Shown: positions 1 through 64,000 of the stretch, one piece after another
Position numbering within the stretch: the stretch's first letter is position 1
Layout of the letters: every line of letters starts with the position of its first letter
Assembly (NCBI GenBank): GCA_026392455.1
Contig: JAPLCB010000004.1
Location: forward strand, 186,001-250,000
Reading direction: 5' to 3'
Length of the DNA: 64,000 bases
Source of the DNA: Propionibacteriales bacterium
GTDB lineage: Bacteria; Actinomycetota; Actinomycetes; Propionibacteriales; Nocardioidaceae
Program-made: the position numbers and the translations under genes
The notes under the pieces: generated by a model
What the model was told of the DNA's origin: nothing
Database searches by the model: none
The model's input: the letters and a program-made list of their open reading frames with translations, nothing else

Positions 1-1
1 C

Positions 2-388
2 GGCAGCGCGAGTGCCTGGGCCTTCGCCTTCGCGGCGGCCGCCGGGCAGACGGTCGGCAAGGTGATCTGGTACTTCGCCGGAATCCACTCGATGAAGCTC
101 AGCTGGCTGCGCAAGAAGATGGAGACCGACAAGTGGAAGGCTTCGTACGCGAGGTGGCACGCCCGGATCGTGGGGCGTCCGGTGATGGCGGGGGCGATCT
201 GCTTCGCGTCCGCGGTCACCGGCTTCCCGCCGCTGGCGGTGGTGGCAGTCCTCGCGGGGTCCTTGCGGATGAACCTCGCGGTGTTCGTCCCAACGGTCCT
301 GGCAGGACGAACCATCCGGTTCTGGCTGGTGATCGAGGGGGCTGCGGTGCTCAAGGACCTGTTCGGACCGCTCCTGGGCCTCGGTTGA
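2..388 (+). CDS. Membrane protein, 3' part only (possible VTT/YqaA-like)
   Basis: The open frame runs in from the left edge of the window without a start, so this is the C-terminal 128 residues of a longer protein. It reads as alternating hydrophobic stretches: an Ala-rich segment near the edge, a charged loop with several Lys and Arg, then two long hydrophobic segments ending in FGPLLGLG. The pattern is that of a small multi-pass inner-membrane protein, and the basic loop between segments recalls the YqaA/VTT (DedA-like) group, but too little is visible to be sure. A GTG at 62 is internal and is not the true start. Confidence 0.55.
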   Translation, partial: GSASAWAFAFAAAAGQTVGKVIWYFAGIHSMKLSWLRKKMETDKWKASYARWHARIVGRPVMAGAICFASAVTGFPPLAVVAVLAGSLRMNLAVFVPTVLAGRTIRFWLVIEGAAVLKDLFGPLLGLG

Positions 389-457
389 GCCCACGAACCG
401 CTCCAGATTGTCCGGACTCCCCATTTTCAGGGCCTTTCGACCGGTAAGGTCTGCCGC

Positions 458-2155
458 GTGATCGTCGAGATGAATCGTTCCCGGACCCGCGCTGCTGTCT
501 ACCGCTTCCGACGCCTGGTCCAGACCCCCCAGGCCTTCAGCAACTGGCCAGGCCTGCTGGTCGGGATGGCACGCGAGGAGGTTGCCGAGGGCCCCGAGAT
601 CCTGACCTTTCACGCGCGGACCGGGCAGACGATCTCGATCCCGAACGCCCCGGGCGCGCGCGTCCCGGTCTACGAGGTCTTCGCAGAGGACTGCTACGAC
701 CTTCGCTGGTTCCTCGGCGACCTGATCGACCGCCCGCTGCACATCCTCGATGTCGGCGCGCACGTCGGCACGTTCTCCACGCACCTGACCAGCATCCACC
801 CGGGTGCCACCGCGGACTGCTTCGAGCCGTCCCCGGACACGTTCCAGTTCCTGAAGTCGAACATCGAGGTCAACGGCAACTCCGACCGGATCACGCCGCA
901 CCAGAAGGCGCTCGCCGGCGAGACCGGTTTCGCGATCTTCGACCTCCAGGGAGCCGGCTCGGGTCACAACCACCTCGCGTTCGACGACCGGGTCGACGGG
1001 TCCGGGGTCCGGGTCGAGACGGTGTCCTTCGACGAGGTCGTCGCGGGCGCCCGCGGCCCGGTCGAGCTGATCAAGATGGACTGCGAGGGTGGCGAGTACG
1101 ACCTGGTCTACAAGTCCTCCAAGGAGAGCTGGGCCAACGTCCAGCGCCTGGTCCTGGAGTACCACACCATGCCGGGCGAGTCCTGGGAGGAGCTGCGGGC
1201 CTGGTTCGCCTCCGTCGGCCTGCACGTTCTCCGGGACGAGCGCTCGAAGATCGCCGGCACCGCTTGGCTCTCGCGCACGCCCCTGCGCGACCCCGAGGGC
1301 CACGGCCCCCGCCGGGCTCTGGGCAAGGTGGCGTACAACGTCCGTCGGGTGTCGCAGACCCCCCGGGCGTTCTCCAACTGGCCGTCCCTGCTGACCGGCC
1401 TGGTCGCGGAGAAGGTCGGCTCGGGCCCGAAGGAGCTGACGTTCGCCAGCCGGACGGGCCAGAAGATCACCTCACCGAACACCCCGGGCGCGCGCCTACC
1501 GGCCTACGAGCAGTACGCCGAGGAGGGCTACCGCCTGAACTGGTTCCTGCAGGCGTTCGCCGGTCAGAAGATCAACGCCTTCGACGTCGGCGCCCACGTC
1601 GGCACCTTCGCCTGCCACCTCGCCGAGGTTGCACCGCAGGCGAGGATCACCTGCTTCGAACCGTCCGCAGCGACGATCTCCTACCTGCAGCGCAACATCG
1701 ACCAGAACGGCCTGTCCGACCGGATCTCGGTCGTCGAGGCGGCGTTGGCGGGCGAGACCGGCTTCGCGGAGTTCGAGGAGCACGGCGGCGCCAGCGTTCA
1801 CAACGGTCTCAAGGCCGCGCACCCGGTCGACGACCCGCACTCGGCCGGCGCGTCGGTCAAGGTCGCGACGTTGAGCTTCGACGACGCGATCGCCCGGGCC
1901 GACGGTCCGGTCACCCTGGTCAAGCTCGACTGCGAGGGCGGCGAGTACCAGCTGGCCTACGGCTCCTCGCCCGAGAGCTGGGCCAACGTGGAGCGTGTCG
2001 TCCTGGAGTACCACGACGTACCGGGGGAGTCCTGGTCCGAGCTGCGCGCCTGGTTCGCCGGCGTCGGCCTGCACCTGGTCGCGCACCGACCCGAACGCGC
2101 GGACCTCGGACTTGCCTGGCTGGCCCGCGGTTTCGTGGGCATCCCCGGGGCCTGA
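458..2155 (+). CDS. Tandem FkbM-family methyltransferase (two fused domains)
   Basis: This 565-residue protein holds two complete FkbM-type SAM-dependent methyltransferase domains. Each half carries the same landmarks about 277 residues apart: QTP(Q/R)AFSNWP near 22 and 299, the SAM-binding DVGAHVGTF near 98 and 375, CFEPS, and DCEGGEY near 207 and 490. Single-domain FkbM proteins are about 250 residues, so this is an internal gene duplication and fusion. FkbM enzymes O-methylate sugars or natural products, and the GT61 glycosyltransferase 15 bases downstream suggests a glycan substrate. The start is GTG at 458, with TAAGG upstream; ATG at 470 is an alternative. Confidence 0.85.
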   Translation: MIVEMNRSRTRAAVYRFRRLVQTPQAFSNWPGLLVGMAREEVAEGPEILTFHARTGQTISIPNAPGARVPVYEVFAEDCYDLRWFLGDLIDRPLHILDVGAHVGTFSTHLTSIHPGATADCFEPSPDTFQFLKSNIEVNGNSDRITPHQKALAGETGFAIFDLQGAGSGHNHLAFDDRVDGSGVRVETVSFDEVVAGARGPVELIKMDCEGGEYDLVYKSSKESWANVQRLVLEYHTMPGESWEELRAWFASVGLHVLRDERSKIAGTAWLSRTPLRDPEGHGPRRALGKVAYNVRRVSQTPRAFSNWPSLLTGLVAEKVGSGPKELTFASRTGQKITSPNTPGARLPAYEQYAEEGYRLNWFLQAFAGQKINAFDVGAHVGTFACHLAEVAPQARITCFEPSAATISYLQRNIDQNGLSDRISVVEAALAGETGFAEFEEHGGASVHNGLKAAHPVDDPHSAGASVKVATLSFDDAIARADGPVTLVKLDCEGGEYQLAYGSSPESWANVERVVLEYHDVPGESWSELRAWFAGVGLHLVAHRPERADLGLAWLARGFVGIPGA

Positions 2156-2170
2156 GTCCAGCGCCGACCG

Positions 2171-3370
2171 GTGGTACGTCTCTCCGAGAGTCTGCGTCCG
2201 TACTTCGCGCCGCTGAAATCGGTCTACACGGCCGGGACCCGCGCGGTCTCGCCTGCCACCGTGCGCCTCAGCCGGCTCCGCGGGGGCTGGTTGCCGCCCG
2301 GGGCCGTCACGACGATGGAGGAGGCCGCGCGTGACGGCGGCACCTTCACCGTCGCGCGTCCCGAGGAGGTTCTGCACCGGGCCCGCCCGGCCGGGTACCC
2401 CGAGCGCTACCCGGCGTTCGAGGAGGCCCTGGTCGAGATCGTCCCGCGGGTCGGGGTCCTGGAGCTGGCCGGTGGTCGGGTGCTGCAGCCGCACGCGGTG
2501 GTGGTGACCAACCAGAACCGCTGGCTGTGGGAGCTGTGCTGGTACTTCGGTACGACCAAGCCCCGCCAGCACCCGATCTACACCCACCCGTTCCCGCCGG
2601 ACCCGGTCGAGGTCCCCGGACGACTCGGGGTGCTGGCGACCCGGGGCGACCACAACTACTACCACTTCCTGCACGACGTGCTGCCGCGAGTGGCCGTGCT
2701 CGAGCAGGCCGGGGTCGCACGACCGGACCGCTGGTACGTCCCCCACACGACCCGGTTCCAGCGCGAGCTGCTGGCGCTGTGGGGGATCGGTGAGGACGAG
2801 ATCGTCAACAGCGACGAGGTCCGGCACGTCCGGGCCGAGACCCTGGTGGTCCCCGGGCTGGCGTCCATGGTCGAGCGCAACCCGCCGTGGGTCTCCCGGT
2901 TGCTGCGCTCCCGGCTGGTGCCGGCCGGAGTCGAGCGGGTGCCGGGTCGCTACCTCTACCTGTCCCGCAACGCGGGGCTGCACAACCGCGCGATCCTGAA
3001 CGAGTCCGAGGTGCTGGCTCTGCTGGTGCCGCTCGGCTTCGACGTCGTCGACCCCGGAGACCTCTCGATCGTCGAGCAGATCCGGTTGTTCGCGGAGGCG
3101 GACGTGATCGTCGCGCCGCACGGGGCCTCGCTCGCGAACCTCCCGTTCTGCAGCCCGGGCTCGACCGTGCTGGAGCTGTTCCCGAGCCAGTCGATGGTGG
3201 CGGACTACTGGAAGATGACCTGCGGGGTGGAGGGGCTGGAGTACCAGTACCTGAGCGGGACCGGGCCCGCCGCCGGCACCCGGCGTGAGCAGTTCGTCGT
3301 GGCCGACATCACCGTGGACCTGCCACGGCTGGAGTCGATGGTCACAGCGTTGCTGGCGGCACGCCAGTAG
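2171..3370 (+). CDS. GT61 family glycosyltransferase (DUF563)
   Basis: The 399-residue protein has the marks of the GT61/DUF563 family: YYHFLHDVLPR near residue 163, the YLYLSRN strand, and the late block APHGASLANLPFCSPGSTVLEL near 317. Members transfer sugars such as xylose or GlcNAc in eukaryotes; bacterial members sit in polysaccharide loci and their acceptors are mostly unknown. It has no signal peptide and no clear membrane segment, so it should work in the cytoplasm. It follows the double FkbM gene by 15 bases and is probably cotranscribed. The start is GTG with no strong ribosome-binding site. The specific donor and product cannot be read from the sequence. Confidence 0.82.
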   Translation: MVRLSESLRPYFAPLKSVYTAGTRAVSPATVRLSRLRGGWLPPGAVTTMEEAARDGGTFTVARPEEVLHRARPAGYPERYPAFEEALVEIVPRVGVLELAGGRVLQPHAVVVTNQNRWLWELCWYFGTTKPRQHPIYTHPFPPDPVEVPGRLGVLATRGDHNYYHFLHDVLPRVAVLEQAGVARPDRWYVPHTTRFQRELLALWGIGEDEIVNSDEVRHVRAETLVVPGLASMVERNPPWVSRLLRSRLVPAGVERVPGRYLYLSRNAGLHNRAILNESEVLALLVPLGFDVVDPGDLSIVEQIRLFAEADVIVAPHGASLANLPFCSPGSTVLELFPSQSMVADYWKMTCGVEGLEYQYLSGTGPAAGTRREQFVVADITVDLPRLESMVTALLAARQ

Positions 3371-3405
3371 CCGACCACCCCCTCGGGACCGGTAGGATGC
3401 CGCTC

Positions 3406-3564
3406 ATGAACATCCTGCTCACTGCACTCTCCGGCGGCGGTACCTCTGCAGTCTCCGACGGCACCTACTGGGCGCCGTACTACATCGGCGGCGGCATCCT
3501 GCTCCTCCTGCTCGCCATGGTCTGGGCCGTGATGTCCTTCGGCAAGGGACGCGAGCACTCCTGA
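3406..3564 (+). CDS. Small single-pass membrane protein (52 aa)
   Basis: An ATG opens a 52-residue frame with a short polar N-terminus ([13 protein letters not shown]), one hydrophobic helix of about 20 residues (roughly 27-46, rich in Ile, Leu, Val and Trp) and a short basic tail GKGREHS. Codon third positions are nearly all G or C, as in true genes of this genome. It lies between GT61 and nadD, and nadD starts 35 bases after its stop, so it probably leads the nadD operon. No function is recognised. Confidence 0.6.
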
Positions 3565-3599
3565 GCCCGCAGAAGGACGCGGGTCCACGCCGGGTCGGG

Positions 3600-4181
3600 G
3601 TGATGGGCGGGACGTTCGATCCCGTCCACAACGGTCACCTCGTCGCAGCCAGCGAGGTCCAGGCGTTCTTCGACCTCGACGAGGTCATCTTCGTGCCCAC
3701 CGGGCAGCCCTGGCAGAAGGCACAGCGCCAGGTCACCTGGGCCGAGCACCGGTACCTGATGACCGTGGTCGCTACCGCCTCGAACCCGAGGTTCACGGTC
3801 TCGCGGGTCGACATCGACCGGGACGGACCGACGTACACGATCGACACGCTCCGGGACCTGGCGAGGTCACTGCCGGGCGCCGAGCTCTACTTCATCACCG
3901 GTGCCGACGCACTGGCCGAGATCTTCACCTGGCGCGACGCAGCGGACCTGTTCGAGCTGGCGCACTTCGTGGGGTGCACCCGGCCGGGCTACGAGATGGG
4001 CGTCGACACCCTGACCGGGATCCCGGCCGACCGGGTGACCATCCTGGAGATCCCCGCCCTGGCGATCTCCTCGACCGACTGCCGCGAACGCACGGCAGCC
4101 GGTCAACCTGTCTGGTACCTCGTCCCCGACGGGGTCGTGCAGTACATCGCGAAGCACAACTTGTACGGAGCTCCCTCATGA
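3600..4181 (+). CDS. nadD: Nicotinate-nucleotide adenylyltransferase
   Basis: NadD transfers AMP from ATP to nicotinate mononucleotide to make deamido-NAD in NAD synthesis. The signature is clear: [11 protein letters not shown] at the N-terminus with the HxGH nucleotidyltransferase motif, [10 protein letters not shown], and the late ISSTDCRER block that matches the family's ISST motif. The length of 193 residues fits the family. The start is uncertain: GTG 3600 and ATG 3603 sit directly before the first beta strand, which usually has a few residues ahead of it. The frame is open upstream (PRRVGVMGG...), so a rare start such as CTG 3561 is possible. Its stop overlaps the rsfS start (ATGA). Confidence 0.95.
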
Positions 4182-4591
4182 CCGCCACCCCCCGCGCCAT
4201 CGAGCTGATCCAGGCCGCCGCCGCTGCTGCCTCGGAGAAGAAGGCCACCGAGATCGTCGCCTTCGACGTCTCCGACCAGCTGGTCATCACCGATGCCTTC
4301 CTGGTCGCGTCCGCGGCCAACGAACGCCAGGTCAAGTCGGTCGTCGACGAGATCGAGGACGCCCTGCGACTGCTGGGCGCCAAGCCGGTACGCCGCGAGG
4401 GCGTCCGCGACGGCCGCTGGGCGCTGATCGACTACGCCGACATCGTGGTCCACGTCCAGCATGCCGAGGAGCGGCAGTTCTACGCTCTGGAGCGGTTGTG
4501 GCGCGACTGCCCGTCGATCGACGTCACCGACGCCGTCGGACCGCTCGACGGTCCGCCGGCGGCACCGGCGGCCTTCGACCAGGATCTGTGA
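4178..4591 (+). CDS. rsfS: Ribosomal silencing factor RsfS
   Basis: RsfS binds ribosomal protein L14 on the large subunit and blocks subunit joining when nutrients are scarce. The 137-residue protein has the family core: an N-terminal helix, [20 protein letters not shown], then [19 protein letters not shown] and [10 protein letters not shown] proline/alanine-rich tail of about 25 residues follows. The start is ATG 4178, overlapping nadD by four bases, so the two are translationally coupled; its own stop overlaps the next gene's GTG in the same way. The nadD-rsfS pairing is conserved across bacteria. Confidence 0.95.
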
Positions 4592-5244
4592 CCCGGCTCG
4601 TCCTGGTCCGCCACGGGCGGACGGCCTGGAACCTCGAGGGACGGGCCCAGGGGCACACCGACGTCGATCTCGACGTAACCGGTCGTGCCCAGGCTGCTGC
4701 GCTGGCTCCGGTGCTCGCCGCGCTGAACCCCACCGTGCTCTGGAGCAGCGACCTGGCCCGGGCCCGTCAGACGGCCGCGGAGGTGGCTGCGGCTACCGAC
4801 CTCAGCCCTCGCTTCGACGCCCGGCTGCGCGAGTTCGACGTGGGCGAGCGGGCGGGCCTGGACGTCGCTGAGTTCGCCGACCGGTTCCCGGAGTCGTACG
4901 CGTCCTGGAAGGCCGGTCACATCACCGGCGGGGTGCCCGGAGCCGAGACCCCTGAGCAGGTCATCGACCGGATGGTGCCGGCGCTGACCGAGATCTGGTC
5001 GGCGATCGAGCCGGGGGAGACCACGGTGGTGATCTCGCACGGTGCCTGCCTCAAGGTCGCCCTGGTGGCGTTCCTCGGCTGGCCGGCGGAGCTCGGCCGG
5101 TCCTTGCGGGGGCTGGACAACTGCGGCTGGGTGGTCCTCGAACCGGGGCCGGACGGCGGTGGCATCCGGATGGTCTCCTACAACGTCACCGTCCACCCGG
5201 TCTCCAGCGGGCCGGGAACGGCGTCCGCGGCACCGATCGCCTGA
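4588..5244 (+). CDS. Histidine phosphatase family protein (phosphoglycerate mutase-like)
   Basis: This 218-residue protein belongs to the histidine phosphatase (branch 1) superfamily. The catalytic RHG motif is at residues 8-10 (LVRHGRTAWN), followed by SSDLARARQTA, the acidic EFDVGE and the second catalytic His in ISHGA. The likely activity is phosphatase on a small phospho-compound. In actinobacteria a member is often the third gene after nadD-rsfS, and the GTGA overlap with rsfS supports one operon. The substrate cannot be told from sequence, and a glucosyl-3-phosphoglycerate phosphatase role is only one possibility. Confidence 0.88.
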   Translation: MTRLVLVRHGRTAWNLEGRAQGHTDVDLDVTGRAQAAALAPVLAALNPTVLWSSDLARARQTAAEVAAATDLSPRFDARLREFDVGERAGLDVAEFADRFPESYASWKAGHITGGVPGAETPEQVIDRMVPALTEIWSAIEPGETTVVISHGACLKVALVAFLGWPAELGRSLRGLDNCGWVVLEPGPDGGGIRMVSYNVTVHPVSSGPGTASAAPIA

Positions 5245-5338
5245 GCCGATCGGCCGCTAAACCGACCCCGGATTTCCTGTTGGCCTGCCGTTCGGCTAAT
5301 CTTCTGCACGTTGTCCGGAGCGATCCGGACAGCGGTTC

Positions 5339-5411
5339 GGGGCTGTGGCGCAGCTGGTAGCGCATCTGCATGGCATGCAGAGGGTCAGGGGTTCGAGTCC
5401 CCTCAGCTCCA
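5339..5411 (+). tRNA. tRNA-Ala (anticodon GGC)
   Basis: The 73-base cloverleaf folds by eye: the acceptor stem GGGGCTG pairs with CAGCTCC (one G-T pair), the D arm is GCGC/GCGC, the anticodon stem TCTGC/GCAGA encloses loop ATGGCAT with anticodon GGC, and the T arm AGGGG/CCCCT encloses TTCGAGT. The discriminator base is A and CCA is not encoded. A GC hairpin terminator follows within 10 bases. A copy of the 3' half lies 114 bases downstream. Confidence 0.96.
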
Positions 5412-5459
5412 CCGGACAGGGAGCCGCCTTCGGGCGGCTTCCGTCGTTTTCTGCCGGGT
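5376..5459 (+). repeat. Direct repeat, copy 1 (tRNA 3' half plus terminator)
   Basis: These 84 bases run from the anticodon stem of tRNA-Ala through its terminator. They match 5490-5573 at 83 of 84 positions, the one difference being G at 5415 against A at 5529. The copies lie 114 bases apart. Confidence 0.95.
5421..5450 (+). terminator. Intrinsic terminator of tRNA-Ala
   Basis: The stem AGCCGCC/GGCGGCT (5422-5428 and 5433-5439) closes a TTCG tetraloop and is followed by a short T run (5447-5450). It lies directly after the tRNA and is repeated exactly at 5536-5564. Confidence 0.75.
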
Positions 5460-5489
5460 GCAGCGGGTGGCGGCTCTGTGGGACGGGCC

Positions 5490-5573
5490 TGCAGAGGGTC
5501 AGGGGTTCGAGTCCCCTCAGCTCCACCGAACAGGGAGCCGCCTTCGGGCGGCTTCCGTCGTTTTCTGCCGGGT
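5490..5573 (+). repeat. Direct repeat, copy 2: orphan tRNA-Ala 3' half plus terminator
   Basis: This near-exact copy of 5376-5459 contains the 3' anticodon arm, variable loop, T arm, acceptor 3' strand and terminator of tRNA-Ala. The 5' half of a tRNA is missing: the 30 bases before it (5460-5489) do not form an acceptor or D arm. It cannot be a working tRNA. It resembles the duplicated tRNA end left by an integrating element, or a local tandem duplication. Confidence 0.9.
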
Positions 5574-5578
5574 AGCCG

Positions 5579-7537
5579 TCAGCCGTCGTAGTCGATCCGC
5601 AGCTCTTCGCTGACGGGGTGCGCCTGGCAGGTCAGGATGTAGCCGCGTTCGATCTCGTCCTCGTCGAGGGCGTGGTTCTGGTCCATCACGGCTCGACCGA
5701 GGAGCACCTTGGCGCGGCAGGTGCCACACGCGCCGCCGGCGCAGGAGTACGGCGGTTCGAGACCCTGCTGGATCGCGGCGTCCAGGATCGTGTCGCCGGC
5801 CGACCGCAGTGAGAAGGTCGATTCGACGCCGTCGAGGGAGACCATCACCTGGCTCTCGATGTCGATCCCGATGTCGACCTGGGACGGCTCGGTGTGGAAG
5901 ACCTCGGTGAGGACGCAGCCGTCGATCGTGTCCTTGACCGAATCGACCAGGGCCTGCGGGCCGCAGAGGAACCAGGCGTCGACGTCGGCCGGCGCGAGCT
6001 CGCTGACCAGCTCGGCGGTGACCCGTCCGGTGAGTCCTGCATCCGGCCTCCGGGACAGGACGTGGTGGACCGTGAGGCGTTCCCCGGCGAGCCCGGCCAG
6101 CTCGGCACCGAACATCGTGGTCTCCGGTGTCCGGTTGCCGTAGATCAAGGTGAAGGTGCTGTTCGGTTCCGTCTCCAGGGTCGTCGAGATGATCGACATC
6201 AGCGGGGTGATGCCCGAACCTGCCGCCACCGCGACGTAGGTACGGTTCGCCTCTGGGTCGAGGGCGAGGTGGAACCGTCCGGTCGGGGACATCACGTCGA
6301 GGATGTCGTCGGCACGAAGCTCGTGGTTGACGTACGTCGAGAAGACCCCGCCCGGGACCTCCTTGACGGCGACGCTCAACGTCCTGGCTGAGACCGGTGC
6401 CACGATCGAGTAGCTCCGTCGGACGTCATGGCCGTCGATGACAGCGCGCAGCGTGATGTGCTGGCCCTGCACGTAGCGGTACTCGTGAGCCAGGTCCGAC
6501 GGGACGTCGAAGGTGACCAGCTTGCTGTCGTGGGTCAACGGGTCGATCGAACGCACCCGCAGCGGGTGGAACACCGGGCGCTGCGCCGAGGCACGACCTG
6601 GCGTCGGCCCGAGGTCGTCGGTGAGCCGGCGCCAGGTGCGGTACTCGCTGGGTGACAGGGATCGGCCGAACCAGGTGGAGATGGCCGCGTTGCGGTCGAG
6701 GTAGGCCTGCTCGTTGCGGCGCCACGCGCGCACGTAGCGGTAGAACGGCACGCTCGGGTGCAGGTGATGGACGAGGTGGTAGTTCTGGTAGACGAACAGG
6801 GGCGTCATCCAGGACTCGCCGCCGACGCGGATCCGGGTGGCCTGGTACTTGTTCTCGCGCTGGGTCGTGGTGAGTCCGTGGTGCGGCAGGTAGTCGAACC
6901 ACCAGGCGAGGACCACCAGGCCGATGCGCTGCGGTACCAGGTAGAGCCAGACCACCTCGGCGGCGTAGCCGCTGGTCATCAGGACGGCAGCGCCGCTGAC
7001 CACGGCTGCCAGGATCGCGACGGCCGCAGCGGCTTCCGGGCGCGGGCGGTCCTTGATGCGCCGGAGGTAGAACACCAGGTACCAGAGGTCGATCGTCGCC
7101 CAGCGCAGCGGGTGCTGCCAGGTCGGACCAGCGCTCGTCCAGTTGTCGGGATCCACGGACATCGGCTCGTTGGTGTTGCGGTGGTGCTCGATGTGGATGA
7201 ACTTGACCACCGGGAAGCTGGTGTACCCCGTGACGAAGGGGACCGAGAGGTGGCCGAAGGCGTTGTTGAGGCGGGTGTTGGTGCTGATCGCATGATGGGT
7301 CGCCTCGTGCAGGACGCTGAACATCAGGAAGGTGACTGCTGCACCCATCGGAACCGTCAGCCAGTGCGACCAACCGCCGGCCAGGACGCCGTACGCCTCG
7401 GCAACGAAGAGGGCCAGGGTGCCGACGTACAGCGCCGTGGTGGGAAGCGCGAGCGCGGGCACCTTCTCGCCGGGATCAGGCAGCCCGAGGACCGGTGTTC
7501 GCGCGGGTGTGATCCCTGGCAGGACTGTTTCGGACAT
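5579..7537 (-). CDS. Fatty acid desaturase fused to ferredoxin reductase and [2Fe-2S] domain
   Basis: The 652-residue protein joins two enzymes. The N-terminal part is a membrane-bound di-iron desaturase with its three histidine boxes, HEATHH (77-82), HIEHH (115-119) and HLVHH (254-258), among hydrophobic helices. From about 320 comes an FAD/NAD(P)-binding reductase with RSYS (374-377) and GSGITPL, then a plant-type [2Fe-2S] domain with Cys 599, 604, 607 and 637. The reductase would carry electrons from NAD(P)H to the di-iron site, so the enzyme should be self-sufficient. Mycobacterial DesA3 and Rv3230c do this as two proteins. I chose ATG 7537 because the frame upstream is low-complexity and holds the operator-like repeat. 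Substrate unknown; hydroxylation instead of desaturation is possible. Confidence 0.87.
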   Translation of the reverse strand: MSETVLPGITPARTPVLGLPDPGEKVPALALPTTALYVGTLALFVAEAYGVLAGGWSHWLTVPMGAAVTFLMFSVLHEATHHAISTNTRLNNAFGHLSVPFVTGYTSFPVVKFIHIEHHRNTNEPMSVDPDNWTSAGPTWQHPLRWATIDLWYLVFYLRRIKDRPRPEAAAAVAILAAVVSGAAVLMTSGYAAEVVWLYLVPQRIGLVVLAWWFDYLPHHGLTTTQRENKYQATRIRVGGESWMTPLFVYQNYHLVHHLHPSVPFYRYVRAWRRNEQAYLDRNAAISTWFGRSLSPSEYRTWRRLTDDLGPTPGRASAQRPVFHPLRVRSIDPLTHDSKLVTFDVPSDLAHEYRYVQGQHITLRAVIDGHDVRRSYSIVAPVSARTLSVAVKEVPGGVFSTYVNHELRADDILDVMSPTGRFHLALDPEANRTYVAVAAGSGITPLMSIISTTLETEPNSTFTLIYGNRTPETTMFGAELAGLAGERLTVHHVLSRRPDAGLTGRVTAELVSELAPADVDAWFLCGPQALVDSVKDTIDGCVLTEVFHTEPSQVDIGIDIESQVMVSLDGVESTFSLRSAGDTILDAAIQQGLEPPYSCAGGACGTCRAKVLLGRAVMDQNHALDEDEIERGYILTCQAHPVSEELRIDYDG

Positions 7538-7554
7538 CGGGCCTCGTTTGGTCG

Positions 7555-7586
7555 CACTTGTACAAACAGGGGTAGTTTGTAAAGTG
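7555..7586. promoter_or_regulatory. Imperfect inverted repeat upstream of the desaturase gene
   Basis: CACTTGTACAAAC (7555-7567) faces GTTTGTAAAGTG (7575-7586) across seven bases, with one extra base in the left arm. It lies about 20 bases before the ATG, inside an A+T-rich patch of otherwise GC-rich DNA, where a repressor of TetR type would block transcription. No regulator is assigned. Confidence 0.45.
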
Positions 7587-7714
7587 AACCACGTCAGGCA
7601 GTACGAAGGAAGACCTGAACAGGTCGGCGGTGCTCGGCGACGAAACACCGCCAACCCGACAGTCGGCACCATGCCCTGGCCCCCGCCCTGCTCGGGCAGG
7701 ACGTTTCGGGCGGC

Positions 7715-8503
7715 TCAGGCCCTCGTCAGGACCGACCGGGTGAACTCGTCGGCCGGGAACATCAGCTCGATCCGCAACGATGCCAGGGTGACGCTGTGCG
7801 GCGCGCCGAACGTGGTGAACATGCTCAGGAAGGCCAGCTCACCGGCACGGGTTGCGTAGCGCGTCGTCAGCGTCGGTGGGAACCGCACCGGGGCCGCCGT
7901 GGCGGGGACGAGGGCCTCGAGCGCTTCGACCCGCGGGCGAAGCGTCGGCTCGGTGGCCATCTCGTGCCGGAGCTGGTCCATCAACGAGGCGGCCACCTCC
8001 TCCAGGTTCACGATGGCCGCACCGAGGTCACCCATCGCCAGGTCCAGGAGGTTCACCGGTGCCGTGCCCGCCGGAGCGCCGTCGACGCCAGGTGCGGTGA
8101 CGTCGCTCCCGACCGCGTCCAGGAGCCAGGGCACCCCGCTGTTGGCGGCCAGCACGTCCCAGCGGCTGTCCAGCAGGAGGGCCGGCCACGGCTCGTGCGA
8201 GCGCAGCAGGTGGCTGGCAGCACGGTGGGCCTCGCCGAGCAGGTCGTCGGACCAGGCGCTGTCGTCGAAAGCAGGCGCGTACCCGGCCGCTTGGAGGGCT
8301 TCGTTGCGCAGGACGAGAGGAGCGCCCAGGTGGTCCAGCCATCGCAGCAGCAGGGGGCGGCTGGGACGGCTGCGTCCCAGCTCGACGAAGGAGACGTGGC
8401 GCTGGCTGACCCCGAGCCCCAGGGCCAGGTCCCACTGGCTCATCCGGACGCGCCCGCGGGCCTCGCGAAGGAGGTCGGGAAGGGGGAGGTCCAGGACGGT
8501 CAC
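7715..8503 (-). CDS. XRE-family regulator with MmyB-like ligand-binding domain
   Basis: The 262-residue protein starts with a lambda-repressor-type helix-turn-helix (about 8-65: RVRMSQWDLALGLGVSQRHVSFVELGRSRP) and continues with a domain of the MmyB type, seen in LLDSRWDVLAANSGVPWLL and a C-terminal FTTFGAPHSVTLASLRIELMFP block. Such proteins are actinobacterial regulators thought to sense fatty acids or similar ligands. The start is GTG 8503. The gene is divergent from a small membrane protein gene, and a 23-base palindrome sits between them, its likely operator. The desaturase gene lies 177 bases downstream on the same strand and may also be a target. Confidence 0.85.
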   Translation of the reverse strand: MTVLDLPLPDLLREARGRVRMSQWDLALGLGVSQRHVSFVELGRSRPSRPLLLRWLDHLGAPLVLRNEALQAAGYAPAFDDSAWSDDLLGEAHRAASHLLRSHEPWPALLLDSRWDVLAANSGVPWLLDAVGSDVTAPGVDGAPAGTAPVNLLDLAMGDLGAAIVNLEEVAASLMDQLRHEMATEPTLRPRVEALEALVPATAAPVRFPPTLTTRYATRAGELAFLSMFTTFGAPHSVTLASLRIELMFPADEFTRSVLTRA

Positions 8504-8534
8504 CCCTCGATTGAAGCGGCTGGTCGTCGTGAGC

Positions 8535-8557
8535 TCAACTACCTGGGAGGTAGTTGA
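8535..8557. promoter_or_regulatory. Perfect 23-base palindrome with an extra half-site
   Basis: The arms TCAACTACC (8535-8543) and GGTAGTTGA (8549-8557) are exact reverse complements around TGGGA. A further CAACTA half-site begins at 8560, 24 bases after the first. It sits between the XRE gene (start 8503) and the divergent membrane protein gene (start 8616), where it could control both. Confidence 0.7.
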
Positions 8558-8615
8558 AACAACTATCTCCCAGGGTGAGGATCGAGCTCCTTCCCCTCTC
8601 GACAGGAGCTCTGCC

Positions 8616-9014
8616 ATGGAACTCAGTGCTACGGCCTCGGCCGCCGCCGCGGTCCTCGCCGTCCCGGCCTTCATCGTCCTGGCAGTGAGCAGTCTCGCCG
8701 AGCCGCGCTGGCGTGCCCCGGCGGCCCTGGCGGGTGCCTTCTCCGCCTGGAGCCTGTACGCGATCATCGACGGCGGGCTGTTCGGCTTCGTCGCCGAGCA
8801 CGTGGGCAACCCCTGGGAGACGCAGATCCTGATGGACCTGCTGATCCTCGGCGGGACCGCCTGGTTCCTGCTGCAGCCCCGACTTCGTGCGGTCGGGATC
8901 CGGCCGCTGCCGTGGTTGCCGCTGATCCTGGCGACAGGCTCCATCGGCATGCTGCTGCTGGTGGCCCGGCTGCTGCGGGCCGAGGCGGTCAGTCGGCCGG
9001 CGTCGTCGTCCTGA
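8616..9014 (+). CDS. Small four-helix membrane protein
   Basis: The 132-residue protein has about four hydrophobic segments (near 8-28, 36-58, 68-86 and 97-118) joined by short loops, and an Arg/Ser-rich tail. No catalytic motif is visible. AGGAG-like bases lie 8 upstream of the ATG. It is divergent from an XRE/MmyB-type regulator with a strong palindrome between them, so it is probably that regulator's target; such pairs are common in actinobacteria. Its 3' end overlaps the convergent monooxygenase gene by 26 bases. I do not recognise a function. Confidence 0.75.
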   Translation: MELSATASAAAAVLAVPAFIVLAVSSLAEPRWRAPAALAGAFSAWSLYAIIDGGLFGFVAEHVGNPWETQILMDLLILGGTAWFLLQPRLRAVGIRPLPWLPLILATGSIGMLLLVARLLRAEAVSRPASSS

Positions 9015-10455
9015 TCAGGAAGTCGCGCTCGTCGGGGCGCCCCAGCATCTCGGTCATCGTCCGACGGTCGAACGGCCACAGGTCGATGCTGCCGGCCTCG
9101 TTGAAGTACCAGGAGTTGCAGCCGGTGTTCCACACCGTCGGGCCGAGGGCCTCGGCGACCTGCTCGTTGAACCGGGCGGTGGCGTCCTCGGTGACCTCGA
9201 CGGTGTCCAGGTCACCGTCGCGGAAGCGTTCGAGCCACTGCGTGATGTAGCGGGCGGTGAGCTCGGCGGAGTACTGCAACGAGATCGAACCCGTGGGGGA
9301 GTTGGGTCCCAGGACGGTGAACAGGTTCGGGAAGCCAGGGATGGCGGTCATCCGGTACGCCCGTGGCCCCTGGGCCCAGGCCTCGTCGATGGAGAGCCCG
9401 TCCCGGCCGAGCAGCTCCATCGGGCGCATGTAGTTGTGCGCCTGGAACCCGGTCGCCAGCACGATCACGTCCAGCGGGTGGTCGCGGCCGTCGGCGGTGC
9501 GGATGCCGGTCGGCGTCACCTCCGCGATGTCGGCCGTGACCAGCTCAGCGTTCTCGGCCTTCAGCGACCGGTAGTACGAACCGGAGATCACCTGACGCTT
9601 GCACAGCGGTTGGTAGTCCGGTGTCAGGGTGCTGCGCAGGGCGTCGTCGCGGACCTGCGCCTGCAGGCTCACCCGGGCGTAGCGCTGGACCAGCCGGCGT
9701 CGCCAGGTGGGCTTGGTGACGATGTCGACCAGGATCGCCGAACCCCACAGCAGGGACTGGTGCAGGGCGTCGTTCACCCGGGGTGCTGCCCGCAGCGCCC
9801 GGCTCACCAGTCGTGGCTGCGGGAGGGTCATCGGGGCCCACAGGACCCATTGCGGGGTCCGGGCGAACTGCGTGATCCGGCTGGCCTCGCGCTGGAGGGC
9901 GGAGAAGACCTGGACGCCGGTCGACCCGCTGCCGATCACCCCGATCCGCTTCCCAGCGGTCTCCAGCGCGTCGTCCCAGCGGGCCGTGTGCACGACCGGG
10001 CCGTCGAACGTGCCCAGGCCCGGGATGTCGGGGGTCGACGGGTGGTGCAGCAGTCCGGTCGCGACGATCACGAAGTCGGCCGCCAGCACCTCGCCAGCGG
10101 CGGTCGTGACCGTCCAGGACGCCCCGTCGAAGACGGTCGAGACCACCTCGGTCCCGAGCCGCAGGTGCGCCTCGAGGCCGAACTTCTCGACCACGTCCCG
10201 GTGGTACTGCTGGATCTCGGGCCCGGTCGCGAAGACGCGCTTCCAGTCCGGTTTCGGGGCGAACGAGAATTGGTAGATGTGCGAGGGGACGTCGCAGGTC
10301 AGTCCGGGGTAGCGGTTCCAGTGCCAGACGCCGCCGACGTCGGAGCCCTTCTCCAGGATGGTGAACCCGGTGAAGCCTGCCTTCTGCAGCGTCACGGCCG
10401 TGGCGATCCCGGCAACTCCCGCTCCGATGATGATGATGCTCGGGTCGCGCTTCAC
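8989..10455 (-). CDS. Flavin-containing (Baeyer-Villiger-type) monooxygenase
   Basis: The 488-residue enzyme has an N-terminal FAD-binding GAGVAG motif, GGVWHWNRYPG, the Baeyer-Villiger fingerprint FDGPVVHTARWDD (FxGxxxHxxxW), and a second dinucleotide fold GSGSTG for NADPH. ATGF (VLATGFQAH) is present in the C-terminal half. Such enzymes insert oxygen next to a ketone to make esters or lactones, or oxygenate N or S. It is translated with the upstream SDR gene (ATGA overlap at 10452-10455); an SDR that makes a ketone from an alcohol would feed it. A TetR gene lies divergent. The substrate is not known; a cyclic or steroidal ketone is a guess from context. Confidence 0.88.
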   Translation of the reverse strand: MKRDPSIIIIGAGVAGIATAVTLQKAGFTGFTILEKGSDVGGVWHWNRYPGLTCDVPSHIYQFSFAPKPDWKRVFATGPEIQQYHRDVVEKFGLEAHLRLGTEVVSTVFDGASWTVTTAAGEVLAADFVIVATGLLHHPSTPDIPGLGTFDGPVVHTARWDDALETAGKRIGVIGSGSTGVQVFSALQREASRITQFARTPQWVLWAPMTLPQPRLVSRALRAAPRVNDALHQSLLWGSAILVDIVTKPTWRRRLVQRYARVSLQAQVRDDALRSTLTPDYQPLCKRQVISGSYYRSLKAENAELVTADIAEVTPTGIRTADGRDHPLDVIVLATGFQAHNYMRPMELLGRDGLSIDEAWAQGPRAYRMTAIPGFPNLFTVLGPNSPTGSISLQYSAELTARYITQWLERFRDGDLDTVEVTEDATARFNEQVAEALGPTVWNTGCNSWYFNEAGSIDLWPFDRRTMTEMLGRPDERDFLIRTTTPAD

Positions 10456-11288
10456 GGGTGGATCCTTCCGTCGAGCTCGGCTTGGTAGGCAGCGCGTGCG
10501 GCCGCGTCGCCCCGCAGCGCCCGGTCGTCGCGCAGCAGGTGCCGGACCCGGCGCAGCACGGGTTCGGGGGTGATCTGGCTCAGCGTCGCCACCTGGCCGA
10601 CGTACGACGGCACGGCGACCTCGGCCCGCGGGCGGCTGACGCTGTCCACGACGGCCCGGGCGATCGCTTCCGGCTTGACCTTCGGCAGCGGCGCCATGCT
10701 CAGGCCGGAGGCCAGCGGTGTGTCGACCGCCGACGGCAGCACCACGGTGAGGGTCACGCCGGTGCCTTCCAGCTCGAGCCGGGTGGCGGCGCTCAGACCG
10801 ACCACGGCGAACTTGGTGGCGTTGTAGACCGCGAGGCCGCGGACCGGGAACTTCCCGGCCAACGAGGCGACGTTGACGACGTGGCCGCGGCCTCGTGCGA
10901 GCATCCCGGGAAGGGCCAGCTTCATGCCGTTGATCACGCCGAAGACGTTGACGTCGAACTGGAGCCGATCGGTACTGTCGTCGAGCTCGAGGAAGGCGCC
11001 GTTGGGCATGATCCCGGCGTTGTTCACCAGGACGTCGAGATCGCCGTGATCGGCTCGGGCCGCGGTCAGGAAACGCACGTAGGAGTCCTTGTCGGCGACG
11101 TCGAGGGCGTAGCCGGTTGCTCCGTGGCCGACCTCCGCTGCCGCGGCCCGTGCCTGCGCCAGGTCGAGGTCGCCGATCGCCACCCGGGCCCCGAGGGACG
11201 CGAACCGCCGGGCGGTGGCGAGCCCGATCCCGCGGGCTGCCCCGGTGATCGCGACGGTGGCGCCGTCCAGGGCAATCTTCTCGGTCAT
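10452..11288 (-). CDS. Short-chain dehydrogenase/reductase (SDR)
   Basis: The 278-residue protein shows the classical SDR pattern: nucleotide-binding TGAARGIG, NNAG, catalytic Ser in VNVASLAG and the YNATK active site (YxxxK). It probably interconverts an alcohol and a ketone with NAD(P). It is the first gene of a two-gene operon; its TGA overlaps the ATG of the Baeyer-Villiger-type monooxygenase, which suggests alcohol to ketone to ester chemistry. About 30-70 bases upstream lie two tandem 19-base repeats shared with the divergent TetR gene, the likely control region. Confidence 0.9.
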   Translation of the reverse strand: MTEKIALDGATVAITGAARGIGLATARRFASLGARVAIGDLDLAQARAAAAEVGHGATGYALDVADKDSYVRFLTAARADHGDLDVLVNNAGIMPNGAFLELDDSTDRLQFDVNVFGVINGMKLALPGMLARGRGHVVNVASLAGKFPVRGLAVYNATKFAVVGLSAATRLELEGTGVTLTVVLPSAVDTPLASGLSMAPLPKVKPEAIARAVVDSVSRPRAEVAVPSYVGQVATLSQITPEPVLRRVRHLLRDDRALRGDAAARAAYQAELDGRIHP

Positions 11289-11314
11289 CGTGATCCTCCG
11301 GTCGCGGCCTTGAA

Positions 11315-11352
11315 CGGAACTAAACGTCAGTTTCGGAACACTATGTCAGTTA
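11315..11352. promoter_or_regulatory. Two tandem 19-base direct repeats between SDR and TetR genes
   Basis: Two 19-base units stand back to back at 11315-11333 and 11334-11352. Both begin CGGAAC and share GTCAGTT from position 12; they match at 14 of 19 positions. They lie in the 109-base divergent space between the SDR and TetR genes and are good candidates for the TetR binding site. Confidence 0.55.
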
Positions 11353-11397
11353 CGCTGGTCCGACAACGGTCGCAGCGACAAAATCTAGGATGGTCCG

Positions 11398-12021
11398 ATG
11401 ACCTCGCCTCCGCTCACCCGTGCAGAGCAGAAGAAGCTGGAGCTCCGGCGCGACATCATCGAGGCGGCCTTCGACGTCTTCGCGGAGAAGGGCTACCACG
11501 CGACCGGGATCGCGGACATCGCTGCCCGGCTCGGGATCGGCCACGGCACGTTCTACCGCTACTTCGAGAACAAGCGCGACATCGTCGAGCACGTCGTCGA
11601 CGACCTGATCGGGCGCATCGTCGGCGCCCTGGCCGACGAGAACGCACCGGATGCGGTCGACACCCTGGAGGACTACCGCGCCCAGACCGCTCGGATCGGC
11701 CTCGCCTTCGGCCGGATCGCCCTGGCAGATCCCCGGATCCCGCAGATGGTGATCCTCCAGGCACCCGGGATCGACCCGGCGATGGGGGAGCGCATCCAGG
11801 ACTTCTTCGCGACCGCCGAGGGGCTGACGGCGAAGTACCTCGAGCGTGGGGTGTCCCTGGGTTACCTCCGCCCCGACCTGGACGTTGCCGGGACCTCGGT
11901 CGCCATCAACGGGATGATCCTGGGGTCGCTGCTGGCCGCCATCCGCAATCCCGACGCCGGGGCCCAGGAGCGGTTGAGCGAGGCCATCCGGCGGGTCATG
12001 TACGACGGCATCTCGGCCTGA
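11398..12021 (+). CDS. TetR-family transcriptional regulator
   Basis: The 207-residue protein opens with a TetR helix-turn-helix: AAFDVFAEKGYHATGIADIAARLGIG followed by HGTFYRYFENKRDIVEHVV, the usual recognition-helix block at residues 45-70. The rest is a helical ligand-binding domain. It is divergent from the SDR-monooxygenase operon, and tandem repeats lie in the shared promoter, so it most likely represses that operon and perhaps itself. The ATG at 11398 is favoured by position. Confidence 0.92.
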   Translation: MTSPPLTRAEQKKLELRRDIIEAAFDVFAEKGYHATGIADIAARLGIGHGTFYRYFENKRDIVEHVVDDLIGRIVGALADENAPDAVDTLEDYRAQTARIGLAFGRIALADPRIPQMVILQAPGIDPAMGERIQDFFATAEGLTAKYLERGVSLGYLRPDLDVAGTSVAINGMILGSLLAAIRNPDAGAQERLSEAIRRVMYDGISA

Positions 12022-12031
12022 CCGTGCGGCG

Positions 12032-12757
12032 TCAGCCGCCGAGCCGAGCCGCGGCGTCCGCGGCGATCCCGTAGGGCATCGTCCGCTCGTGGTGCAGCGC
12101 CTCGGTCCGCTGCCGGACCGCCTGGTCGGCGTACAGGCGCTTGACGATCCGGTTCGCTCCGGGCGAGCAGGCCGTGATCTCGGCGACCAGTGCGGCCACG
12201 GTGCCGTCCAGGGCGATCTCGGGCACGGCGCGGTCCACCAGGCCGATCGCGGCCGCGAGGTTGCCGTCGATCCGGCGGCTGGTGAAGGTGAGCTCCTTGG
12301 CCCGGGACAGGCCGACCCGCTCGGGGAGCCGGACCGACATCCCCCAGACCGGCGCCAGTCCCCAGGCGGTGTGGGTGTCGCCGATCTGGGCCGAGCTCGC
12401 CGCCACCAGCAGGTCGCAGCCCAGTGCCAGCTCGAGGCCACCGGTGAAGCAGTGCCCGTGGATCTTGGCGATCGTGGGAGCCGGGAACGCCTCCAGCAGG
12501 TCCACGGTGGCTGCCTCGTCGTACCGGCTCTCCAGGGCGTCGCCTCCGGCCAGGGACCCGAGGTCGTGCCCGGCGCAGAACGAGCGGCCGGCTCCGGACA
12601 GCACCAGCACCGCGACGTCGTCGCGCTCGGCGAGGGCCTCGAGGTGGGCACGCAGCTGGACGAAGGATTCGGCGGTCAGCGCGTTCAGCTTCTCCGGCCG
12701 GTTCAGGGTGACCGAGGCAACGCCGTCGGTGACCGCGCAGAGGACTACGGGTTCCAT
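12032..12757 (-). CDS. Enoyl-CoA hydratase/isomerase family protein
   Basis: The 241-residue protein is a crotonase-fold enzyme: VTLNRPEKLNALT, the oxyanion-hole block SFCAGHDL, and GHCFTGGLELALGCD, which carries the first catalytic Glu. At the place of the second catalytic Glu the sequence is DTHTAWGLAPVWG, with no Glu, so it may not be a true hydratase and could act as an isomerase or another crotonase. ATG 12757 is chosen because the frame upstream of it is not family-like. It is divergent from an LLM oxidoreductase gene and both face a KstR-like site. A role in fatty acid or steroid side-chain breakdown is an inference. Confidence 0.87.
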   Translation of the reverse strand: MEPVVLCAVTDGVASVTLNRPEKLNALTAESFVQLRAHLEALAERDDVAVLVLSGAGRSFCAGHDLGSLAGGDALESRYDEAATVDLLEAFPAPTIAKIHGHCFTGGLELALGCDLLVAASSAQIGDTHTAWGLAPVWGMSVRLPERVGLSRAKELTFTSRRIDGNLAAAIGLVDRAVPEIALDGTVAALVAEITACSPGANRIVKRLYADQAVRQRTEALHHERTMPYGIAADAAARLGG

Positions 12758-12842
12758 GGCCGCACCCTGCCAGAACCAAGCGGCCGCTGTCCCGGATTGC
12801 TGGTCGGCCACTGCTGCGAACGGCACTCCCTATCGGCTGCGC

Positions 12843-12861
12843 AGAACAGGAACACGTTCTA
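12843..12861. promoter_or_regulatory. KstR-like operator candidate
   Basis: AGAAC (12843-12847) and GTTCT (12856-12860) are inverted arms. Inside them, 12848-12861 fits the KstR consensus TnnAACnnGTTnnA at all fixed places but the first on this strand. It is 10 bases before the LLM oxidoreductase start and in the promoter space shared with the enoyl-CoA hydratase gene. KstR controls steroid catabolism in mycobacteria and rhodococci. Confidence 0.45.
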
Positions 12862-12871
12862 GTCTCGTCCC

Positions 12872-13741
12872 ATGCGCTTCTCCATCACCGTTGCCTTCCA
12901 ACCCGTCGACGAGCTCCTGACCATCGCGCGCGTTGCTGACGAGTGCGGGTACGACGCCATCTCGATCCCCGACCACGTCGTCGACCTGGAGACGCTCGCG
13001 ACGCCGTACCCGTACACGCCGGACGGGAAGCGCCGCTGGGAGCACTCCGCGGACTGGCCGGACCCGTGGGTGCTCGCCGGCGCGATGGCGGCGGTCACCG
13101 AGAACATCCACTTCTACACCTCGGTCTACGTTGCGGCCCTGCGCAGTCCGTACCAGGTGGCGAAGTCGGTCGGCACGGCCGCAGCGCTCTCGGGGAACCG
13201 GGTCGCGCTCGGGGTCGGCGTCGGCTGGTGCCGGGAGGAGTTCGAGCTGATGGGCCAGGACTTCGGCACCCGCGGCAAGCGCACCGACGAGGCCCTGGAC
13301 CTGCTGGCCGAGCTCTGGTCGCCGGGCTGGAACTCGTTCGACGGCACCTTCTACCCGACGCCCCGGCTGGTGATGGAGCCGACTCCGACGGCCAGGATCC
13401 CGATCTACGTCGGCGGTCTCTCCGAGGCCGGGATGCGCCGCGCGGCCCGCCACGACGGCTGGATCGGGGACCTCTACACGACGCAGGAAGCCGGCACCCA
13501 CGCCCGCAGGCTCGCCGAGATCCGTGACGAGCTGGGGCGCGAGGGCGACTTCCGGTTCATCACCGCGCTGACCGATGCCTTCCTGCCCGAGCAGTTCGCA
13601 GCGGCCGAGGACGTCGGTGTCACCGACGTCTGGACGATGCCGTGGGCGTACTACCACGGCCTGGAGTGCAGCCTGGAGCAGAAGCTCGACGGCATCCGGC
13701 GCTTCGCCGAGGACGTGCTGCGCCCGCTGGAAGCGCGTTAG
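12872..13741 (+). CDS. LLM-class (probably F420-dependent) oxidoreductase
   Basis: The 289-residue protein is a luciferase-like monooxygenase-class TIM barrel. It shows the N-terminal strand and GYDAISIPDH, the TSVYVAALRSPYQVAKSVGTAAALSGNR block, and GVGVGWCREEFELMGQDFGTRGKRTDEAL, typical of actinobacterial F420-dependent members. It probably carries out hydride transfer with F420 or FMN on a carbonyl compound. The short leader and KstR-like site suggest control by a lipid-responsive repressor. Its stop overlaps the convergent acetyltransferase gene by four bases. Confidence 0.88.
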   Translation: MRFSITVAFQPVDELLTIARVADECGYDAISIPDHVVDLETLATPYPYTPDGKRRWEHSADWPDPWVLAGAMAAVTENIHFYTSVYVAALRSPYQVAKSVGTAAALSGNRVALGVGVGWCREEFELMGQDFGTRGKRTDEALDLLAELWSPGWNSFDGTFYPTPRLVMEPTPTARIPIYVGGLSEAGMRRAARHDGWIGDLYTTQEAGTHARRLAEIRDELGREGDFRFITALTDAFLPEQFAAAEDVGVTDVWTMPWAYYHGLECSLEQKLDGIRRFAEDVLRPLEAR

Positions 13742-14292
13742 AGGCTCCGGATCACCCGGGCCGGGTTCCCGACGGCGACGCTGTTCGCCGGGACGTCCCT
13801 GGTGACGACCGCCCCGGCGCCGACGACGGCGTTGTCGCCGATGGTCACCCCGGCCAGGACGATCGCGCCGCCGCCGATCCAGACGTTGCTTCCGATCACG
13901 ATCGCCCCAGCCGCTTCGACCTTGTTGCGCCGCTCGTCGGCGTCCAGCGGGTGGGTCGGGGTCAGCAGCTGGACGTGCGGGCCGATCTGGGTGTCGTCCC
14001 CGATGGTGATCGGGGCGCAGTCCAGGGCGGTCAGTCCGTAGTTGGCGAACACCCGGTGCCCGATGCTGAGCTGGGTTCCGTAGTCGACGTACAGGGGCGG
14101 GCGGAGGACGACGTCGTCCCCGACCGAGCCGAGCAGCTCGCGCAGGATGCCCGGCCGGACTACCTCCCGGGCGACGTTGTACTCGTCCATCAGGGCCGCG
14201 GCGCGGCGTGCTGCGAGGACCAGCTCGGGGTCGTCAGCCAAGTAGGACTCACCCGACACCATGCGTTCTCTGGCAGTGCGCTGTTCGTTCAC
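13738..14292 (-). CDS. Maltose/galactoside-type hexapeptide O-acetyltransferase
   Basis: The 184-residue protein has the N-terminal maltose-acetyltransferase domain (ERMVSGESYLADDPELVLAARRAA) followed by left-handed beta-helix hexapeptide repeats (PLYVDYGTQLSIGHRVFAN, IGDDTQIGPHVQLLTPTHP with the catalytic His, GSNVWIGGGAIVLAGVTIG). The family moves acetyl from acetyl-CoA to a sugar hydroxyl; homotrimers act in the cytoplasm. It sits next to, and divergent from, the glycosyltransferase genes at 14.4-16.3 kb, so an activated sugar or oligosaccharide is a fair guess at the acceptor. Confidence 0.9.
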   Translation of the reverse strand: MNEQRTARERMVSGESYLADDPELVLAARRAAALMDEYNVAREVVRPGILRELLGSVGDDVVLRPPLYVDYGTQLSIGHRVFANYGLTALDCAPITIGDDTQIGPHVQLLTPTHPLDADERRNKVEAAGAIVIGSNVWIGGGAIVLAGVTIGDNAVVGAGAVVTRDVPANSVAVGNPARVIRSL

Positions 14293-14340
14293 GCGACCAC
14301 GTTAGACCTGGACCCGGAGCGCCGCATGAGGGGCGTCACA

Positions 14341-14378
14341 TCGATTTAAGTAGTTAAAGTCGATTGAAATGGTTAGGA
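14341..14378. promoter_or_regulatory. A+T-rich promoter patch with two tandem 19-base repeats
   Basis: Two 19-base units at 14341-14359 and 14360-14378 both start TCGATT and share GTTA at positions 13-16, matching at 13 of 19 positions. They lie just before the first glycosyltransferase gene (start 14387), in an A+T-rich patch rare in this DNA. They may be regulator sites or part of the promoter. Confidence 0.4.
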
Positions 14379-14386
14379 TTTAATCC

Positions 14387-15277
14387 ATGAGCGCGACAGC
14401 AACCGAAATGCCGAGCATCGGCGTGGTGGTGCTGTCCCAGGGAACCCGCCCGACCGACCTCGGCGCGGGCTTGGACGCCGTCCTGGCCCAGACCGACGTC
14501 CGGACCGATGTCGTGGTCGTCGGCAACGGGTGGGAACCCTCCGGACTCCCGGACGGGGTCCGCGGAGTCGCTCTGCCGGAGAACCTCGGGATCCCGGCCG
14601 GCCGGAACGCGGGCGTGCCGCACGTCGCGGGGGACCTGCTCTTCTTCCTCGACGACGACGCGCGCCCGGCGGACCGCGACTACCTCGCCCGGGCCGCGGC
14701 CATGTTCGCTGCCGATCCCGGCCTCGGCCTGATCCACCCGCGGGTGGACGCGACCCACGGGGTCGCCCCGCCGCGGTGGATCCCGCGGGTGCGCAAGGGT
14801 GACCCGCGCCGGTCCTCGCCGGCTTTCGTCCTCTGGGAGGGCGGCTCGGTGATGCGTCGGGACGCCTTCGAGGCTGCGGGCGGGTGGCCGGAGCTCTACC
14901 GGTACTCCCACGAGGGCATCGAGTTCACCTGGCGGATGTGGGATGCCGGCTTCAAGGTCTGGTACGCCGGCGACCTCGGTGTCCTGCACCCGCCGATCAA
15001 CCCGCGCCGGCACGCCACCTTCGACCGCTACAACGCCCGGCACCGCGTCTGGACCGCCCGGCGGAACCTGCCCTGGCTGTTCGCGATCGCCTACGTCGGC
15101 ACCTGGACGTCGGTCCAGGTGGCCCGCTCGATCCGCACGGCCGAGGGCCGCGCGACGCTCCGTCCCTGGTTCGCAGGGTGGCTCGAAGGCTGGCGGGTCG
15201 ATCCCGGCGGCCGTGTTCCTCTCCAGTGGTCAACCATCTGGTTGATGACCCGACTCGGACGACCCCCGGTGGTGTAG
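14387..15277 (+). CDS. GT2 family glycosyltransferase
   Basis: The 296-residue protein has a GT-A fold: IGVVVLSQGTRPTDL, NLGIPAGRNAG, then the metal-binding FFLDDDARP near residue 86, VMRRDAFEAAGGWPE and the acceptor-side EGIEFTWRMWDAGF. Members use nucleotide-sugars to extend cell-surface glycans. It has no long membrane helix, although the C-terminal 50 residues contain a hydrophobic WLFAIAYVGTW stretch that may touch the membrane. The next GT2 gene begins three bases after its stop. The A+T-rich tandem repeats just upstream are the likely promoter region. Confidence 0.88.
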   Translation: MSATATEMPSIGVVVLSQGTRPTDLGAGLDAVLAQTDVRTDVVVVGNGWEPSGLPDGVRGVALPENLGIPAGRNAGVPHVAGDLLFFLDDDARPADRDYLARAAAMFAADPGLGLIHPRVDATHGVAPPRWIPRVRKGDPRRSSPAFVLWEGGSVMRRDAFEAAGGWPELYRYSHEGIEFTWRMWDAGFKVWYAGDLGVLHPPINPRRHATFDRYNARHRVWTARRNLPWLFAIAYVGTWTSVQVARSIRTAEGRATLRPWFAGWLEGWRVDPGGRVPLQWSTIWLMTRLGRPPVV

Positions 15278-15280
15278 ACG

Positions 15281-16333
15281 ATGACAACGATGCTGTCGCG
15301 TACCGCGACGAACCCGGCGCCGGTCGCTGTGCAGCGCACCGCGTCACCGACGGTCACGCTGACCGCCCCGCCGCTCAGCGTCTTCATGGCCGTGCGCAAC
15401 GAGGAGAGCGACCTCGCCGCCAGCCTGGGGCGGATCTTCGAGCAGGACTACCCCGGCGAGTTCGAGGTCGTCCTCGCCGTCGGGACCTCGACCGACAACA
15501 CCTGGGGCGTCGCCACCGCGATCGCCGAGGTCGAGCCGCGCCTGAAGGTCGTGGCGAACCCGGCAGGGTTCACCCCGCACGGCCTCAACGCGGCTATCGC
15601 CGCTGCCGACCACGACATCCTGGTCCGGGTCGACGGGCACGCCTTCCTCCCGACCGACTACCTGCGCAGGATCGTCGCGCTCCTGGAGAGCAGCGGCGCC
15701 GCGAACGTCGGCGGCCGGATGCTGCCCACCGGGAGCGGTCCGGTCTCCCAGGCGATCTGCCTGGCGATCAGCTCGCCGTTCGGCATCGGTGGCGGTGTCT
15801 TCCGCGTCGGTGGCACCTCCGGTCCGCAGGACTCGGTCTACCTCGGCGCGTTCCGCCGCGAGGCGCTGGCCGCGGTCGGCGGGTACGACGAGTACTTCCT
15901 GCGGGCCCAGGACTGGGAGCTGAACTACCGGCTCCGCCAGGCCGGTCACTCGATCTGGTTCGACCCCGAGATCGCGGTCGGCTACCACCCGCGCTCCAGC
16001 TGGCGCGACTACGCCCGGCAGCAGTACCGGACCGGTGGCTGGCGCCGCCGGGTGGTCGAGCGCCACGAAGGGACCGCGAGCGTGCGGTACCTGGCACCCC
16101 CGGTCGCTGTGCTCGCCATCGTCCTCGGCCTGGCGCTGTCGCTGGCCGCCCCGCTGACCGTGGGCTGGCTCGCCCTCGGGCTGGCCGCGCCGATCGGTTA
16201 CCTCGCGGCCGTTCTGGCGCTCGGTCTGGCTGTCGGGCGCACTTCTCCGCTGCGGGTGCGCCTGCGGGTGCCGTTCGCGATCGGCCTGATGCACGTCGCC
16301 TGGGGGACCGGGTTCCTGCTGCGGTCCCGCTGA
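15281..16333 (+). CDS. Membrane-anchored GT2 glycosyltransferase (ExoA-like)
   Basis: The 350-residue protein has a GT2 catalytic domain (about 30-265: VFMAVRNEESDLAASLGRIFEQDYPGEFEV pattern, metal site VRVDGHA, YDEYFLRAQDWELNYRLRQAG) followed by three or four C-terminal membrane helices. The VDGHA site and overall layout match exopolysaccharide glycosyltransferases such as ExoA. It probably adds a sugar to a lipid-linked intermediate at the inner face of the membrane. It is three bases after the first GT2 gene. It runs convergently up to the pyruvyltransferase gene, with no base between the two stops. Confidence 0.88.
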   Translation: MTTMLSRTATNPAPVAVQRTASPTVTLTAPPLSVFMAVRNEESDLAASLGRIFEQDYPGEFEVVLAVGTSTDNTWGVATAIAEVEPRLKVVANPAGFTPHGLNAAIAAADHDILVRVDGHAFLPTDYLRRIVALLESSGAANVGGRMLPTGSGPVSQAICLAISSPFGIGGGVFRVGGTSGPQDSVYLGAFRREALAAVGGYDEYFLRAQDWELNYRLRQAGHSIWFDPEIAVGYHPRSSWRDYARQQYRTGGWRRRVVERHEGTASVRYLAPPVAVLAIVLGLALSLAAPLTVGWLALGLAAPIGYLAAVLALGLAVGRTSPLRVRLRVPFAIGLMHVAWGTGFLLRSR

Positions 16334-18193
16334 TCAGCTGGTGACGCGCTCGGAGTAGACCCGGACCGCCCGATCGACCGCTGCCTGGATCTCGTCGAGG
16401 ACTCCAGGCTCGATCCGCGGGGCGTGCAGGCGGCTGTGCCAGTCGACCTTGCGCAGGTCCGGCGCTGCCGGCTGCGGGAGGACGTCCTCGCCCAGGCCGG
16501 CACCGAGCGCGTAGTCGCGGTAGACGAAGTCGAGGTCCTCGGTGCCGTCGAAGGTGACCGCAGCGCACGGGATGCCGTAGGCATGGCACAACACCATCGT
16601 GCCGGCGTCGCTGGTCACCACTCCGTCGAAGCTGCCGAGCCGGCGGACCAGGGCCTCGATCTGTTCGGGCTGGGAGGCCAGCGGGCTGATCTCCTCGAGC
16701 TGCGAGCCGGTGCTGACCGGTACGTCGCCGTGCGACACGTGCCGGACGAAGGCGAGCCGGCCGTTGGTACCGCCGAGCTGCACCGGCAGGTGTCGTCCGG
16801 CGAGCAGCGTCGGATCGCCGAAGGACTCCACCGACGGTCCACCGGCGGCACGGAGCGCTGCGGCCGTCAACGGGCCGCGGACCGAGACGACGTGGGCGGC
16901 GGGGTCGACCTTGACCCCGGCGTTCAGGGCGCCGGTGCCGACCACGATCGACTGCTCGTGCGCGGACGCGATCACCGAGCCGACCATCAGCAGGTGCGGC
17001 GTGACAGCGGCGGCGTTGGGGGTCTGGAAGAGCACCGGGCGGTCGGTGATCCGGCGCAGCAGCAACGGGCTGACCCAGTTGCCGACCGCGCCGGGGAACG
17101 GGCGCGCCCACCACAGCAACGACAACGGCAGGACGTCCTCGTCCGTGGTCGGGGCAGCCAGCTGCGCGAAGGCCTCGGCCGCGGTCCGGGCGTTCACCTC
17201 GGCCTCGGTCGGGATCACCCCGCTGCTCAGCCGGCCCGCGTAACGACCGACGAGCTCGAGGTCACCCCGTTGGCCGGCCACCATCATCTGGCTGACCAGC
17301 TGGGTGCGGTGCGCGGTGGGGCGGGCCGGCTGCAGGTCTCCGGCGTCCTCGATCTCGGTGTCGGGATCCGCGAACTCGTCGTCGGGGTCGATCACGTCGA
17401 CGTTCTTGCTGCCGGCGGCGAGACGGGCCTTGACCCGGGCGAACCGCATCGCGCTCGCGGACAGGTTCCCGACCTGGCTGTAGAGCATCCGCAGGCCGAT
17501 GAAGAGCACGATCGCGTCGGGACCGGACAGGCCACCCTGGATCGCGCGCACCAGGACCAGTCCGAGCGAGACGGCCATCGCCAGGCTGGCCACGATGGCG
17601 CCCAGCTCGGCGTCGCGGATCCGTTTGCCGACCCGGTCCCCGACCTTGGTGCTGCCGGGCTTGTTGCCCTCGGCGAGGTACGCGACCTGGTGGCTGAGCT
17701 GGCGGTGGTAGATCGCCGCGACCAGCCAGAGGACCCCGGCAGCGATCAGCAGGTTCGCAAGGCCGAAGGCCGGGTCGAGGTAGGTGAACAGGGAGCAGAA
17801 CGCGACGATCTGGATCAGCGAGACCAGGGCGGTCGAGAGCTCGAAGGCAGCCGCCCAGCTCCAGGCCTCGGTGCTGGCCGGGCTGGCCGGGCGCTCCTCG
17901 CCGGAGCGCTCGAAGCCGCGGCGGAAGACCCGGACCCGGTTCAGGCGAACGACGTGGTGCAGGGCCCGGCTCAGGGCGAACGCAGCGAAGAAGATCGCCC
18001 CGCTGACCAGTACGCCGCGCGGGTCCTCGTCGTACTGCTTCGCGCCGGCCAGGATGAGGCGCGAGAACATGTGCGTCACGACGAGCTCCGAGACCGGGAG
18101 CAGCGCCATCACCAGGAGCAGGGCAGCGATCTCCCCGCGGCTGCGCCGAGCGCTGAACAGGTCGGTGAACGCCCGGAAGAAGTCGCGGTACAC
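16334..18193 (-). CDS. Polysaccharide pyruvyltransferase-like protein with ABC-exporter-like membrane domain
   Basis: The 619-residue protein has two unlike parts. Residues 20-275 form about six membrane helices laid out like the transmembrane domain of an ABC exporter (RVFRRGFE, LAEGNKPGSTKVGDRV, LRMLYSQVGNLSASAMRFARVKARL), but no Walker A or ABC signature follows. From about 310 the chain is a polysaccharide pyruvyltransferase-like module with SVRGPLTAAALRAAG, SFGDPTLL and a VVTSDAGTMVLCHAYGIPC block. Pyruvyltransferases add ketal pyruvate to glycans. The GTG start at 18193 lies one base past the stop of the upstream paralogue, so the pair is one operon. Whether the membrane part transports or only anchors is not known. 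Confidence 0.78.
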   Translation of the reverse strand: MYRDFFRAFTDLFSARRSRGEIAALLLVMALLPVSELVVTHMFSRLILAGAKQYDEDPRGVLVSGAIFFAAFALSRALHHVVRLNRVRVFRRGFERSGEERPASPASTEAWSWAAAFELSTALVSLIQIVAFCSLFTYLDPAFGLANLLIAAGVLWLVAAIYHRQLSHQVAYLAEGNKPGSTKVGDRVGKRIRDAELGAIVASLAMAVSLGLVLVRAIQGGLSGPDAIVLFIGLRMLYSQVGNLSASAMRFARVKARLAAGSKNVDVIDPDDEFADPDTEIEDAGDLQPARPTAHRTQLVSQMMVAGQRGDLELVGRYAGRLSSGVIPTEAEVNARTAAEAFAQLAAPTTDEDVLPLSLLWWARPFPGAVGNWVSPLLLRRITDRPVLFQTPNAAAVTPHLLMVGSVIASAHEQSIVVGTGALNAGVKVDPAAHVVSVRGPLTAAALRAAGGPSVESFGDPTLLAGRHLPVQLGGTNGRLAFVRHVSHGDVPVSTGSQLEEISPLASQPEQIEALVRRLGSFDGVVTSDAGTMVLCHAYGIPCAAVTFDGTEDLDFVYRDYALGAGLGEDVLPQPAAPDLRKVDWHSRLHAPRIEPGVLDEIQAAVDRAVRVYSERVTS

Positions 18194-18194
18194 C

Positions 18195-19991
18195 TCAGTC
18201 CGTTCTGGCCAGGTACGCCGCGATCCCCGCGGCGACGGCAGCCTCGACCTCGTCCAGCTTGGCAGCACTGATCTGCTCGGAACGGATCAGATCATCCCAG
18301 CCGGTACGACGCAGGTCCAGGTCGACCGTCACCGGCTCCCACGCCTCGGTCAGCCCGGCCCCCAGGGCGTAGTCCCGGTACTTCAGGCCGGTGCCGTGGA
18401 CGGCGTCCTCGAAACCGCTGAACTTCACCAGGGCGCACGGGATGCCGTAGCTGTGGCAGGCGATCATCACGTGCATGGCGCTGGTCACCACGGCGTCGTA
18501 CCCGGCCAGGGTGGTGACGAACTCGCGGATCTCGTCGGGGTGCGAGCGCAGCACGCTGACCTCGTCCCAGCCGTCGGGGACGGTGACCGGCAGGCTCGCG
18601 TGGGTGAAGTGCCGCACCAGCGCGGTCCGCCCGTTGGTCAGTCCGCGCTCGACCGGGAGGACCCGGGAGAGCAGCACCCCGGGGTCGCCGAAGCTGTCGA
18701 CGACCGGTCCGCCCTGGCGACGCAGCAGGTCGGCGGTCACCGGGCCCCGCACAGAGAGGTACTGCGCCGACGTCTCGAGCTCGATCTCGTCCGACGCGAT
18801 GCCGGTGCCGACCACGATCGAGCGGGACCGGATGAAGCGCCCGATCGAGCCGATCATCACCAGGTTCGGCTGCAGCGACACGGCGGTCGGAGCCTGGTAG
18901 CGGATCGGGCGGCTCGACGCGGACTGCAGCACCAGGGGGCTCAGCCAGTCCCCGAAGTTGCCCGGGAAGGGCCGGGGCCACCAGGTCAGGGTCAGGTGGC
19001 GGTCGCCGGTGCCGCCGCCGCTGACCGGCGCGTAGTGCGCGAACGCCTCGGCGGCCTTCTGGGCGCCAGCCTCGCTGGCCGACGGGATCGCGTTCGCGTT
19101 CAGCCGGGCCGAGATCTCGCGGACCTTCTCGAGCTCGCCGCGCTGGCCCGAGGCGATCATCTGGTTGACCAGGCCCTGTCGGTGCCGCGAGGTCCGGCTC
19201 GGGTCGTGGGACCCCTGGGTGAGCACGTGGGTGATGCCGGCGCGGTCCGCGACCCGGCGCAGCCGGTCGGCCGTCGGTGCGGACGTACGGCTCAGCCGGC
19301 GTTCGATGCGCTTGGCCCAGGCCAGCGCCCGCTTGCGGGCGTTGCCGGGCTTGCGGGCGACCCCGGCGATCTGGTCGTGCTGGACGACCTTGGACTTGAA
19401 CTCGGCGACGTTGCCGCTGGAGCCGAAGGAGAAGAAGGCCGGCACCTCGCCGCTCCCGCGGCCGATCGCCGCCGCGGACGGGACGACCTGGAAGGACATC
19501 GACGGCGCGTTGCTGCGCCAGGACTCCTCGAAGAAGTAGTCGTCGGTCGCCTTGATCTCCGAGGTGCTCTCCAGGCGCACCGCATCGGCGATGAACCGGC
19601 GGGCGGCCCCGCTGGTGTTGATCCCGAAGAAGCACGGCTCCCAGAAGCGGGTGCGGCTGGCGTAGCCGATGGTCTGCGGGGCACCGAAGCCGCGCTGGAA
19701 GCCGATCAGGTCGGCGGTGAAACCGGCGACGTAGTCGGGCAGGGCCAGCAGCTGGCAGTCGACGTCGATCCAGAAGACCTTCTTGTCCGGGTTCTCGACG
19801 CACACCCGTCCCAGGAAGCTGATCTTCTTGCGGCAGATGTCAGCCCAGTCCTCGCCGGGGGCCTTGACGATCTCCTCCAGCTCGCTGGCGACACCGATGT
19901 CGGCCAGGTTCTTCTTCAGGCGGTCGGCGTGGTCGCGGTAGTAGTCGTCGGCCGTGTAGAACGAGCAGACGATGATGCCGGAGAGATCCAT
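18195..19991 (-). CDS. Glycosyltransferase-like domain fused to pyruvyltransferase-like module
   Basis: The 598-residue protein starts with a nucleotide-sugar transferase-like domain: IIVCSFYTADDYY and the DxD metal site in KKVFWIDVDCQLLALP (DVD at 76-78), then WEPCFFGINTSGAARRF. From about 270 it carries the same module as the neighbouring gene: an HR..LV.QM linker, SVRGPVTADLLRRQG, SFGDPGVLL and VTSAMHVMIACHSYGIPC. It may transfer a sugar and a pyruvyl group to the same glycan. I chose ATG 19991 because AAGGAAG lies just upstream; GTG 20024 is an alternative. It is the first gene of a two-gene operon. Confidence 0.75.
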   Translation of the reverse strand: MDLSGIIVCSFYTADDYYRDHADRLKKNLADIGVASELEEIVKAPGEDWADICRKKISFLGRVCVENPDKKVFWIDVDCQLLALPDYVAGFTADLIGFQRGFGAPQTIGYASRTRFWEPCFFGINTSGAARRFIADAVRLESTSEIKATDDYFFEESWRSNAPSMSFQVVPSAAAIGRGSGEVPAFFSFGSSGNVAEFKSKVVQHDQIAGVARKPGNARKRALAWAKRIERRLSRTSAPTADRLRRVADRAGITHVLTQGSHDPSRTSRHRQGLVNQMIASGQRGELEKVREISARLNANAIPSASEAGAQKAAEAFAHYAPVSGGGTGDRHLTLTWWPRPFPGNFGDWLSPLVLQSASSRPIRYQAPTAVSLQPNLVMIGSIGRFIRSRSIVVGTGIASDEIELETSAQYLSVRGPVTADLLRRQGGPVVDSFGDPGVLLSRVLPVERGLTNGRTALVRHFTHASLPVTVPDGWDEVSVLRSHPDEIREFVTTLAGYDAVVTSAMHVMIACHSYGIPCALVKFSGFEDAVHGTGLKYRDYALGAGLTEAWEPVTVDLDLRRTGWDDLIRSEQISAAKLDEVEAAVAAGIAAYLARTD

Positions 19992-20040
19992 GACTTCCTT
20001 CGTGGTCAGTGCCGGAAGCAGCACGACCCCAAAGTATACC

Positions 20041-20055
20041 GAGTTAGTTGACTAA
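20041..20055. promoter_or_regulatory. Short inverted repeat in A+T-rich promoter of the pyruvyltransferase operon
   Basis: TTAGT (20044-20048) and ACTAA (20051-20055) are inverted arms two bases apart, about 53 bases upstream of the start at 19991. The patch 20030-20055 is A+T-rich and is the likely promoter of the leftward operon. Confidence 0.3.
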
Positions 20056-20120
20056 ATGTGGCCGGCAGGGGTCCTCCCGGTGAACGCCGGGTGGACCCAC
20101 GCGGGGACGGGTGGTGCAGA

Positions 20121-21584
20121 TCACGGACCGACGAGCTCGAAATCGGCTGCTTCGAGGTGCGCGGTCCGTTCCTTGTACTCCACGACCGTGCCGGGCCAGT
20201 TGGTCGTCACCCGGCCGGCGGCGTCGCGGTACCAGCTGTCGCAGCCGCCCCAGACGCTGGCGCCGATGCGGTCCTGGATCTCCCGGTCGAAGGTGTCCTC
20301 GACGCCGGCACGGACCACGATGCTGCCACCGCCGCGAACCTGCTCGACGAGCTGGCGGATCAGCTGGGACTGGGACTCCATCATGTTGATGATCGAGCTC
20401 CCGCCGAGGTTGGTGTTCGGGCCGTAGACGATTCCGAGGTTCGGGAAGCCCGGCACGCAGATGCCGAAGTAGGCGCGGGCGCCGTCGCGCCACGCGTCGG
20501 AGAGGGTCAGGCCGCCTGAGCCGGTCAGCTCCATCGGGGCCAGGAACTCGGTCGCTGCGAAACCTGTCCCGTAGATGATCACGTCGGCCTCGTGGACCGA
20601 GCCGTCCGCGGCGCGGACTCCGTGCGGGAGGATCTCGACCGCCTCGTGGGTCACGACGTCCACGTTCGGCGCCGCCAGGGCCGGGTACCAGTCGTTGGAG
20701 AACAGCAGCCGCTTGCAGCCGATCGGGTAGTCCGGCTTGAGCTTCGCCCGCAGCACCGGGTCCTTGATCTGGCGGCGCAGGTGCACCCGCCAGGCCTTCT
20801 CGAGCAGCGACTTCATCGGGTTGGTCCCGGTCAGCGACTTGTTCAGCTGCTCGGACATCACCCAGGTCAGGTTGCGGCCGAAGGCCTGGGTCCGCGGGAA
20901 CCGGGCGAACGCCCGGTGGTGGCTGCGGGTGTAGGCGCGGTCCGCCTTCGGGACGACGTAGGGGGCGGAGCGCTGGAAGACCGTCACCTGCCCGGCGACC
21001 GGCTGGATGCCCGGGACGAACTGGATGGCGCTCGCGCCGGTGCCGAGGACAACGACGCGCTTGCCGGTCAGGTCGACGCCGTGGTCCCACTCAGCGGAGT
21101 GGAAGGCCGGACCGGCGAAGGAGTCCGCCCCGGCGATCCGCGGGATGACCGGCCGCGACAGCTGGCCGACGGCGGTGACCAGGAAGTCGGCGGTGAAGGT
21201 CTCACCCGGACCTCCCGATCCATCCCGGGTGGTGACCGCCCAGGTCGCGCTGGCGTCGTCGTACGACGCTCCGGTCACCTCGGTGCCGAACCGGACCAGG
21301 TCGTGAACCCCCTGGTCGGCGGCCACGGTCCGGATGTACTCCAGGATGTCGGCCTGGCCGGAGTAGCGCCGCGGCCAGCTCGGGTTGGGCGCGAACGACC
21401 ACGAGTACAGCGACGACGGGACGTCGCAGGCGGCGTTGGGGTAGGTGTTGTCGCGCCAGACGCCGCCGACGGCGTCGGCGCGCTCGAGGATCGTGATGTT
21501 GGTGAAGCCGTTGCGGAGGAGCTCGATGGCGGTGCCGAGGCCGCCGAAGCCGGCGCCGATGATCACGATGCGAGGTGAGGTCAT
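20121..21584 (-). CDS. Flavin-containing (Baeyer-Villiger-type) monooxygenase
   Basis: The 487-residue enzyme has GAGFGG near residue 11, GGVWRDNTYPNAACDVPS, the fingerprint FAGPAFHSAEWDHG (FxGxxxHxxxW) and a second nucleotide fold GTGASA, then IIYGTGF. It is a distant paralogue of the enzyme at 8989-10455 and should also use FAD and NADPH to oxygenate a ketone or similar compound. The divergent AraC-type regulator begins 82 bases away and probably activates it. I took ATG 21584 (MTSPRIV), because the frame before it is not family-like. A 74-base stretch separates its stop from the next gene's promoter. Confidence 0.88.
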   Translation of the reverse strand: MTSPRIVIIGAGFGGLGTAIELLRNGFTNITILERADAVGGVWRDNTYPNAACDVPSSLYSWSFAPNPSWPRRYSGQADILEYIRTVAADQGVHDLVRFGTEVTGASYDDASATWAVTTRDGSGGPGETFTADFLVTAVGQLSRPVIPRIAGADSFAGPAFHSAEWDHGVDLTGKRVVVLGTGASAIQFVPGIQPVAGQVTVFQRSAPYVVPKADRAYTRSHHRAFARFPRTQAFGRNLTWVMSEQLNKSLTGTNPMKSLLEKAWRVHLRRQIKDPVLRAKLKPDYPIGCKRLLFSNDWYPALAAPNVDVVTHEAVEILPHGVRAADGSVHEADVIIYGTGFAATEFLAPMELTGSGGLTLSDAWRDGARAYFGICVPGFPNLGIVYGPNTNLGGSSIINMMESQSQLIRQLVEQVRGGGSIVVRAGVEDTFDREIQDRIGASVWGGCDSWYRDAAGRVTTNWPGTVVEYKERTAHLEAADFELVGP

Positions 21585-21666
21585 GGTGGAACTGTAGGAA
21601 CTCCGGGACTGGACCAACAGAGCCCAGGGGGTCTCTGAATTGATAATTCCGGCCTAGGCTGGGTCG

Positions 21667-22623
21667 ATGACCGCTTTGCTCGAGCCCGTCACCCGGGACT
21701 GGGACTTCCCGCGGGACGTGGCCAGCGTCGTCGTCCTGGTGGCCCACGCCGAGGCGACCGGCCTGCCAGCCCGCTCGGCCCTCGCCGGCACCGGGCTGAG
21801 CGTCCGCGACCTGACCGTGCCCGACGTGGTGGTGACGGCGGCCCAGGAGCTCCGGGTCGTGCGCAACCTGGTGCGCTCGGGTTCGCCGACGACCCGGTCG
21901 GCGACCGCACTGGGCCGCCGCTACCGGTTGGAGACCTTCGGCATCGCCGGCTACGCGCTGGTGTCGAGCCGGACCCTGCTCGACGCGATGAATTTCGCCC
22001 TGCGGTACCTCGACCTTACCTTCACGTTCTCGATCCCGCACGCGCGGCTGGAGGGCGCCGACGTCGTCATCGAGGCGTACGACGAGAGCCTCCCGGTCGA
22101 CGTCCGGGAGTTCCTGGTCCGCCGGGACCTCGCGGCCGTCGAGGCGGTGCTGCGAGAGCTGTTCCTGGGGACCCTGCCGACCCGGTTCGACGTCGAACGG
22201 GCCCGGCTGACCTTCCCGGCCGAGTACCTCGACGCCGAGCTGCCGCAGGCGAGCCCGGCGGCGCGGGCACTCGCTGAGGGCCTCTGTGCGGATCTGGCCG
22301 GGCGGCGGCGGGACGGCGGTGGGCTGGCGCAGGAGGTCCGGATCCTGCTGGCCCAGCGGATCGCCTTCGACCCGAGTGCTGCTGGTGTCGCGAACGCGCT
22401 GGCGCTGGGGGAGCGGACGCTACGCCGACGGCTGGCCGCGGACGGGACCTCGTTCCAGGTGCTGCTCGACGAGCTCCGGGTCTCCCTGGCCGAGGGCCTG
22501 CTGGCGACCGGTTCGCTGTCGGTCACCGAGGTGGCCCACCGGCTCGGGTACGCCGAGGCAGCCAGCTTCATCCACGCCCACCGACGTTGGCACGGTTGCC
22601 CTCCGAAAAGCCGCGCCCGGTAG
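21667..22623 (+). CDS. AraC-family regulator (OruR-type)
   Basis: The 318-residue protein has the long N-terminal domain of the arabinose-binding-like group (ALGRRYRLETFGIAGYALVSSRTLLDAMNFALRY, then IPHARLEGADVVIEAYDE) and a C-terminal AraC helix-turn-helix (ALGERTLRRRLAADGTSFQVLLDELRVSLAEGLLATGSLSVTEVAHRLGYAEAASFIHAHRRWHG). The layout is that of OruR/ArgR-type activators. It is divergent from a Baeyer-Villiger-type monooxygenase gene, its most likely target. The signalling ligand is unknown; in related arrangements it is the monooxygenase substrate. Confidence 0.88.
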   Translation: MTALLEPVTRDWDFPRDVASVVVLVAHAEATGLPARSALAGTGLSVRDLTVPDVVVTAAQELRVVRNLVRSGSPTTRSATALGRRYRLETFGIAGYALVSSRTLLDAMNFALRYLDLTFTFSIPHARLEGADVVIEAYDESLPVDVREFLVRRDLAAVEAVLRELFLGTLPTRFDVERARLTFPAEYLDAELPQASPAARALAEGLCADLAGRRRDGGGLAQEVRILLAQRIAFDPSAAGVANALALGERTLRRRLAADGTSFQVLLDELRVSLAEGLLATGSLSVTEVAHRLGYAEAASFIHAHRRWHGCPPKSRAR

Positions 22624-22636
22624 TAGCGTCACCGGC

Positions 22637-23017
22637 ATGCTGATCGTCGCGTGCGTCTTCGCCGGGCTCGCCGCCCTCGTCCACGTCTACATCTTCTGGA
22701 TCGAGGCGATCGTCTTCGAGTCGAGCGGCCGCAAGGCGTTCGGGATCTCCGCCGAGGACGCCGCCATCATGAAGTCGGTGTTCTACAACCAGGGTTTCTA
22801 CAACCTGTTCCTCGCGATCGGCACCGGGGTCGGCCTGGTGCTGGTCGGGCCCCACGAGGACACGGGGCTTGCGGTGGTGATCTTCGCGACCGCGTCGATG
22901 GTGGCCGCGGCACTCGTCCTGATCACCTCGGATCCGAGCAAGGCCCGGGGCGCGCTGGTGCAGGGGCTCTTCCCGGTGCTCAGCCTGGTCGCCGTCGCGG
23001 TGCACACGCTGGGGTGA
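22637..23017 (+). CDS. DUF1304 membrane protein
   Basis: The 126-residue protein has four hydrophobic helices and the DUF1304 landmarks: HVYIFWIEAIVFES at residues 15-29, FYNQGFYNLFLAIG in the middle and a hydrophobic tail ending LVAVAVHTLG. The family is widespread and its function is unknown. It follows the AraC gene by 13 bases on the same strand and is probably cotranscribed. Length is normal for the family. Confidence 0.85.
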   Translation: MLIVACVFAGLAALVHVYIFWIEAIVFESSGRKAFGISAEDAAIMKSVFYNQGFYNLFLAIGTGVGLVLVGPHEDTGLAVVIFATASMVAAALVLITSDPSKARGALVQGLFPVLSLVAVAVHTLG

Positions 23018-23035
23018 CCCGCGGTCGGGACGGAT

Positions 23036-23854
23036 CTACGGGGCCTGGAACGACGGCCCGAGCCGGGTCAGGCGCCACGGGCGCCGACCACCGATCACGA
23101 CCGCACCCAGAACGGTCATCATCGGCATGCCGATCCGCCCGTACTGGTTGAGGAGCAGCGGCTCGGTGCGGACGTAGACCTTCACGTCCGCGGGTTCCCG
23201 GTTCCTGGCCGCGCGGCTGGTCGCCACGCCATCGGCCAGGTCGATGACCCACGGCGTGGTCTGCGGTGTCCGGATCTCCAGCTTCAGGTCCCCGGGAGCA
23301 TCGGGGGAGACGAAGCCGGGGATGGCCTGGATGCCGAGGTTCAGGGCCAGCGCGGCGTTCCGGCTCCCGATCAGCCAGGTCTTGCCCCTCGACCTGGCGA
23401 CGTCACGACCGTGGACCAGGAACTCCCCGATCAGGTTGCCGAGCCACCCGGCGACGTCGACCTGCTGGTCGGCGTGGAACGGGAACGTCTGGTGCAGGTC
23501 GGCATCGCGGGGGAACTTCTGCTCCAGGTCCGCGAGCTCCTGCCAGAGAAGGTCGAGCACCTCGGCGACACTGGCGTCGGCGTACCGGGTCAGCTCGGTC
23601 TCGTTGAGGGCAGAGATCGCTGCCGCGTCGGGGCTCAGTCCGGCCGCGCTCGTCATGTCCCGCTGGGTGTAGCGCTGGACGACGGTCAGCAGGTGCGCCG
23701 CGATCGCACCGGCGGTCCAGTCGGATCCGGGCACGGGGTGCTTCGCCGGCGTCACCGACAGCAGGGCGGCGAACCTCCGGTGAGCCTGGTGCAGCCTGTC
23801 CCAGAGCTCGTCGCCGTCGGTGCGGACGAACTCGTCGTAGGCCGTCAGCGACAT
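23036..23854 (-). CDS. Maleylpyruvate isomerase family (mycothiol-dependent, DinB-like) protein
   Basis: The 272-residue protein has the N-terminal DinB-like four-helix domain with the metal-binding His pattern (TAGAIAAHLLTVVQRY; GNLIGEFLVHGRDVAR), and a C-terminal lipid-carrier-like sheet domain. It resembles the actinobacterial maleylpyruvate isomerase/TIGR03083 family, whose characterised members use mycothiol. Its ATG overlaps the stop of the SDR gene by one base (TGATG), so the two are coupled. The exact reaction is not clear, and a thiol-dependent detoxification role is equally possible. Confidence 0.75.
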   Translation of the reverse strand: MSLTAYDEFVRTDGDELWDRLHQAHRRFAALLSVTPAKHPVPGSDWTAGAIAAHLLTVVQRYTQRDMTSAAGLSPDAAAISALNETELTRYADASVAEVLDLLWQELADLEQKFPRDADLHQTFPFHADQQVDVAGWLGNLIGEFLVHGRDVARSRGKTWLIGSRNAALALNLGIQAIPGFVSPDAPGDLKLEIRTPQTTPWVIDLADGVATSRAARNREPADVKVYVRTEPLLLNQYGRIGMPMMTVLGAVVIGGRRPWRLTRLGPSFQAP

Positions 23855-24639
23855 CAGGTGATCGTCATTCCGCCATCGACCGGCAGCGTCTGCCCGGTGA
23901 TGTAGCCGGCGGCGTCGGAGGCCAGGAAGACCACGGTCGCGGCCAGCTCCGTCGGGTCGCCCTTGCGCCCCATCGGGTTGCGGTGCATCTGGGACTCGAG
24001 GTAGCCCGGCGGGTACTGCTCGGTCATCTCCGAGGTGAAGAAGCCCGGTGCGATGGCGTTCACCCGGATCCCCTTGCGGCCGGTCCACTGCTGGGCGAGG
24101 TCGCGGGTCAGGCCGATCAGTCCGGCCTTCGAGGCCGCGTACGCCGCCTGGGGGAGGCCGGCCGTGGTCAGGCCGAGCACCGACGAGATGTTGATGATCG
24201 ACGAACCCGTCCCCATCACCCGGCCGCAGGACTGGGCCATCCAGTAGCACCCGTTGAGGTTGACGTCGATGACGTTGCGGAACTGCTCGGGCGTCTCGCG
24301 GGTGGCCGGCACGGCCGTGCCCACGCCGGCGTTGTTGACCAGGATGTCGACCCGGCCGAACTCGGAGACGGCCGCGTCCACCAGCGCCTGGCAGGAAGCC
24401 GGGTCCGCGACGTCGGTGGCGACGCTCAGCGCCCGGCGGCCGGCGGCCTCGACCAGGGCCGCGGTGTCGGCGAGCCTGTCGACCCGACGGGCGCCGAGGA
24501 CGACGTCCGCGCCCGCCTCCGCCAGAGCCTGGGCGAAGGCCACGCCGAGCCCGGAGGAGGCGCCGGTGACGATGGCGACCTTCCCGTCGAGACGGAACAG
24601 ATCGTTGATCCCGGGCGCTGCGTTCGTTGAGGTTGCCAT
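23854..24639 (-). CDS. Short-chain dehydrogenase/reductase (SDR)
   Basis: The 261-residue classical SDR has TGASSGLG, NNAGVG, the catalytic Ser in INISSVLG, YAASK (YxxxK) and the C-terminal GYITGQTLPVDGGMTIT typical of gluconate-5-dehydrogenase/FabG-like members. It oxidises or reduces a hydroxy or keto group with NAD(P). It is the first gene of a pair with the maleylpyruvate isomerase-like gene. I chose ATG 24639 (MATSTN) over an ATG 12 bases upstream. The substrate cannot be assigned. Confidence 0.9.
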   Translation of the reverse strand: MATSTNAAPGINDLFRLDGKVAIVTGASSGLGVAFAQALAEAGADVVLGARRVDRLADTAALVEAAGRRALSVATDVADPASCQALVDAAVSEFGRVDILVNNAGVGTAVPATRETPEQFRNVIDVNLNGCYWMAQSCGRVMGTGSSIINISSVLGLTTAGLPQAAYAASKAGLIGLTRDLAQQWTGRKGIRVNAIAPGFFTSEMTEQYPPGYLESQMHRNPMGRKGDPTELAATVVFLASDAAGYITGQTLPVDGGMTIT

Positions 24640-24687
24640 GGCCCTGATCATGCCGGATCGGTCTCGAAACTGGCAGGCGCGTCCCGC

Positions 24688-24933
24688 TCAGCGTGTCCGG
24701 TGCAGGCCCGACTGGTGCACGCGGGTCCTGCTCGGCGGATCCTTCTCGAGCAGGAACGCTGGCCGGAACGGGCGCGCCACGAAGTTGCCGGTGCAGTTCG
24801 GGCAGGTGCCCCCGAGGCACCCGTCGGCGCAGTCGGCGCAGAAGGTGCACTCGTAGGTGCAGATCCGGGCATCCGGGGACTCCGGCGGAAGTGCGCAGTC
24901 GCAGCACTCGCAGGTGGGTCTCAGCTCGAGCAC
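24688..24933 (-). CDS. DUF1272 small zinc-ribbon protein
   Basis: This 81-residue protein begins MLELRPTCECC and carries nine Cys, most of them in CxC/CxxC groups (CECCDC, CTYECTFCADCADGC, CPNC), fitting the DUF1272 zinc-ribbon family. The family has no known function. The last 20 residues are basic. The start is GTG 24933. A 22-base copy of its start region, out of frame, sits 44 bases upstream, so the 5' end has been partly duplicated. It is 53 bases downstream of galE on the same strand. Confidence 0.8.
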   Translation of the reverse strand: MLELRPTCECCDCALPPESPDARICTYECTFCADCADGCLGGTCPNCTGNFVARPFRPAFLLEKDPPSRTRVHQSGLHRTR

Positions 24934-24940
24934 GGCACCT

Positions 24941-24957
24941 CCCCCGAGTGCCGGGGG
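24941..24957 (-). terminator. Hairpin after galE
   Basis: CCCCCG (24941-24946) pairs with CGGGGG (24952-24957) around AGTGC. It lies between galE and the DUF1272 gene on the leftward strand, with no clear T run, so terminator activity is uncertain. Confidence 0.35.
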
Positions 24958-24986
24958 TGGGGTCTCAGCTCAAGCACGGCAGCACC

Positions 24987-25961
24987 TCAGGCTCCCAGCG
25001 ATGCGTGGTACTGCCGGGACCTCCACGCCGACTCGACCATGTCCCGCAGGTCGTGACGCATCTGCCAGTCCAGGTCGCGGGCCGCCAGGGTGCCGTCCGC
25101 GACGATCCGGGCCGGGTCCCCGGGCCGCCGCGGGATGATCTCGGGGTCGAAGGCGATCCCGCTCACCTCACGGACGGCGTTCATGATCTCGGCCACCGAG
25201 GACCCCGCGCCGCTGCCCAGGTTGTAGACGCGCTCCAGCGGCTCGCCGTTCTCCAGGTGCCGAGCAGCGACCGCGTGCGCCGCGGCCAGGTCGGCGACGT
25301 GGACGTAGTCGCGGACGCAGGTCCCGTCTGGGGTCGGGTAGTCGTCGCCGTAGATCTTCGGGGTCCGTCCTTCGAGGAGAGCGTTGAAGATCAGCGGGAA
25401 CAGGTTGTGCTGGCTGTCGTCGAAGAGGTCGTCGGCCCCGGAGCCGACGACGTTGAAGTAGCGCAGGGACGTGTGCTTGAGGCCGGTCGCGACCTCCTGG
25501 TCGCGGATCAGCCACTCACCGATCAGCTTGGTCTCGCCGTACGGCGACTCCGGTACGGTCGGCAGGGCCTCGGTGACCAGGTCGACGTCGGTGGTCCCGT
25601 AGCAGGCGGCGCTGGACGAGAAGACCATCTTGTCGGCCCCGGCCTGCGCCATCGCGTCCAGGACGCTGACGGTCCCGGTGACGTTCTGGGTGTACGCCAC
25701 CAGCGGGACGTCGACCGAGACGCCGGCCGCCTTGAAGCCGGCCAGGTGGATCACCCCGTGGACGTCGTGCTCACGCATGATCCGCACCAGCAGCTCGGTG
25801 TCCAGGATGTTGCCTTCGTAGAACGGCACCTCGTCCTGGACGAACCGGCGGTGGCCGGTGTCCAGGTTGTCGATCACCACCGCGGGAACGGAGACGTCGC
25901 CCAGCGCACGTACGACGTGCGATCCGATGTACCCGGCGCCGCCGGTGACCAGCCAAGACAT
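24987..25961 (-). CDS. galE: UDP-glucose 4-epimerase
   Basis: GalE interconverts UDP-glucose and UDP-galactose using bound NAD. The 324-residue protein has the N-terminal GGAGYIGSH, the catalytic SSSAACYG and YGETK (YxxxK), LRYFNVVGS, DYVHVADLAAAH and RRPGDPA, all typical of the family. It would supply UDP-galactose to the surface-glycan genes at 14-20 kb and to general metabolism. Its ATG is five bases after the stop of the racemase gene, so it may be the last gene of the DUF1611-racemase-galE operon. Confidence 0.93.
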   Translation of the reverse strand: MSWLVTGGAGYIGSHVVRALGDVSVPAVVIDNLDTGHRRFVQDEVPFYEGNILDTELLVRIMREHDVHGVIHLAGFKAAGVSVDVPLVAYTQNVTGTVSVLDAMAQAGADKMVFSSSAACYGTTDVDLVTEALPTVPESPYGETKLIGEWLIRDQEVATGLKHTSLRYFNVVGSGADDLFDDSQHNLFPLIFNALLEGRTPKIYGDDYPTPDGTCVRDYVHVADLAAAHAVAARHLENGEPLERVYNLGSGAGSSVAEIMNAVREVSGIAFDPEIIPRRPGDPARIVADGTLAARDLDWQMRHDLRDMVESAWRSRQYHASLGA

Positions 25962-25965
25962 GGCC

Positions 25966-27072
25966 TCAGCCTAGGACCCGGAGCCTCGGTACGACGGGCC
26001 GACCCACCAGCTCGACCTTGGTGACGAACGGTGACGTCATCGCCCGGACCAGGGCCCCGTAGGCGAGCCCGAAGGTGATCTCGTCGCCCACCCGGACGTC
26101 GTGGTCCCCGACGTCCAGGACCAGGTGGTCGCTGCTCATCCCCAGGATCTCGATGCCGGCCGGCGGTGCCAGTCCGTCGAGGTCGACGTCCTGACGACCC
26201 AGCGCGACGATGGCCTGACGCACCGTCGCCGACCCGCTCCGGCCGGTCCGCGGTGCCGCCGCTCCGAAGGCGGCCTGGGCGCGTTCTCCCCAGGGCTGCG
26301 AGGGTTTCTCGGCGAGCTCGATCACCTCGCCGACCAGCCTGAACACGTCCGTGGCCAGGCCCGGGACCGGGGTGCGGTGCAGCGGCTCGACGCCGAGCAG
26401 GATCGCCTCGCCCAGCCTCAGGTCGTTGACCCTGCCGACCGAGCTGGTGCTCGAAGCCCAGTCCAGGTTGGCCGAGTTTCCTCCGGAGACCACGTCCAGC
26501 CGGATTCCGTGCGTCGCCTCGACGGTCTCGACCAGAGCGCTCAGCACGCCCATGTTCCGGTCGTCGGGCACGACGCCGCTCTGGCAGGCGAGGTTGGTAC
26601 CCAGGCCGACCAGCCGGAGTGCGTGCAGGCTCCCGACGTACCTGACTGCTGCGGCGACGTCGTCGGTGGCGATCCCCTCCCGGAGATCGCCGAGCTCGAC
26701 CATGAGGACCACGTCGTGGGTGCGGCGCTGGGATTTCGCGGCCCGGTCGAGGCCGTGGAGCACCGTCCGCTCGGTGTTGAACGAGACGTGGGCGGTCCCG
26801 ACGACCTGGTCGACCTGGCTGAGCATCGGGGAGCGGATCAGCGTGCGTGACGCCGGCTCCACAAGCTCAGCCAGGCGCGCCAGGTTGGGGACCCGGGAGT
26901 CGCCGAGGCCTCGGGCGCCGCCCCGGAGCATGGCCGCGCCGACCCCGGGCGACCCCAGGACGGCCTTGGTGACACCCGTGACGTCGATACCGCGTGGCGC
27001 CAGCCGGTCGACCAGCGTCCGGGTGTTCTGCTCGACCTTGTCCAGGTCGATCTCGATCCGTGGTGCCGTCAC
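25966..27072 (-). CDS. Alanine/ornithine racemase-family PLP enzyme
   Basis: The 368-residue protein has the N-terminal alanine-racemase-type barrel: IEIDLDKVEQNTRTLVDRL, the PLP-binding Lys 36 in VTGVTKAVLG, and VELGDLREG, with a C-terminal beta domain (GDEITFGLAYGALVRAM). It fits the alanine/ornithine racemase-like group, which acts on basic or other amino acids rather than wall alanine. Its GTG overlaps the stop of the DUF1611 gene (GTGA), so both are made together. Substrate is unknown; a D-amino-acid role is suggested by the partner. Confidence 0.82.
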   Translation of the reverse strand: MTAPRIEIDLDKVEQNTRTLVDRLAPRGIDVTGVTKAVLGSPGVGAAMLRGGARGLGDSRVPNLARLAELVEPASRTLIRSPMLSQVDQVVGTAHVSFNTERTVLHGLDRAAKSQRRTHDVVLMVELGDLREGIATDDVAAAVRYVGSLHALRLVGLGTNLACQSGVVPDDRNMGVLSALVETVEATHGIRLDVVSGGNSANLDWASSTSSVGRVNDLRLGEAILLGVEPLHRTPVPGLATDVFRLVGEVIELAEKPSQPWGERAQAAFGAAAPRTGRSGSATVRQAIVALGRQDVDLDGLAPPAGIEILGMSSDHLVLDVGDHDVRVGDEITFGLAYGALVRAMTSPFVTKVELVGRPVVPRLRVLG

Positions 27073-28229
27073 CGGGGGCGCGAGGCGATCGGCGCGAGCA
27101 CCGGGAAGGCCTCCAGCACCATGGACACCAGCTCGCTGCCCGGCCGGGTCAGCGGGTCGGTCACCGGGAGACCGAGGTCGGCGTGGTGCTCGGCGATCGA
27201 GGTGCTGAGCTCGTCGGCGCTCATCTCCTCGTGGTTGATGGTCACCCCGATGACGCGGGTGTCGGCGAAAGCCTCGATCAGGGCGATCTCGCTGGCAGCG
27301 GTCGGCATCGGCATCATCGGGAAGTCGCCCAGGACCCGGCGGGCCGGCGCGTGCTGCACGATCACGCCGTCAGGACGGCTGCCCCGGAGGATGTGCCCCG
27401 AGCTCAGGTACGCCGGGTGGCTCAGTGCGCCCTGGCCCTCGACCACGATCACGTCGGGAGCCTCGCCCTCGAAGGCACGCACCACCTGGTGCTCGACCTC
27501 GCCGGAGATGAACTGGGGGACCATCGCGTCCAGGGCGGCCCCGTACTTGCCACCCTGGATCAACGTGGTCTGGCCGGTCCCGACCATGACCGCCTTGACG
27601 CCGGCCTCGTTGAGGGCCTGCACCAGGAGGGTCGCGGTGGTCCGCTTGCCGATCGCGCCGTCGGTCCCCAGGATCGCGATCACCGGGCAGGTGACCTCGA
27701 AGATCCGGCCGGAGAAGAGGTGCAGGTCGCGGGTGTCCTTGGGGCGGCGCACGTCGGTGATGGTGACGCCGGCGATCAAGGCGGCGGCCACGAACTCGGC
27801 GTCGTCGTTGAGGAACTCGTGCAGGCCGTTGATGATGTGCATCCCGCGGGCGATGCCGTCGAGAAGGACGACCCGCTGGGAGTCGGAGAGCAGCCCGTCG
27901 GCCGGGGCGACCCCGCAGATCAGGTAGTCCGGGACCCGCCCGGCGTGCGCGATCGACTCGGCCAGCGACGCCAGCACCGGGATCCCGTTCGGGGTCCCGT
28001 CGAGGAACTGCCCGGCATCGACCCCGGCCTGCAGGCTGTCGATGACGCTGAGGATCTGGTACTTCTCCGAGTGCCGGACCAGGCCGTTGGCGGTCTTGCC
28101 GTCCTGCTCGCCGAACTGGGCCTCGCAGTAGACGACAGCGGTGCTGCCCACGGGCAGGGCGAACGGGACCGCCGGGACCTGGTCGGTGGCGGGCACGGCG
28201 AAGGGCGAATTGCTGGGGAGCGTGGGCAT
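27069..28229 (-). CDS. DUF1611 family protein (DgcN-like)
   Basis: The 386-residue protein belongs to DUF1611: an N-terminal domain ending in ICGVAPADGLL and a P-loop domain with GTDGAIGKRT at 188-197 (Walker A-like), VGTGQTTLIQGG, and DVIVVEGQGALSHPAY. DUF1611 proteins of marine proteobacteria (DgcN) have been linked to D-glutamate use beside an enolase-type partner; here the partner is a PLP racemase, so the pathway may differ. The ATG at 28229 is preceded by AGAGGA five bases away, and that site lies in the 3' arm of a hairpin. I infer an amino-acid acyl or phosphoryl transfer role. Confidence 0.8.
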   Translation of the reverse strand: MPTLPSNSPFAVPATDQVPAVPFALPVGSTAVVYCEAQFGEQDGKTANGLVRHSEKYQILSVIDSLQAGVDAGQFLDGTPNGIPVLASLAESIAHAGRVPDYLICGVAPADGLLSDSQRVVLLDGIARGMHIINGLHEFLNDDAEFVAAALIAGVTITDVRRPKDTRDLHLFSGRIFEVTCPVIAILGTDGAIGKRTTATLLVQALNEAGVKAVMVGTGQTTLIQGGKYGAALDAMVPQFISGEVEHQVVRAFEGEAPDVIVVEGQGALSHPAYLSSGHILRGSRPDGVIVQHAPARRVLGDFPMMPMPTAASEIALIEAFADTRVIGVTINHEEMSADELSTSIAEHHADLGLPVTDPLTRPGSELVSMVLEAFPVLAPIASRPR

Positions 28230-28234
28230 GCGGT

Positions 28235-28256
28235 TCCTCTGAGAAGTCCCAGAGGA
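28235..28256 (-). promoter_or_regulatory. Leader hairpin covering the DUF1611 ribosome-binding site
   Basis: On the leftward transcript TCCTCTG and CAGAGGA form a seven-pair stem with an eight-base loop. The 3' arm holds the ribosome-binding site AGAGGA, five bases before the ATG. The stem would lower translation unless opened, for example by a protein, a metabolite or temperature. Confidence 0.55.
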
Positions 28257-28385
28257 GGCGACGGCTAGAGGTCTGCCCTGAGGTGGCGGCAAGAGTGCCG
28301 ACCGACCCAGGGTAACCGGTGACCCATGATTCCTCGGTATCCTGACTCGCCCCTCCGTGACGGCTGGACTGACAAAAAGGACATG

Positions 28386-30872
28386 ATGAGCGAGCGCGAA
28401 GAGCAGGTCGGGTACGACGTCCACGCCACGGAGGCCAAGTGGCTCCCGGTGTGGAACGAGCTCGACCCGTTCCGGGCTGACGACCAGTCGCCCCGGGAGA
28501 AGCGCTACGCGCTCACGATGTTCCCGTACCCCAGCGGCGACCTGCACATGGGTCATGCCGAGGTCACCGCGCTGCACGACGTGCTGGCGCGCTACTGGTG
28601 GCTGCGCGGGTACGAGGTGATGAACCCGATGGGGTGGGACTCGTTCGGGCTGCCGGCGGAGAATGCCGCGATCCGCAACAACGAGCACCCGGCGACGTAC
28701 ACCTACGCGAACATCGAGACCCAGGCCGCGTCGTTCAAGAAGTACGCCGTCTCCTTCGACTGGTCGCGGCGGCTGCACACCTCCGACCCGGAGTACTACC
28801 GCTGGACCCAGTGGCTGTTCCTGAAGTTCCGCGAACGAGGTCTGGCCTACCAGAAGTTCTCCCCGGTCAACTGGTGCCCCAACGACCAGACGGTGCTCGC
28901 CAACGAGCAGGTGGTCGACGGCAAGTGCGAGCGCTGCGGGGCCGAGGTCACCAAGCGCGAGCTGAACCAGTGGTACTTCCGTATCACCCAGTACGCCCAG
29001 GAGCTGCTCGACGACCTCGACGTGCTGGCGCCGACCTGGCCCGATCGGGTCGTCACCGCCCAGCGGAACTGGATCGGTCGCTCCGAGGGGGCCCACGTCG
29101 ACTTCGTGGTCGAGGGCCGCGCCGAACCGTTGACCGTCTTCACCACCCGGCCCGACACGATCTTCGGGACCACCTTCATGGTCGTCGCGGTCGACGCGGC
29201 ACTGGCCGAGGAGCTGGTCACCCCGGAGCAGCGCCCGGCCTTCGAGGCGTACCGCGAGGAGATCCGAGCAGCGTCCGACATCGAGCGGCTGGCCAGCGAC
29301 CGACCCAAGACCGGCGTGGACCTCGGCATCACCGCGACCAACCCGGTCACCGGTGAGTCCATCCCGGTCTGGGCAACCGACTACGTGCTGGCCGACTACG
29401 GCACCGGCATCGTGATGGGCGTCCCGGGTGGCGACCAGCGCGACTGGGAGTTCGCGACGAAGTTCGGCCTGCCGATCGTTCGGACCACCCAGCCGCCGTC
29501 CGACTGGGACGGCGAGGCGTACGCCGGTGAGGGCGCCACCATCAACTCGCCCGCGGCCGGCGCCGCCTCGGCGCTGGACATCAACGGCCTCGGGGTCGCC
29601 GAGGCCAAGAGCGCGACCATCGCGTTCCTGGACCGGGCGGGCACCGGACGGGGGACCGTCAACTTCCGGCTGCGCGACTGGTTGCTGAGCCGCCAGCGCT
29701 ACTGGGGCGTCCCGATCCCGATCATCCACTGCCCCACGTGCGGCGAGGTCCCGGTGCCCTACGACCAGCTCCCGCTGGAGCTGCCGGAGCTGCGCGGCGC
29801 CGACCTGAAGCCCAAGGGCACCTCGCCCCTGGCCGCGGCCACCGACTGGGTCAACGTCGACTGCCCCCAGTGCGGCACGGCCGCCAAGCGGGACAGCGAC
29901 ACGATGGACACGTTCGTGGACTCGTCCTGGTACTTCCTGCGCTACTGCTCCCCGAACGACGACACCCAGGCGTTCGACCCGGCGCTGGTCAACGCCTGGA
30001 TGCCCGCTGACCTGTACGTCGGCGGCGTCGAGCACGCGGTCCTGCACCTGCTGTACGCCCGGTTCTTCACCAAGGTGCTGGCGGACATGGGCCTGCTGGA
30101 CTTCCGGGAGCCGTTCGCCGGCCAGCTGAACCAGGGCTTCGTGATTAACCGCGGCAAGAAGATGAGCAAGTCGCTCGGCAACGGCGTCAACCTGGGCGAC
30201 CAGCTCGCCGAGTTCGGCGTCGACGCGGTCCGGCTGACGCTGGTGTTCGCCGGCCCGCCCGAGGACGACATCGACTGGGCGGAGATGTCGCCGGGCGGAT
30301 CGCTCCGCTTCCTGCAGCGCGCCTGGCGGTTGTCCGGTGACGTCACCTCGGCACCCGGTACGCCGTTCGCCCCGGAGGGCGGCGACCTGGCGCTGCGCAA
30401 GCTGACCGCACGTACCCTCCACGACGCCGCCGAGCTGGTCGAGTCGTTCCGCTACAACGTGATGGTCGCCCGGGTGATGGAGCTGGTGAACGCCACGCGC
30501 AAGGCGATCGACTCCGGCGTCGGCCCGGCCGACCCGGCCGTGCGGGAGGCGACCGAGGTCGTCGCGATGCTGCTGTCGATGGTCGCCCCGTACACGGCGG
30601 AGGAGATGTGGGAGCGCCTCGGTCACCCGCCGACGGTGGCCCGGGCCTCGTGGCCGGACGTCGATCCGGCTCTGCTCGTCGAGGACGCGGTCACTGCGGT
30701 GGTCCAGATCCAGGGCAAGGTCCGCGCTCGGCTGGAGGTCTCCCCGGACATCTCCGAGGCAGACCTGGAGGCACTGGCCCTGGCCGACGAGAACGTGCTC
30801 AAGGCCCTGGACGGTGCGGCCGTGCGCAAGGTGATCGTCCGGGCTCCCAAGCTCGTCAACATCGTGGTCTGA
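28386..30872 (+). CDS. leuS: Leucyl-tRNA synthetase
   Basis: LeuS charges tRNA-Leu with leucine. The 828-residue protein is of bacterial type: [12 protein letters not shown] (HIGH site), the CP1 editing domain with [14 protein letters not shown] and [12 protein letters not shown], a zinc-type [15 protein letters not shown] insertion, and KKMSKSLGN (KMSKS). I chose ATG 28386 because AAGGA is four to five bases upstream; ATG 28383 is too close, and ATG 28326 would add 20 non-family residues. It is divergent from the DUF1611 operon. No T-box leader is visible in the short space upstream. Confidence 0.96.
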
Positions 30873-30890
30873 CCCGACTAGGCTGCCGCC

Positions 30891-31763
30891 ATGACCGTCC
30901 GGCTCGTCACCGACTCGACCGCGTCGCTCACCGCCGAGGCGGCAGCCGCGCGGGCGATCACGGTCGTCCCGCTGCAGGTCGTCATCGGCGCAGCGTCGTA
31001 CGACGAGGGTGTCGAGGGCGGGGTGACGCCGGCGATGCTCGCGGAGGCGCTCCGAGCCTGGACACCGGTCAGCACGTCGCGGCCGAACCCGGACGAGATG
31101 CTGGAGGTCTACGAGAAGCTGGCTGCTGAGGGGGCCACCGAGATCGTGTCGATCCACCTCTCGGCCGACCTCAGCGGCACCTTCGAGTCCGCCCAGCTTG
31201 CCGCCCGACGATCACCGGTCCCGGTGCACGCGGTCGACAGTCGCCAGGTCGGAATGGCCATCGGGTTCGCCGTGAACGCGGCGGCCGACGTGCGTGATGC
31301 CGGCGGGTCCGCCGCCGAGATGGTGGCGGCCGCGCGCGATCGCGCCGCGTCGTCGACCTCGTTGTTCTACGTCGACACCCTGGAGTACCTGCGCCGGGGC
31401 GGACGGATGGGCGCGGCCGCTGCTCTGCTCGGGTCGGCCCTCGCGGTCAAACCGATCCTCAGGGTCGAGGACGGCCGGGTCGGACCGTTCGAGCGGGTGC
31501 GTACCTCGGCCAAGGCGCTGAGCAGGTTGGAGGAGCTCGCCGTCGAGGCTGCCGGTGAGGCCGAGGTCGAGGTCGCCGTCGCGCACCTGGAGAGTCCGGC
31601 ACGCGCAGCGACCCTGGCCGAGAAGCTGGGTACCCGGTTGGCGGCCGGGCTCGGTGACCGCGAGGTCTCGGTCGGCGAGATCGGCGCGGTGCTCGGAGCG
31701 CACGTCGGTCCCGGCATGGTCGCGGTCTGCGTCGCCCGCCGCTCCACCCACACCTCGACCTAA
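30891..31763 (+). CDS. DegV family lipid-binding protein
   Basis: The 290-residue protein has the DegV pattern: VTDSTASLT at the N-terminus, STSRPNPDEMLEVYEKL, SIHLSADLSGTFESAQLAA, VDSRQVGMAIGF and YLRRGGRMGAAAALLGSALAVKPIL. DegV proteins bind fatty acids; in Gram-positive bacteria relatives (FakB) deliver them to the kinase FakA. No FakA gene is in the window. It follows leuS by 18 bases and precedes comEA by about 70; in actinobacteria it often stands in this place. Confidence 0.93.
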   Translation: MTVRLVTDSTASLTAEAAAARAITVVPLQVVIGAASYDEGVEGGVTPAMLAEALRAWTPVSTSRPNPDEMLEVYEKLAAEGATEIVSIHLSADLSGTFESAQLAARRSPVPVHAVDSRQVGMAIGFAVNAAADVRDAGGSAAEMVAAARDRAASSTSLFYVDTLEYLRRGGRMGAAAALLGSALAVKPILRVEDGRVGPFERVRTSAKALSRLEELAVEAAGEAEVEVAVAHLESPARAATLAEKLGTRLAAGLGDREVSVGEIGAVLGAHVGPGMVAVCVARRSTHTST

Positions 31764-31831
31764 CGGGGCCGGTCTCCACAGCCCCGCTGCGGTCCCGGCA
31801 CCGGCCCGGGTGTGTTCCTTAGCGTCGCGGG

Positions 31832-32599
31832 ATGCGCCGTGACTCTGCTGAAGCTGCCGCCGCCGTCCGTGAACGAATCGCCCAGCTGGGCCGGGACCTG
31901 GGACGGGCTGCACGGGTGGACCCGCCCGATCAGGAACCGACGGCGACCCTGGTCCCTCGCCCCGGGAGGCACGCGCTTCCCGACCTCCGGTCCCGCTTCT
32001 CCTGGACCCCGGCTCACCTGGGGGTCGTCGCCGTGCTGGTCGCTGCGGCTCTCTGCCTGCTCGCCTGGTCGGTGCTGCACCGGGCTCCGCAGGAGATCAG
32101 CGCACCGGTGCCGGGCCCGGCCGCCAACGGAGCTCCGTTGCTGGTCTCGGCGACGCCGACGACGTCCGCGGACCGGTCGGTGGTCATCGACGTCGCCGGG
32201 AAGGTCCGACGCCCCGGTGTGGCCACCTTGCCCGGTGGCTCCCGGGTGATCGACGCGCTGCGTCGTGCGGGGGGAGCGCGTCGCGGGGTCGACCTCAGCA
32301 CCCTGAACCTGGCCCGTCCCCTGGTCGACGGCGAGCAGATCCTGGTGGGGGTGTCGGGAGCGACGGGCAGGTCGGCGAACGCCGCTGGTCCGGCGCCCGC
32401 GGACGGTACCCTGGTGAACCTGAACGCCGCGTCGGCCGAGCAGCTGGAAGGTCTGCCGGGGGTCGGCCCGGTGACGGCCGCGAAGATCGTCGAGTGGCGG
32501 ACCGGGCACGGTGCGTTCACCGCGGTCGACGAGCTCCTCGACGTGGACGGGATCGGCACCAAGACCTTGGCTGAGCTGGCGCCGCACGTCACCTTGTGA
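31832..32599 (+). CDS. comEA: ComEA-like DNA-binding competence protein
   Basis: The 255-residue protein has a cytoplasmic N-terminal stretch of about 58 residues, one membrane helix (about 62-82), a SLBB domain (VVIDVAGKVRRPGVATLPGGSRVIDALRRAGG) and a C-terminal helix-hairpin-helix domain (VNLNAASAEQLEGLPGVGPVTAAKIVEWR; DGIGTKTLAELAPHV). ComEA binds DNA outside the membrane during uptake. Its stop overlaps the comEC start (GTGA). The long basic N-terminal part is usual in actinobacterial homologues. Whether the organism is naturally competent cannot be told from this pair alone. Confidence 0.92.
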   Translation: MRRDSAEAAAAVRERIAQLGRDLGRAARVDPPDQEPTATLVPRPGRHALPDLRSRFSWTPAHLGVVAVLVAAALCLLAWSVLHRAPQEISAPVPGPAANGAPLLVSATPTTSADRSVVIDVAGKVRRPGVATLPGGSRVIDALRRAGGARRGVDLSTLNLARPLVDGEQILVGVSGATGRSANAAGPAPADGTLVNLNAASAEQLEGLPGVGPVTAAKIVEWRTGHGAFTAVDELLDVDGIGTKTLAELAPHVTL

Positions 32600-34923
32600 T
32601 CGACCAGCAGGTCCCGTCAGGACTCCGGGCCGCTGACCTTCGTGCGTTGGCCCTGGCCAGCTGTGCCTGGGCAGCCGCGCTGGCGTCGTGGTCAGGAGCG
32701 GGGCAGCTGGTCCTGCTGGTGGCCGTTGCTGGCGCGGCCGGGACGTCCTGGGGCTGCTGGCGCGGCGGCCGCTGGCTGCCGGGGGCGGCGGTGGTCCTGG
32801 TCCTGGTCGGCGGGTGCATCTCGGTGGCTCTCGCTCGGGCCGCGACGCAGGAGAGCCCGGTCCACCGGCTGGCCGCGACCAGCGCGTCGGTGACGGCAGT
32901 CGTCCGGCTGGCCTCGGACCCGGTGCTGCGCACCAACCGGTTCGGGAGCAGGACCACGGCCGAGGCCGCCGTCCTCGACGTCCGGGCGCCGAGCCTGCAC
33001 CTGCAGCTGGACGTTCCGGTGCTGCTGGTCCTCGGCGAGGACGCTGCCGCGGTGCGCCGGGGAACGGTGCTGCGGGTCCGCGGCACCCTGCGGCCCTCGG
33101 ACCGGCCGGAGCGGGCTGCAGTGCTGCAGGCCCGGACCGCCGCCCAGGTTCTGGCGCCACCGTCGGGCCTGACCGCCGTCGGCAACCGGGTCCGCCGTGC
33201 TGTCCGGGAGGCGGTTGCCGACCAGCCGCCGGGTCCACGCGCCCTGGTGCCGGCCCTGGTGGACGGCCAGGACGGTGACCTGCCGACGCACGTGGTCGAC
33301 GACTTCCGGACCACCGGGATGACTCACCTGCTCGCGGTCAGCGGGACGAACCTGACCCTGATGGTCGGCTTCCTGCTGGTCCTGGCGCGCTGGATCGGCG
33401 TCCGCGGGTACGCCCTGGTCGGGGTCGGTCTGGTCGGCGTCGCCGGCTTCCTGGTCCTGGCCGGGAGCGAGCCGAGCGTGCTCCGGGCCGCAGCGATGGG
33501 GGTCGTCGCCCTGGTCGGGCTGTCCGCCGGCGGCCGTCAGCGCGGCCTGCGGGCCCTGGGGATCGGCGTGCTGCTGCTGGTCCTGGCAGCACCGGGACTC
33601 GCACGTTCGGTCGGGTTCGCCCTCTCGGTCGTCGCCACCGCGGCGATCCTGCTGCTGGTTCCGCGCTGGCGGGCCGCTCTGGCCCGGTGGCTGCCGCGCT
33701 GGCTGGCCGAAGCGATCGCCGTGCCCCTGGCGGCGCAGCTCGCGTGCACGCCGTTGGTGGCAGCGATCTCGGGTCAGGTCAGTCTGGTCGCTGTCGGAGC
33801 GAACCTCCTGGCGGCACCGCTGGTCGCCCCGGCGACCGTTCTCGGGCTGCTCGGTGGGCTGGTCGCCCTGGTCCAGGTGCCGGCCGCCCAGGTGGTGGCG
33901 GCGCCGGCCGGGTGGGCGGCCCAGGGGTTGATCGCGATCGCCGAACGCGGAGCCGCGTTGCCGGTACCGGCGCTCGCCTGGTCGGGCAGCCCGACGGCGA
34001 TCGGTGTCCTGTCGGCGGCCGCCCTGGTCGGCGCCGCTGGGCTGCACCGGCTCCTGGCGCGCCGCGGCTCCAGCCTGCTGGCGGTCCTCGTCATGGTGGC
34101 AGCGGTGCTGGTGCCGCTCCCGACGCCGGGGTGGCCACCGCCGGGCTGGGTCGCGGTGATCTGCTCGGTCGGTCAGGGCGACGGGATCGTGCTGCGGGTC
34201 TCCGAGCGCGCGGCGGTGGTCGTCGACGCCGGACCAGAACCAGACCTGATCGACGGGTGCCTGAGGAGGTTGGGCATCCGCACGGTGCCGGTGGTCGTGC
34301 TGACCCACTTCCATGCCGATCACGTGGACGGACTGCCCGGGGTGCTGCGGGGGCGGCGGGTCGGGGAGATCGTCACCACCTCGTTGGCCGACCCGGTCGG
34401 CGGTGCGGCCCAGGTGCAGCGGATCGCCGGCCGCGCCGGGATCGGTGGCCGGGCGCTGAGGGCGGGGGAGGTGACCACCCTGGGGGCCTTGCGCTGGCAG
34501 GTTCTGGCGCCGTCGGCGACGACGTACCCGGACTCGGAATCACCCCCGAACGACGCGAGCGTGGTGCTGCTGGTCGAGGTGGCCGGGGTGCGCCTCCTGC
34601 TGTCGGGTGACCAGGAACGTCCGTCCCAGGCCGAGCTGCACCAGCAGTACCCCGGGCTGCGGGCGGACGTGCTGAAGGTGGCCCACCACGGCAGCAGCAA
34701 GCAGGACGAGGATCTCGTCCGGAGCCTCGGGGCGCGGGTGGCGCTGATCTCGGTCGGGGCCGGCAACGACTACGGCCACCCTGCGGTCGCGACCCTGGAC
34801 CTCCTGCGGGGTGCGGGCCTCCAGGTCCACCGGACCGACGTGGAGGGTGATCTCGCGGTCACCGTGAGCAGGTCGGGGGCCCTGGCCACGGTGGTCCGTC
34901 CGTCGGGTGTCCGGCCTCCGTGA
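32596..34923 (+). CDS. comEC: ComEC/Rec2 DNA channel protein
   Basis: The 775-residue protein is the membrane channel of DNA uptake. It has an N-terminal helical part, the competence domain with HLLAVSGTNLTLM and LRAAAMGVVALVGL, many membrane helices, and a C-terminal metallo-beta-lactamase domain with THFHADHVDGLPG (HxHxDH), SGDQE and KVAHHGSSKQDE. The C-terminal domain likely degrades the non-entering strand. It is coupled to comEA and followed 12 bases later by holA, the standard comEA-comEC-holA order. Length is normal. Confidence 0.94.
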   Translation: MIDQQVPSGLRAADLRALALASCAWAAALASWSGAGQLVLLVAVAGAAGTSWGCWRGGRWLPGAAVVLVLVGGCISVALARAATQESPVHRLAATSASVTAVVRLASDPVLRTNRFGSRTTAEAAVLDVRAPSLHLQLDVPVLLVLGEDAAAVRRGTVLRVRGTLRPSDRPERAAVLQARTAAQVLAPPSGLTAVGNRVRRAVREAVADQPPGPRALVPALVDGQDGDLPTHVVDDFRTTGMTHLLAVSGTNLTLMVGFLLVLARWIGVRGYALVGVGLVGVAGFLVLAGSEPSVLRAAAMGVVALVGLSAGGRQRGLRALGIGVLLLVLAAPGLARSVGFALSVVATAAILLLVPRWRAALARWLPRWLAEAIAVPLAAQLACTPLVAAISGQVSLVAVGANLLAAPLVAPATVLGLLGGLVALVQVPAAQVVAAPAGWAAQGLIAIAERGAALPVPALAWSGSPTAIGVLSAAALVGAAGLHRLLARRGSSLLAVLVMVAAVLVPLPTPGWPPPGWVAVICSVGQGDGIVLRVSERAAVVVDAGPEPDLIDGCLRRLGIRTVPVVVLTHFHADHVDGLPGVLRGRRVGEIVTTSLADPVGGAAQVQRIAGRAGIGGRALRAGEVTTLGALRWQVLAPSATTYPDSESPPNDASVVLLVEVAGVRLLLSGDQERPSQAELHQQYPGLRADVLKVAHHGSSKQDEDLVRSLGARVALISVGAGNDYGHPAVATLDLLRGAGLQVHRTDVEGDLAVTVSRSGALATVVRPSGVRPP

Positions 34924-34935
34924 GAGGCTGCGGTC

Positions 34936-35922
34936 ATGGCTGGACCGGATCCCTCCCAGGTGCTCGGCCGGATCACGTTGGTGACCGGTCCCGAGGAGTT
35001 CATGGCCGAGCGGACGGTGCAGTCGGTGCGCGCCGCCGTACGCCGTGGCGACCCGGAGGCGGAGTTCAGCGAGACCTCGGCCGACGTCCTGACGATGGCC
35101 ACCCTGGGCGAGCTGGCGGCACCGTCGCTGTTCTCCTCGACCCGGTGCGTGGTGGTCCGGTCCTTCGAGGACCTGCCCGAGGAGTCGGTCGCGGGGCTGC
35201 TGGACTACGTGGCCGCGCCAGCCGACGACGTCGCCTTGGTCCTGGTCCACGGGGGTGGGGCCAAGGGCAGCGGTGTGCTGACCAAGCTCCGCAAGATCGA
35301 CTACGTGACCGAGGTGAAGTCGGTCGCGCTGACGGCTCGGGAGTACCCCAACTTCGTGCTCGGTGAGCTCCGGCTGCACCAGGTCAAGATCGACGCCGAC
35401 GCTGCCGCCTTCCTGGTCCAGGCGATCGGCCAGGACCTGCGATCGCTCTCAGCAGCCTGCAGCCAGCTGGCCAGCGACTTCGCCGGCCAGCCGATCGGCA
35501 TCGAGATGGTGAAGACCTACTTCGGTGGCCGGGCCGAGGCCAAGTCGTTCGCGGTCGCGGACCACGCCCTCTTCGGGCGGCCGGCCAAGGCGCTCGAGGA
35601 GCTGCGCTGGGCGCTGGACGGCGGCACCCCGCCGGTCCTGATCACCAGTGCCGTAGCCGGCGCGCTGCGCAGCCTGGCGAAGTACAAGGCGGCCCCGCGC
35701 GGGAGTCGCAACGTCGACCTGATGCGCGAGGTCGGAGTTCCGAGCTGGAAGCTCGACATCGTCCGGGACCAGGCCAAGGGCTGGGACGAGCCGGGAGTGG
35801 CGCGGGCGATCCGGCTGGCGGCCAACGCCGATGCTGACATCAAGGGCAAGGCGCACGACCCGGCGTACGCGCTGGAGAAGCTGGTGCTGGACGTCGTCGC
35901 CGCTCGCGAGCTCCGGGCCTGA
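34936..35922 (+). CDS. holA: DNA polymerase III delta subunit
   Basis: HolA (delta) opens the beta clamp inside the clamp loader. The 328-residue protein has the family pattern: LGRITLVTGPEEFMAERTV, APSLFSSTRCVVVR, LVHGGGAKGSGVLTKLRK, then SAACSQLASDF and YFGGRAEAKSFAVADHALFGRPAKALEELRWALD, and a C-terminal helical collar. The N-terminal P-loop is degenerate, as usual for delta. It is the last gene of the comEA-comEC-holA run. A strong bidirectional hairpin follows, separating it from convergent rpsT. Confidence 0.93.
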   Translation: MAGPDPSQVLGRITLVTGPEEFMAERTVQSVRAAVRRGDPEAEFSETSADVLTMATLGELAAPSLFSSTRCVVVRSFEDLPEESVAGLLDYVAAPADDVALVLVHGGGAKGSGVLTKLRKIDYVTEVKSVALTAREYPNFVLGELRLHQVKIDADAAAFLVQAIGQDLRSLSAACSQLASDFAGQPIGIEMVKTYFGGRAEAKSFAVADHALFGRPAKALEELRWALDGGTPPVLITSAVAGALRSLAKYKAAPRGSRNVDLMREVGVPSWKLDIVRDQAKGWDEPGVARAIRLAANADADIKGKAHDPAYALEKLVLDVVAARELRA

Positions 35923-35930
35923 GACGACGA

Positions 35931-35960
35931 GAGGCGCCCACCGCAAGCGGTGAGCGCCTC
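35931..35960. terminator. Bidirectional terminator between holA and rpsT
   Basis: A long stem pairs GAGGCGC (35931-35937) with GCGCCTC (35954-35960) and CACCGC (35939-35944) with GCGGTG (35947-35952), with one mismatch. It lies between two convergent stops, 8 bases after holA and 18 after rpsT. Confidence 0.85.
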
Positions 35961-35978
35961 CCGGCAGAATCTGTGACC

Positions 35979-36239
35979 TCAGAGAGAAGCGGCCTGCTTC
36001 TGGATCGAGGACTTGCGGTTCGCAGCCTGGTTCTTGTGGATGACGCCCTTGGACGCAGCCTTGTCGAGCTTGCGGCCGGCCTCGGCAGCGAGGGTCTTGG
36101 CGTCGTCGGCGTTGCCGGCCTCGACGGCCTCGCGGAACTTGCGCACAGCGGTCTTCAGGGCCGAACGGACGGCCTTGTTGCGCTCGTGCGCGCGCTCGTT
36201 CTGGAGGTTGCGCTTGATCTGGGACTTGATGTTTGCCAC
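35979..36239 (-). CDS. rpsT: 30S ribosomal protein S20
   Basis: S20 binds 16S rRNA in the small subunit. The 86-residue protein begins [11 protein letters not shown], has a run of Lys and Arg, a long helix ([37 protein letters not shown]) and ends [13 protein letters not shown], all typical. AGGTGAGCC lies just before the ATG. It is on its own, as usual, with an untranslated leader of more than 100 bases (36240-36376) in which I see no clear motif. Confidence 0.97.
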
Positions 36240-36376
36240 GGAGGCTCACCTGTCTGTTGATGCTGGGTTACGGAAAGAAATCTGAGGGTGTCGTACGCGG
36301 CCTAAGGACTGGCCCAGACACGAGGGGAGACGATACCAGCGGAGCGCGGTTGCGCCCAAATCGCTGGGCTTCCGCG

Positions 36377-37009
36377 CTACCGGCCGATCTGTCCCGCGTC
36401 CACGACCCGGTGGCCCGCGGTGCCGGCCTTGGCCTCGCGGACCATCGCGGCGGCGATGTCGGTGGCCCGGTTCGGCCGGAACTTGCCGAGCAACGGTCCC
36501 ACGGCCCGCATCGCGACCAGTCCGAGGGATTCGCCCGGACGGTTGCTGTCCGGGCGGTGGCCGTCGATCATCGAAGGGCGGAACGCGATCGTGGTCGGGA
36601 TCCCGGAGGCCGCGACGTCGCGTTCGGTCTCACCCTTGACCCGGTTGTAGAAGATCCGTGAGCCCGCCGAGGCGCCGAGCGCGGTCACGTGCAGGAACTG
36701 GCTGGCCCCGGCACGGTGGCCGGCCTCGGCCAGCGCGACCACGGCGTCGTGGTCCACGGCCCGGAACGCGGCCTGGCTCCCGGCGACCTTGATGGTGGTG
36801 CCCAGGCAGGAGAAGACGTCGTCGGCCGGCGGCAGGTCCCCGAGGTCGGCGAACGAGACGATCCTCTGCTCGAGCTTCGGTTCGGCCCGGTCGGCGGGGC
36901 GTCGTCCGACGCTGACGACGTGGTCCCAGTGGTCGTCGGCCAGGAGCAGGTCCAGCAGCTGCGAGCCGACCAGTCCGGTCGCTCCGGTCATCAGTGCGGT
37001 GCGGGTCAT
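36377..37009 (-). CDS. NAD(P)H-binding oxidoreductase (atypical SDR)
   Basis: The 210-residue protein has an N-terminal Rossmann fold TALMTGATGLVGSQLLDLLL, GRRPADR, then DDVFSCLGTTIK, HVTALGA and a YNRVKGETE block. It fits the extended/atypical SDR group (NAD(P)H-binding, oxidoreductase HTATIP2-like). It may bind NADPH without a known reaction. Its ATG overlaps the stop of the phosphotransferase gene by four bases (ATGA), so the two are coupled. I took ATG 37009 over an upstream GTG. Confidence 0.82.
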   Translation of the reverse strand: MTRTALMTGATGLVGSQLLDLLLADDHWDHVVSVGRRPADRAEPKLEQRIVSFADLGDLPPADDVFSCLGTTIKVAGSQAAFRAVDHDAVVALAEAGHRAGASQFLHVTALGASAGSRIFYNRVKGETERDVAASGIPTTIAFRPSMIDGHRPDSNRPGESLGLVAMRAVGPLLGKFRPNRATDIAAAMVREAKAGTAGHRVVDAGQIGR

Positions 37010-37938
37010 GCGCGCCATCCTCGTCGTTGGGTCAGCCACGACCAAGCGGCGTCCGCGGTCCACTGCTGGTGCACCCGGAGGTACGGCGACGTCGGCGGGG
37101 CCGGCCGCTGGGTCGCGGCCAGCATGTACCCGCAGACACCGGCGAGCCAGGCATCGATGTGGTCCGGTTCGACGTCGCGGGTCAGATCGCGGGTGGCGAG
37201 GACGGCTTCTGCGTCGAGGCCGTCGCCGTGGGCGGAGATGAGCAGGTCGACGGTGTCCTGCCAGATCGTTCCGAGGGCCGGCCAGTTCCAGTCGCAGGCC
37301 AGGGTGCGCCCGTCGGCGGCGAAGAGGATGTTGTCGTCGCGGAGGTCTGCGTGCACGAAGTGGTCGGCGGGCAGCGTGCCCAGCCGGGCGGCGAGGGCGG
37401 CGGCCTCGTCATGGTGCGGCCAGGTGGTCGGTACCGCGGACCAGCCGGTCACCAGGGTCGGCAGGTCCCGGACCAGCGGCACCAGGGCGAGGCCGGACGG
37501 GATCGTCCGGGTGGCAGCGGCGATCGTCTCGGCCAGGTCCAGTGCCCGGTCGAGCTCGGGCGGACGCCACGGTCGACGTGGCTGGCGGGACGGGACGGCC
37601 TCGAACCCGAGCAGGACCCAGGACTCCTGGCGGCTGAACCAGTCCAGCCGCGGCGCAGGTACTCCGTCACCGAGGGCGACCACCGTGTCGATCTCCTCGG
37701 AGTACGACGCGGCGATCTCGGCCTGGGCCACCTTGCTGGCTGCCTTCACGAAGACCTGGGACCCGTCGGCCCCCGTCAGCACCGACGCGAACCCCGCGGT
37801 GAACCCGCCGTTGCGCGACTCCGCCTTCACGACGGGGGAGCCGAGCTCGTCCTCGACCAGGGCCCGGACCTCCTTGGGGAGGAACTTCCACTCCAGCCGC
37901 AAGGCGGTCTTCCCGTGCGGGACGGCTGAGGGCGACAT
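37006..37938 (-). CDS. Aminoglycoside phosphotransferase-family kinase
   Basis: The 310-residue protein has the APH kinase pattern: N-terminal SRNGGFTAGFASVL loop, VFVKAAS, the catalytic HADLRDDNILF (HxDxxxxN) and metal-binding DWNWP. The APH fold covers antibiotic kinases, homoserine, choline and methylthioribose kinases, so resistance is not implied. It is coupled to an NAD-binding protein gene downstream. A 107-base gap with a large inverted repeat separates it from the WS/DGAT gene upstream. Confidence 0.85.
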   Translation of the reverse strand: MSPSAVPHGKTALRLEWKFLPKEVRALVEDELGSPVVKAESRNGGFTAGFASVLTGADGSQVFVKAASKVAQAEIAASYSEEIDTVVALGDGVPAPRLDWFSRQESWVLLGFEAVPSRQPRRPWRPPELDRALDLAETIAAATRTIPSGLALVPLVRDLPTLVTGWSAVPTTWPHHDEAAALAARLGTLPADHFVHADLRDDNILFAADGRTLACDWNWPALGTIWQDTVDLLISAHGDGLDAEAVLATRDLTRDVEPDHIDAWLAGVCGYMLAATQRPAPPTSPYLRVHQQWTADAAWSWLTQRRGWRA

Positions 37939-37973
37939 GGGCGCGATTCAAGCAGACCCGCCCAGCGACCGAC

Positions 37974-38036
37974 CGACGGTTGCCACGCCTGCCGCCTCAC
38001 CAGGTCCGTTTCGCCCGGTCTCGGTGGCAACCGTCG
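37974..38036. repeat. Perfect 13-base inverted repeat around a 37-base loop
   Basis: CGACGGTTGCCAC (37974-37986) is the exact reverse complement of GTGGCAACCGTCG (38024-38036). It lies just after the WS/DGAT stop and before the phosphotransferase start. It may be a terminator for WS/DGAT or the remains of a small element. Confidence 0.6.
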
Positions 38037-38045
38037 CTCCCACGC

Positions 38046-39434
38046 TCAGGTCGTGATGCCCGCGGCTTCCTCGAGCTCGACGAGGGCCGCCTTGATGGCG
38101 TCGGCGAGCTGGTCGAGGTCCGGGGCCACCTCGGGGGTGCTGACGAACCCGAAGTCGACGTGCTCGAGGTAGCTGAAGACGGTGATGTTGAGGGCGACGT
38201 CGAGGACCAGGGGCCCCATCGGCAGCAGCGAGAGCAAGGGTGCGGTCGCCATGTAGAGGGGGAACGGCGGTCCTGGGACGTTGGAGACCACCAGGTTGAT
38301 CGGCGCCAGGTTGTTGGCCAGTCCGCTGGCGGTGTACGCCCGGGAGGCGATCGTCAGCAGGCCCGGGGGAGTGATGTCGGGCAGCTGCATGATCTGCCGG
38401 GCGCTGAGCGCCTTCGCCATCTCTTTGGCGCCCTGGGAGCTGGCGTAGATCGCCCGGATCCGCTCGCCCGCGTCGGCGATGTCGGTCGCCATGTTGACGG
38501 TCATCGAGGAGACCTGGTTGCCGATCTGGCCTGCCGTGTCCTCGGTCCGCGTGGAGACCGGGATCTGGGCGATCAACGGCTTGGACGGGATGCCCTCGCG
38601 TTCGGCGAAGTAGATCCGCAGCGCGCCGGAGACCAGCGCCAGCACGACGTCGTTGAGCTTCACGTCGTAGGCCGTCTTCAGGGCCTTGACCCGCTCGAGC
38701 TCGATCCGGGCCCCGGTGATCCGGCGGTGCGGGGACAGGGTGGCGTTGAACCGCGTGGTCGGTGCCGAGAAGAAGGCCGGTGGCTTGTTCTTGTAGTTGC
38801 GGACCGCGACCTGCTGGCGGATCGTCTGGTTGAGGATGCCGACGATGCGTGCCGGGGTCCGGACGCCGACATTGACCCAGCCTCCGGCGAGCGCCTTCAG
38901 CGGATGCGGGCGACCGGTGCCGATGCCGTGCACCACCTCGTTGGAGGGCGGCCGCGGCTGCGGTTCGACGTCGAGCAGGATCTCGCCCAGGCCGGCGCCG
39001 GAGACGCCGTCCACGATCGAGTGGTGCATCTTGGTCAGGGTCGCGACCCGGCCCTTCTGCAGGCCCTCGATCACCCACAGCTCCCACAGCGGTCGGTTCC
39101 GGTCGAGCTTGTAGCTCATCAGTCGGCTGACCAGCTCGTCGAGCTCCTTGCGGGTGCCGGGCTGCGGTACGCCGATCCGGCGGATGTGGAAGTCCGGGTC
39201 GAGGTTCTCGTCCTCGACGAACCAGGGGCGGTCCATCCCGAACGGTGCCTCGACGACCTTCCAACGCAGCTGCGGCATCTGGGGGAGCCGCTCGATGACG
39301 AGCTCGCGGACCCAGTCGAAGCTGAAGTCGGGGGAGTCCTGGGTCTCGTGGATCGCGACCGCCCCGATGTGCATGTGCCAGGCCGGGGTCTCGCCGTACC
39401 AGAACGCAGCGTCCAGACCGCTCATCCGCTTCAT
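38046..39434 (-). CDS. Wax ester synthase/diacylglycerol O-acyltransferase (WS/DGAT)
   Basis: The 462-residue protein starts [13 protein letters not shown] and carries the family catalytic motif HHSIVDG at 137-143, with [13 protein letters not shown] before it and VSNVPGPP near 350. These enzymes esterify acyl-CoA to alcohols or diacylglycerol, making storage wax or triacylglycerol at the membrane. Actinobacteria often carry many copies. The pair with the long-chain acyl-CoA synthetase at 47 kb fits lipid storage. The start is ATG 39434, seven residues before the conserved region, as in relatives. Confidence 0.93.
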
Positions 39435-39490
39435 GAGCGCACTCTAGGGCGCCCGTGCCCCGGGTGTCCCGGGCTCGCCGACGTGGTGTC

Positions 39491-40078
39491 TCAGCCCGCG
39501 TCGGTCGAGGCAGCCCCGTGCGCCAGCGCCTCGAGAAGCGCGTTGTTGAAAGCCGGGATGTCCCCGGGGTTGCGGCTGGTGATCAGGTTGCCGTCGGTGA
39601 CGACCTCCTGGTCGACCCACTCGGCCCCGGCGTTGCGCAGGTCGGTCTGCAGGCTGGGCCACGAGGTCACCGTGCGGCCGCCGACGACGTCGGCCTCGGC
39701 CAGCGTCCAGGCGGCGTGGCAGATCGCCGCGACGGGCTTGCCGCTGGCCACGAACGCCTGCACGAACGCGACCGCGTCCTGGTCCTGGCGCAGCTGGTCG
39801 GGGTTGGCGACACCGCCCGGGAGCACGAGCGCGTCGTAGTCGTCGACCGAGCGGTCTCCGACGACGTGGTCGACCTTCCGGGTCTCGGCCCGGTCGAGGT
39901 GGTCGAAGGTCTGCACCTCGCCGGACTCGGTGCTGAGCAGCTCCGCGAGGGCGCCGCTGTCGACGACGGCGGTCCACGGCTCGGTGAGCTCGACCCGTTC
40001 CACACCCTCAGGTGCGGTGAGGAACGCGACGCGCTTGCCGGTCAGCTGGGCGGTCGGGGTGTCGATCAGTTCAGTCAT
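39491..40078 (-). CDS. DJ-1/PfpI family protein
   Basis: The 195-residue protein has the DJ-1/PfpI fold: [18 protein letters not shown] with the conserved Glu, [18 protein letters not shown], and the nucleophile elbow [20 protein letters not shown] with the active Cys. YhbO/PfpI-type members act as protein deglycases or stress proteases; the activity is debated. It starts at ATG 40078, and lies between the WS/DGAT gene (57 bases apart) and lepA, which points away from it. Confidence 0.9.
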
Positions 40079-40330
40079 GGTGCAGGGATGCCCAGAGCGG
40101 CGCGGTTCATTCGCTCCGGGCGGGGCAGCCGGCGCGGTACCGCGCCAGCGCGCCGAGAGCCAGCGGCGCCCCTCCCCGACGGCAGCAGCGACCCGGCGAC
40201 CGGCAGCAGCCAGGCACGCTCCGTGGCCCGACAGGACGTCCCGGATCCGGGACTCCGGCGCCGCGGCGCGAAGAGCCTCCCGGCCGTGGAAGAATGCAGG
40301 TTCGCCGTACGCCGAACCCGAGAGTGCTCC

Positions 40331-42199
40331 GTGTCCACCAAAGCGTCCCTGCCCCAGCCGGGTCAGACCGATCCCGCGATCATCAGGAACTTCTGCATCA
40401 TCGCGCACATCGACCACGGCAAATCCACGCTCGCCGACCGGATGCTCCAGCTCACCGGGGTCGTCGACGAGCGCGCTGCCCGGGCGCAGTACCTGGACCG
40501 GATGGACATCGAGCGCGAGCGCGGCATCACCATCAAGAGCCAGGCCGTCCGGATGCCGTGGACGGTCAAGCCGGGGAACGACGCCGGGGCGCCGCCGGAC
40601 AACTACGTGCTCAACATGATCGACACCCCCGGGCACGTCGACTTCACCTACGAGGTCTCCCGGTCCCTGGAGGCCTGCGAGACGGCCGTGCTGCTGGTCG
40701 ACGCCGCCCAGGGCATCGAGGCGCAGACGCTGGCGAACCTGTACCTGGCGCTCGGTGCCGACCTGCACGTGATCCCGGTCCTCAACAAGATCGACCTGCC
40801 GTCGGCGCAGATCGAGAAGTACTCCGCCGAGCTCGCCGGCATCATCGGCTGCGACCCCGAGGACGTCCTGCACGTCAGCGCAAAGACCGGCTTCGGCGTG
40901 GAGAACCTGCTCGACGAGATCGTGAAGCAGACGCCAGCGCCGGTCGGTGACCCGGACGCTCCGCCGCGGGCGCTGATCTTCGACTCCGTCTACGACACCT
41001 ACCGCGGCGTGGTCACCTACGTCCGGGTGGTCGACGGCAAGCTGTCGCACCGCGACCGGATCAAGATGATGTCGACCGGTGCCGTCCACGAGATGCTCGA
41101 GGTCGGCGTGATCAGCCCCGAGCCGATGAAGGCCGGCGACCTCGGTGTCGGTGAGGTCGGCTACCTGATCACCGGGGTGAAGGACGTCCGCCAGTCCCGG
41201 GTCGGCGACACCGTCACCAGCCAGCACCACGGAGCCGAGGACCCGCTCGGCGGCTACAAGCACCCGAACCCGATGGTCTACTCGGGGCTCTACCCGATCG
41301 ACGGTGACGACTACCCGACCCTGCGCGACGCGCTGGAGAAGCTCCAGCTCAACGACGCTGCCCTGGCCTACGAGCCGGAGACCTCCGGCGCGCTCGGGTT
41401 CGGTTTCCGGTGCGGTTTCCTCGGGCTGCTGCACATGGAGATCACCCGGGAGCGGCTCGAGCGGGAGTTCAACCTCGACCTGATCTCGACGACCCCGAAC
41501 GTGGTCTACCACGTCACGATGGACGACGGCTCCCGGATCGAGGTGACGAACCCGAGCGAGTACCCCGACGGCAAGATCAAGGAGGTGCTCGAGCCGGTGG
41601 TGAAGGCGACCGTGCTCGCCCCGAGTGACTACATCGGCGTGATCATGGAGCTCTGCCAGACCAAGCGCGGCACCTTGCTCGGCATGGACTACCTCTCCGA
41701 GGACCGGGTCGAGATGCGCTACACCCTGCCGATGGGCGAGATCGCCTTCGACTTCTTCGACCAGCTGAAGTCCCGCACGAAGGGCTATGCGTCGCTGAAC
41801 TACGAGTTCGACGGCGAGCAGCCAGGAGACCTGGTCAAGGTGGACATCCTGCTGCAGGGCGAGGCCGTGGACGCGTTCAGCGCGATCGTGCACAAGGACG
41901 CCGCCTACTCGTACGGCGTGATGCTGGCCGGGAAGCTTCGCGAGCTGATCCCGCGCCAGCAGTTCGAGGTGCCGATCCAGGCGGCCATCGGCGCCCGGGT
42001 GATCGCCCGGGAGACCATCCGTGCGATCCGCAAGGACGTTCTCGCCAAGTGCTACGGCGGCGACATCAGCCGGAAGCGCAAGCTGCTGGAGAAGCAGAAG
42101 GAGGGCAAGAAGCGGATGAAGATGGTCGGCCGCGTCGAGGTCCCCCAGGAAGCCTTCATCGCTGCTCTCTCGACGAACGCCGAGAAGCCCAAGAAGTAA
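40331..42199 (+). CDS. lepA: Elongation factor 4 (LepA)
   Basis: LepA is a ribosome-associated GTPase that can move tRNAs back and helps under ionic stress. The 622-residue protein has [14 protein letters not shown] (G1), [17 protein letters not shown] (G2), DTPGHVDF (G3), NKIDLPSA (G4), and the family C-terminus with [18 protein letters not shown] took GTG 40331. Extending the frame upstream would add about 290 residues with no family match. A 252-base gap before it includes GC-rich DNA with no feature that I can name beyond the promoter. Confidence 0.95.
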
Positions 42200-42200
42200 T

Positions 42201-42332
42201 TCACCCCGCGAGGTCGGTCATCACCTCGTCGCAGACGCAGGAGGCGGCGGCGAGCAGGCCGTTGGCGGCTGCGTTGAGGACCGAGGCCATCGGCATCTGC
42301 AGCTTGCTTCCGGATCCAGGGTGTGACTTCAT
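42201..42332 (-). CDS. Possible small protein (43 aa)
   Basis: A 43-residue frame with an ATG start begins MKSHPGSGSKLQMPMASVLN and ends CVCDEVMTDLAG. About 39 of 43 third positions are G or C, as in real genes here. It fills most of the 139-base space between lepA and the divergent merR gene and ends two bases after the lepA stop. It has a hydrophobic middle and a CVC pair. The start is only six bases from the MerR start, and no clear ribosome-binding site is seen, so it may be chance. Confidence 0.35.
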   Translation of the reverse strand: MKSHPGSGSKLQMPMASVLNAAANGLLAAASCVCDEVMTDLAG

Positions 42333-42338
42333 GTTGAG

Positions 42339-42734
42339 GTGAACTCACCGGAGTGGACGGTCGGGCAGGTGGCCGAGCGTTTCGACCTGCCGACCAACGT
42401 CCTGCGGCACTGGGAGACCGTCGGGCTGCTGACGCCCGAACGGGACTCCGCGGACCGCCGCCGCTACCGCCGCGACGACGTGGTCAAGGTCGCGGTGATC
42501 CAGCGGAGCAAGGCCGCCGGGATGAGCCTCGACCAGATCCGCACGCTGATGGACTCCGAGGCCCGGGGCCGCCACGAGCTCCTCGAGGCGCACATCGCGG
42601 ATCTCGACCGTCGGATGGACGAGGTGCGGCGCTCCAAGGAGATGGCCGAGCACGCATTCTCGTGCCGCGAGCACGACGTCACCGCGTGCCCGGGATTCCG
42701 CAAGCACGTCGAGGACCTGCTCACCGACTTCTGA
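42339..42734 (+). CDS. MerR-family transcriptional regulator
   Basis: The 131-residue protein has the MerR winged helix (WTVGQVAERFDLPTNVLRHWETVGLLTPERDSADRRRYRRDDVVKVAVIQRSKAAGMSLDQIRTLM) and a coiled-coil stretch. Its C-terminus has two Cys, SCREHDVTACPGFRKHVEDLL, that could bind a metal or thiol. The start is GTG 42339. The target promoter is not seen; the coupled genes downstream are a kinase and an ankyrin lipoprotein. Confidence 0.9.
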   Translation: MNSPEWTVGQVAERFDLPTNVLRHWETVGLLTPERDSADRRRYRRDDVVKVAVIQRSKAAGMSLDQIRTLMDSEARGRHELLEAHIADLDRRMDEVRRSKEMAEHAFSCREHDVTACPGFRKHVEDLLTDF

Positions 42735-42761
42735 CGGCGCCGCGATCGTTAGGCTGGAGCC

Positions 42762-43682
42762 ATGCCTGCTCCCGTCGTCGCCCTGCCACCGGGCGTGCTC
42801 GGGATGGCGACGCGCGGTGCGGACTGGGCGGCGTGGGTGGAGCGCCTCCCTGGTGTGGTGCGCGACCTGATGGCCGAGTGGGAGTTGCGCCAGGACGGGG
42901 AACCCCTGCACGGGTTCACCGCGATCCTGGTCCCGGTGGTCACCCGCAGCGGCCTGATGGCCGTGCTCAAGGTGGGCTTCCCCGACGAGGAGTCGGCCCT
43001 GGAGCACCTGGCCCTGACCCGCTGGGACGGGGCCGGGGCCGTGCGGCTGCTCCGGGCCGACCCGCACCGCCGGGCGCTGCTGCTCGAGCACCTGCGCGGG
43101 ACCGACCTGCGCGACGCGTGGGACGTGGAGGCCTGCGGCATCGTCGCGGGGCTGTACCAGCGGCTGCACGTCCCGGCCCCGGCCCAGTTCCGCCGGCTCT
43201 CGGCGGCGCTGGTCGAGCCGCTGACCCAGCTACGGGCGCTGGAGCGCAGCGCCCCGCTTCCGCGTCGGATGGTCGAGCAGGCGGTGTCGCTGGCCGGTGA
43301 TTTCGTCAAGGACACCGAGACCGACGGTGTCCTGATCCACACCGACCTGCACTACGCGAACGTGCTGAGCGGTGGCCGGGAGACCTGGTCGGCCATCGAT
43401 CCCCAACCGCTGTCCGGTGACCCGCACTACGAGCTCGCGCCGATGCTCTGGAACCGGTCCGAGGAGCTGGCCGGGGACTTCCGCAACGGCGTACGTCGCC
43501 GGTTCCACGCGCTGGTCGACCACTCCGGCCTCGACGAGGACCGGGCCCGCGACTGGGTCGTCGTCCGGATGATGGTGAACGCGGTCGGGCGGCTGCTGGA
43601 CCGCGGCCCGATCGACACCGCGCTGAGCGCCGACGACTGGCTGACGCTGTGCATCGCGGTCGCCAAGGCGGTGCAGGACTGA
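42762..43682 (+). CDS. Aminoglycoside/hydroxyurea-type phosphotransferase
   Basis: The 306-residue protein is of the APH(6)/hydroxyurea kinase group: FTAILVPVVTRSGLMAVLKVG, LLLEHLRGTDLRDAW, the catalytic HTDLHYANVL and the metal-binding IDPQPLSGDPHYELAPMLWN. Relatives inactivate streptomycin by 6-O-phosphorylation, but many family members are not resistance proteins. It begins 28 bases after the MerR stop and its stop overlaps the next ATG (TGATG), so it is coupled to the ankyrin lipoprotein. Resistance is not proven. Confidence 0.82.
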   Translation: MPAPVVALPPGVLGMATRGADWAAWVERLPGVVRDLMAEWELRQDGEPLHGFTAILVPVVTRSGLMAVLKVGFPDEESALEHLALTRWDGAGAVRLLRADPHRRALLLEHLRGTDLRDAWDVEACGIVAGLYQRLHVPAPAQFRRLSAALVEPLTQLRALERSAPLPRRMVEQAVSLAGDFVKDTETDGVLIHTDLHYANVLSGGRETWSAIDPQPLSGDPHYELAPMLWNRSEELAGDFRNGVRRRFHALVDHSGLDEDRARDWVVVRMMVNAVGRLLDRGPIDTALSADDWLTLCIAVAKAVQD

Positions 43683-44332
43683 TGCGCTCTGCGCTGCTGG
43701 CGACCGCGTTCGCCCTGGTCGCCGGGTGCTCGAGCGGGCCTGGGTCGACGGGCGCCGGTCCGGTGGCTGCCCAGCCGGCACCGTCGGTCACGACTGCACC
43801 CGCACCTACGCCGGTGGTCCGCGCGGCGACCGCCCGCCGTCTGGGACTCGACGCTCTCAAGGCTCTGAAGCAGGACCGGCCGGCGCGGACACTGAGCCTG
43901 ATCGAGGCCGGGGCCGATGTGAACGTCCAGGACGACATCGACGACTCCGTGTTCCTGTACGCCGGCGCCGAGGGCTACACCGCAGTGGTGGCTGCCGCCG
44001 TGGAGCACGGCGCCGACCCCCGGGTGCTCAACAGGTATGGCGGCACTGCCCTGATCCCGGCGTCCGAGCACGCGCACCTCGGCGTGATCCGGCTGCTCCT
44101 GGACACCGACGTCGACGTCGACCACGTCAACGACCTCGGCTGGACAGCACTCGGGGAAGCGGTCGCGCTCGGCGACGGCGGACCGCGCAGCCAGGAAGCC
44201 GTGCGGCTCCTGCTCGCTGCCGGTGCGGCGCCGAACCCGGTCGACCGGTTCGGACGCACGGCGCTCCAGAACGCCCGGCGGCTCGGCTACGACGAGATCG
44301 TGGTGATCCTGGAGCAGGCTGCGACGGACTAG
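43682..44332 (+). CDS. Ankyrin-repeat lipoprotein
   Basis: The 216-residue protein has a signal peptide with lipobox LVAGC (Cys near 16), a Pro/Ala/Thr-rich linker of about 35 residues, then four or five ankyrin repeats (LDALKALKQDRPARTLSLIEAGADVNVQD; YTAVVAAAVEHGADPRVLN; HLGVIRLLLDTDVDVDHVND; GRTALQNARRLGYDEIVVILEQ). It would be anchored outside the membrane and bind a protein partner. It is coupled by one base to the phosphotransferase upstream. Its 3' end overlaps the sigma factor gene by four bases. Confidence 0.85.
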   Translation: MRSALLATAFALVAGCSSGPGSTGAGPVAAQPAPSVTTAPAPTPVVRAATARRLGLDALKALKQDRPARTLSLIEAGADVNVQDDIDDSVFLYAGAEGYTAVVAAAVEHGADPRVLNRYGGTALIPASEHAHLGVIRLLLDTDVDVDHVNDLGWTALGEAVALGDGGPRSQEAVRLLLAAGAAPNPVDRFGRTALQNARRLGYDEIVVILEQAATD

Positions 44333-45570
44333 AGGCTGTCGCGCCGGCGGAGCAGGTGGGTCCGCTCGGCCTGGTTCTCCACCAGGGCCAGCGCGTCGTC
44401 GTACGCGGCCGTGGCGTCGCCGGTGCGGCCCAGGCGGCGCAGCAGCTCGGCCCGGGTGACGTGCCACGGGTGGTAGGTGGACAGGTCGAGGCGCTCGGTG
44501 ATCGCGAGCGCCACCTCGGGACCGTCGAGCTCAGCCACGGCCACGGCGCGGTTGAGCTCGACGACCGGGCTCGGCTGGACGACCAGCAGCTGGTCGTAGA
44601 GCTGGACGATCTGCGACCAGTCGGTCATCGAGACGTCGAGGGCGTCGGTGTGCACCGCGTTGATCGCGGCCTGGAGCTGGTAGGGGCCGGGCCGGTTGAT
44701 CGCCAGGCAGCGACGTACCAGGGTGTGGCCCTCGTCGATCAGGGTCGGATCCCACTGCGACCGGTCCTGGTGCTCCAGGGTGACCAGAGCGCCGTCGACG
44801 AAGCGGGCCTCGCGCCGCGCCTCGGTCAGCAGCATCAGGGCCAGCAGGCCGCCGAGCTCGGGATCCTCGATCAAGCCGGTCAGCTGACGGGTCAGCCGGA
44901 TCGCCTCGGTGCAGAGATCGACCCGTACGCCGGTCCCGCTGCTGGCCAGGTAGCCCTCGTTGAAGATCAGGTAGAGCACGGTCATCACGCCGCCGAGGCG
45001 GGTGAGCAGGTCCTCCTCGCGCGGGACCCGGTACGGGATCTTCGCGGCTTTGATCTTCTGCTTCGAGCGGGTGATCCTCTGCGCCATCGTGGTCTCGGGG
45101 ACCAGGAAGGCGTTCGCGATCTCCGCGACCGTGAGCCCGCCGAGCAGGCGCAGGGTCAGGGCGACCCGGTTGTCCAGCGCCAGCGCCGGATGGCAGCAGG
45201 TGAAGACCAGCCGCAGCCGGTCGTCAGTGACCGGCCCGGTGTCCTCGTGGGGCCCGTCGTTCTGGTGGGCGTCCATCAGCATCGTGGCCTCCGCGTGCTT
45301 CGCGTCGCGCTTGCTCTCCCGCCGGATCCGGTCGATCGCCTTGTTCCCGGCGGTCCTCGTCAGCCAGGCACCCGGGTTGGGAGGAATGCCGTCGCCGGGC
45401 CACCGCTCGAGAGCGGTGAGCAGTGCCTCGGCGGCGGCGTCCTCAGCGAGGTCGATGTCCCCGAGACGGCGGATCAGGGTGGCGACCACCCGGCCGTGCT
45501 CGGTGCGCACGATCTCGGTGATCCGTGCACTCAGGTCGGCCGGGCCCGGCTCCGAGGGGGAACCAGTCAT
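44329..45570 (-). CDS. ECF42-type RNA polymerase sigma factor
   Basis: The 413-residue protein has sigma region 2 (LAEDAAAEALLTALERWP; GAWLTRTAGNKAIDRIRRES), region 4 (LGGLTVAEIANAFLVPETTMAQRITRSKQKI) and a long C-terminal extension of about 230 residues with helical repeats (YLIFNEGYLAS..., RCLAINRPGPYQLQAAINAVH). This layout is ECF42, known to pair with DGPF/YCII proteins. Its ATG overlaps the upstream YCII gene (ATGA), giving a DGPF-DGPF-ECF42 operon. No anti-sigma factor is seen; the extension may hold the control. Confidence 0.9.
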   Translation of the reverse strand: MTGSPSEPGPADLSARITEIVRTEHGRVVATLIRRLGDIDLAEDAAAEALLTALERWPGDGIPPNPGAWLTRTAGNKAIDRIRRESKRDAKHAEATMLMDAHQNDGPHEDTGPVTDDRLRLVFTCCHPALALDNRVALTLRLLGGLTVAEIANAFLVPETTMAQRITRSKQKIKAAKIPYRVPREEDLLTRLGGVMTVLYLIFNEGYLASSGTGVRVDLCTEAIRLTRQLTGLIEDPELGGLLALMLLTEARREARFVDGALVTLEHQDRSQWDPTLIDEGHTLVRRCLAINRPGPYQLQAAINAVHTDALDVSMTDWSQIVQLYDQLLVVQPSPVVELNRAVAVAELDGPEVALAITERLDLSTYHPWHVTRAELLRRLGRTGDATAAYDDALALVENQAERTHLLRRRDSL

Positions 45571-45917
45571 TCCGATTGGAACGGCCGGACCTCGACGGCG
45601 CGGGCGCACGCGGCGGATGCCCGCCGGCCGAGCTCGATCGCCTCGTCCAGATCGGCCGCTTCGATCACCCAGAAACCACCGAGGTGCTCCTTGGCCTCCA
45701 GGTACGGGCCGTCGCTGACGACGTTCGCTCCCTTCGCGCCGTCGACGACGGTCGCCGTGCTCGGGTGCTCGAGCCCGCCGCCGAAGACCCAGTGCCCGGA
45801 GGCCTCGATCTCCTCGTTGAACCTGCCGGTGGCCTCGAACATCTCCTGCATCTCCTCGGGCGTGGTGTCGCCCAGGGCGTCCCAGTCGTGGATGACGGAC
45901 AACAGGTACTGGGTCAT
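45567..45917 (-). CDS. YCII/DGPF-family protein
   Basis: The 116-residue protein starts MTQYLLSVIHDWDAL and has the YCII-related core with GGGLEHPSTATVVDG, VSDGPYLEAKEHLGGFWVIEAADLDEAIELGRR. The DGPF motif reads DGPY. These proteins are partners of ECF42 sigma factors; a regulatory role is inferred from the pairing. It is the second of three overlapping genes, sharing an ATGA with the sigma gene downstream and with its own paralogue upstream. Confidence 0.9.
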   Translation of the reverse strand: MTQYLLSVIHDWDALGDTTPEEMQEMFEATGRFNEEIEASGHWVFGGGLEHPSTATVVDGAKGANVVSDGPYLEAKEHLGGFWVIEAADLDEAIELGRRASAACARAVEVRPFQSE

Positions 45918-46285
45918 GCGCGTGCTCCTTCGAGCTCGACCACGCCCTGGAACGGGCGGACCTCGACGATGTTCTTGCAGGCGAACGAGCCGCGGGCCGC
46001 GATGGCGCGGGCCTCGTCCAGGTCGGCGGCCTCGATGACCCAGAAGCCACCGAGTGCTTCCTTGGTCTCGACGTACGGGCCGTCGGTGATCACGTTGGCG
46101 CCCTGGGTGTTGTCGACGACCGAGGCGGCGGTGACCGGTTCCAGGCCGCCGGCGAAGACGAAGTGGCCGGACGCGACGATCTCGTCGTTGAAGGCTCCGG
46201 TGTCGACGAAGGACTGCTGGATCTCGTCCTCGGTCAGGTGCGGGAGGCCCGGCGCGTGAATGACGGACAACAGGTACTGGGTCAT
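45914..46285 (-). CDS. YCII/DGPF-family protein (paralogue)
   Basis: The 123-residue protein starts MTQYLLSVIHAPGLPHLTEDEIQQ, and has GGLEPVTAASVVDNTQGANVITDGPYVETKEALGGFWVIEAADLDEARAI, a close match to its neighbour. Both begin with the same MTQYLLSVIH and share the DGPY motif, so they arose by tandem duplication. It is the first gene of the operon with a promoter upstream at about 46290-46413. The two paralogues may form a heteromer or sense different signals, which is only an inference. Confidence 0.9.
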   Translation of the reverse strand: MTQYLLSVIHAPGLPHLTEDEIQQSFVDTGAFNDEIVASGHFVFAGGLEPVTAASVVDNTQGANVITDGPYVETKEALGGFWVIEAADLDEARAIAARGSFACKNIVEVRPFQGVVELEGARA

Positions 46286-46413
46286 GGTGTGCTCCTCGTT
46301 CGGGGGGCGTCTGCCCCATCTTGTCGTGAACACCACGAACGGTCCGAGGGCGATACGACAGCTGGCGCAAACATTGTGCCGAGAATCTGGCTGCCGCCTG
46401 CGAAACTGAGGTC

Positions 46414-47061
46414 ATGACAACCGTGGTCTCGGTCAATGCGGGCATGCCCCGCGAGGTCTCCTACGAAACGACGTCGCTCCCGACCACCGGCATCGAGAAG
46501 CACCCGGTGACGGGGCCGGTCGCGATCACGTTCGCCGGGGTCGCGGGGAACGCGGTGGCCGACACCCGGAACCACGGGGACGAGCACATGCGCGTCTACG
46601 CCTACTCGGTGGAGGACTACGCCTGGTGGTCCGCCGAGCTCGGCGCCGAGCTGCGACCGGGCCTGTTCGGGGAACAGCTGACCACCGAGGGCCTCGACCT
46701 CAACGCAGCGGTCGTGGGGGAGACCTGGCGGGTGGGGACGGCGCTGCTCCAGATCGCCCACGTCCGGGTCCCGTGCCTGACCTTCAAGGGCTGGATGGGG
46801 GCCAACGACCACGACCCGACGGCCTGGGTGAAACGTTTCACCCTGGCAGGCCGGGCCGGACCGTACTTCCGGGTCCTGCAGGAGGGGGTCGTCGCGGCCG
46901 GCGATCCGGTCGTGGTCGAGTCGCGGCCCGAGCACGGAGTCACCGTGGCGGAGCTCTTCGCGGCGGTGACGATCGCACCGAGGCTGCTGCCCCGGGTGGC
47001 CGCCGTCCCGGGACTGAAGTCCTGGATCTACGAACGCGCCCGCAGCCAGAGTCGTACCTGA
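46414..47061 (+). CDS. MOSC domain protein (YiiM-like)
   Basis: The 215-residue protein has the MOSC domain with HGDEHMRVYAYSVEDYAWW, LRPGLFGEQLTTEGLDLN, and the conserved Cys in IAHVRVPCLTFKGWMG. YiiM-like MOSC proteins carry a molybdenum cofactor and reduce N-hydroxylated compounds. The C-terminal helical tail GVTVAELFAAVT matches the YiiM C-terminal domain. It is divergent from the YCII operon. The ATG start follows a GAGGTC site directly. Confidence 0.9.
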   Translation: MTTVVSVNAGMPREVSYETTSLPTTGIEKHPVTGPVAITFAGVAGNAVADTRNHGDEHMRVYAYSVEDYAWWSAELGAELRPGLFGEQLTTEGLDLNAAVVGETWRVGTALLQIAHVRVPCLTFKGWMGANDHDPTAWVKRFTLAGRAGPYFRVLQEGVVAAGDPVVVESRPEHGVTVAELFAAVTIAPRLLPRVAAVPGLKSWIYERARSQSRT

Positions 47062-47083
47062 GGTCGTACCGTGGTGAGAGACC

Positions 47084-47122
47084 GTTAACCTAGGCGCGTT
47101 CACCACACGTGATCTAGGTTAC
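47084..47122. promoter_or_regulatory. Inverted repeat upstream of the acyl-CoA synthetase
   Basis: TAACCTAG (47086-47093) and CTAGGTTA (47114-47121) are exact reverse complements 20 bases apart, about 40 bases upstream of the ATG at 47162. A fatty-acid-responsive repressor could bind here; none is identified. Confidence 0.45.
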
Positions 47123-47161
47123 GTGGAAGCCCCAGTCGTTCCGGAAAGAAGTGAGCCCCTC

Positions 47162-48991
47162 ATGTCTCCCGTCGTGCGTGACCTGTCCGCCATCGAGAAC
47201 CGTCCGTCGAACATGGCGGTCCAGTTCCGTGACCGGGTCGCCAAAGCCCCGAACGCCGAAGCGTTCCGGTACCCGGTGGCCGACGGGCAACCGTGGGAGT
47301 CGTTGACCTGGAAGCAGGCCGGCGACCGGGTCGAGAAGCTCGCCGCCGGGTTGTTGGCCCTGGGGATCGAGTCCGAGCAGCGGGTCGGCATCGCCGCCGG
47401 CACCCGGGTCGAGTGGATCGAGGCCGACCTCGCGGTCCTCTCCGCGGGAGCCGCAACGACCACCGTCTACCCGTCGACGATGGCGGCCGACGTGGCCTAC
47501 ATCCTGGCCGACTCGGGTTCCAGGATCGTCTTCGCCGAGGACGACGAGCAGGTCCAGAAGCTGAAGGACCACCGCTCCGAGCTGCCGGACCTGTTCAAGG
47601 TCGTGGTCTTCGACGGGACCACCGACGGGGACTGGATCATCGGGCTCGACGACCTCGCGGCGCTGGGGGAGGCCCACCTCGCGGCCCACCCGGACGCCGT
47701 CGACAAGGCCGTGGCCGGTATCAGCGGCGACGGCCTGGCCACCCTGATCTACACCTCCGGCACCACCGGCAAGCCCAAGGGCGTCCGGCTGCGGCACAAC
47801 TCCTGGACCTACGAGGGTGCGGTCATCCAGGCGAACAAGATCCTCGACGAGAACGACCTGCAGTTCCTCTGGCTGCCGATGGCGCACTCCTTCGGGAAGG
47901 TGCTGCTCTCGGCCCAGCTCGCCTGCGGGTTCGCCACCGCGATCGACGGCCGGGTCGACCGGATCATCGACAACGTCGGCATCGTGAAGCCGACCTTCAT
48001 GGGCGCCGCGCCGCGGATCTTCGAGAAGGCCTACGCCCGGATCATCACCATGCAGGCGAGCGAGGGCGGGGCGAAGGAGAAGATCTTCAACGCGGCCTTC
48101 GCCGTGGGCAAGAAGGTCGACGAGCTGACGCTGGCCGGCAAGCCGGTGCCGCTGCTGCTCAAGCTCCAGCACGCCGTCTTCGACAAGCTGGTCTTCAGCA
48201 AGGTCCGCGACCGGTTCGGGGGACGGGTCCGCTTCTTCATCTCCGGCTCGGCCGCGCTCAACCGCGACATCGCCACCTGGTTCCACGCTGCCGGCATCCT
48301 GATCCTGGAGGGTTACGGGCTGACCGAGACCTCGGCCGGTGCCTTCGTCAACCACCCCGACGAGTACAAGATCGGCACCGTGGGTCAGGTCTTCCCGGGA
48401 GCCGACGTCCGCCTCGGCGAGGGCGACGAGATCCAGATCAAGGGCCCCAACATCATGGACGGGTACCACAACCTGCCCGACGAGACCGCCGCCACGCTGA
48501 CCGAGGACGGCTGGTTGCGTACCGGGGACAAGGGTTCCCTGGACTCCGAGGGCTTCCTGACGATCACCGGTCGGATCAAGGAGCTCTTCAAGACCTCCGG
48601 CGGCAAGTACGTCGCGCCCCCGGCGATCGAGGCCAAGTTCAAGGCGATCTGCCCGTACGCCAGCCAGTTCATGGTCTTCGGCAACGAGCGGAACTACTGC
48701 ATCGCGCTGGTCACTCTCGACCCCGACGCCATCGCGGGCTGGGCCGCGGAGAACGGCAAGGCCGGTCAGTCGTACACCGAGATCGTCTCCTCGCCCGAGG
48801 TCAACGCCATGGTCACCGGCTACGTCGAGGAGCTCAACGGCCAGCTGAACCGCTGGGAGACCGTCAAGAAGTTCGAGATCCTGGACCACGACCTGACCAT
48901 CGAGTCCGGTGAGCTGACCCCGTCGCTGAAGGTGAAGCGCAACGTCGTCGAGGTCAACAACAAGGACCTGATCGACGGGCTCTACGCCTAG
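47162..48991 (+). CDS. Long-chain acyl-CoA synthetase (FadD15-type)
   Basis: The 609-residue enzyme activates fatty acids to acyl-CoA via an acyl-adenylate. It has the P-loop LIYTSGTTGKPKGV, MAHSFGKVLLSAQLA, GYGLTETSAGAF, and the hinge DGWLRTGDKGSLDSEGFLTITGRIKELFKTSGGKYVAPPAIE, with a C-terminal Lys in SLKVKRN. The long insert and high similarity to FadD15 place it in the long-chain group. I took ATG 47162 with GGAAAGAAG upstream. It fits the WS/DGAT at 38-39 kb in a lipid-storage role. Confidence 0.93.
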   Translation: MSPVVRDLSAIENRPSNMAVQFRDRVAKAPNAEAFRYPVADGQPWESLTWKQAGDRVEKLAAGLLALGIESEQRVGIAAGTRVEWIEADLAVLSAGAATTTVYPSTMAADVAYILADSGSRIVFAEDDEQVQKLKDHRSELPDLFKVVVFDGTTDGDWIIGLDDLAALGEAHLAAHPDAVDKAVAGISGDGLATLIYTSGTTGKPKGVRLRHNSWTYEGAVIQANKILDENDLQFLWLPMAHSFGKVLLSAQLACGFATAIDGRVDRIIDNVGIVKPTFMGAAPRIFEKAYARIITMQASEGGAKEKIFNAAFAVGKKVDELTLAGKPVPLLLKLQHAVFDKLVFSKVRDRFGGRVRFFISGSAALNRDIATWFHAAGILILEGYGLTETSAGAFVNHPDEYKIGTVGQVFPGADVRLGEGDEIQIKGPNIMDGYHNLPDETAATLTEDGWLRTGDKGSLDSEGFLTITGRIKELFKTSGGKYVAPPAIEAKFKAICPYASQFMVFGNERNYCIALVTLDPDAIAGWAAENGKAGQSYTEIVSSPEVNAMVTGYVEELNGQLNRWETVKKFEILDHDLTIESGELTPSLKVKRNVVEVNNKDLIDGLYA

Positions 48992-49036
48992 GAGCGAGGC
49001 CAAGCCGAGCTTGCTCGTGCTTGTGCTGAGCGACGA

Positions 49037-49054
49037 CGGCGCCCAGGAGCGCCG
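49037..49054 (+). terminator. Hairpin after the acyl-CoA synthetase gene
   Basis: CGGCGC (49037-49042) pairs with GCGCCG (49049-49054) around six bases, 46 bases after the stop. There is no T run, so it is a weak candidate. Confidence 0.35.
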
Positions 49055-49127
49055 CGACGATCACGCCTAAGCGGGTTCATCGCGGCCGCACAGGAACCGC
49101 ACAGACCCGGCGGGCATGGTCTTCGGT

Positions 49128-50003
49128 ATGAGCGCAGACGAGATCCACGACCACGACCGCGGCCTTTCCCACGACCTCCCGAAGCTGATCGAGCTCCGGG
49201 AGCAGAACCTGGGGCGGCGCCGGCTGTTCGGCCTCCTCGGCGGGCTGTCGGCGGCGGGCGTGCTCGCGGCCTGCGGGACCGACGAGGCCGCGAGCGGCAC
49301 GTCGACGAGCACGACGACCCAGGGCGCCCGGCCCGGAGCACCTCCGGTCGGCGCTGGGAGCAGCACGGCGGTGGCGGACGGCGAGATCCCGGAGGAGACG
49401 GCCGGCCCGTTCCCGGGCGACGGGTCCAACGGCAAGAACGTCCTCAGCCAGTCCGGGGTGGTCCGCTCGGACATCAGGTCCAGCTTCGCCGGGGCGACCG
49501 GGGTCGCCGAGGGGGTGGCGCTCACGGTGCGGCTCAAGGTGTACGACCTGACCGGTGAGACCACCAAGGCGCTGCCCGGCGCAGCGGTCTACCTGTGGCA
49601 CTGCGACCGTGAGGGCCGCTACTCGATGTACGACTCCGAGATCGCCGACCAGAACTACCTGCGCGGGGTCCAGGAGGCCGACGGGGACGGGTGGGTGGAG
49701 TTCACCAGCATCTACCCGGCGGCGTACGACGGTCGCTGGCCGCACATCCACTTCGAGGTCTACGGCTCGGTCGCCGACGCCACCGCCGCCACCAACAAGC
49801 TGCGGACCTCGCAGCTGGCCTTCCCGCAGGAGACCTGTGAGTCGGTCTACGCGACGTCCGGTTACCAGGCCAGTGTCAGCAACCTGGCGCGGACCAGTCT
49901 GGACACAGACATGGTCTTCTCCGACGGCTACTCGCTGCAGCTGGCGACGATGACCGGCTCGGTGAGCGAGGGCTACGTGGCGACGCTCAACGTGCCGGTC
50001 TGA
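49128..50003 (+). CDS. Exported intradiol ring-cleavage dioxygenase-like protein
   Basis: The 291-residue protein has a twin-Arg region GRRRLFGLLGGLSAAGVLAAC (RRR at 30-32) with a lipobox Cys at 49, so it is exported by Tat and probably lipid-anchored. After a Ser/Thr/Gly-rich linker comes an intradiol dioxygenase-like domain with LPGAAVYLWHCDREGRYSMYD and the iron ligands HxH in WPHIHFEVYG. Classical members open catechol rings with iron. The tyrosine ligands are plausible but not certain. ATG 49128 is preferred over ATG 49116. Confidence 0.82.
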   Translation: MSADEIHDHDRGLSHDLPKLIELREQNLGRRRLFGLLGGLSAAGVLAACGTDEAASGTSTSTTTQGARPGAPPVGAGSSTAVADGEIPEETAGPFPGDGSNGKNVLSQSGVVRSDIRSSFAGATGVAEGVALTVRLKVYDLTGETTKALPGAAVYLWHCDREGRYSMYDSEIADQNYLRGVQEADGDGWVEFTSIYPAAYDGRWPHIHFEVYGSVADATAATNKLRTSQLAFPQETCESVYATSGYQASVSNLARTSLDTDMVFSDGYSLQLATMTGSVSEGYVATLNVPV

Positions 50004-50032
50004 TCGTCGCGGACAGGCACTAGGCTCAGCCA

Positions 50033-51232
50033 GTGCCATCGACCCTGCCTGACGGAGATCCGGCGCCCGCGGACGGATCGTTGCCGCCCTCGGCCCTGAC
50101 CGATCTCGCCGAACGATCACTGGGGGCCTACCTGCACGTGCCGTTCTGCGCGGTGCGTTGCGGGTACTGCGACTTCAACACCTACACCGCGACCGAGCTC
50201 GGCGGGGGCGCGTCGCAGGCGTCGTACGCCAGCACGGCGGTCCGGGAGGTGGAGCTGCTGGCAGGGGTCCTGCCGGGCGCTCCGGCGGTCAGCACCGTCT
50301 TCTTCGGGGGCGGGACGCCGACCCTGCTGCCGAGTGCCGACCTGGTGGCGATGCTCGGTGCCGTCCGCGAGCGGTTCGGGCTGGCCCCGGGGGCCGAGGT
50401 GACGACCGAGGCGAACCCGGACAGCGTCACCCCCGAGAGCCTCGCCGAGCTGCGGGCGGGCGGGTTCACCCGGGTCTCCTTCGGGATGCAGTCGGCGGTG
50501 CCCTCGGTGCTCGCGGTCCTGGACCGGACCCACGACCCCGAGCGGGTCCCGCAGGCCGTGGCCTGGGCGCGCGACGCCGGGTTCGAGCAGGTCAGCCTGG
50601 ACCTGATCTACGGGACGCCGGGGGAGTCGGTGGCCGACTGGGAGACCTCGGTCCGGGCGGCGCTGGCCTGCGAACCGGACCACGTGTCGGCGTACTCGTT
50701 GATCGTCGAGGACGGCACCGCGTTCGCCCGCAAGGTCCGGACCGGCGTGGTCCCGCTCCCGGACGAGGACGACCTGGCCGACAAGTACGAGGTCGTCGAC
50801 GACCTGCTCACCGCGTCCGGCCTGGACTGGTACGAGGTGTCGAACTGGGCCCGTGGTGGTCAGTCACGCTGCCGGCACAACGAGCTCTACTGGACGTCGC
50901 AGAACTGGCTCGGCGTCGGTCCCGGCGCCCATGCCCACGTCGGCGGGGTCCGCTGGTGGAACGCCAAGCACCCGACCGCGTACGCCGCGCGGCTGGAGGC
51001 CGGGGAGTCCCCGGCGCTGGCGCGGGAGGTCCTGGACGCCGAGACCCGGCGGGTCGAGCGGGTGCTGCTCGAGGTCCGGCTGCGGGACGGTTTGGACCTG
51101 GCGCTGGTCGATCCTGCCCGGGTCGGGTCCGTCGTCGCCGCCGGGCTCGCCGACGTCACCGGTGGCCGGCTGGTGCTGACCCGGCGGGGTCGGTTGCTCG
51201 CCGACGCCGTGGTGCGCGACCTGGTGGGTTGA
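50033..51232 (+). CDS. hemW: Heme chaperone HemW
   Basis: HemW is a radical-SAM-family protein that hands heme to other proteins; it resembles coproporphyrinogen III oxidase HemN but lacks that activity. The 399-residue protein has the radical-SAM motif in VPFCAVRCGYCDFNTY (CxxxCxxC), GGGTPTLL, FGMQSAV and HNELYWTSQNWLGVGPGAH. The fourth Cys of HemN is not present, as expected for HemW. It is separated from lepA by 8 kb of accessory genes; in many actinobacteria the two stand close together. The start is GTG. Confidence 0.93.
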   Translation: MPSTLPDGDPAPADGSLPPSALTDLAERSLGAYLHVPFCAVRCGYCDFNTYTATELGGGASQASYASTAVREVELLAGVLPGAPAVSTVFFGGGTPTLLPSADLVAMLGAVRERFGLAPGAEVTTEANPDSVTPESLAELRAGGFTRVSFGMQSAVPSVLAVLDRTHDPERVPQAVAWARDAGFEQVSLDLIYGTPGESVADWETSVRAALACEPDHVSAYSLIVEDGTAFARKVRTGVVPLPDEDDLADKYEVVDDLLTASGLDWYEVSNWARGGQSRCRHNELYWTSQNWLGVGPGAHAHVGGVRWWNAKHPTAYAARLEAGESPALAREVLDAETRRVERVLLEVRLRDGLDLALVDPARVGSVVAAGLADVTGGRLVLTRRGRLLADAVVRDLVG

Positions 51233-51251
51233 GGCACCGTAGGGTCGCCCC

Positions 51252-52139
51252 ATGAGCGAACGAGTGGCGGTGTACATCGACTTCGACAACGTGGTCATCT
51301 CGCAGTACGACAACGTGCACGGCAAGCAGGCGTGGCGCAACGACGAAGCCCGCAAGCGCACCGGGTCCACTGGTTCGGGCGACCCGGTGGACCTCAAGCT
51401 GGCCACGGCCCAGATCGACATCGGCGCGATCATCGACTACGCCGCGTCCTTCGGCACCGTCGCCCTGAGCCGCGCGTACGCGGACTGGTCGGTGCCGGCG
51501 AACGCGGCGTACAAGAACGACCTGATGAGCCGGGCGCTCCAGCTGGTCCAGCTGTTCGCGGCCTCGGGGGTGAAGAACGGCGCCGACATCCGGTTGTCGG
51601 TGGACGTGATCGAGGACCTGATCCGGCACCCGGACTTCACCCACGTGGTGATCGTCGCCGGCGACTCCGACTACGTCCCGCTCGCGCAGCGCTGCAAGCA
51701 GCTGAGCCGTCACGTGGTCGGGATCGGTGTCGCCGGCTCGACGAGCAAGGCGCTGGTCTCGGCCTGCGACGAGTTCATCGACTACGCCGACCTGCCCGGG
51801 GTGACGCCGCCACCGGTGCGTCCGGCTGCGGCCGAGAAGGCCCCGGCCAAGAAGGCAGCCAAGAAGACCGCGGCCAAGAAGGCGGTGCCGGCACCCGAGC
51901 CGGCCACGCCCGACCAGGCAGCAACCGACCTGCTGGTCCGCGCGATCCGGGTCGGGCTCCAGAAGAGCGACGACGACTGGCTCAACGCCGGTGGGCTGAA
52001 GAGCCAGCTGCAGCGGATGGATCCGGCGTTCAAGGAGAAGTCGCTGGGCTTCAGCAGCTTCCGGGCTTTCGTGGAGTCCCGTACCGAGCAGGTCGAGGCC
52101 CGCGAGGAGAACAACCAGCTCAAGGTGCGCCTGCGCTAG
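51252..52139 (+). CDS. NYN-domain nuclease-like protein with C-terminal OST-HTH domain
   Basis: The 295-residue protein has an N-terminal NYN (PIN-like) domain with acidic residues at VYIDFDN (Asp 10, Asp 12), VDVIEDLIRHP and VAGDSDYVPL, all typical of LabA/DUF88 nucleases. A linker of about 20 residues (190-215) is built of Ala and Lys (PAKKAAKKTAAKKA). The C-terminus is an OST-HTH/LOTUS-like domain (ATDLLVRAIRVGLQKSDDDWLNAGGLKSQLQRMDPAFKEKSLGFSSFRAFVES). It may cut or bind RNA. It is 19 bases after hemW. Confidence 0.82.
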   Translation: MSERVAVYIDFDNVVISQYDNVHGKQAWRNDEARKRTGSTGSGDPVDLKLATAQIDIGAIIDYAASFGTVALSRAYADWSVPANAAYKNDLMSRALQLVQLFAASGVKNGADIRLSVDVIEDLIRHPDFTHVVIVAGDSDYVPLAQRCKQLSRHVVGIGVAGSTSKALVSACDEFIDYADLPGVTPPPVRPAAAEKAPAKKAAKKTAAKKAVPAPEPATPDQAATDLLVRAIRVGLQKSDDDWLNAGGLKSQLQRMDPAFKEKSLGFSSFRAFVESRTEQVEAREENNQLKVRLR

Positions 52140-52993
52140 CCGGTCACGAAGTCGATGAGCTCCTCCACCCGGCCCAGCAGCGACGGTTCCAGGTCGGCGT
52201 AGGACTCGACCTTGGACAAGATGTGCTTCCAGGCCCGCGCGATGTCGGCCTGGTCGCGGTGCGGCCAACCGAACTGCTGGCAGATGCCCTTCTTCCACTC
52301 GATGTTGCGCGGGACCGAGGGCCAGGCGTCCTTGCCGAGACGCTCGGGCTTCACTGCCGCCCAGACGTCGATGTAGGGATGGCCGAGGATCAGCACGTTC
52401 TTGCCGATCGGCGACTTCCGCACGGAGTCCGCGATCCGGCTCTCCTTCGAACCGTGCACCAGGTGGTCGACCAGGACGCCGACCTTCCGGTCCGGGCCGG
52501 GGCCGAACGCCCGCAGGTGGGCCGAGAGGTCGTCGATGCCCTCCAGGTACTCGACGACGACACCCTCGATCCGCAGGTCCGCGCCCCAGACCTTCTCGAT
52601 CAGCTCGGCGTCGTGGCGGCCCTCGACGAAGATCCGGCTCGCTCGCGCTACCCGTGCCTTCGCACCGACGACGGCGACCGACCCCGAGGCGGTCCGGGTC
52701 GGGGAGACCGGGCCCTTCTTGTTCGGTGCCACCAGGATCACCGGGACCCCGTCGAGCAGGAAGCCGGGCCCGAGCGGGAAGGTGCGGCGCCGCTGCCGGC
52801 GGTCCTCCAGGATCAGGGTGCCGAGGTCGCGCTCGATCTTGACGATCTCCCCGCAGAAGTCGGTCATCACCTCTTCGACGACCTGGCCGATCTCGGCGGT
52901 CACCTCCACCGAGCGACCGTTCTTGGGCTTGCGCCAGTCGGAGCTCAGGACGTCGGAGCCGTAGCGGTCACCAGGGTTGCTGAAGGAGGGCAC
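52136..52993 (-). CDS. DUF3097 family protein
   Basis: The 285-residue protein fits DUF3097, an actinobacterial family. It has an N-terminal positive part, a beta segment VKIERDLGTLILEDRRQRRRTFPLG, and a Toprim-like middle with RIFVEGRHDAELIEKVWG and VGVLVDHLVHGSKE. A C-terminal WKHILSKVESYADLEPSLLGRVEELIDFV helix follows. The Toprim-like DxD suggests metal-dependent nucleic-acid binding, but the function is unknown. Starts at GTG 52993 and overlaps the NYN gene by four bases at its stop. Confidence 0.85.
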   Translation of the reverse strand: MPSFSNPGDRYGSDVLSSDWRKPKNGRSVEVTAEIGQVVEEVMTDFCGEIVKIERDLGTLILEDRRQRRRTFPLGPGFLLDGVPVILVAPNKKGPVSPTRTASGSVAVVGAKARVARASRIFVEGRHDAELIEKVWGADLRIEGVVVEYLEGIDDLSAHLRAFGPGPDRKVGVLVDHLVHGSKESRIADSVRKSPIGKNVLILGHPYIDVWAAVKPERLGKDAWPSVPRNIEWKKGICQQFGWPHRDQADIARAWKHILSKVESYADLEPSLLGRVEELIDFVTG

Positions 52994-53051
52994 CGGGTAA
53001 CGCTAGGCACTTCGGCCCGCTCGGGCGCGCAGGCTCGCCTAGGCTCGGCCC

Positions 53052-54176
53052 ATGATGTGGAAGTCGCGGGCGATCCTCCTGGCGGTACTGCTGGTCCTCG
53101 GTCTCCAGGGCTCGGTGAGTGCTGCTGATCCGGTGGCGCCGGTGGTCCAGACCGAGCCCGCCGTCACCGGCACCGCCCGGGTCTACTCGACGCTGACGGC
53201 TGACCCCGGCACCTGGGTCCCGGCCGCGGCGTCCTACTCCTACCGCTGGCTCCGTGACGGGGCGCCGATCCCCGGGGCGACGGCGCCGACCTACCGACTG
53301 ACCGGCGACGACCTGACCCACCAGGTCGAGGTGCGCGTGGTCGCGACCGGCCCGGACGGAGGCGTGAGTGCGCCGGCGACGTCCGCGCCCACGGCGTCGG
53401 TCGGGGCGGCGGTGTTCACGGTGAACGCCCGACCGACGATCACCGGGGTACGTCGGTGGGGTCGGACCCTCACGGCGGTGACCACCGGGGTGTGGAGCCC
53501 GGCCCCGACGACGGTCGTCTACCGCTGGTTCCGCGACGGCCTGCCGATCAGGGGCGCGGTGCGGGCGACGTACCGGCTGACGGTCGCGGACTTCGGCCGG
53601 AAGATCGCGGTCCGGGCCGGTGCGCGTCGGGCGTTCTACACCAACCGGGTGGTGCCGTCGTTCGCGACCGGCCCGATCGGCCACCGGGTGCCGGTGCGCC
53701 AGCGGTTCACGTACAGCATCGCGACCCGGGGGGCGATCACCGCTGACCTCAAGGAATTCGCGGCGCTGACGGCCCAGTCGTACGCCGACCCGCGCGGCTG
53801 GCGGGCTGCCGGGTACGAGTTCACCCGGGTAGCCCGGGGCGGTGACTTCACCCTGGTGCTCTCGAGCGCCGCGAAGGTGCCGTCGTTCGGCTATCCGTGC
53901 AGCAGCACCTGGAGCTGTCGGGTCGGTCGCTTCGTGATCATCAACCAGACCCGCTGGCTGCACGCCTCCCCGGCGTGGAACGCTGCCGGGTTGCCGCTGC
54001 GGTCCTACCGGCACATGGTGCTCAACCACGAGACCGGCCACTGGCTCGGGCACGGTCACCTGTCCTGCCCGGGGAAGGGACGACTCGCCCCGGTGATGAT
54101 GCAGCAGTCGAAGGGCCTGGCCGGCTGTCGGTTCAACCCGTTCCCGCTGGCGTCGGAGCGGTGGACCAGCCGCTAG
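53052..54176 (+). CDS. Secreted DUF3152 protein with metzincin-type motif
   Basis: The 374-residue protein has a signal peptide (about 1-25), two beta-sandwich repeats (YSYRWLRDGAPIPGATAPTYRLTGDDL; VYRWFRDGLPIRGAVRATYRLTVADFG) and a DUF3152 domain (FTYSIATRGAITADLKEFAALTAQSYADPRGW). It ends with HETGHWLGHGH at 326-336, the zinc-binding HExxHxxGxxH of metzincin proteases, then a Met-rich VMMQQ segment that could be the Met-turn. It is probably a secreted zinc metalloprotease that recognises a wall or host target. The start is ATG 53052 or 53055. Confidence 0.85.
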   Translation: MMWKSRAILLAVLLVLGLQGSVSAADPVAPVVQTEPAVTGTARVYSTLTADPGTWVPAAASYSYRWLRDGAPIPGATAPTYRLTGDDLTHQVEVRVVATGPDGGVSAPATSAPTASVGAAVFTVNARPTITGVRRWGRTLTAVTTGVWSPAPTTVVYRWFRDGLPIRGAVRATYRLTVADFGRKIAVRAGARRAFYTNRVVPSFATGPIGHRVPVRQRFTYSIATRGAITADLKEFAALTAQSYADPRGWRAAGYEFTRVARGGDFTLVLSSAAKVPSFGYPCSSTWSCRVGRFVIINQTRWLHASPAWNAAGLPLRSYRHMVLNHETGHWLGHGHLSCPGKGRLAPVMMQQSKGLAGCRFNPFPLASERWTSR

Positions 54177-54210
54177 GAATAGGTGATCGGACTATCTGCT
54201 TGTATCGAGA

Positions 54211-54234
54211 GTGTTCGCGATATATCGTTAACAC
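54211..54234. promoter_or_regulatory. 24-base palindromic operator before padR
   Basis: GTGTT (54211-54215) and CGATA (54218-54222) mirror TATCG (54223-54227) and AACAC (54230-54234), with two mismatched bases between. The centre is ATAT-like, as in PadR sites. It lies 56 bases before the padR ATG. Confidence 0.65.
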
Positions 54235-54289
54235 ATCGAGAAGTCCGGCGTGAACAGATCGCCGCCTCGAGTCCGAACAAGGAGAGCTG

Positions 54290-54970
54290 ATGAACTACCG
54301 AAACAACACGGAATGGGCTGCTGGCTTCGCCGGCACCCAACGAGAAGGAGTCCGGCGCCAGCGCGGCAACGGGTCAGGTGGCCGCGGACGGCGTCACGAA
54401 GGCTGGGGCGGCCCGATGGGTGGCCCGCCGCCGTGGGTCGGCCAGATGTTCGGCCCGCAGTGGGGCGGGCCCGGAGCCGGACGTGGGCGGGGGCGCCCTC
54501 GAGCGCGTCGCGGCGACGTCCGCTCCGCCATCCTCGACGTGCTGGCTGCTGCTCCCGAGCCGATCAACGGCTACCAGGTGATCCAGCAGATCGCCGAGCG
54601 CACCCAGGACGCCTGGAAGCCCAGTCCCGGCTCGGTCTACCCGACGCTGGCCCAGCTGCAGGACGAGGGCCTGGTCGAGGACGCCCCGGTCGGGCGCAAG
54701 ACCGTCCAGCTCACCAGCGTCGGTCGCAGCCACGTCGCCGAGAACGCCGCCGAGATCTCCGCGATCTGGGCCGCGTTCGACGAGGACGACGACGACCAGG
54801 GGCAGATCGACCTGAAGCAGGTCATCAAGCAGACCGTCGGTGCGATCGTCCAGGTCGCCACCGCCGGGACGCCGGCCCAGCAGGCCAAGGCGGTCGACAT
54901 CCTGGCCGAGACCCGGCGCAAGCTGTACGGGCTCCTCGCCGAGGGGCCGGACGCCGCCGAGGAGGACTGA
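54290..54970 (+). CDS. PadR-family regulator with Gly/Arg-rich N-terminus
   Basis: The 226-residue protein has a PadR winged helix from about 75 (RRGDVRSAILDVLAAAPEPINGYQVIQQIAERTQDAWKPSPGSVYPTLAQLQDEGLVED) and a C-terminal helical domain. The first 75 residues are low-complexity, rich in Gly, Arg, Pro and Trp (GPPPWVGQMFGPQWGGPG), which is seen in some actinobacterial PadR proteins. A 24-base palindrome upstream suggests autoregulation. An AAGGAGAG ribosome-binding site is six bases before the ATG. Targets other than itself are unknown. Confidence 0.9.
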   Translation: MNYRNNTEWAAGFAGTQREGVRRQRGNGSGGRGRRHEGWGGPMGGPPPWVGQMFGPQWGGPGAGRGRGRPRARRGDVRSAILDVLAAAPEPINGYQVIQQIAERTQDAWKPSPGSVYPTLAQLQDEGLVEDAPVGRKTVQLTSVGRSHVAENAAEISAIWAAFDEDDDDQGQIDLKQVIKQTVGAIVQVATAGTPAQQAKAVDILAETRRKLYGLLAEGPDAAEED

Positions 54971-54980
54971 CTGCCCGGTC

Positions 54981-55850
54981 TCAGATGAGCGGGAGCTGGC
55001 GCCGTACGCCGGGGAGCTGGTCGTAGCCCCGGCGCACGGCGTCGGCCATGTTCTCCGACGGGTACGGCCAGTCGCCGGCCTCGAGCGCTTGCTCCCGGGG
55101 CACGCCACGGGTCACCAGGTCGCGGATCGTCTCGGCGACCACCCCGATCGCGGCACGCTGGCCGTAGACGAAGTCCTGGTCCACCACGGTGCCGTGCCCA
55201 GGAACGATCCGGGTGCTCGGCAGCGTCAGGCTGAGCACCAGGTCCAGGCTCGTCGGCCAGTCCATCGGGAAGCAGTCGTCCCCGTACCCGGGCACCGGTG
55301 ACTGTGCCGTCGACTCCTCGACCAGGTCGCCGGCGAAGAGCACGTCCGCGTCCGGGACCCGGATCACGATGTCGCCGTCGGTATGGCCGCGACCCGGGTG
55401 GATCAGCTCGAGGGTCCGGTCGCCCAGGTCGACGGCCAGGGCTGAGGAGAACGTCCGGGTCGGCACCACGGCAGCGGTGGCGAGCATCCCGGGTGCACTC
55501 GGATGCGGATCGTCCGCGTGCCCGTGGTGGCAATCCGCGACGTGCGCGACCAGGCCCTCGGCGGCCTGCTCGTGGGCGATCAGCTCGGCTCCAGCGCCGG
55601 CGAAGACCCCGTTGCCGAGGGTGTGGTCGAAGTGCACGTGCGTGTTCACCGCGGCCACCAGCGGGGCCGAGGAGATCCGTCGCACCGCTTCGAGCGTCTC
55701 GCGGCCGAGGGAGTCGGAGGCGTTCGTGTCGATGACCACCAGTCCGGCCTCGCCGGCCACCAGGCCCACGTTGACGTCGTACCAGGGGTAGCGCGCGACC
55801 CAGACCCGATCGGCGATCTCGGTGAACTCGGGTCGGGACGTCATGGGCAT
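54981..55850 (-). CDS. MBL-fold metallo-hydrolase
   Basis: The 289-residue protein has the metallo-beta-lactamase fold: NTHVHFDHTLGN (HxHxDH), HPGRGHTDGD and LFAGDLVEE, plus the late PGHGTVVDQ. It lacks the serine beta-lactamase motif. Relatives hydrolyse glutathione thioesters or related compounds; the substrate is unknown. Convergent with padR. I took ATG 55850, though ATG 55844 is also possible. It is divergent from hrcA. Confidence 0.88.
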   Translation of the reverse strand: MPMTSRPEFTEIADRVWVARYPWYDVNVGLVAGEAGLVVIDTNASDSLGRETLEAVRRISSAPLVAAVNTHVHFDHTLGNGVFAGAGAELIAHEQAAEGLVAHVADCHHGHADDPHPSAPGMLATAAVVPTRTFSSALAVDLGDRTLELIHPGRGHTDGDIVIRVPDADVLFAGDLVEESTAQSPVPGYGDDCFPMDWPTSLDLVLSLTLPSTRIVPGHGTVVDQDFVYGQRAAIGVVAETIRDLVTRGVPREQALEAGDWPYPSENMADAVRRGYDQLPGVRRQLPLI

Positions 55851-55897
55851 CACCCAATCATTGCTGGTTGAACCTGTCGAAACCCGTCGCCTAGTAG

Positions 55898-55928
55898 ACT
55901 TGGCACTCGATCCGCTGGAGTGCCAAGT
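55898..55928. promoter_or_regulatory. CIRCE element
   Basis: TTGGCACTC and GAGTGCCAA are exact inverted arms (55900-55908 and 55918-55926) nine bases apart, extended by AC/GT on the outside. This is the CIRCE operator of HrcA, 20 bases upstream of the hrcA start; it autoregulates hrcA-dnaJ. Confidence 0.92.
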
Positions 55929-55948
55929 CGTGTGGAAGGGGTGACACC

Positions 55949-56971
55949 GTGGTCGAGGACCGCAAGCTCGCCGTGCTGCGCGCGATCGTGGAGGACTACG
56001 TCGCCACCCACGAGCCGGTCGGGAGCAAGACCCTGGTCGAGCGTCACCAGCTCGGTGTCTCCCCGGCGACCGTCCGCAACGACATGGCTGCGCTGGAGGA
56101 GGAGGGCCTGATCGCCCAGCCGCACACCAGTGCGGGTCGGATCCCGACCGACAAGGGCTACCGGTTCTTCGTCGACCGGCTGACCACGCTCAAGCAGATG
56201 TCGGCGGCCGAGAAGCGGGCGATCTCCGGCTTCCTCGAAGGGGCCCACGACCTGGACGACGTCGTCCAGCGCAGCGTCCGGCTCCTGGCCCAGCTGACCC
56301 AGCAGGTTGCCATCGTGCAGTACCCGACCCTGTCCAAGTCGACCATCCGGCACGTCGAGCTCGTCGCACTGAGCACCACCCGGCTGCTGGCCGTGCTGAT
56401 CCTCTCCACCGGTCGGGTCGAGCAACGGGTCGTGGAGGTGCCGGTCGAGCTCTCCGACGAGCTGCTCGGCGAGCTCCGGGTGAAGATCAACACCGCCGCA
56501 GCCGGCGAGCGGATCTCCGACGCCGCTGGAGCGCTCGGGGCGCTCCCGGCCCAGGTCGGTCCGCGCTCCTCGATCACCTACTCGGTCGTCGTGGCGGCGC
56601 TGGTCGAGGCGATGTCCGACCACCGCTCCGACGAGCGGGTGGTCGTGGGCGGCACCGCGAACCTGGCCCGCTTCGGCGACAATTTCGACCAGTCGATCAA
56701 GCCGATGCTGGAGGCCCTCGAGGAGCACGTCGTGCTGCTCAAGCTGCTGGGCCACGCCACCTCGTCCTCGCACGTGACCGTGCGGATCGGCCACGAAGGT
56801 CCGATCGACCAGCTCTCCTCGACCTCCGTGGTCGCCACCGGCTACGGCGCTACCGATGACGCGCTGTCCGTCCTCGGCGTCGTCGGCCCGACCCGGATGG
56901 ACTATCCCGGGTCGATGGCGGCCGTCCGGGCCGTCGCCAGCTACGTCTCCACCATCCTCGACGAATCCTGA
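55949..56971 (+). CDS. hrcA: Heat-inducible transcription repressor HrcA
   Basis: HrcA represses groE and dnaJ-type genes through CIRCE until heat stress. The 340-residue protein has the N-terminal winged helix ([70 protein letters not shown]) and the GAF-like and C-terminal dimer domains ([47 protein letters not shown]). The start is GTG with AAGGGG upstream. The CIRCE just upstream indicates self-control. dnaJ follows 21 bases later. Confidence 0.95.
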
Positions 56972-56992
56972 ACCAAGAAAACGAGAGCACTG

Positions 56993-58156
56993 TTGACTAC
57001 CGATCCCTACGCCATCCTCGGTGTCGAGCGCGACGCGGATGCCGACGCCCTGAAGAAGGCGTACCGCAAGCTTGCTCGTCAGTACCACCCGGACGTGAAC
57101 TCCGATCCCGGTGCCCAGGAGAAGTTCAAGGAGGTGTCCGCCGCCTACGAGGTGCTCTCCGACCCGGAGAAGCGGCGCGTCTACGACCTCGGTGGCGACC
57201 CGTTCGGCGGCCAGGGGGCCGGGTTCGGCCAGGGGGCCGGGTTCTCGTTCACCGACATCATGGACGCCTTCTTCGGTGGCCAGCAGGGGTCCACCCGCGG
57301 CCCCCGCTCCCGGCAGCGGCGCGGCCAGGACGCCCTGGTCCGGATCGACCTGGAGCTCGCCGAAGCGGCGTTCGGTACCACCCGTGAGCTGAAGGTCGAG
57401 ACCGCCGTGGTCTGCACGACCTGCTCGGGGTCCGGTGCTGCCGAGGGCTCGCAGCCGGTGACCTGCACGACCTGTCACGGTCGCGGCGAGGTGCAGCACG
57501 TGCAGCGGTCCTTCCTCGGCGAGATCCGGACGCTGCGCCCGTGCGCGGCCTGCCGCGGCTACGGGGAGATCATCCCGGACCCGTGCCGCGACTGCGAGGG
57601 CGACGGTCGCCTGCGCGACCGACGCAAGGTGACCGTCTCGATCCCGGCCGGCGTCGACACCGGCACCCGGGTCCAGCTCAGCGGTCAGGGCGAGGTCGGT
57701 CCCGGTGGCGGACCTCCGGGCGACCTGTACGTCGAGATCCAGGTCTCGCCGCACAAGGCCTACACCCGCGAGGGCCTCAACCTCCACCGCCGGGTCGTCA
57801 TCCCGATGACGGCCGCCGCCCTCGGCACCTCGATCGAGCTGCCGCTGCTGGAGGACGACCTGGACACCGAGGAGATCGAGGTCGAGCGGTCGGTGACGAT
57901 CGACGTCAAGCCGGGGACGCAGTCGGGCGCCGAGCACGTGCTGCGCGGCCGCGGTGTGCCGAGCCTGCGCAGCCAGGCCCGCGGCGACGTGGTGGTCCAG
58001 ATCGAGGTGGAGACCCCCACCAAGCTGGACGCGCGGCAGACCGAGCTCCTGCGCGAGCTGGCGACGCTGAGGAACGAGGAATCTCCTGAGGGTCGGACCC
58101 CGAACGCCCACAAAGGTCTCTTCGGTCGGGTCCGCGACGCGTTCGACCAGCGCTGA
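56993..58156 (+). CDS. dnaJ: Chaperone DnaJ
   Basis: DnaJ stimulates DnaK in protein folding. The 387-residue protein has the J domain with HPD at 32-34, a Gly/Phe-rich linker ([13 protein letters not shown]), and the zinc-binding CxxCxGxG repeats ([32 protein letters not shown]). The start is TTG, confirmed by the [10 protein letters not shown] family N-terminus. It is cotranscribed with hrcA and shares the CIRCE. This is the hrcA-linked DnaJ2 type; the second dnaJ with dnaK is outside the window. Confidence 0.95.
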
Positions 58157-58159
58157 CCC

Positions 58160-58894
58160 ATGACGCTGCCGGTCTTCCTCGCTGGTGCGGTGACGGGTGC
58201 GTCGAGCGGCGACGTGCTCGTCCTGGACGGCGACGAGGGGCGGCACGCCGCGACCGTGAAACGAATCCGGGCGGGGGAGACCATCGTCCTGAGCGACGGC
58301 GCCGGGACGACGGCGACGTGCTCGGTGACCGAGGCAGCGAAGTCGTCCTTGACGGTGGTCGTGGACGAGTGTCGTTTCGCCGAGCGAGCTGAGCCGATCG
58401 TGACGGTCGTGCAGGCGATCCCCAAGGGCGACCGCGGCGAGCTCGCGGTGGAGGTGCTCACGGAGGTCGACGTCGACCGGATCGTGCCGTGGGCTGCCTC
58501 GCGGTCGGTGGCCGTCTGGCGGGGCGACCGGATCGGCAAGGGGCTGGCGAAGTGGCGGGCCACCGCACGGGAGTCGACCAAGCAGGCACGTCGGTCCTGG
58601 TTGCCGGAGATCACCGACCTCGCCGGCACCGCCGAGGTGGTGGCGCTGGTCGAGGCTGCCGACCTGGCGGTGGTGCTGCACGAGGACGCCGACCTGCCGC
58701 TGGCCGACCTGGACCTGGTAGGAGTGACGTCGATCGTGGTGATCGTCGGACCCGAGGGCGGGATCAGCGACGACGAGCTCGAGGCCTTCTCCGGGGCCCG
58801 GGTCGTGAAGCTCGGGCCCTCGGTGCTGCGTACCTCGACGGCCGGGGTGGCCGCGGTGGCGGCGCTGCTGTCCCGGACCGACCGCTGGCGCTAG
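58160..58894 (+). CDS. rsmE: 16S rRNA m3U1498 methyltransferase
   Basis: RsmE methylates U1498 of 16S rRNA. The 244-residue protein has the PUA-like N-terminal domain (LDGDEGRHAATVKRIRAGETIVLSDGAG) and the SPOUT knot with VVQAIPKGDRGELAVEVLTEVDV, VGPEGGISDDELE and LRTSTAGVAAVAALL. The usual Glu of the LRxET motif is Ser here. It follows dnaJ by three bases, as is usual in actinobacteria. Its stop overlaps the next gene by four bases. Confidence 0.93.
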   Translation: MTLPVFLAGAVTGASSGDVLVLDGDEGRHAATVKRIRAGETIVLSDGAGTTATCSVTEAAKSSLTVVVDECRFAERAEPIVTVVQAIPKGDRGELAVEVLTEVDVDRIVPWAASRSVAVWRGDRIGKGLAKWRATARESTKQARRSWLPEITDLAGTAEVVALVEAADLAVVLHEDADLPLADLDLVGVTSIVVIVGPEGGISDDELEAFSGARVVKLGPSVLRTSTAGVAAVAALLSRTDRWR

Positions 58895-59964
58895 CCGCCC
58901 GCAGGGACCGCGAGCAGGGCCTCGACCCGCTCCACCTCGGCCCGGAGCTGCCCGGACTGACGCTTCGCCAGCTGCCTGAACGGTTCGACCACGACGCGGC
59001 CGGCCTCGACCCGCCAGAGTCCCGCGAGGAGGCCGTCGACAAACATGGTCGACCCCGTACCGCCGTTGGGGCCCATCCAGTGCTTCCGGACCTCGTCGGG
59101 GGCGATCCGATCCCGGTCGGCGTGCGAGAGGAAGACGTTGTCGTACGTGCCGAGCAGGGTCACGGGGAGGGTGAGGTCGTCGGCGATCGGGGCACCGGGG
59201 GCGTCGTACAGGGTGCGGCCCTTGTCATCGAGGTACCGGACGAGACGGTCGGCCTTGGCCATCGCCGTGAAGACCGGGCCGAGCCGGGTCACCAGCGACC
59301 ACTTCGTCATGTCCGTCGCAGTCGCCGGCCCGTACGCCGCCAGGTAGCGCAGCACCAGCTCCTCGACATCGGCCTCGACGAAGGGCCGGCCCAGGTAGCG
59401 GTCGGCGTACGCGTAGACGACCCCGCCGCTGCGCCTCCAGAGTCCGCGCGGTGGCACCTGCAGCAGCGGGAGACGCTCCCGGGTCACGTGCCGCAGGGCC
59501 TCCTCGGGCACGTCGGGGTGGACCGCGCCGAGCGCCGTGCCGATGTCGGCGAGCGACCGGGGCCCGTCTGCCAGGAAGGACGCGACGATCGCCTCCAGCT
59601 CGGCGGTCGTCAGGTGGTTGGCCGGTCGGCTGGTCTGGTTGGTCGCACTCTGCCGGTCCAGGGCGGGTTGCACCCAGCCGCGTAGCTGGAGTGCGTCGTG
59701 GGCGGTCAGCAGGTGGACCGTGCCGCGCATGGTGAAGAACCGCACCAGCGTCCGGTCCTCGATCCGGTCGGAGAGGTCGGCGGGGGAGAAGCCGTCGATC
59801 CGCGCCGCCAGCGACAGGTACGGCGGCAGGTTGTCCTGCGCCTGCAGCCCGAGCAGGTGCGCGACGACGTCGGGGACGTGCTGGACGCCACGCTGCCCCG
59901 GCACCAGCTGCTGGCGCAGCCAGAGGGTCCGGGTCAGCGTCGGGGTCTGCAGGACTGTCGTCAC
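58891..59964 (-). CDS. Winged-helix DNA-binding (AlkZ-like) protein
   Basis: The 357-residue protein matches the HTH_42 family of AlkZ-type DNA glycosylases: LLGLQAQDN with the catalytic QxQ at 41-43, RGTVHLLTAHDA, a middle winged-helix (YLGRPFVEADVEELVLRYLAAYGPATATDMTKWS), and a C-terminal region with FLSHADRDRI and VDGLLAGLWRVE. AlkZ-type enzymes remove interstrand crosslinks or bulky lesions; in producers they protect from azinomycin. No producer cluster is seen here. Convergent with rsmE. Confidence 0.82.
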   Translation of the reverse strand: MTTVLQTPTLTRTLWLRQQLVPGQRGVQHVPDVVAHLLGLQAQDNLPPYLSLAARIDGFSPADLSDRIEDRTLVRFFTMRGTVHLLTAHDALQLRGWVQPALDRQSATNQTSRPANHLTTAELEAIVASFLADGPRSLADIGTALGAVHPDVPEEALRHVTRERLPLLQVPPRGLWRRSGGVVYAYADRYLGRPFVEADVEELVLRYLAAYGPATATDMTKWSLVTRLGPVFTAMAKADRLVRYLDDKGRTLYDAPGAPIADDLTLPVTLLGTYDNVFLSHADRDRIAPDEVRKHWMGPNGGTGSTMFVDGLLAGLWRVEAGRVVVEPFRQLAKRQSGQLRAEVERVEALLAVPAGG

Positions 59965-59996
59965 CCGAGAATCATGGCGCTACTCGACGACAGTTC

Positions 59997-61028
59997 TCAC
60001 TCGACGACGATCTCCTTCGAGTCCCGGTTGACCGGGCGACCTTCGCCGGACTCGTCGTTGTCGTGGACGACCAGCGTGTAGGTGCCAGGTCCCTCGAGCG
60101 GGATGTTCGTGGTGAACTCGTAGGGCGAGAGCGTGCAGCACTCTGCGGCCGTGGCGAAGCCGCTGTCGATCACGGCGTCGCCGCCGACCAGGATCTCCCA
60201 GCTGACGTTCGCCTCGAACGCGGCGGCCATGCCCTTCACGGTGAGCTTGCCGGCCGGGACCGTCGCCCCGTCGACCACGTTGGTGATCTGGACCGGGGCG
60301 AGCAGGTCGTCGGCGCTGCCGGCAGCCAGCGGTTCCGCGGTCGCGACCCCGAGGAGGGTCGGGGTGTCGGCGTGGTCGAACTGGAAGCGGACCGGGAGCT
60401 TCTCCCCGTGGGCGGCCTGGGCCGTGTAGACGAGCTGCTGGATCGCCAGCTCGGCCGCTGCCACGGACATGGCGCTGGGCTTCCGGGTGAGCAGGTCCTC
60501 ACCGTTCGGTCCGGCCTCGAAGTCGATCAGGATCTGGTCCCCGTCGGAGTTGACGACCATGCTTGCCCCGGCGCGGTCCTTCGGCCAGGGCGACGTGTAG
60601 TCCGGATCGGTCGAGCCGCCGTTCACGGCCGCTGAAACCGCAGCGAGCAGGCGGCAGTCAGGGGCGTCGCAGGTCGTGACGCGGACGGTGTCGAGGAAGA
60701 GCCGTTGGCCGCGGGCGATATCGCCGACGAAGTAGACCGGGACGTCCAGGGCGACCTCCGGAAGGGCGTTCAGGTCCTTCGTCGGGGTGTCGGACGGCGA
60801 CGTCGCGATGTTCGTCGACGACGTGTCGTCGGTGCCCCGGGTCATCCAGAACGCGCCGCCGATCACCAGCGCCGTTGCGGCCGCGGCGGCCAGGGAGGGA
60901 AGGAACCAGCGTCGGGCCATCGGGTCCACCTTCTTCGTTCGGGTGCGGATGTCGTCGAGCGTCCCGTGCGGGCGGATCTCGGAAGTGGCGTCGGCGAAGA
61001 GCTGACGCAGGTCGTCGTCGTTGTTCAT
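59997..61028 (-). CDS. GerMN and Gmad2 domain membrane protein (possible anti-sigma partner)
   Basis: The 343-residue protein has a short cytoplasmic N-terminus (about 1-38), one membrane helix (about 43-62), a GerMN-like domain (PVYFVGDIARGQRLFLDTVRV to QQLVYTAQA) and a C-terminal Gmad2 immunoglobulin-like domain (VQITNVVDGATVPAGKLTVKGMAAAFEANVSWEIL). The layout places it outside the membrane. Its ATG overlaps the SigE-type sigma gene (ATGA), so it may be an anti-sigma factor or sensor. The N-terminal part is too short for a known anti-sigma fold. Confidence 0.85.
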   Translation of the reverse strand: MNNDDDLRQLFADATSEIRPHGTLDDIRTRTKKVDPMARRWFLPSLAAAAATALVIGGAFWMTRGTDDTSSTNIATSPSDTPTKDLNALPEVALDVPVYFVGDIARGQRLFLDTVRVTTCDAPDCRLLAAVSAAVNGGSTDPDYTSPWPKDRAGASMVVNSDGDQILIDFEAGPNGEDLLTRKPSAMSVAAAELAIQQLVYTAQAAHGEKLPVRFQFDHADTPTLLGVATAEPLAAGSADDLLAPVQITNVVDGATVPAGKLTVKGMAAAFEANVSWEILVGGDAVIDSGFATAAECCTLSPYEFTTNIPLEGPGTYTLVVHDNDESGEGRPVNRDSKEIVVE

Positions 61029-61567
61029 CGCTGCTCCTGCAGGGTCTGGCGCAGCGCTGCGGCGCCGCGGGATGCGTGGCTCTTGACAGCGCCCTGGCTG
61101 ATGCCGAGGGCGTTCGCGATCTCGCGTTCGGAGTAGTCGAGGTAGTAGCGCATCACCAGGACCTCGCGCTGGCGGGTCGGGAGCGCCGCCAAGCCGTCGA
61201 GGACGGCGGCACGATGAGCGGACGCGAGGACCTCGGTGTCGGCCGGCGCTGCGTCCGGCGGCGGTTCGGGCCGGTTCCGGGCGACGACGGAGCGGTGCCG
61301 CAGGGCGCTGCGCGACCGGTTCACCACGCTCTTGGCCAGGTACGCCGGGGCGGTGCCCTGGTCGATCCGCTGCCAGCGCTGGTGCATCGCCACGAACGCG
61401 TCCTGGACCACGTCCTCGGCGAGGCCCTGCTCGCGGACCAGCAGGACCGCGAGCCGGACCAGGCGCGCGTAGTGGCCGGCGTACAGCTCGGTGAGAGCGG
61501 TGTCCGCATCGGTTCGGGCAGCGTCGATGGCCGGCTCCTCTGAGGATGCGACTGCTGTCGTGTTCAC
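61025..61567 (-). CDS. SigE-family ECF sigma factor
   Basis: The 180-residue protein has sigma region 2 (LTELYAGHYARLVRLAVLLVREQGLAEDVVQDAFVAMHQRWQRI) and region 4 (LPTRQREVLVMRYYLDYSEREIANALGISQGAVKSHASRG), fitting the actinobacterial SigE-family ECF group. The start is GTG 61567. It is divergent from the HIT gene and coupled to a GerMN/Gmad2 membrane protein. The regulon is not known. Confidence 0.92.
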   Translation of the reverse strand: MNTTAVASSEEPAIDAARTDADTALTELYAGHYARLVRLAVLLVREQGLAEDVVQDAFVAMHQRWQRIDQGTAPAYLAKSVVNRSRSALRHRSVVARNRPEPPPDAAPADTEVLASAHRAAVLDGLAALPTRQREVLVMRYYLDYSEREIANALGISQGAVKSHASRGAAALRQTLQEQR

Positions 61568-61665
61568 GCTACTTCTACGCGCCGGCGACCCGATCGGTTT
61601 ACACGCCGGAGGAGTACTTTCCGCCTGGGTGCTCGAATTCCGATTAGTCCGTTTATCCTCGGAAG

Positions 61666-62028
61666 GTGAGCACCGACGCAACAGCAGACCCCGAGTGCAT
61701 CTTCTGCAAGATCGTCGCGGGCGAGATCCCCGCTGACATCGTGCACCAGAGCCCGACCACCATCGCTTTCCGCGACCTGGAGCCCCAGGCACCGACGCAC
61801 GTGCTGGTGATCCCGCGCAGCCACTACCCGGACGCGGCGGCGTTGGCGCAGGGCGAGCCCGAGACGGCGGCGCACCTGTTCGACGCCGCACGTGAGATCG
61901 CCGGGGCCGAGGGCCTGGGCAACGGCTACCGGATGGTGCTGAACACCGGCGCGGACGCTCACCAGACCGTCTTCCACGCCCACCTGCACGTTCTGGGCGG
62001 CCGATCCATGGGATGGCCCCCGGGATGA
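61666..62028 (+). CDS. HIT-family protein
   Basis: The 120-residue protein is a HINT-type nucleotide hydrolase: CIFCKIVAGEIPADIVHQSPTTIAFRDLEPQAPTHVLVIPRSHY and the histidine triad FHAHLHVLGGRSMGWPPG. It hydrolyses AMP-linked compounds. The start is GTG, with GGAAG directly before it. Its stop overlaps the start of the copper-type monooxygenase-like lipoprotein gene (ATGA). In actinobacteria HIT often lies between rsmE and phoH, as here. Confidence 0.94.
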   Translation: MSTDATADPECIFCKIVAGEIPADIVHQSPTTIAFRDLEPQAPTHVLVIPRSHYPDAAALAQGEPETAAHLFDAAREIAGAEGLGNGYRMVLNTGADAHQTVFHAHLHVLGGRSMGWPPG

Positions 62029-63200
62029 GGACCCGCGTGACGGGAGCGGTGCTCGTGCTGGCGGCCGCCGCGGCTCTCGGTGGCTGCGGGGCGGAGTCGA
62101 GGTCGAGCGCCGCCGGTGCGCCCGCAGCGACCCCGACGACCACGGCCCACGCCGGGCACCCGGCCTCGTCGAAGCCTGTCGAGCCACCCAAGCCGCTGCG
62201 TGCCGACGAGCGGAGGGTGACGCTGTCGATGCCGGCCGCGTACACGCCGAGCGCTCCGACCGGGGTCGGTACCGATGACTACCGGTGCTTCCTGCTCGAC
62301 CCGGAGGTCGCCAGGGACGCCTTCGTCACCGGCTTCGACGTGCGACCGGGGAATCCCTCGGTCGTGCACCACGTGATCCTTTTCCGGGTGCCGCCGCAGG
62401 AGGTGCAGCGGGCCGAGCAGCAGGACGCCCGGACGCCGGGCCAGGGGTGGACCTGCTTCGGCAACTCCGGGTTGACCGACGACGGCGGGCTCGACGACGC
62501 CCCGTGGCTGGGGGCGTGGGCGCCCGGCGGCACCGAGCGCCTGTACGGCGAGGGCCTGGGGGCGGAGTTCCCGGCCGGGTCGCGCATCGTGATGCAGGTC
62601 CACTACAACCTGTTGGCCGGCACCGCGCCGGACGCGAGCTCGGCCGAGCTCCGCATCTCCGAAGACCCGGACACGACCCCGTTGGAGACGGTCCTGCTGC
62701 CTGCGCCCGTCGAGCTGCCCTGCCGGGCCGGCCGAACCGGGCCGCTCTGCGACCGGGCGGCTGCGCTCAAGGACGTCCAGGCGCGGTTCGGCACCGGGCC
62801 CGGATCGACGGCCAACCTGCTGCACCTGCTCTGCGGCAGCGAGCCGATCGGCCCGATCCAGAGCTGCACCCGGACGGTGCAGCGGCCGCAGACGATCCGG
62901 GGGGTCGCCGGGCACATGCATCTCCTGGGCGAGGCGATCACGATCCGGGTCAACCGGGGGACGGACCGGGAGCTCACGGTCCTGAACATCCCGGTCTGGA
63001 ACTTCGACGACCAGGGCAGCACGCCGAAGGCTCCGATCGCCCTGAAGCGCGGGGACACCGTGACGGTGACCTGTCGCCACTCCCAGCGGTTCCGCGACCT
63101 GGTGCCCTCGTTCGAGGGGCAGCCCGAGCGGTACGTGATCTGGGGCGAGGGGAGCACCGACGAGATGTGCCTGGGCATCCTGCTGGTCACCCGCCCCTGA
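62025..63200 (+). CDS. PHM/DBH-like copper monooxygenase lipoprotein
   Basis: The 391-residue protein has a signal peptide with lipobox LGGC (Cys 21), so it is anchored outside the membrane. Its body resembles copper type II ascorbate-dependent monooxygenases (peptidylglycine hydroxylating monooxygenase and dopamine beta-hydroxylase), with the expected ligands: HH 115-116 and His 193 for one copper, and His 297, His 299 (GHMH) and Met 381 for the other. It may hydroxylate a small or peptide-like substrate. Six or more Cys suggest disulfides. ATG 62025 overlaps HIT, so the two are coupled. Confidence 0.8.
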   Translation: MRTRVTGAVLVLAAAAALGGCGAESRSSAAGAPAATPTTTAHAGHPASSKPVEPPKPLRADERRVTLSMPAAYTPSAPTGVGTDDYRCFLLDPEVARDAFVTGFDVRPGNPSVVHHVILFRVPPQEVQRAEQQDARTPGQGWTCFGNSGLTDDGGLDDAPWLGAWAPGGTERLYGEGLGAEFPAGSRIVMQVHYNLLAGTAPDASSAELRISEDPDTTPLETVLLPAPVELPCRAGRTGPLCDRAAALKDVQARFGTGPGSTANLLHLLCGSEPIGPIQSCTRTVQRPQTIRGVAGHMHLLGEAITIRVNRGTDRELTVLNIPVWNFDDQGSTPKAPIALKRGDTVTVTCRHSQRFRDLVPSFEGQPERYVIWGEGSTDEMCLGILLVTRP

Positions 63201-63261
63201 TCAACCCAGGTGCCGCGGACACCCGCCTCCCGTAGCATGGTGAGCGGGAATGTCGTCGATC

Positions 63262-63283
63262 AGAAGGGCTGCCCGCACGGGCA
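63262..63283 (+). promoter_or_regulatory. Hairpin between ribosome-binding site and phoH start
   Basis: TGCCCG (63270-63275) pairs with CGGGCA (63278-63283) around two bases. It lies between a good AGAAGGG ribosome-binding site (63262-63268) and the ATG at 63287. Folding would bring the site, otherwise 18 bases away, closer to the start. Confidence 0.35.
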
Positions 63284-63286
63284 CGT

Positions 63287-64000
63287 ATGAGTGAGCAGAA
63301 CAACGCCGGGACCACGCACACCGTGGTGGTGCCCAACAGCATCAACATGGTCGCGCTCCTCGGCGCCGGCGATGAGCACCTCGCTCTGATCGAGCAGGCC
63401 CTCGAGGCCGACATCCACGTCCGCGGCAACAAGATCACCCTCAAGGGCGACCCCGGCGAGATCGCCCTGGCCGAGCGGATGCTCGACGAGCTGGTGACGA
63501 TCATCCGGACCGGTCAGGGCCTCAACGCCGAAACCGTCGAGCGGGTGATCACCATGCTCCGGGTCGAGACCAACGAGCGTCCCGCCGACGTGCTGTCGCT
63601 GAACATCCTGTCGAACCGGGGTCGCACCATCCGGCCCAAGACGCTGAACCAGAAGCGGTACGTCGACGCGATCGACAAGAACACCATCACCTTCGGCATC
63701 GGCCCGGCCGGGACCGGCAAGACCTACCTCGCGATGGCCAAGGCGGTCCAGGCCCTCCAGGCCAAGAAGGTGAACCGGATCATCCTGACCCGGCCGGCGG
63801 TCGAGGCAGGGGAGCGGCTCGGTTTCCTCCCCGGCACCCTGAGCGAGAAGATCGACCCCTACCTGCGCCCGCTGTACGACGCGCTGCACGACATGATCGA
63901 CCCCGAGACGATCCCCAAGCTGCTGGCGTCAGGCACCATCGAGGTGGCACCGCTGGCGTTCATGAGGGGGCGCAGCCTCAACGACTCCTTCATCATCCTG
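63287..64000 (+). CDS. phoH: PhoH family protein, 5' part only
   Basis: The frame begins with ATG 63287 and is still open at the window end, giving 238 residues. It shows the N-terminal KH-like region (VVVPNSINMVALLGAGDEHLALIEQ; IHVRGNKITLKGD) and the P-loop NTPase domain with GPAGTGKTYLAMAKAV (Walker A) and ILTRPAVEAGERLGFLPG. PhoH-type ATPases are linked to RNA processing and in many bacteria precede ybeY. The ybeY gene expected downstream is outside the window. Confidence 0.94.
   Translation, partial: MSEQNNAGTTHTVVVPNSINMVALLGAGDEHLALIEQALEADIHVRGNKITLKGDPGEIALAERMLDELVTIIRTGQGLNAETVERVITMLRVETNERPADVLSLNILSNRGRTIRPKTLNQKRYVDAIDKNTITFGIGPAGTGKTYLAMAKAVQALQAKKVNRIILTRPAVEAGERLGFLPGTLSEKIDPYLRPLYDALHDMIDPETIPKLLASGTIEVAPLAFMRGRSLNDSFIIL

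Follow-up and report, generated by a model that had tools for sequence, protein, structure and literature searches.

Two adjacent genes on the reverse strand of a 64,000-nucleotide stretch of a Propionibacteriales genome (the whole of which is called the window here) encode proteins that end in the same module and begin with different domains, one resembling a glycosyltransferase and the other the membrane part of an ABC exporter, which raises the question of what a membrane domain of this kind does beside a glycan enzyme. The initial annotation had seen in this pair, denoted GTPT and TMPT below, a two-part machine for making, pyruvylating and perhaps moving a surface glycan. The start codon of TMPT is a GTG placed 1 base after the GTPT stop (Table 1), and the GC3 of both genes is coding-like (0.95 for GTPT and 0.93 for TMPT). 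Open reading frame calls of 644 and 609 aa were not accepted as the real proteins, since what they add at the N-terminus merely reflects in-frame starts further upstream. Two GT2 genes (GT2a and GT2b, 14387-16333) and other glycan genes do surround the pair, as had been remarked; GT2a lies near 7/9 TMPT loci, such neighbour counts being on the low side, as they disregard ORFs that overlap GTPT, and relatives of GT2b adjoin stand-alone membrane proteins as well as ABC-2 exporters.

Table 1. Features of the GTPT/TMPT locus, in window positions.
Feature	Position	Strand	Description
GTPT	18195-19991	-	Putative bifunctional GT-A glycosyltransferase and polysaccharide pyruvyltransferase, 598 aa
GT-A domain of GTPT	19362-19991	-	Residues ~1-210
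Shared module in GTPT	18198-19184	-	Residues 270-598; helical lead-in and PF04230 domain, motifs all kept
TMPT	16334-18193	-	ABC-exporter-like transmembrane domain (predicted) and degenerate pyruvyltransferase module, 619 aa
Transmembrane domain (TM) of TMPT	17408-18193	-	Residues 1-262, no ATPase
Acidic linker of TMPT	17312-17407	-	Residues 263-294; low confidence, pLDDT < 50 at 272-283
Shared module in TMPT	16337-17311	-	Residues 295-619; predicted pyruvyltransferase fold without the NxGD Asp and the active-site His (probable pseudoenzyme)
GT2a glycosyltransferase	14387-15277	+	PF00535, E 7.6e-9; conserved partner in genus
GT2b glycosyltransferase	15281-16333	+	PF00535, E 3.8e-17

The common C-terminal module proposed for the two proteins is real: from 'HR..LV.QM' to the C-terminus, and including the SVRGP and SFGDP blocks present in both, ~325 residues align with 43% identity (E 7.6e-87 in a search within the genome). 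Its assignment to the pyruvyltransferase type held as well, GTPT matching PF04230 with 37.1 bits (E 4.4e-9) against a gathering cut-off of 25.3 and TMPT being homologous to GTPT. An NCBIfam search with GTPT and TMPT returned no families at E ≤ 1, searching the PDB by sequence, with either protein or either alignment as query, gave only weak, unrelated-looking matches, and a viral-contig scan of 46 stretches contained no relatives. No description of the GTPT plus TMPT layout was found among literature titles, in a search whose scope left most subscription papers and all preprints outside.

For GTPT, the evidence points to two activities in one protein. Its N-terminal domain, in which the initial annotation had picked out a transferase with the motif DVD (the DxD, residues 76-78, window 19758-19766), is by fold comparison and DxD a GT-A glycosyltransferase, with matches to 2p6w (Z 13.5) and 1g8o (Z 13.2) and with D76 and D78 invariant in 46/46 rows. 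PF04230 likewise matches 46/46 rows at E ≤ 0.1. PMC10629545 gives the pyruvyltransferase motif set as NxGD, RxxxS/T and a His, all of which are kept in the GTPT rows (NxGD 92/92; Arg and His 90/90 each, with 2 truncated rows set aside and 4 rows that duplicate others). The C-terminal domain thus belongs to the same Pfam family, with the same three motifs, as the ketal pyruvyltransferases WbbZ, Pvg1p, CsaB and WcfO, and its fold matches that of WbbZ (6x1l, Z 12.2); unlike in these enzymes, it sits behind a GT-A domain and a helical lead-in and is paired with a copy, that of TMPT, without two of the three motifs. Judging from its domains and motifs, GTPT probably attaches both a sugar and a pyruvate group to a glycan of the cell surface.

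The idea of a pyruvylating machine is supported for GTPT and not for its partner: in the TMPT module, 0/12 rows (10 distinct sequences) keep the NxGD Asp, 0/12 the His and 12/12 the Arg. With both residues gone, TMPT is very probably no pyruvyltransferase, and it was rejected as a second such enzyme; its module is probably a dead one. Despite its identity to GTPT, the module stays below the PF04230 cut-off (14.6 vs 25.3 bits), and its predicted fold is intact (pLDDT ~96). The module's dN is ~2x that of the GTPT copy, and its dN/dS is 0.34-0.79, with 0.14-0.50 for the TM part, values that are inflated by high GC and therefore used only for comparison between parts. A quick tree joins 8 TMPT modules (98 support) and places the Janibacter pair apart, which is compatible with a single origin.

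That the membrane part is an ABC exporter without its ATPase, as had been suggested from the letters alone, was corroborated by an AF2 model of TMPT, which supports an exporter fold followed by a pyruvyltransferase fold. In this model, with pLDDT mostly > 90 in the transmembrane domain, an 11-residue N-terminal helix is followed by only six long helices (residues 16-56, 58-98, 106-139, 141-175, 184-218 and 224-260). The best structural match was IrtB (9g2k_B, Z 18.3, rmsd 3.1, 249 aligned), with MsbA (7ph3, Z 17.1), SbmA (9g3g_B, Z 15.5, 251 aligned) and PglK (6hrc_A, Z 15.4) among the others, and the 50 structural-match rows consist of ABC proteins and SbmA, a potassium-channel row being presumably SUR1, an ABC protein. 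By Foldseek's own E-values the model matched at 2e-3 at best, with 0 matches < 1e-3; a TM profile matched ABC transmembrane domains weakly (E 1.4e-4, probability 53%), and the NCBIfam ABC exporter model weakly matched 4/42 TM relatives (best E 0.0013). The 25 Pfam families listed, out of 41, for the 42 relatives include no ABC family, the stand-alone TM of ~260 aa has no matching Pfam family, and neither Pfam nor the AF2 model gave a nucleotide-binding domain in the TMPT protein. Compared with a full-exporter profile, TM is ~50 residues shorter, and the alignment places the gap in two ATPase-docking cytosolic loops. Conserved polar helix residues across the 42 relatives are Q169, R191, E196 and R250 (42/42 each), R86 and R235 (39/42, K in the other 3), E118 (38/42) and E36 (36/42). 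Many conserved TM residues lie at cytosolic helix ends, as expected of a docking surface, which counts against an exporter reading.

TM is, on the strength of this model, a membrane domain of the ABC-exporter fold without an ATPase. It shares the six-helix domain with the type IV (type I exporter-fold) exporters IrtAB, MsbA and PglK, 249 of its ~259 residues superposing on IrtB, but is shorter than these and has no nucleotide-binding domain. SbmA/BacA (SLiPT), as described in PMC13316013, has no ATPase, has lost the coupling helices and carries a glutamate ladder as well as extra TM0a/TM0b helices. TM resembles it in having an exporter fold without ATPase, cytosolic loops that are shortened by profile alignment and conserved acidic helix residues (E36, E118 and E196, which may or may not fall on its ladder positions), and differs from it in its length of ~260 aa, in having no TM0 helices and in being tied to glycan-enzyme genes.

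What accompanies GTPT in other genomes bears on the role of TM. Our census took in 62 GTPT loci flanked on each side by 2.5 kb or more, 48 with TM and 14 without; it left out 18/80 loci with < 2.5 kb on one side (among them the TM-less L058, L085 and L105), and L050, L051, L072 and L081, which are the same records as G087, G089, G585 and G550, were dropped before counting, as were five divergent second Paracoccus copies. An ABC-2 exporter, defined as a Pfam ATPase or profile match plus an ABC2_membrane permease, was encoded on the same strand within ~3 kb in 0/48 TM loci vs 12/14 TM-less loci, counts that are inflated by related loci, the 12 exporter loci representing about three clades (the permease is below the Pfam cut-off in L129 and cut by the contig end in L104). 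Any ABC ATPase within 6 kb, sought with a profile built from the loci, was found in 6/48 vs 14/14. Those in TM loci are of the ABC-F (L044), CBS (L055), TOBE (L028) and branched-chain importer (L117) types, together with an ABC-2 pair on the opposite strand beyond ribosomal genes in L056 and a gene at the same site in L057, recognised by its profile match; a linked export-type ATPase was found in none of the 48. The adjoining ABC-2 exporters, which we take to be of the Wzm/Wzt, KpsMT and TagGH types, are ATP-driven and belong to a different permease family from TM (ABC2_membrane, PF01061). In the Demequina loci L059 and L094, GTPT and a following GT2-type gene occur without TM and without a linked exporter, the sole ABC pair being ~5.5 kb off on the opposite strand, where it flanks the TM-bearing L056 and L057 too; GTPT can therefore persist without TM. 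TM and linked ABC-2 exporters nearly exclude each other at GTPT loci, and the suggestion that the membrane part may move a glycan gains support from this.

From the established domain make-up, homology, predicted folds, motif loss, linkage and near-exclusion, we infer activities, transport, energy source and docking in a reading that we favour with just short of even confidence, namely that TM is an ATP-independent, exporter-like partner of the bifunctional glycosyl/pyruvyltransferase that gained a dead docking module in this lineage. In the cytosol, the GT-A domain of GTPT would add a sugar with a nucleotide sugar as donor, and the C-terminal domain would attach pyruvate to the glycan in ketal linkage, with phosphoenolpyruvate as its source. 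TM would dimerise and move the product, or a lipid-linked form of it, across the membrane without ATP, by analogy with the proton-driven SbmA, and so fill the place held by an ABC-2 exporter at other GTPT loci. A copy of the pyruvyltransferase module would have joined TM and then lost its active site, probably serving since in docking or regulation by tethering to the membrane either GTPT or its glycan. A broader proposal, which we put forward tentatively, is a new family of glycan exporters that work independently of ATP and derive from the ABC-exporter transmembrane domain, forming a unit with the glycosyl/pyruvyltransferase and replacing ABC polysaccharide exporters, with the dead pyruvyltransferase as an adaptor that couples synthesis to export and was recruited in Nocardioides/Marmoricola, Janibacter, Microbacterium and one more genus.

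The main rival, possible if somewhat doubtful, is that TM lost transport together with the ATPase and is a pure scaffold that holds GTPT and soluble glycan enzymes beside a lipid-linked acceptor. TM occurs in fusion with three different soluble domains, namely the dead pyruvyltransferase, GT2 (in Demequina activiva L057) and Sulfotransfer_4 (in L121), the latter two of which fit an anchor equally well; it directly follows GTPT in 42/63 loci by script and, judged by position, in L055 too; and R191, E196, R250, R253 and Q169 lie near cytosolic helix ends if the topology follows the ABC fold. Replacement by ABC exporters is, however, not expected of a mere anchor, the complete six-helix exporter fold is retained, and the charged residues E36, E118 and R235 are conserved inside helices. 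TM could also be an ordinary ABC exporter served in trans by an ATPase subunit encoded elsewhere, as its fold and the other ABC exporters of the genome (9 ABC_membrane matches) would allow, but with no linked export-type ATPase at the TM loci and the missing residues aligned to the ATPase-docking loops we think this quite unlikely.

Two further readings concern the module that TM carries. It is unlikely that the module is still catalytic, having changed its chemistry or its ligand: the intact fold, the universally kept PEP-site Arg and dN/dS < 1 agree with such an enzyme, yet the Asp and His are absent from every row and dN is about doubled. The lost catalytic residues and faster evolution would suit a decaying relic without a role, which we regard as extremely improbable against an intact frame, tight linkage in 6 genus members, the lower dN/dS range of the TM part and the retention of the same membrane family in Actinomycetota and gammaproteobacteria.

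In the literature found, ATPase-less proteins of the ABC-exporter fold have been described so far for peptide uptake (SbmA). A second, glycan-tied branch, if true, would suggest that the fold was freed from its motor more than once and would add a further glycan export route besides flippase and ABC exporter. The pairing of a dead with a live pyruvyltransferase module offers a clean test of glycan-enzyme retention at the membrane, and GTPT provides a sequence handle on the pyruvylated glycopolymers in actinobacterial cell walls, whose chemistry is known (PMC6801904). Promicromonospora citrea, for example, has in its wall a 1,3-linked alpha-galactan bearing 4,6-pyruvate as well as a Kdn polymer that is both sulfated and pyruvylated (PMC6801904).

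GTPT itself was found in many Actinomycetota, in Paracoccus and in some gammaproteobacteria. Of 24 listed genomes of the same genus, this one among them, 6 have a full-length TMPT adjoining GTPT. The fusion of TM to the pyruvyltransferase-type module is lineage-specific, TM being a separate ~260-aa gene in most relatives. Nocardioides marmoriginsengisoli and Marmoricola sp. Leaf446 carry the pair, and Streptomyces aidingensis has the stand-alone form. TM was found nowhere in 15 TM-less genomes, in a search that recovered it in 3/3 positive controls, and a 588-aa protein of L058 was rejected as a TM relative (hhalign probability ~1%). In 4 freshwater genomes TM is present and GTPT was not found genome-wide, and the GTPT product is therefore not the only substrate of TM there, which counts against the favoured reading. 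Several MAG titles (e.g., 'Bifidobacterium breve' and 'Fonsibacter') look mislabelled.

The two adjoining genes lie in a 3.55-Mb actinobacterial genome and encode a glycosyltransferase-pyruvyltransferase fusion (GTPT) and a transmembrane domain fused to a second copy of the pyruvyltransferase module (TMPT). They are very likely co-translated, since TMPT starts one base past the GTPT stop, and both neighboring GT2 glycosyltransferase genes (GT2a and GT2b) are convergent toward the pair. The C-terminal module that the initial annotation had seen in both proteins is indeed common to them (43% identity, E 7.6e-87). A full-length TMPT adjoins GTPT in 6 of 24 same-genus genomes, this one counted, and nowhere else among 294 family genomes searched, with 11 further weak matches confined to the C-terminal module. 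The membrane domain is mostly unfused: 57 of 70 membrane-protein ORFs in GTPT loci (duplicates counted) stand alone, 11 carry the module, and two carry another enzyme (GT2 in Demequina activiva, sulfotransferase in L121). Among the loci, the fused module is restricted to this genus, Janibacter, Microbacterium, and genome G431. The five other loci of the genus have relatives of GT2a (5/5) and GT2b (4/5) nearby in varying orientation. A further gene group of the window (Table) also adjoins the pair in locus L026. Its run of ORFs ends at what we take to be a leucyl-tRNA-synthetase-like gene.

Table. Coordinates and genomic setting of features in the window and in GTPT-related loci (L-numbers)
Feature	Location	Strand	Description
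GTPT	18195-19991	minus	598 aa
TMPT	16334-18193	minus	619 aa
Gene group	24987-27072 onward		UDP-glucose-epimerase-like gene, alanine-racemase-like gene, more ORFs
ABC-F protein	L044		ABC ATPase ≤6 kb, membrane-protein locus
CBS-type ATPase	L055		as L044
TOBE-type ATPase	L028		as L044
Branched-chain importer	L117		as L044
ABC-2 pair	L056	opposite	as L044, also for the same-site gene in L057; beyond ribosomal genes
~900-aa proteins	L061:2292-5015, L102:11671-14304		near GTPT; GT8 domain C-terminal
Divergent fusion	L106-L110, ~13.4-15.7 kb		second GT-pyruvyltransferase fusion, after ABC-2 exporter genes
588-aa protein	L058:7484-9250	minus	six predicted membrane helices, long soluble C-terminal part

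The N-terminal domain of GTPT is a GT-A glycosyltransferase, matching the PBCV-1 glycosyltransferase 2p6w (Z 13.5, 184 residues) and the alpha-1,3-galactosyltransferase 1g8o (Z 13.2), with both Asp of its DVD motif invariant across 46 aligned relatives. At its C-terminus, GTPT has a polysaccharide pyruvyltransferase domain (PF04230, E 4.4e-9; WbbZ crystal structure 6x1l, Z 12.2, 197 residues). The class motifs, given in an excerpt of PMC10629545 as NxGD, RxxxS/T, and a His, are retained in GTPT (NxGD in 92/92 rows, Arg and His each in 90/90 with two truncated rows set aside; four duplicate rows counted), and in a model of the related Pvg1p, the residues at PEP are R217, R337, L338, and H339 (excerpt of PMC6801904). 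In TMPT, 12/12 rows (10 distinct) retain the Arg and lack both the Asp of NxGD and the His. TMPT is thus very probably not a second pyruvyltransferase, and a reading of both proteins as pyruvylating enzymes is not supported; all three motifs are present in the nine other rows with the domain, including one GTPT fragment and two domains in larger proteins. The TMPT module is nevertheless predicted to be folded (pLDDT ~96) and, with dN/dS below 1, has roughly double the evolutionary rate of the GTPT copy (0.34-0.79 versus 0.23-0.44). The module appears to be a pseudoenzyme with a retained structural role, and would most likely tether either GTPT or the glycan of GTPT to the membrane.

The suggestion that the membrane part resembles an ABC exporter without the ATPase is borne out by an AlphaFold2 model with six long helices (mean pLDDT 94). 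VIA-align, in which helical bundles without a clear relative reach Z 13-14 by the tool's own warning, matched it to IrtB (Z 18.3, 249 residues, 3.1 Å), MsbA (17.1), the ATPase-less SbmA (15.5), and PglK (15.4), and Foldseek gave a top E-value of 2e-3 (probability 1.00). The Z of 18, taken with a profile match (E 1.4e-4, probability 53%) to the genome's own ABC domains, lies above that background; no ABC family appeared among the 25 listed of 41 Pfam families for 42 membrane-protein relatives. Compared with full ABC exporters, about 50 residues are missing, which the profile alignment assigns to the two ATPase-docking cytosolic loops; SbmA is reported to have lost both ATPase and coupling helices (excerpt of PMC13316013).

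One scan of named genomes yielded 95 GTPT relatives, 80 of which were kept, from many Actinomycetota (including freshwater MAGs), Paracoccus, Vibrio renipiscarius, Marinobacter daepoensis, two MAGs titled Thioalkalivibrio, and two other gammaproteobacterial MAGs. The distribution is patchy and rare: the GT domain occurred in 4/394 genomes of the class, all within the 8/394 with the membrane domain, and both domains occurred in the same 2/396 genomes of a phylum sample. In four freshwater genomes, the membrane protein occurs without GTPT. By script, the membrane gene lies directly downstream of GTPT in 42/63 loci, to which L055 is added.

Among 62 GTPT loci flanked on each side by 2.5 kb or more, a profile detected an ABC ATPase of any kind within 6 kb in 6/48 loci with the membrane protein (Table) versus 14/14 without it (Fisher p 1.3e-9, for related loci). 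A same-strand ABC-2 exporter lies within ~3 kb in 12 of these 14 (seven Paracoccus, two Myceligenerans, Isoptericola, L102, and L104), all with a matched ABC2_membrane permease, below cut-off in L129 and from a cut gene in L104. The remaining two (L059 and L094, both Demequina) show solely the unlinked ABC-2 pair seen beside L056 and L057 as well. The exporter-bearing loci fall into about three clades, one of which, Promicromonosporaceae, is nested in the tree within a group having the membrane protein. The membrane protein was absent genome-wide from 15 genomes whose GTPT locus lacks it (3/3 controls detected).

We tentatively favor an ATP-independent, exporter-like role for the membrane domain, at somewhat below even confidence, over that of a pure scaffold, which we hold to be somewhat less probable. 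Transport is favored in that the whole exporter fold is retained, charged residues within the helices (E36, E118, and R235) are conserved, and ABC exporters take the place of the membrane protein. A scaffold is favored in that fusions with soluble enzymes swap and conservation lies at the cytosolic ends. The domain may also be exporter-like and a scaffold at once. Pyruvylated cell-wall polymers are known from actinobacteria; in Promicromonospora citrea they include a 1,3-linked alpha-galactan bearing 4,6-pyruvate and a Kdn polymer that is both sulfated and pyruvylated (excerpt of PMC6801904). Such polymers would fit the galactosyltransferase-like GT-A domain with its pyruvyltransferase, as well as the sulfotransferase genes in the vicinity of some loci.

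Loci with a stand-alone membrane protein and full flanks contain a small GT2 ("YSSL") in 30/39 cases, two CDP-alcohol phosphatidyltransferases with an NTP transferase in 10/39, and a sulfotransferase in 6/39. A freshwater actinobacterial cluster (L086, L090, L092, L095, L096, L097, and L117) comprises sulfotransferase, GTPT, NTP transferase, two CDP-alcohol phosphatidyltransferases, membrane protein, and small GT2; one of these phosphatidyltransferases carries DUF5941 in L045. The 588-aa protein near a GTPT locus that lacks the membrane protein had no Pfam match at E ≤ 0.01; it is perhaps a further enzyme fusion of a membrane domain lacking the ATPase, a reading unsupported by profile comparison. 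The ~900-aa proteins are perhaps another pyruvyltransferase-glycosyltransferase fusion, that of L102 having a weak PF04230 match ahead of its GT8 domain, and five Paracoccus loci encode the divergent fusion. In the gammaproteobacterial loci L118-L121, GTPT is accompanied by a small, separately encoded pyruvyltransferase whose motifs are intact. A pair of pyruvyltransferase modules at one locus is thus seen there as well, but as separate, active-looking genes.
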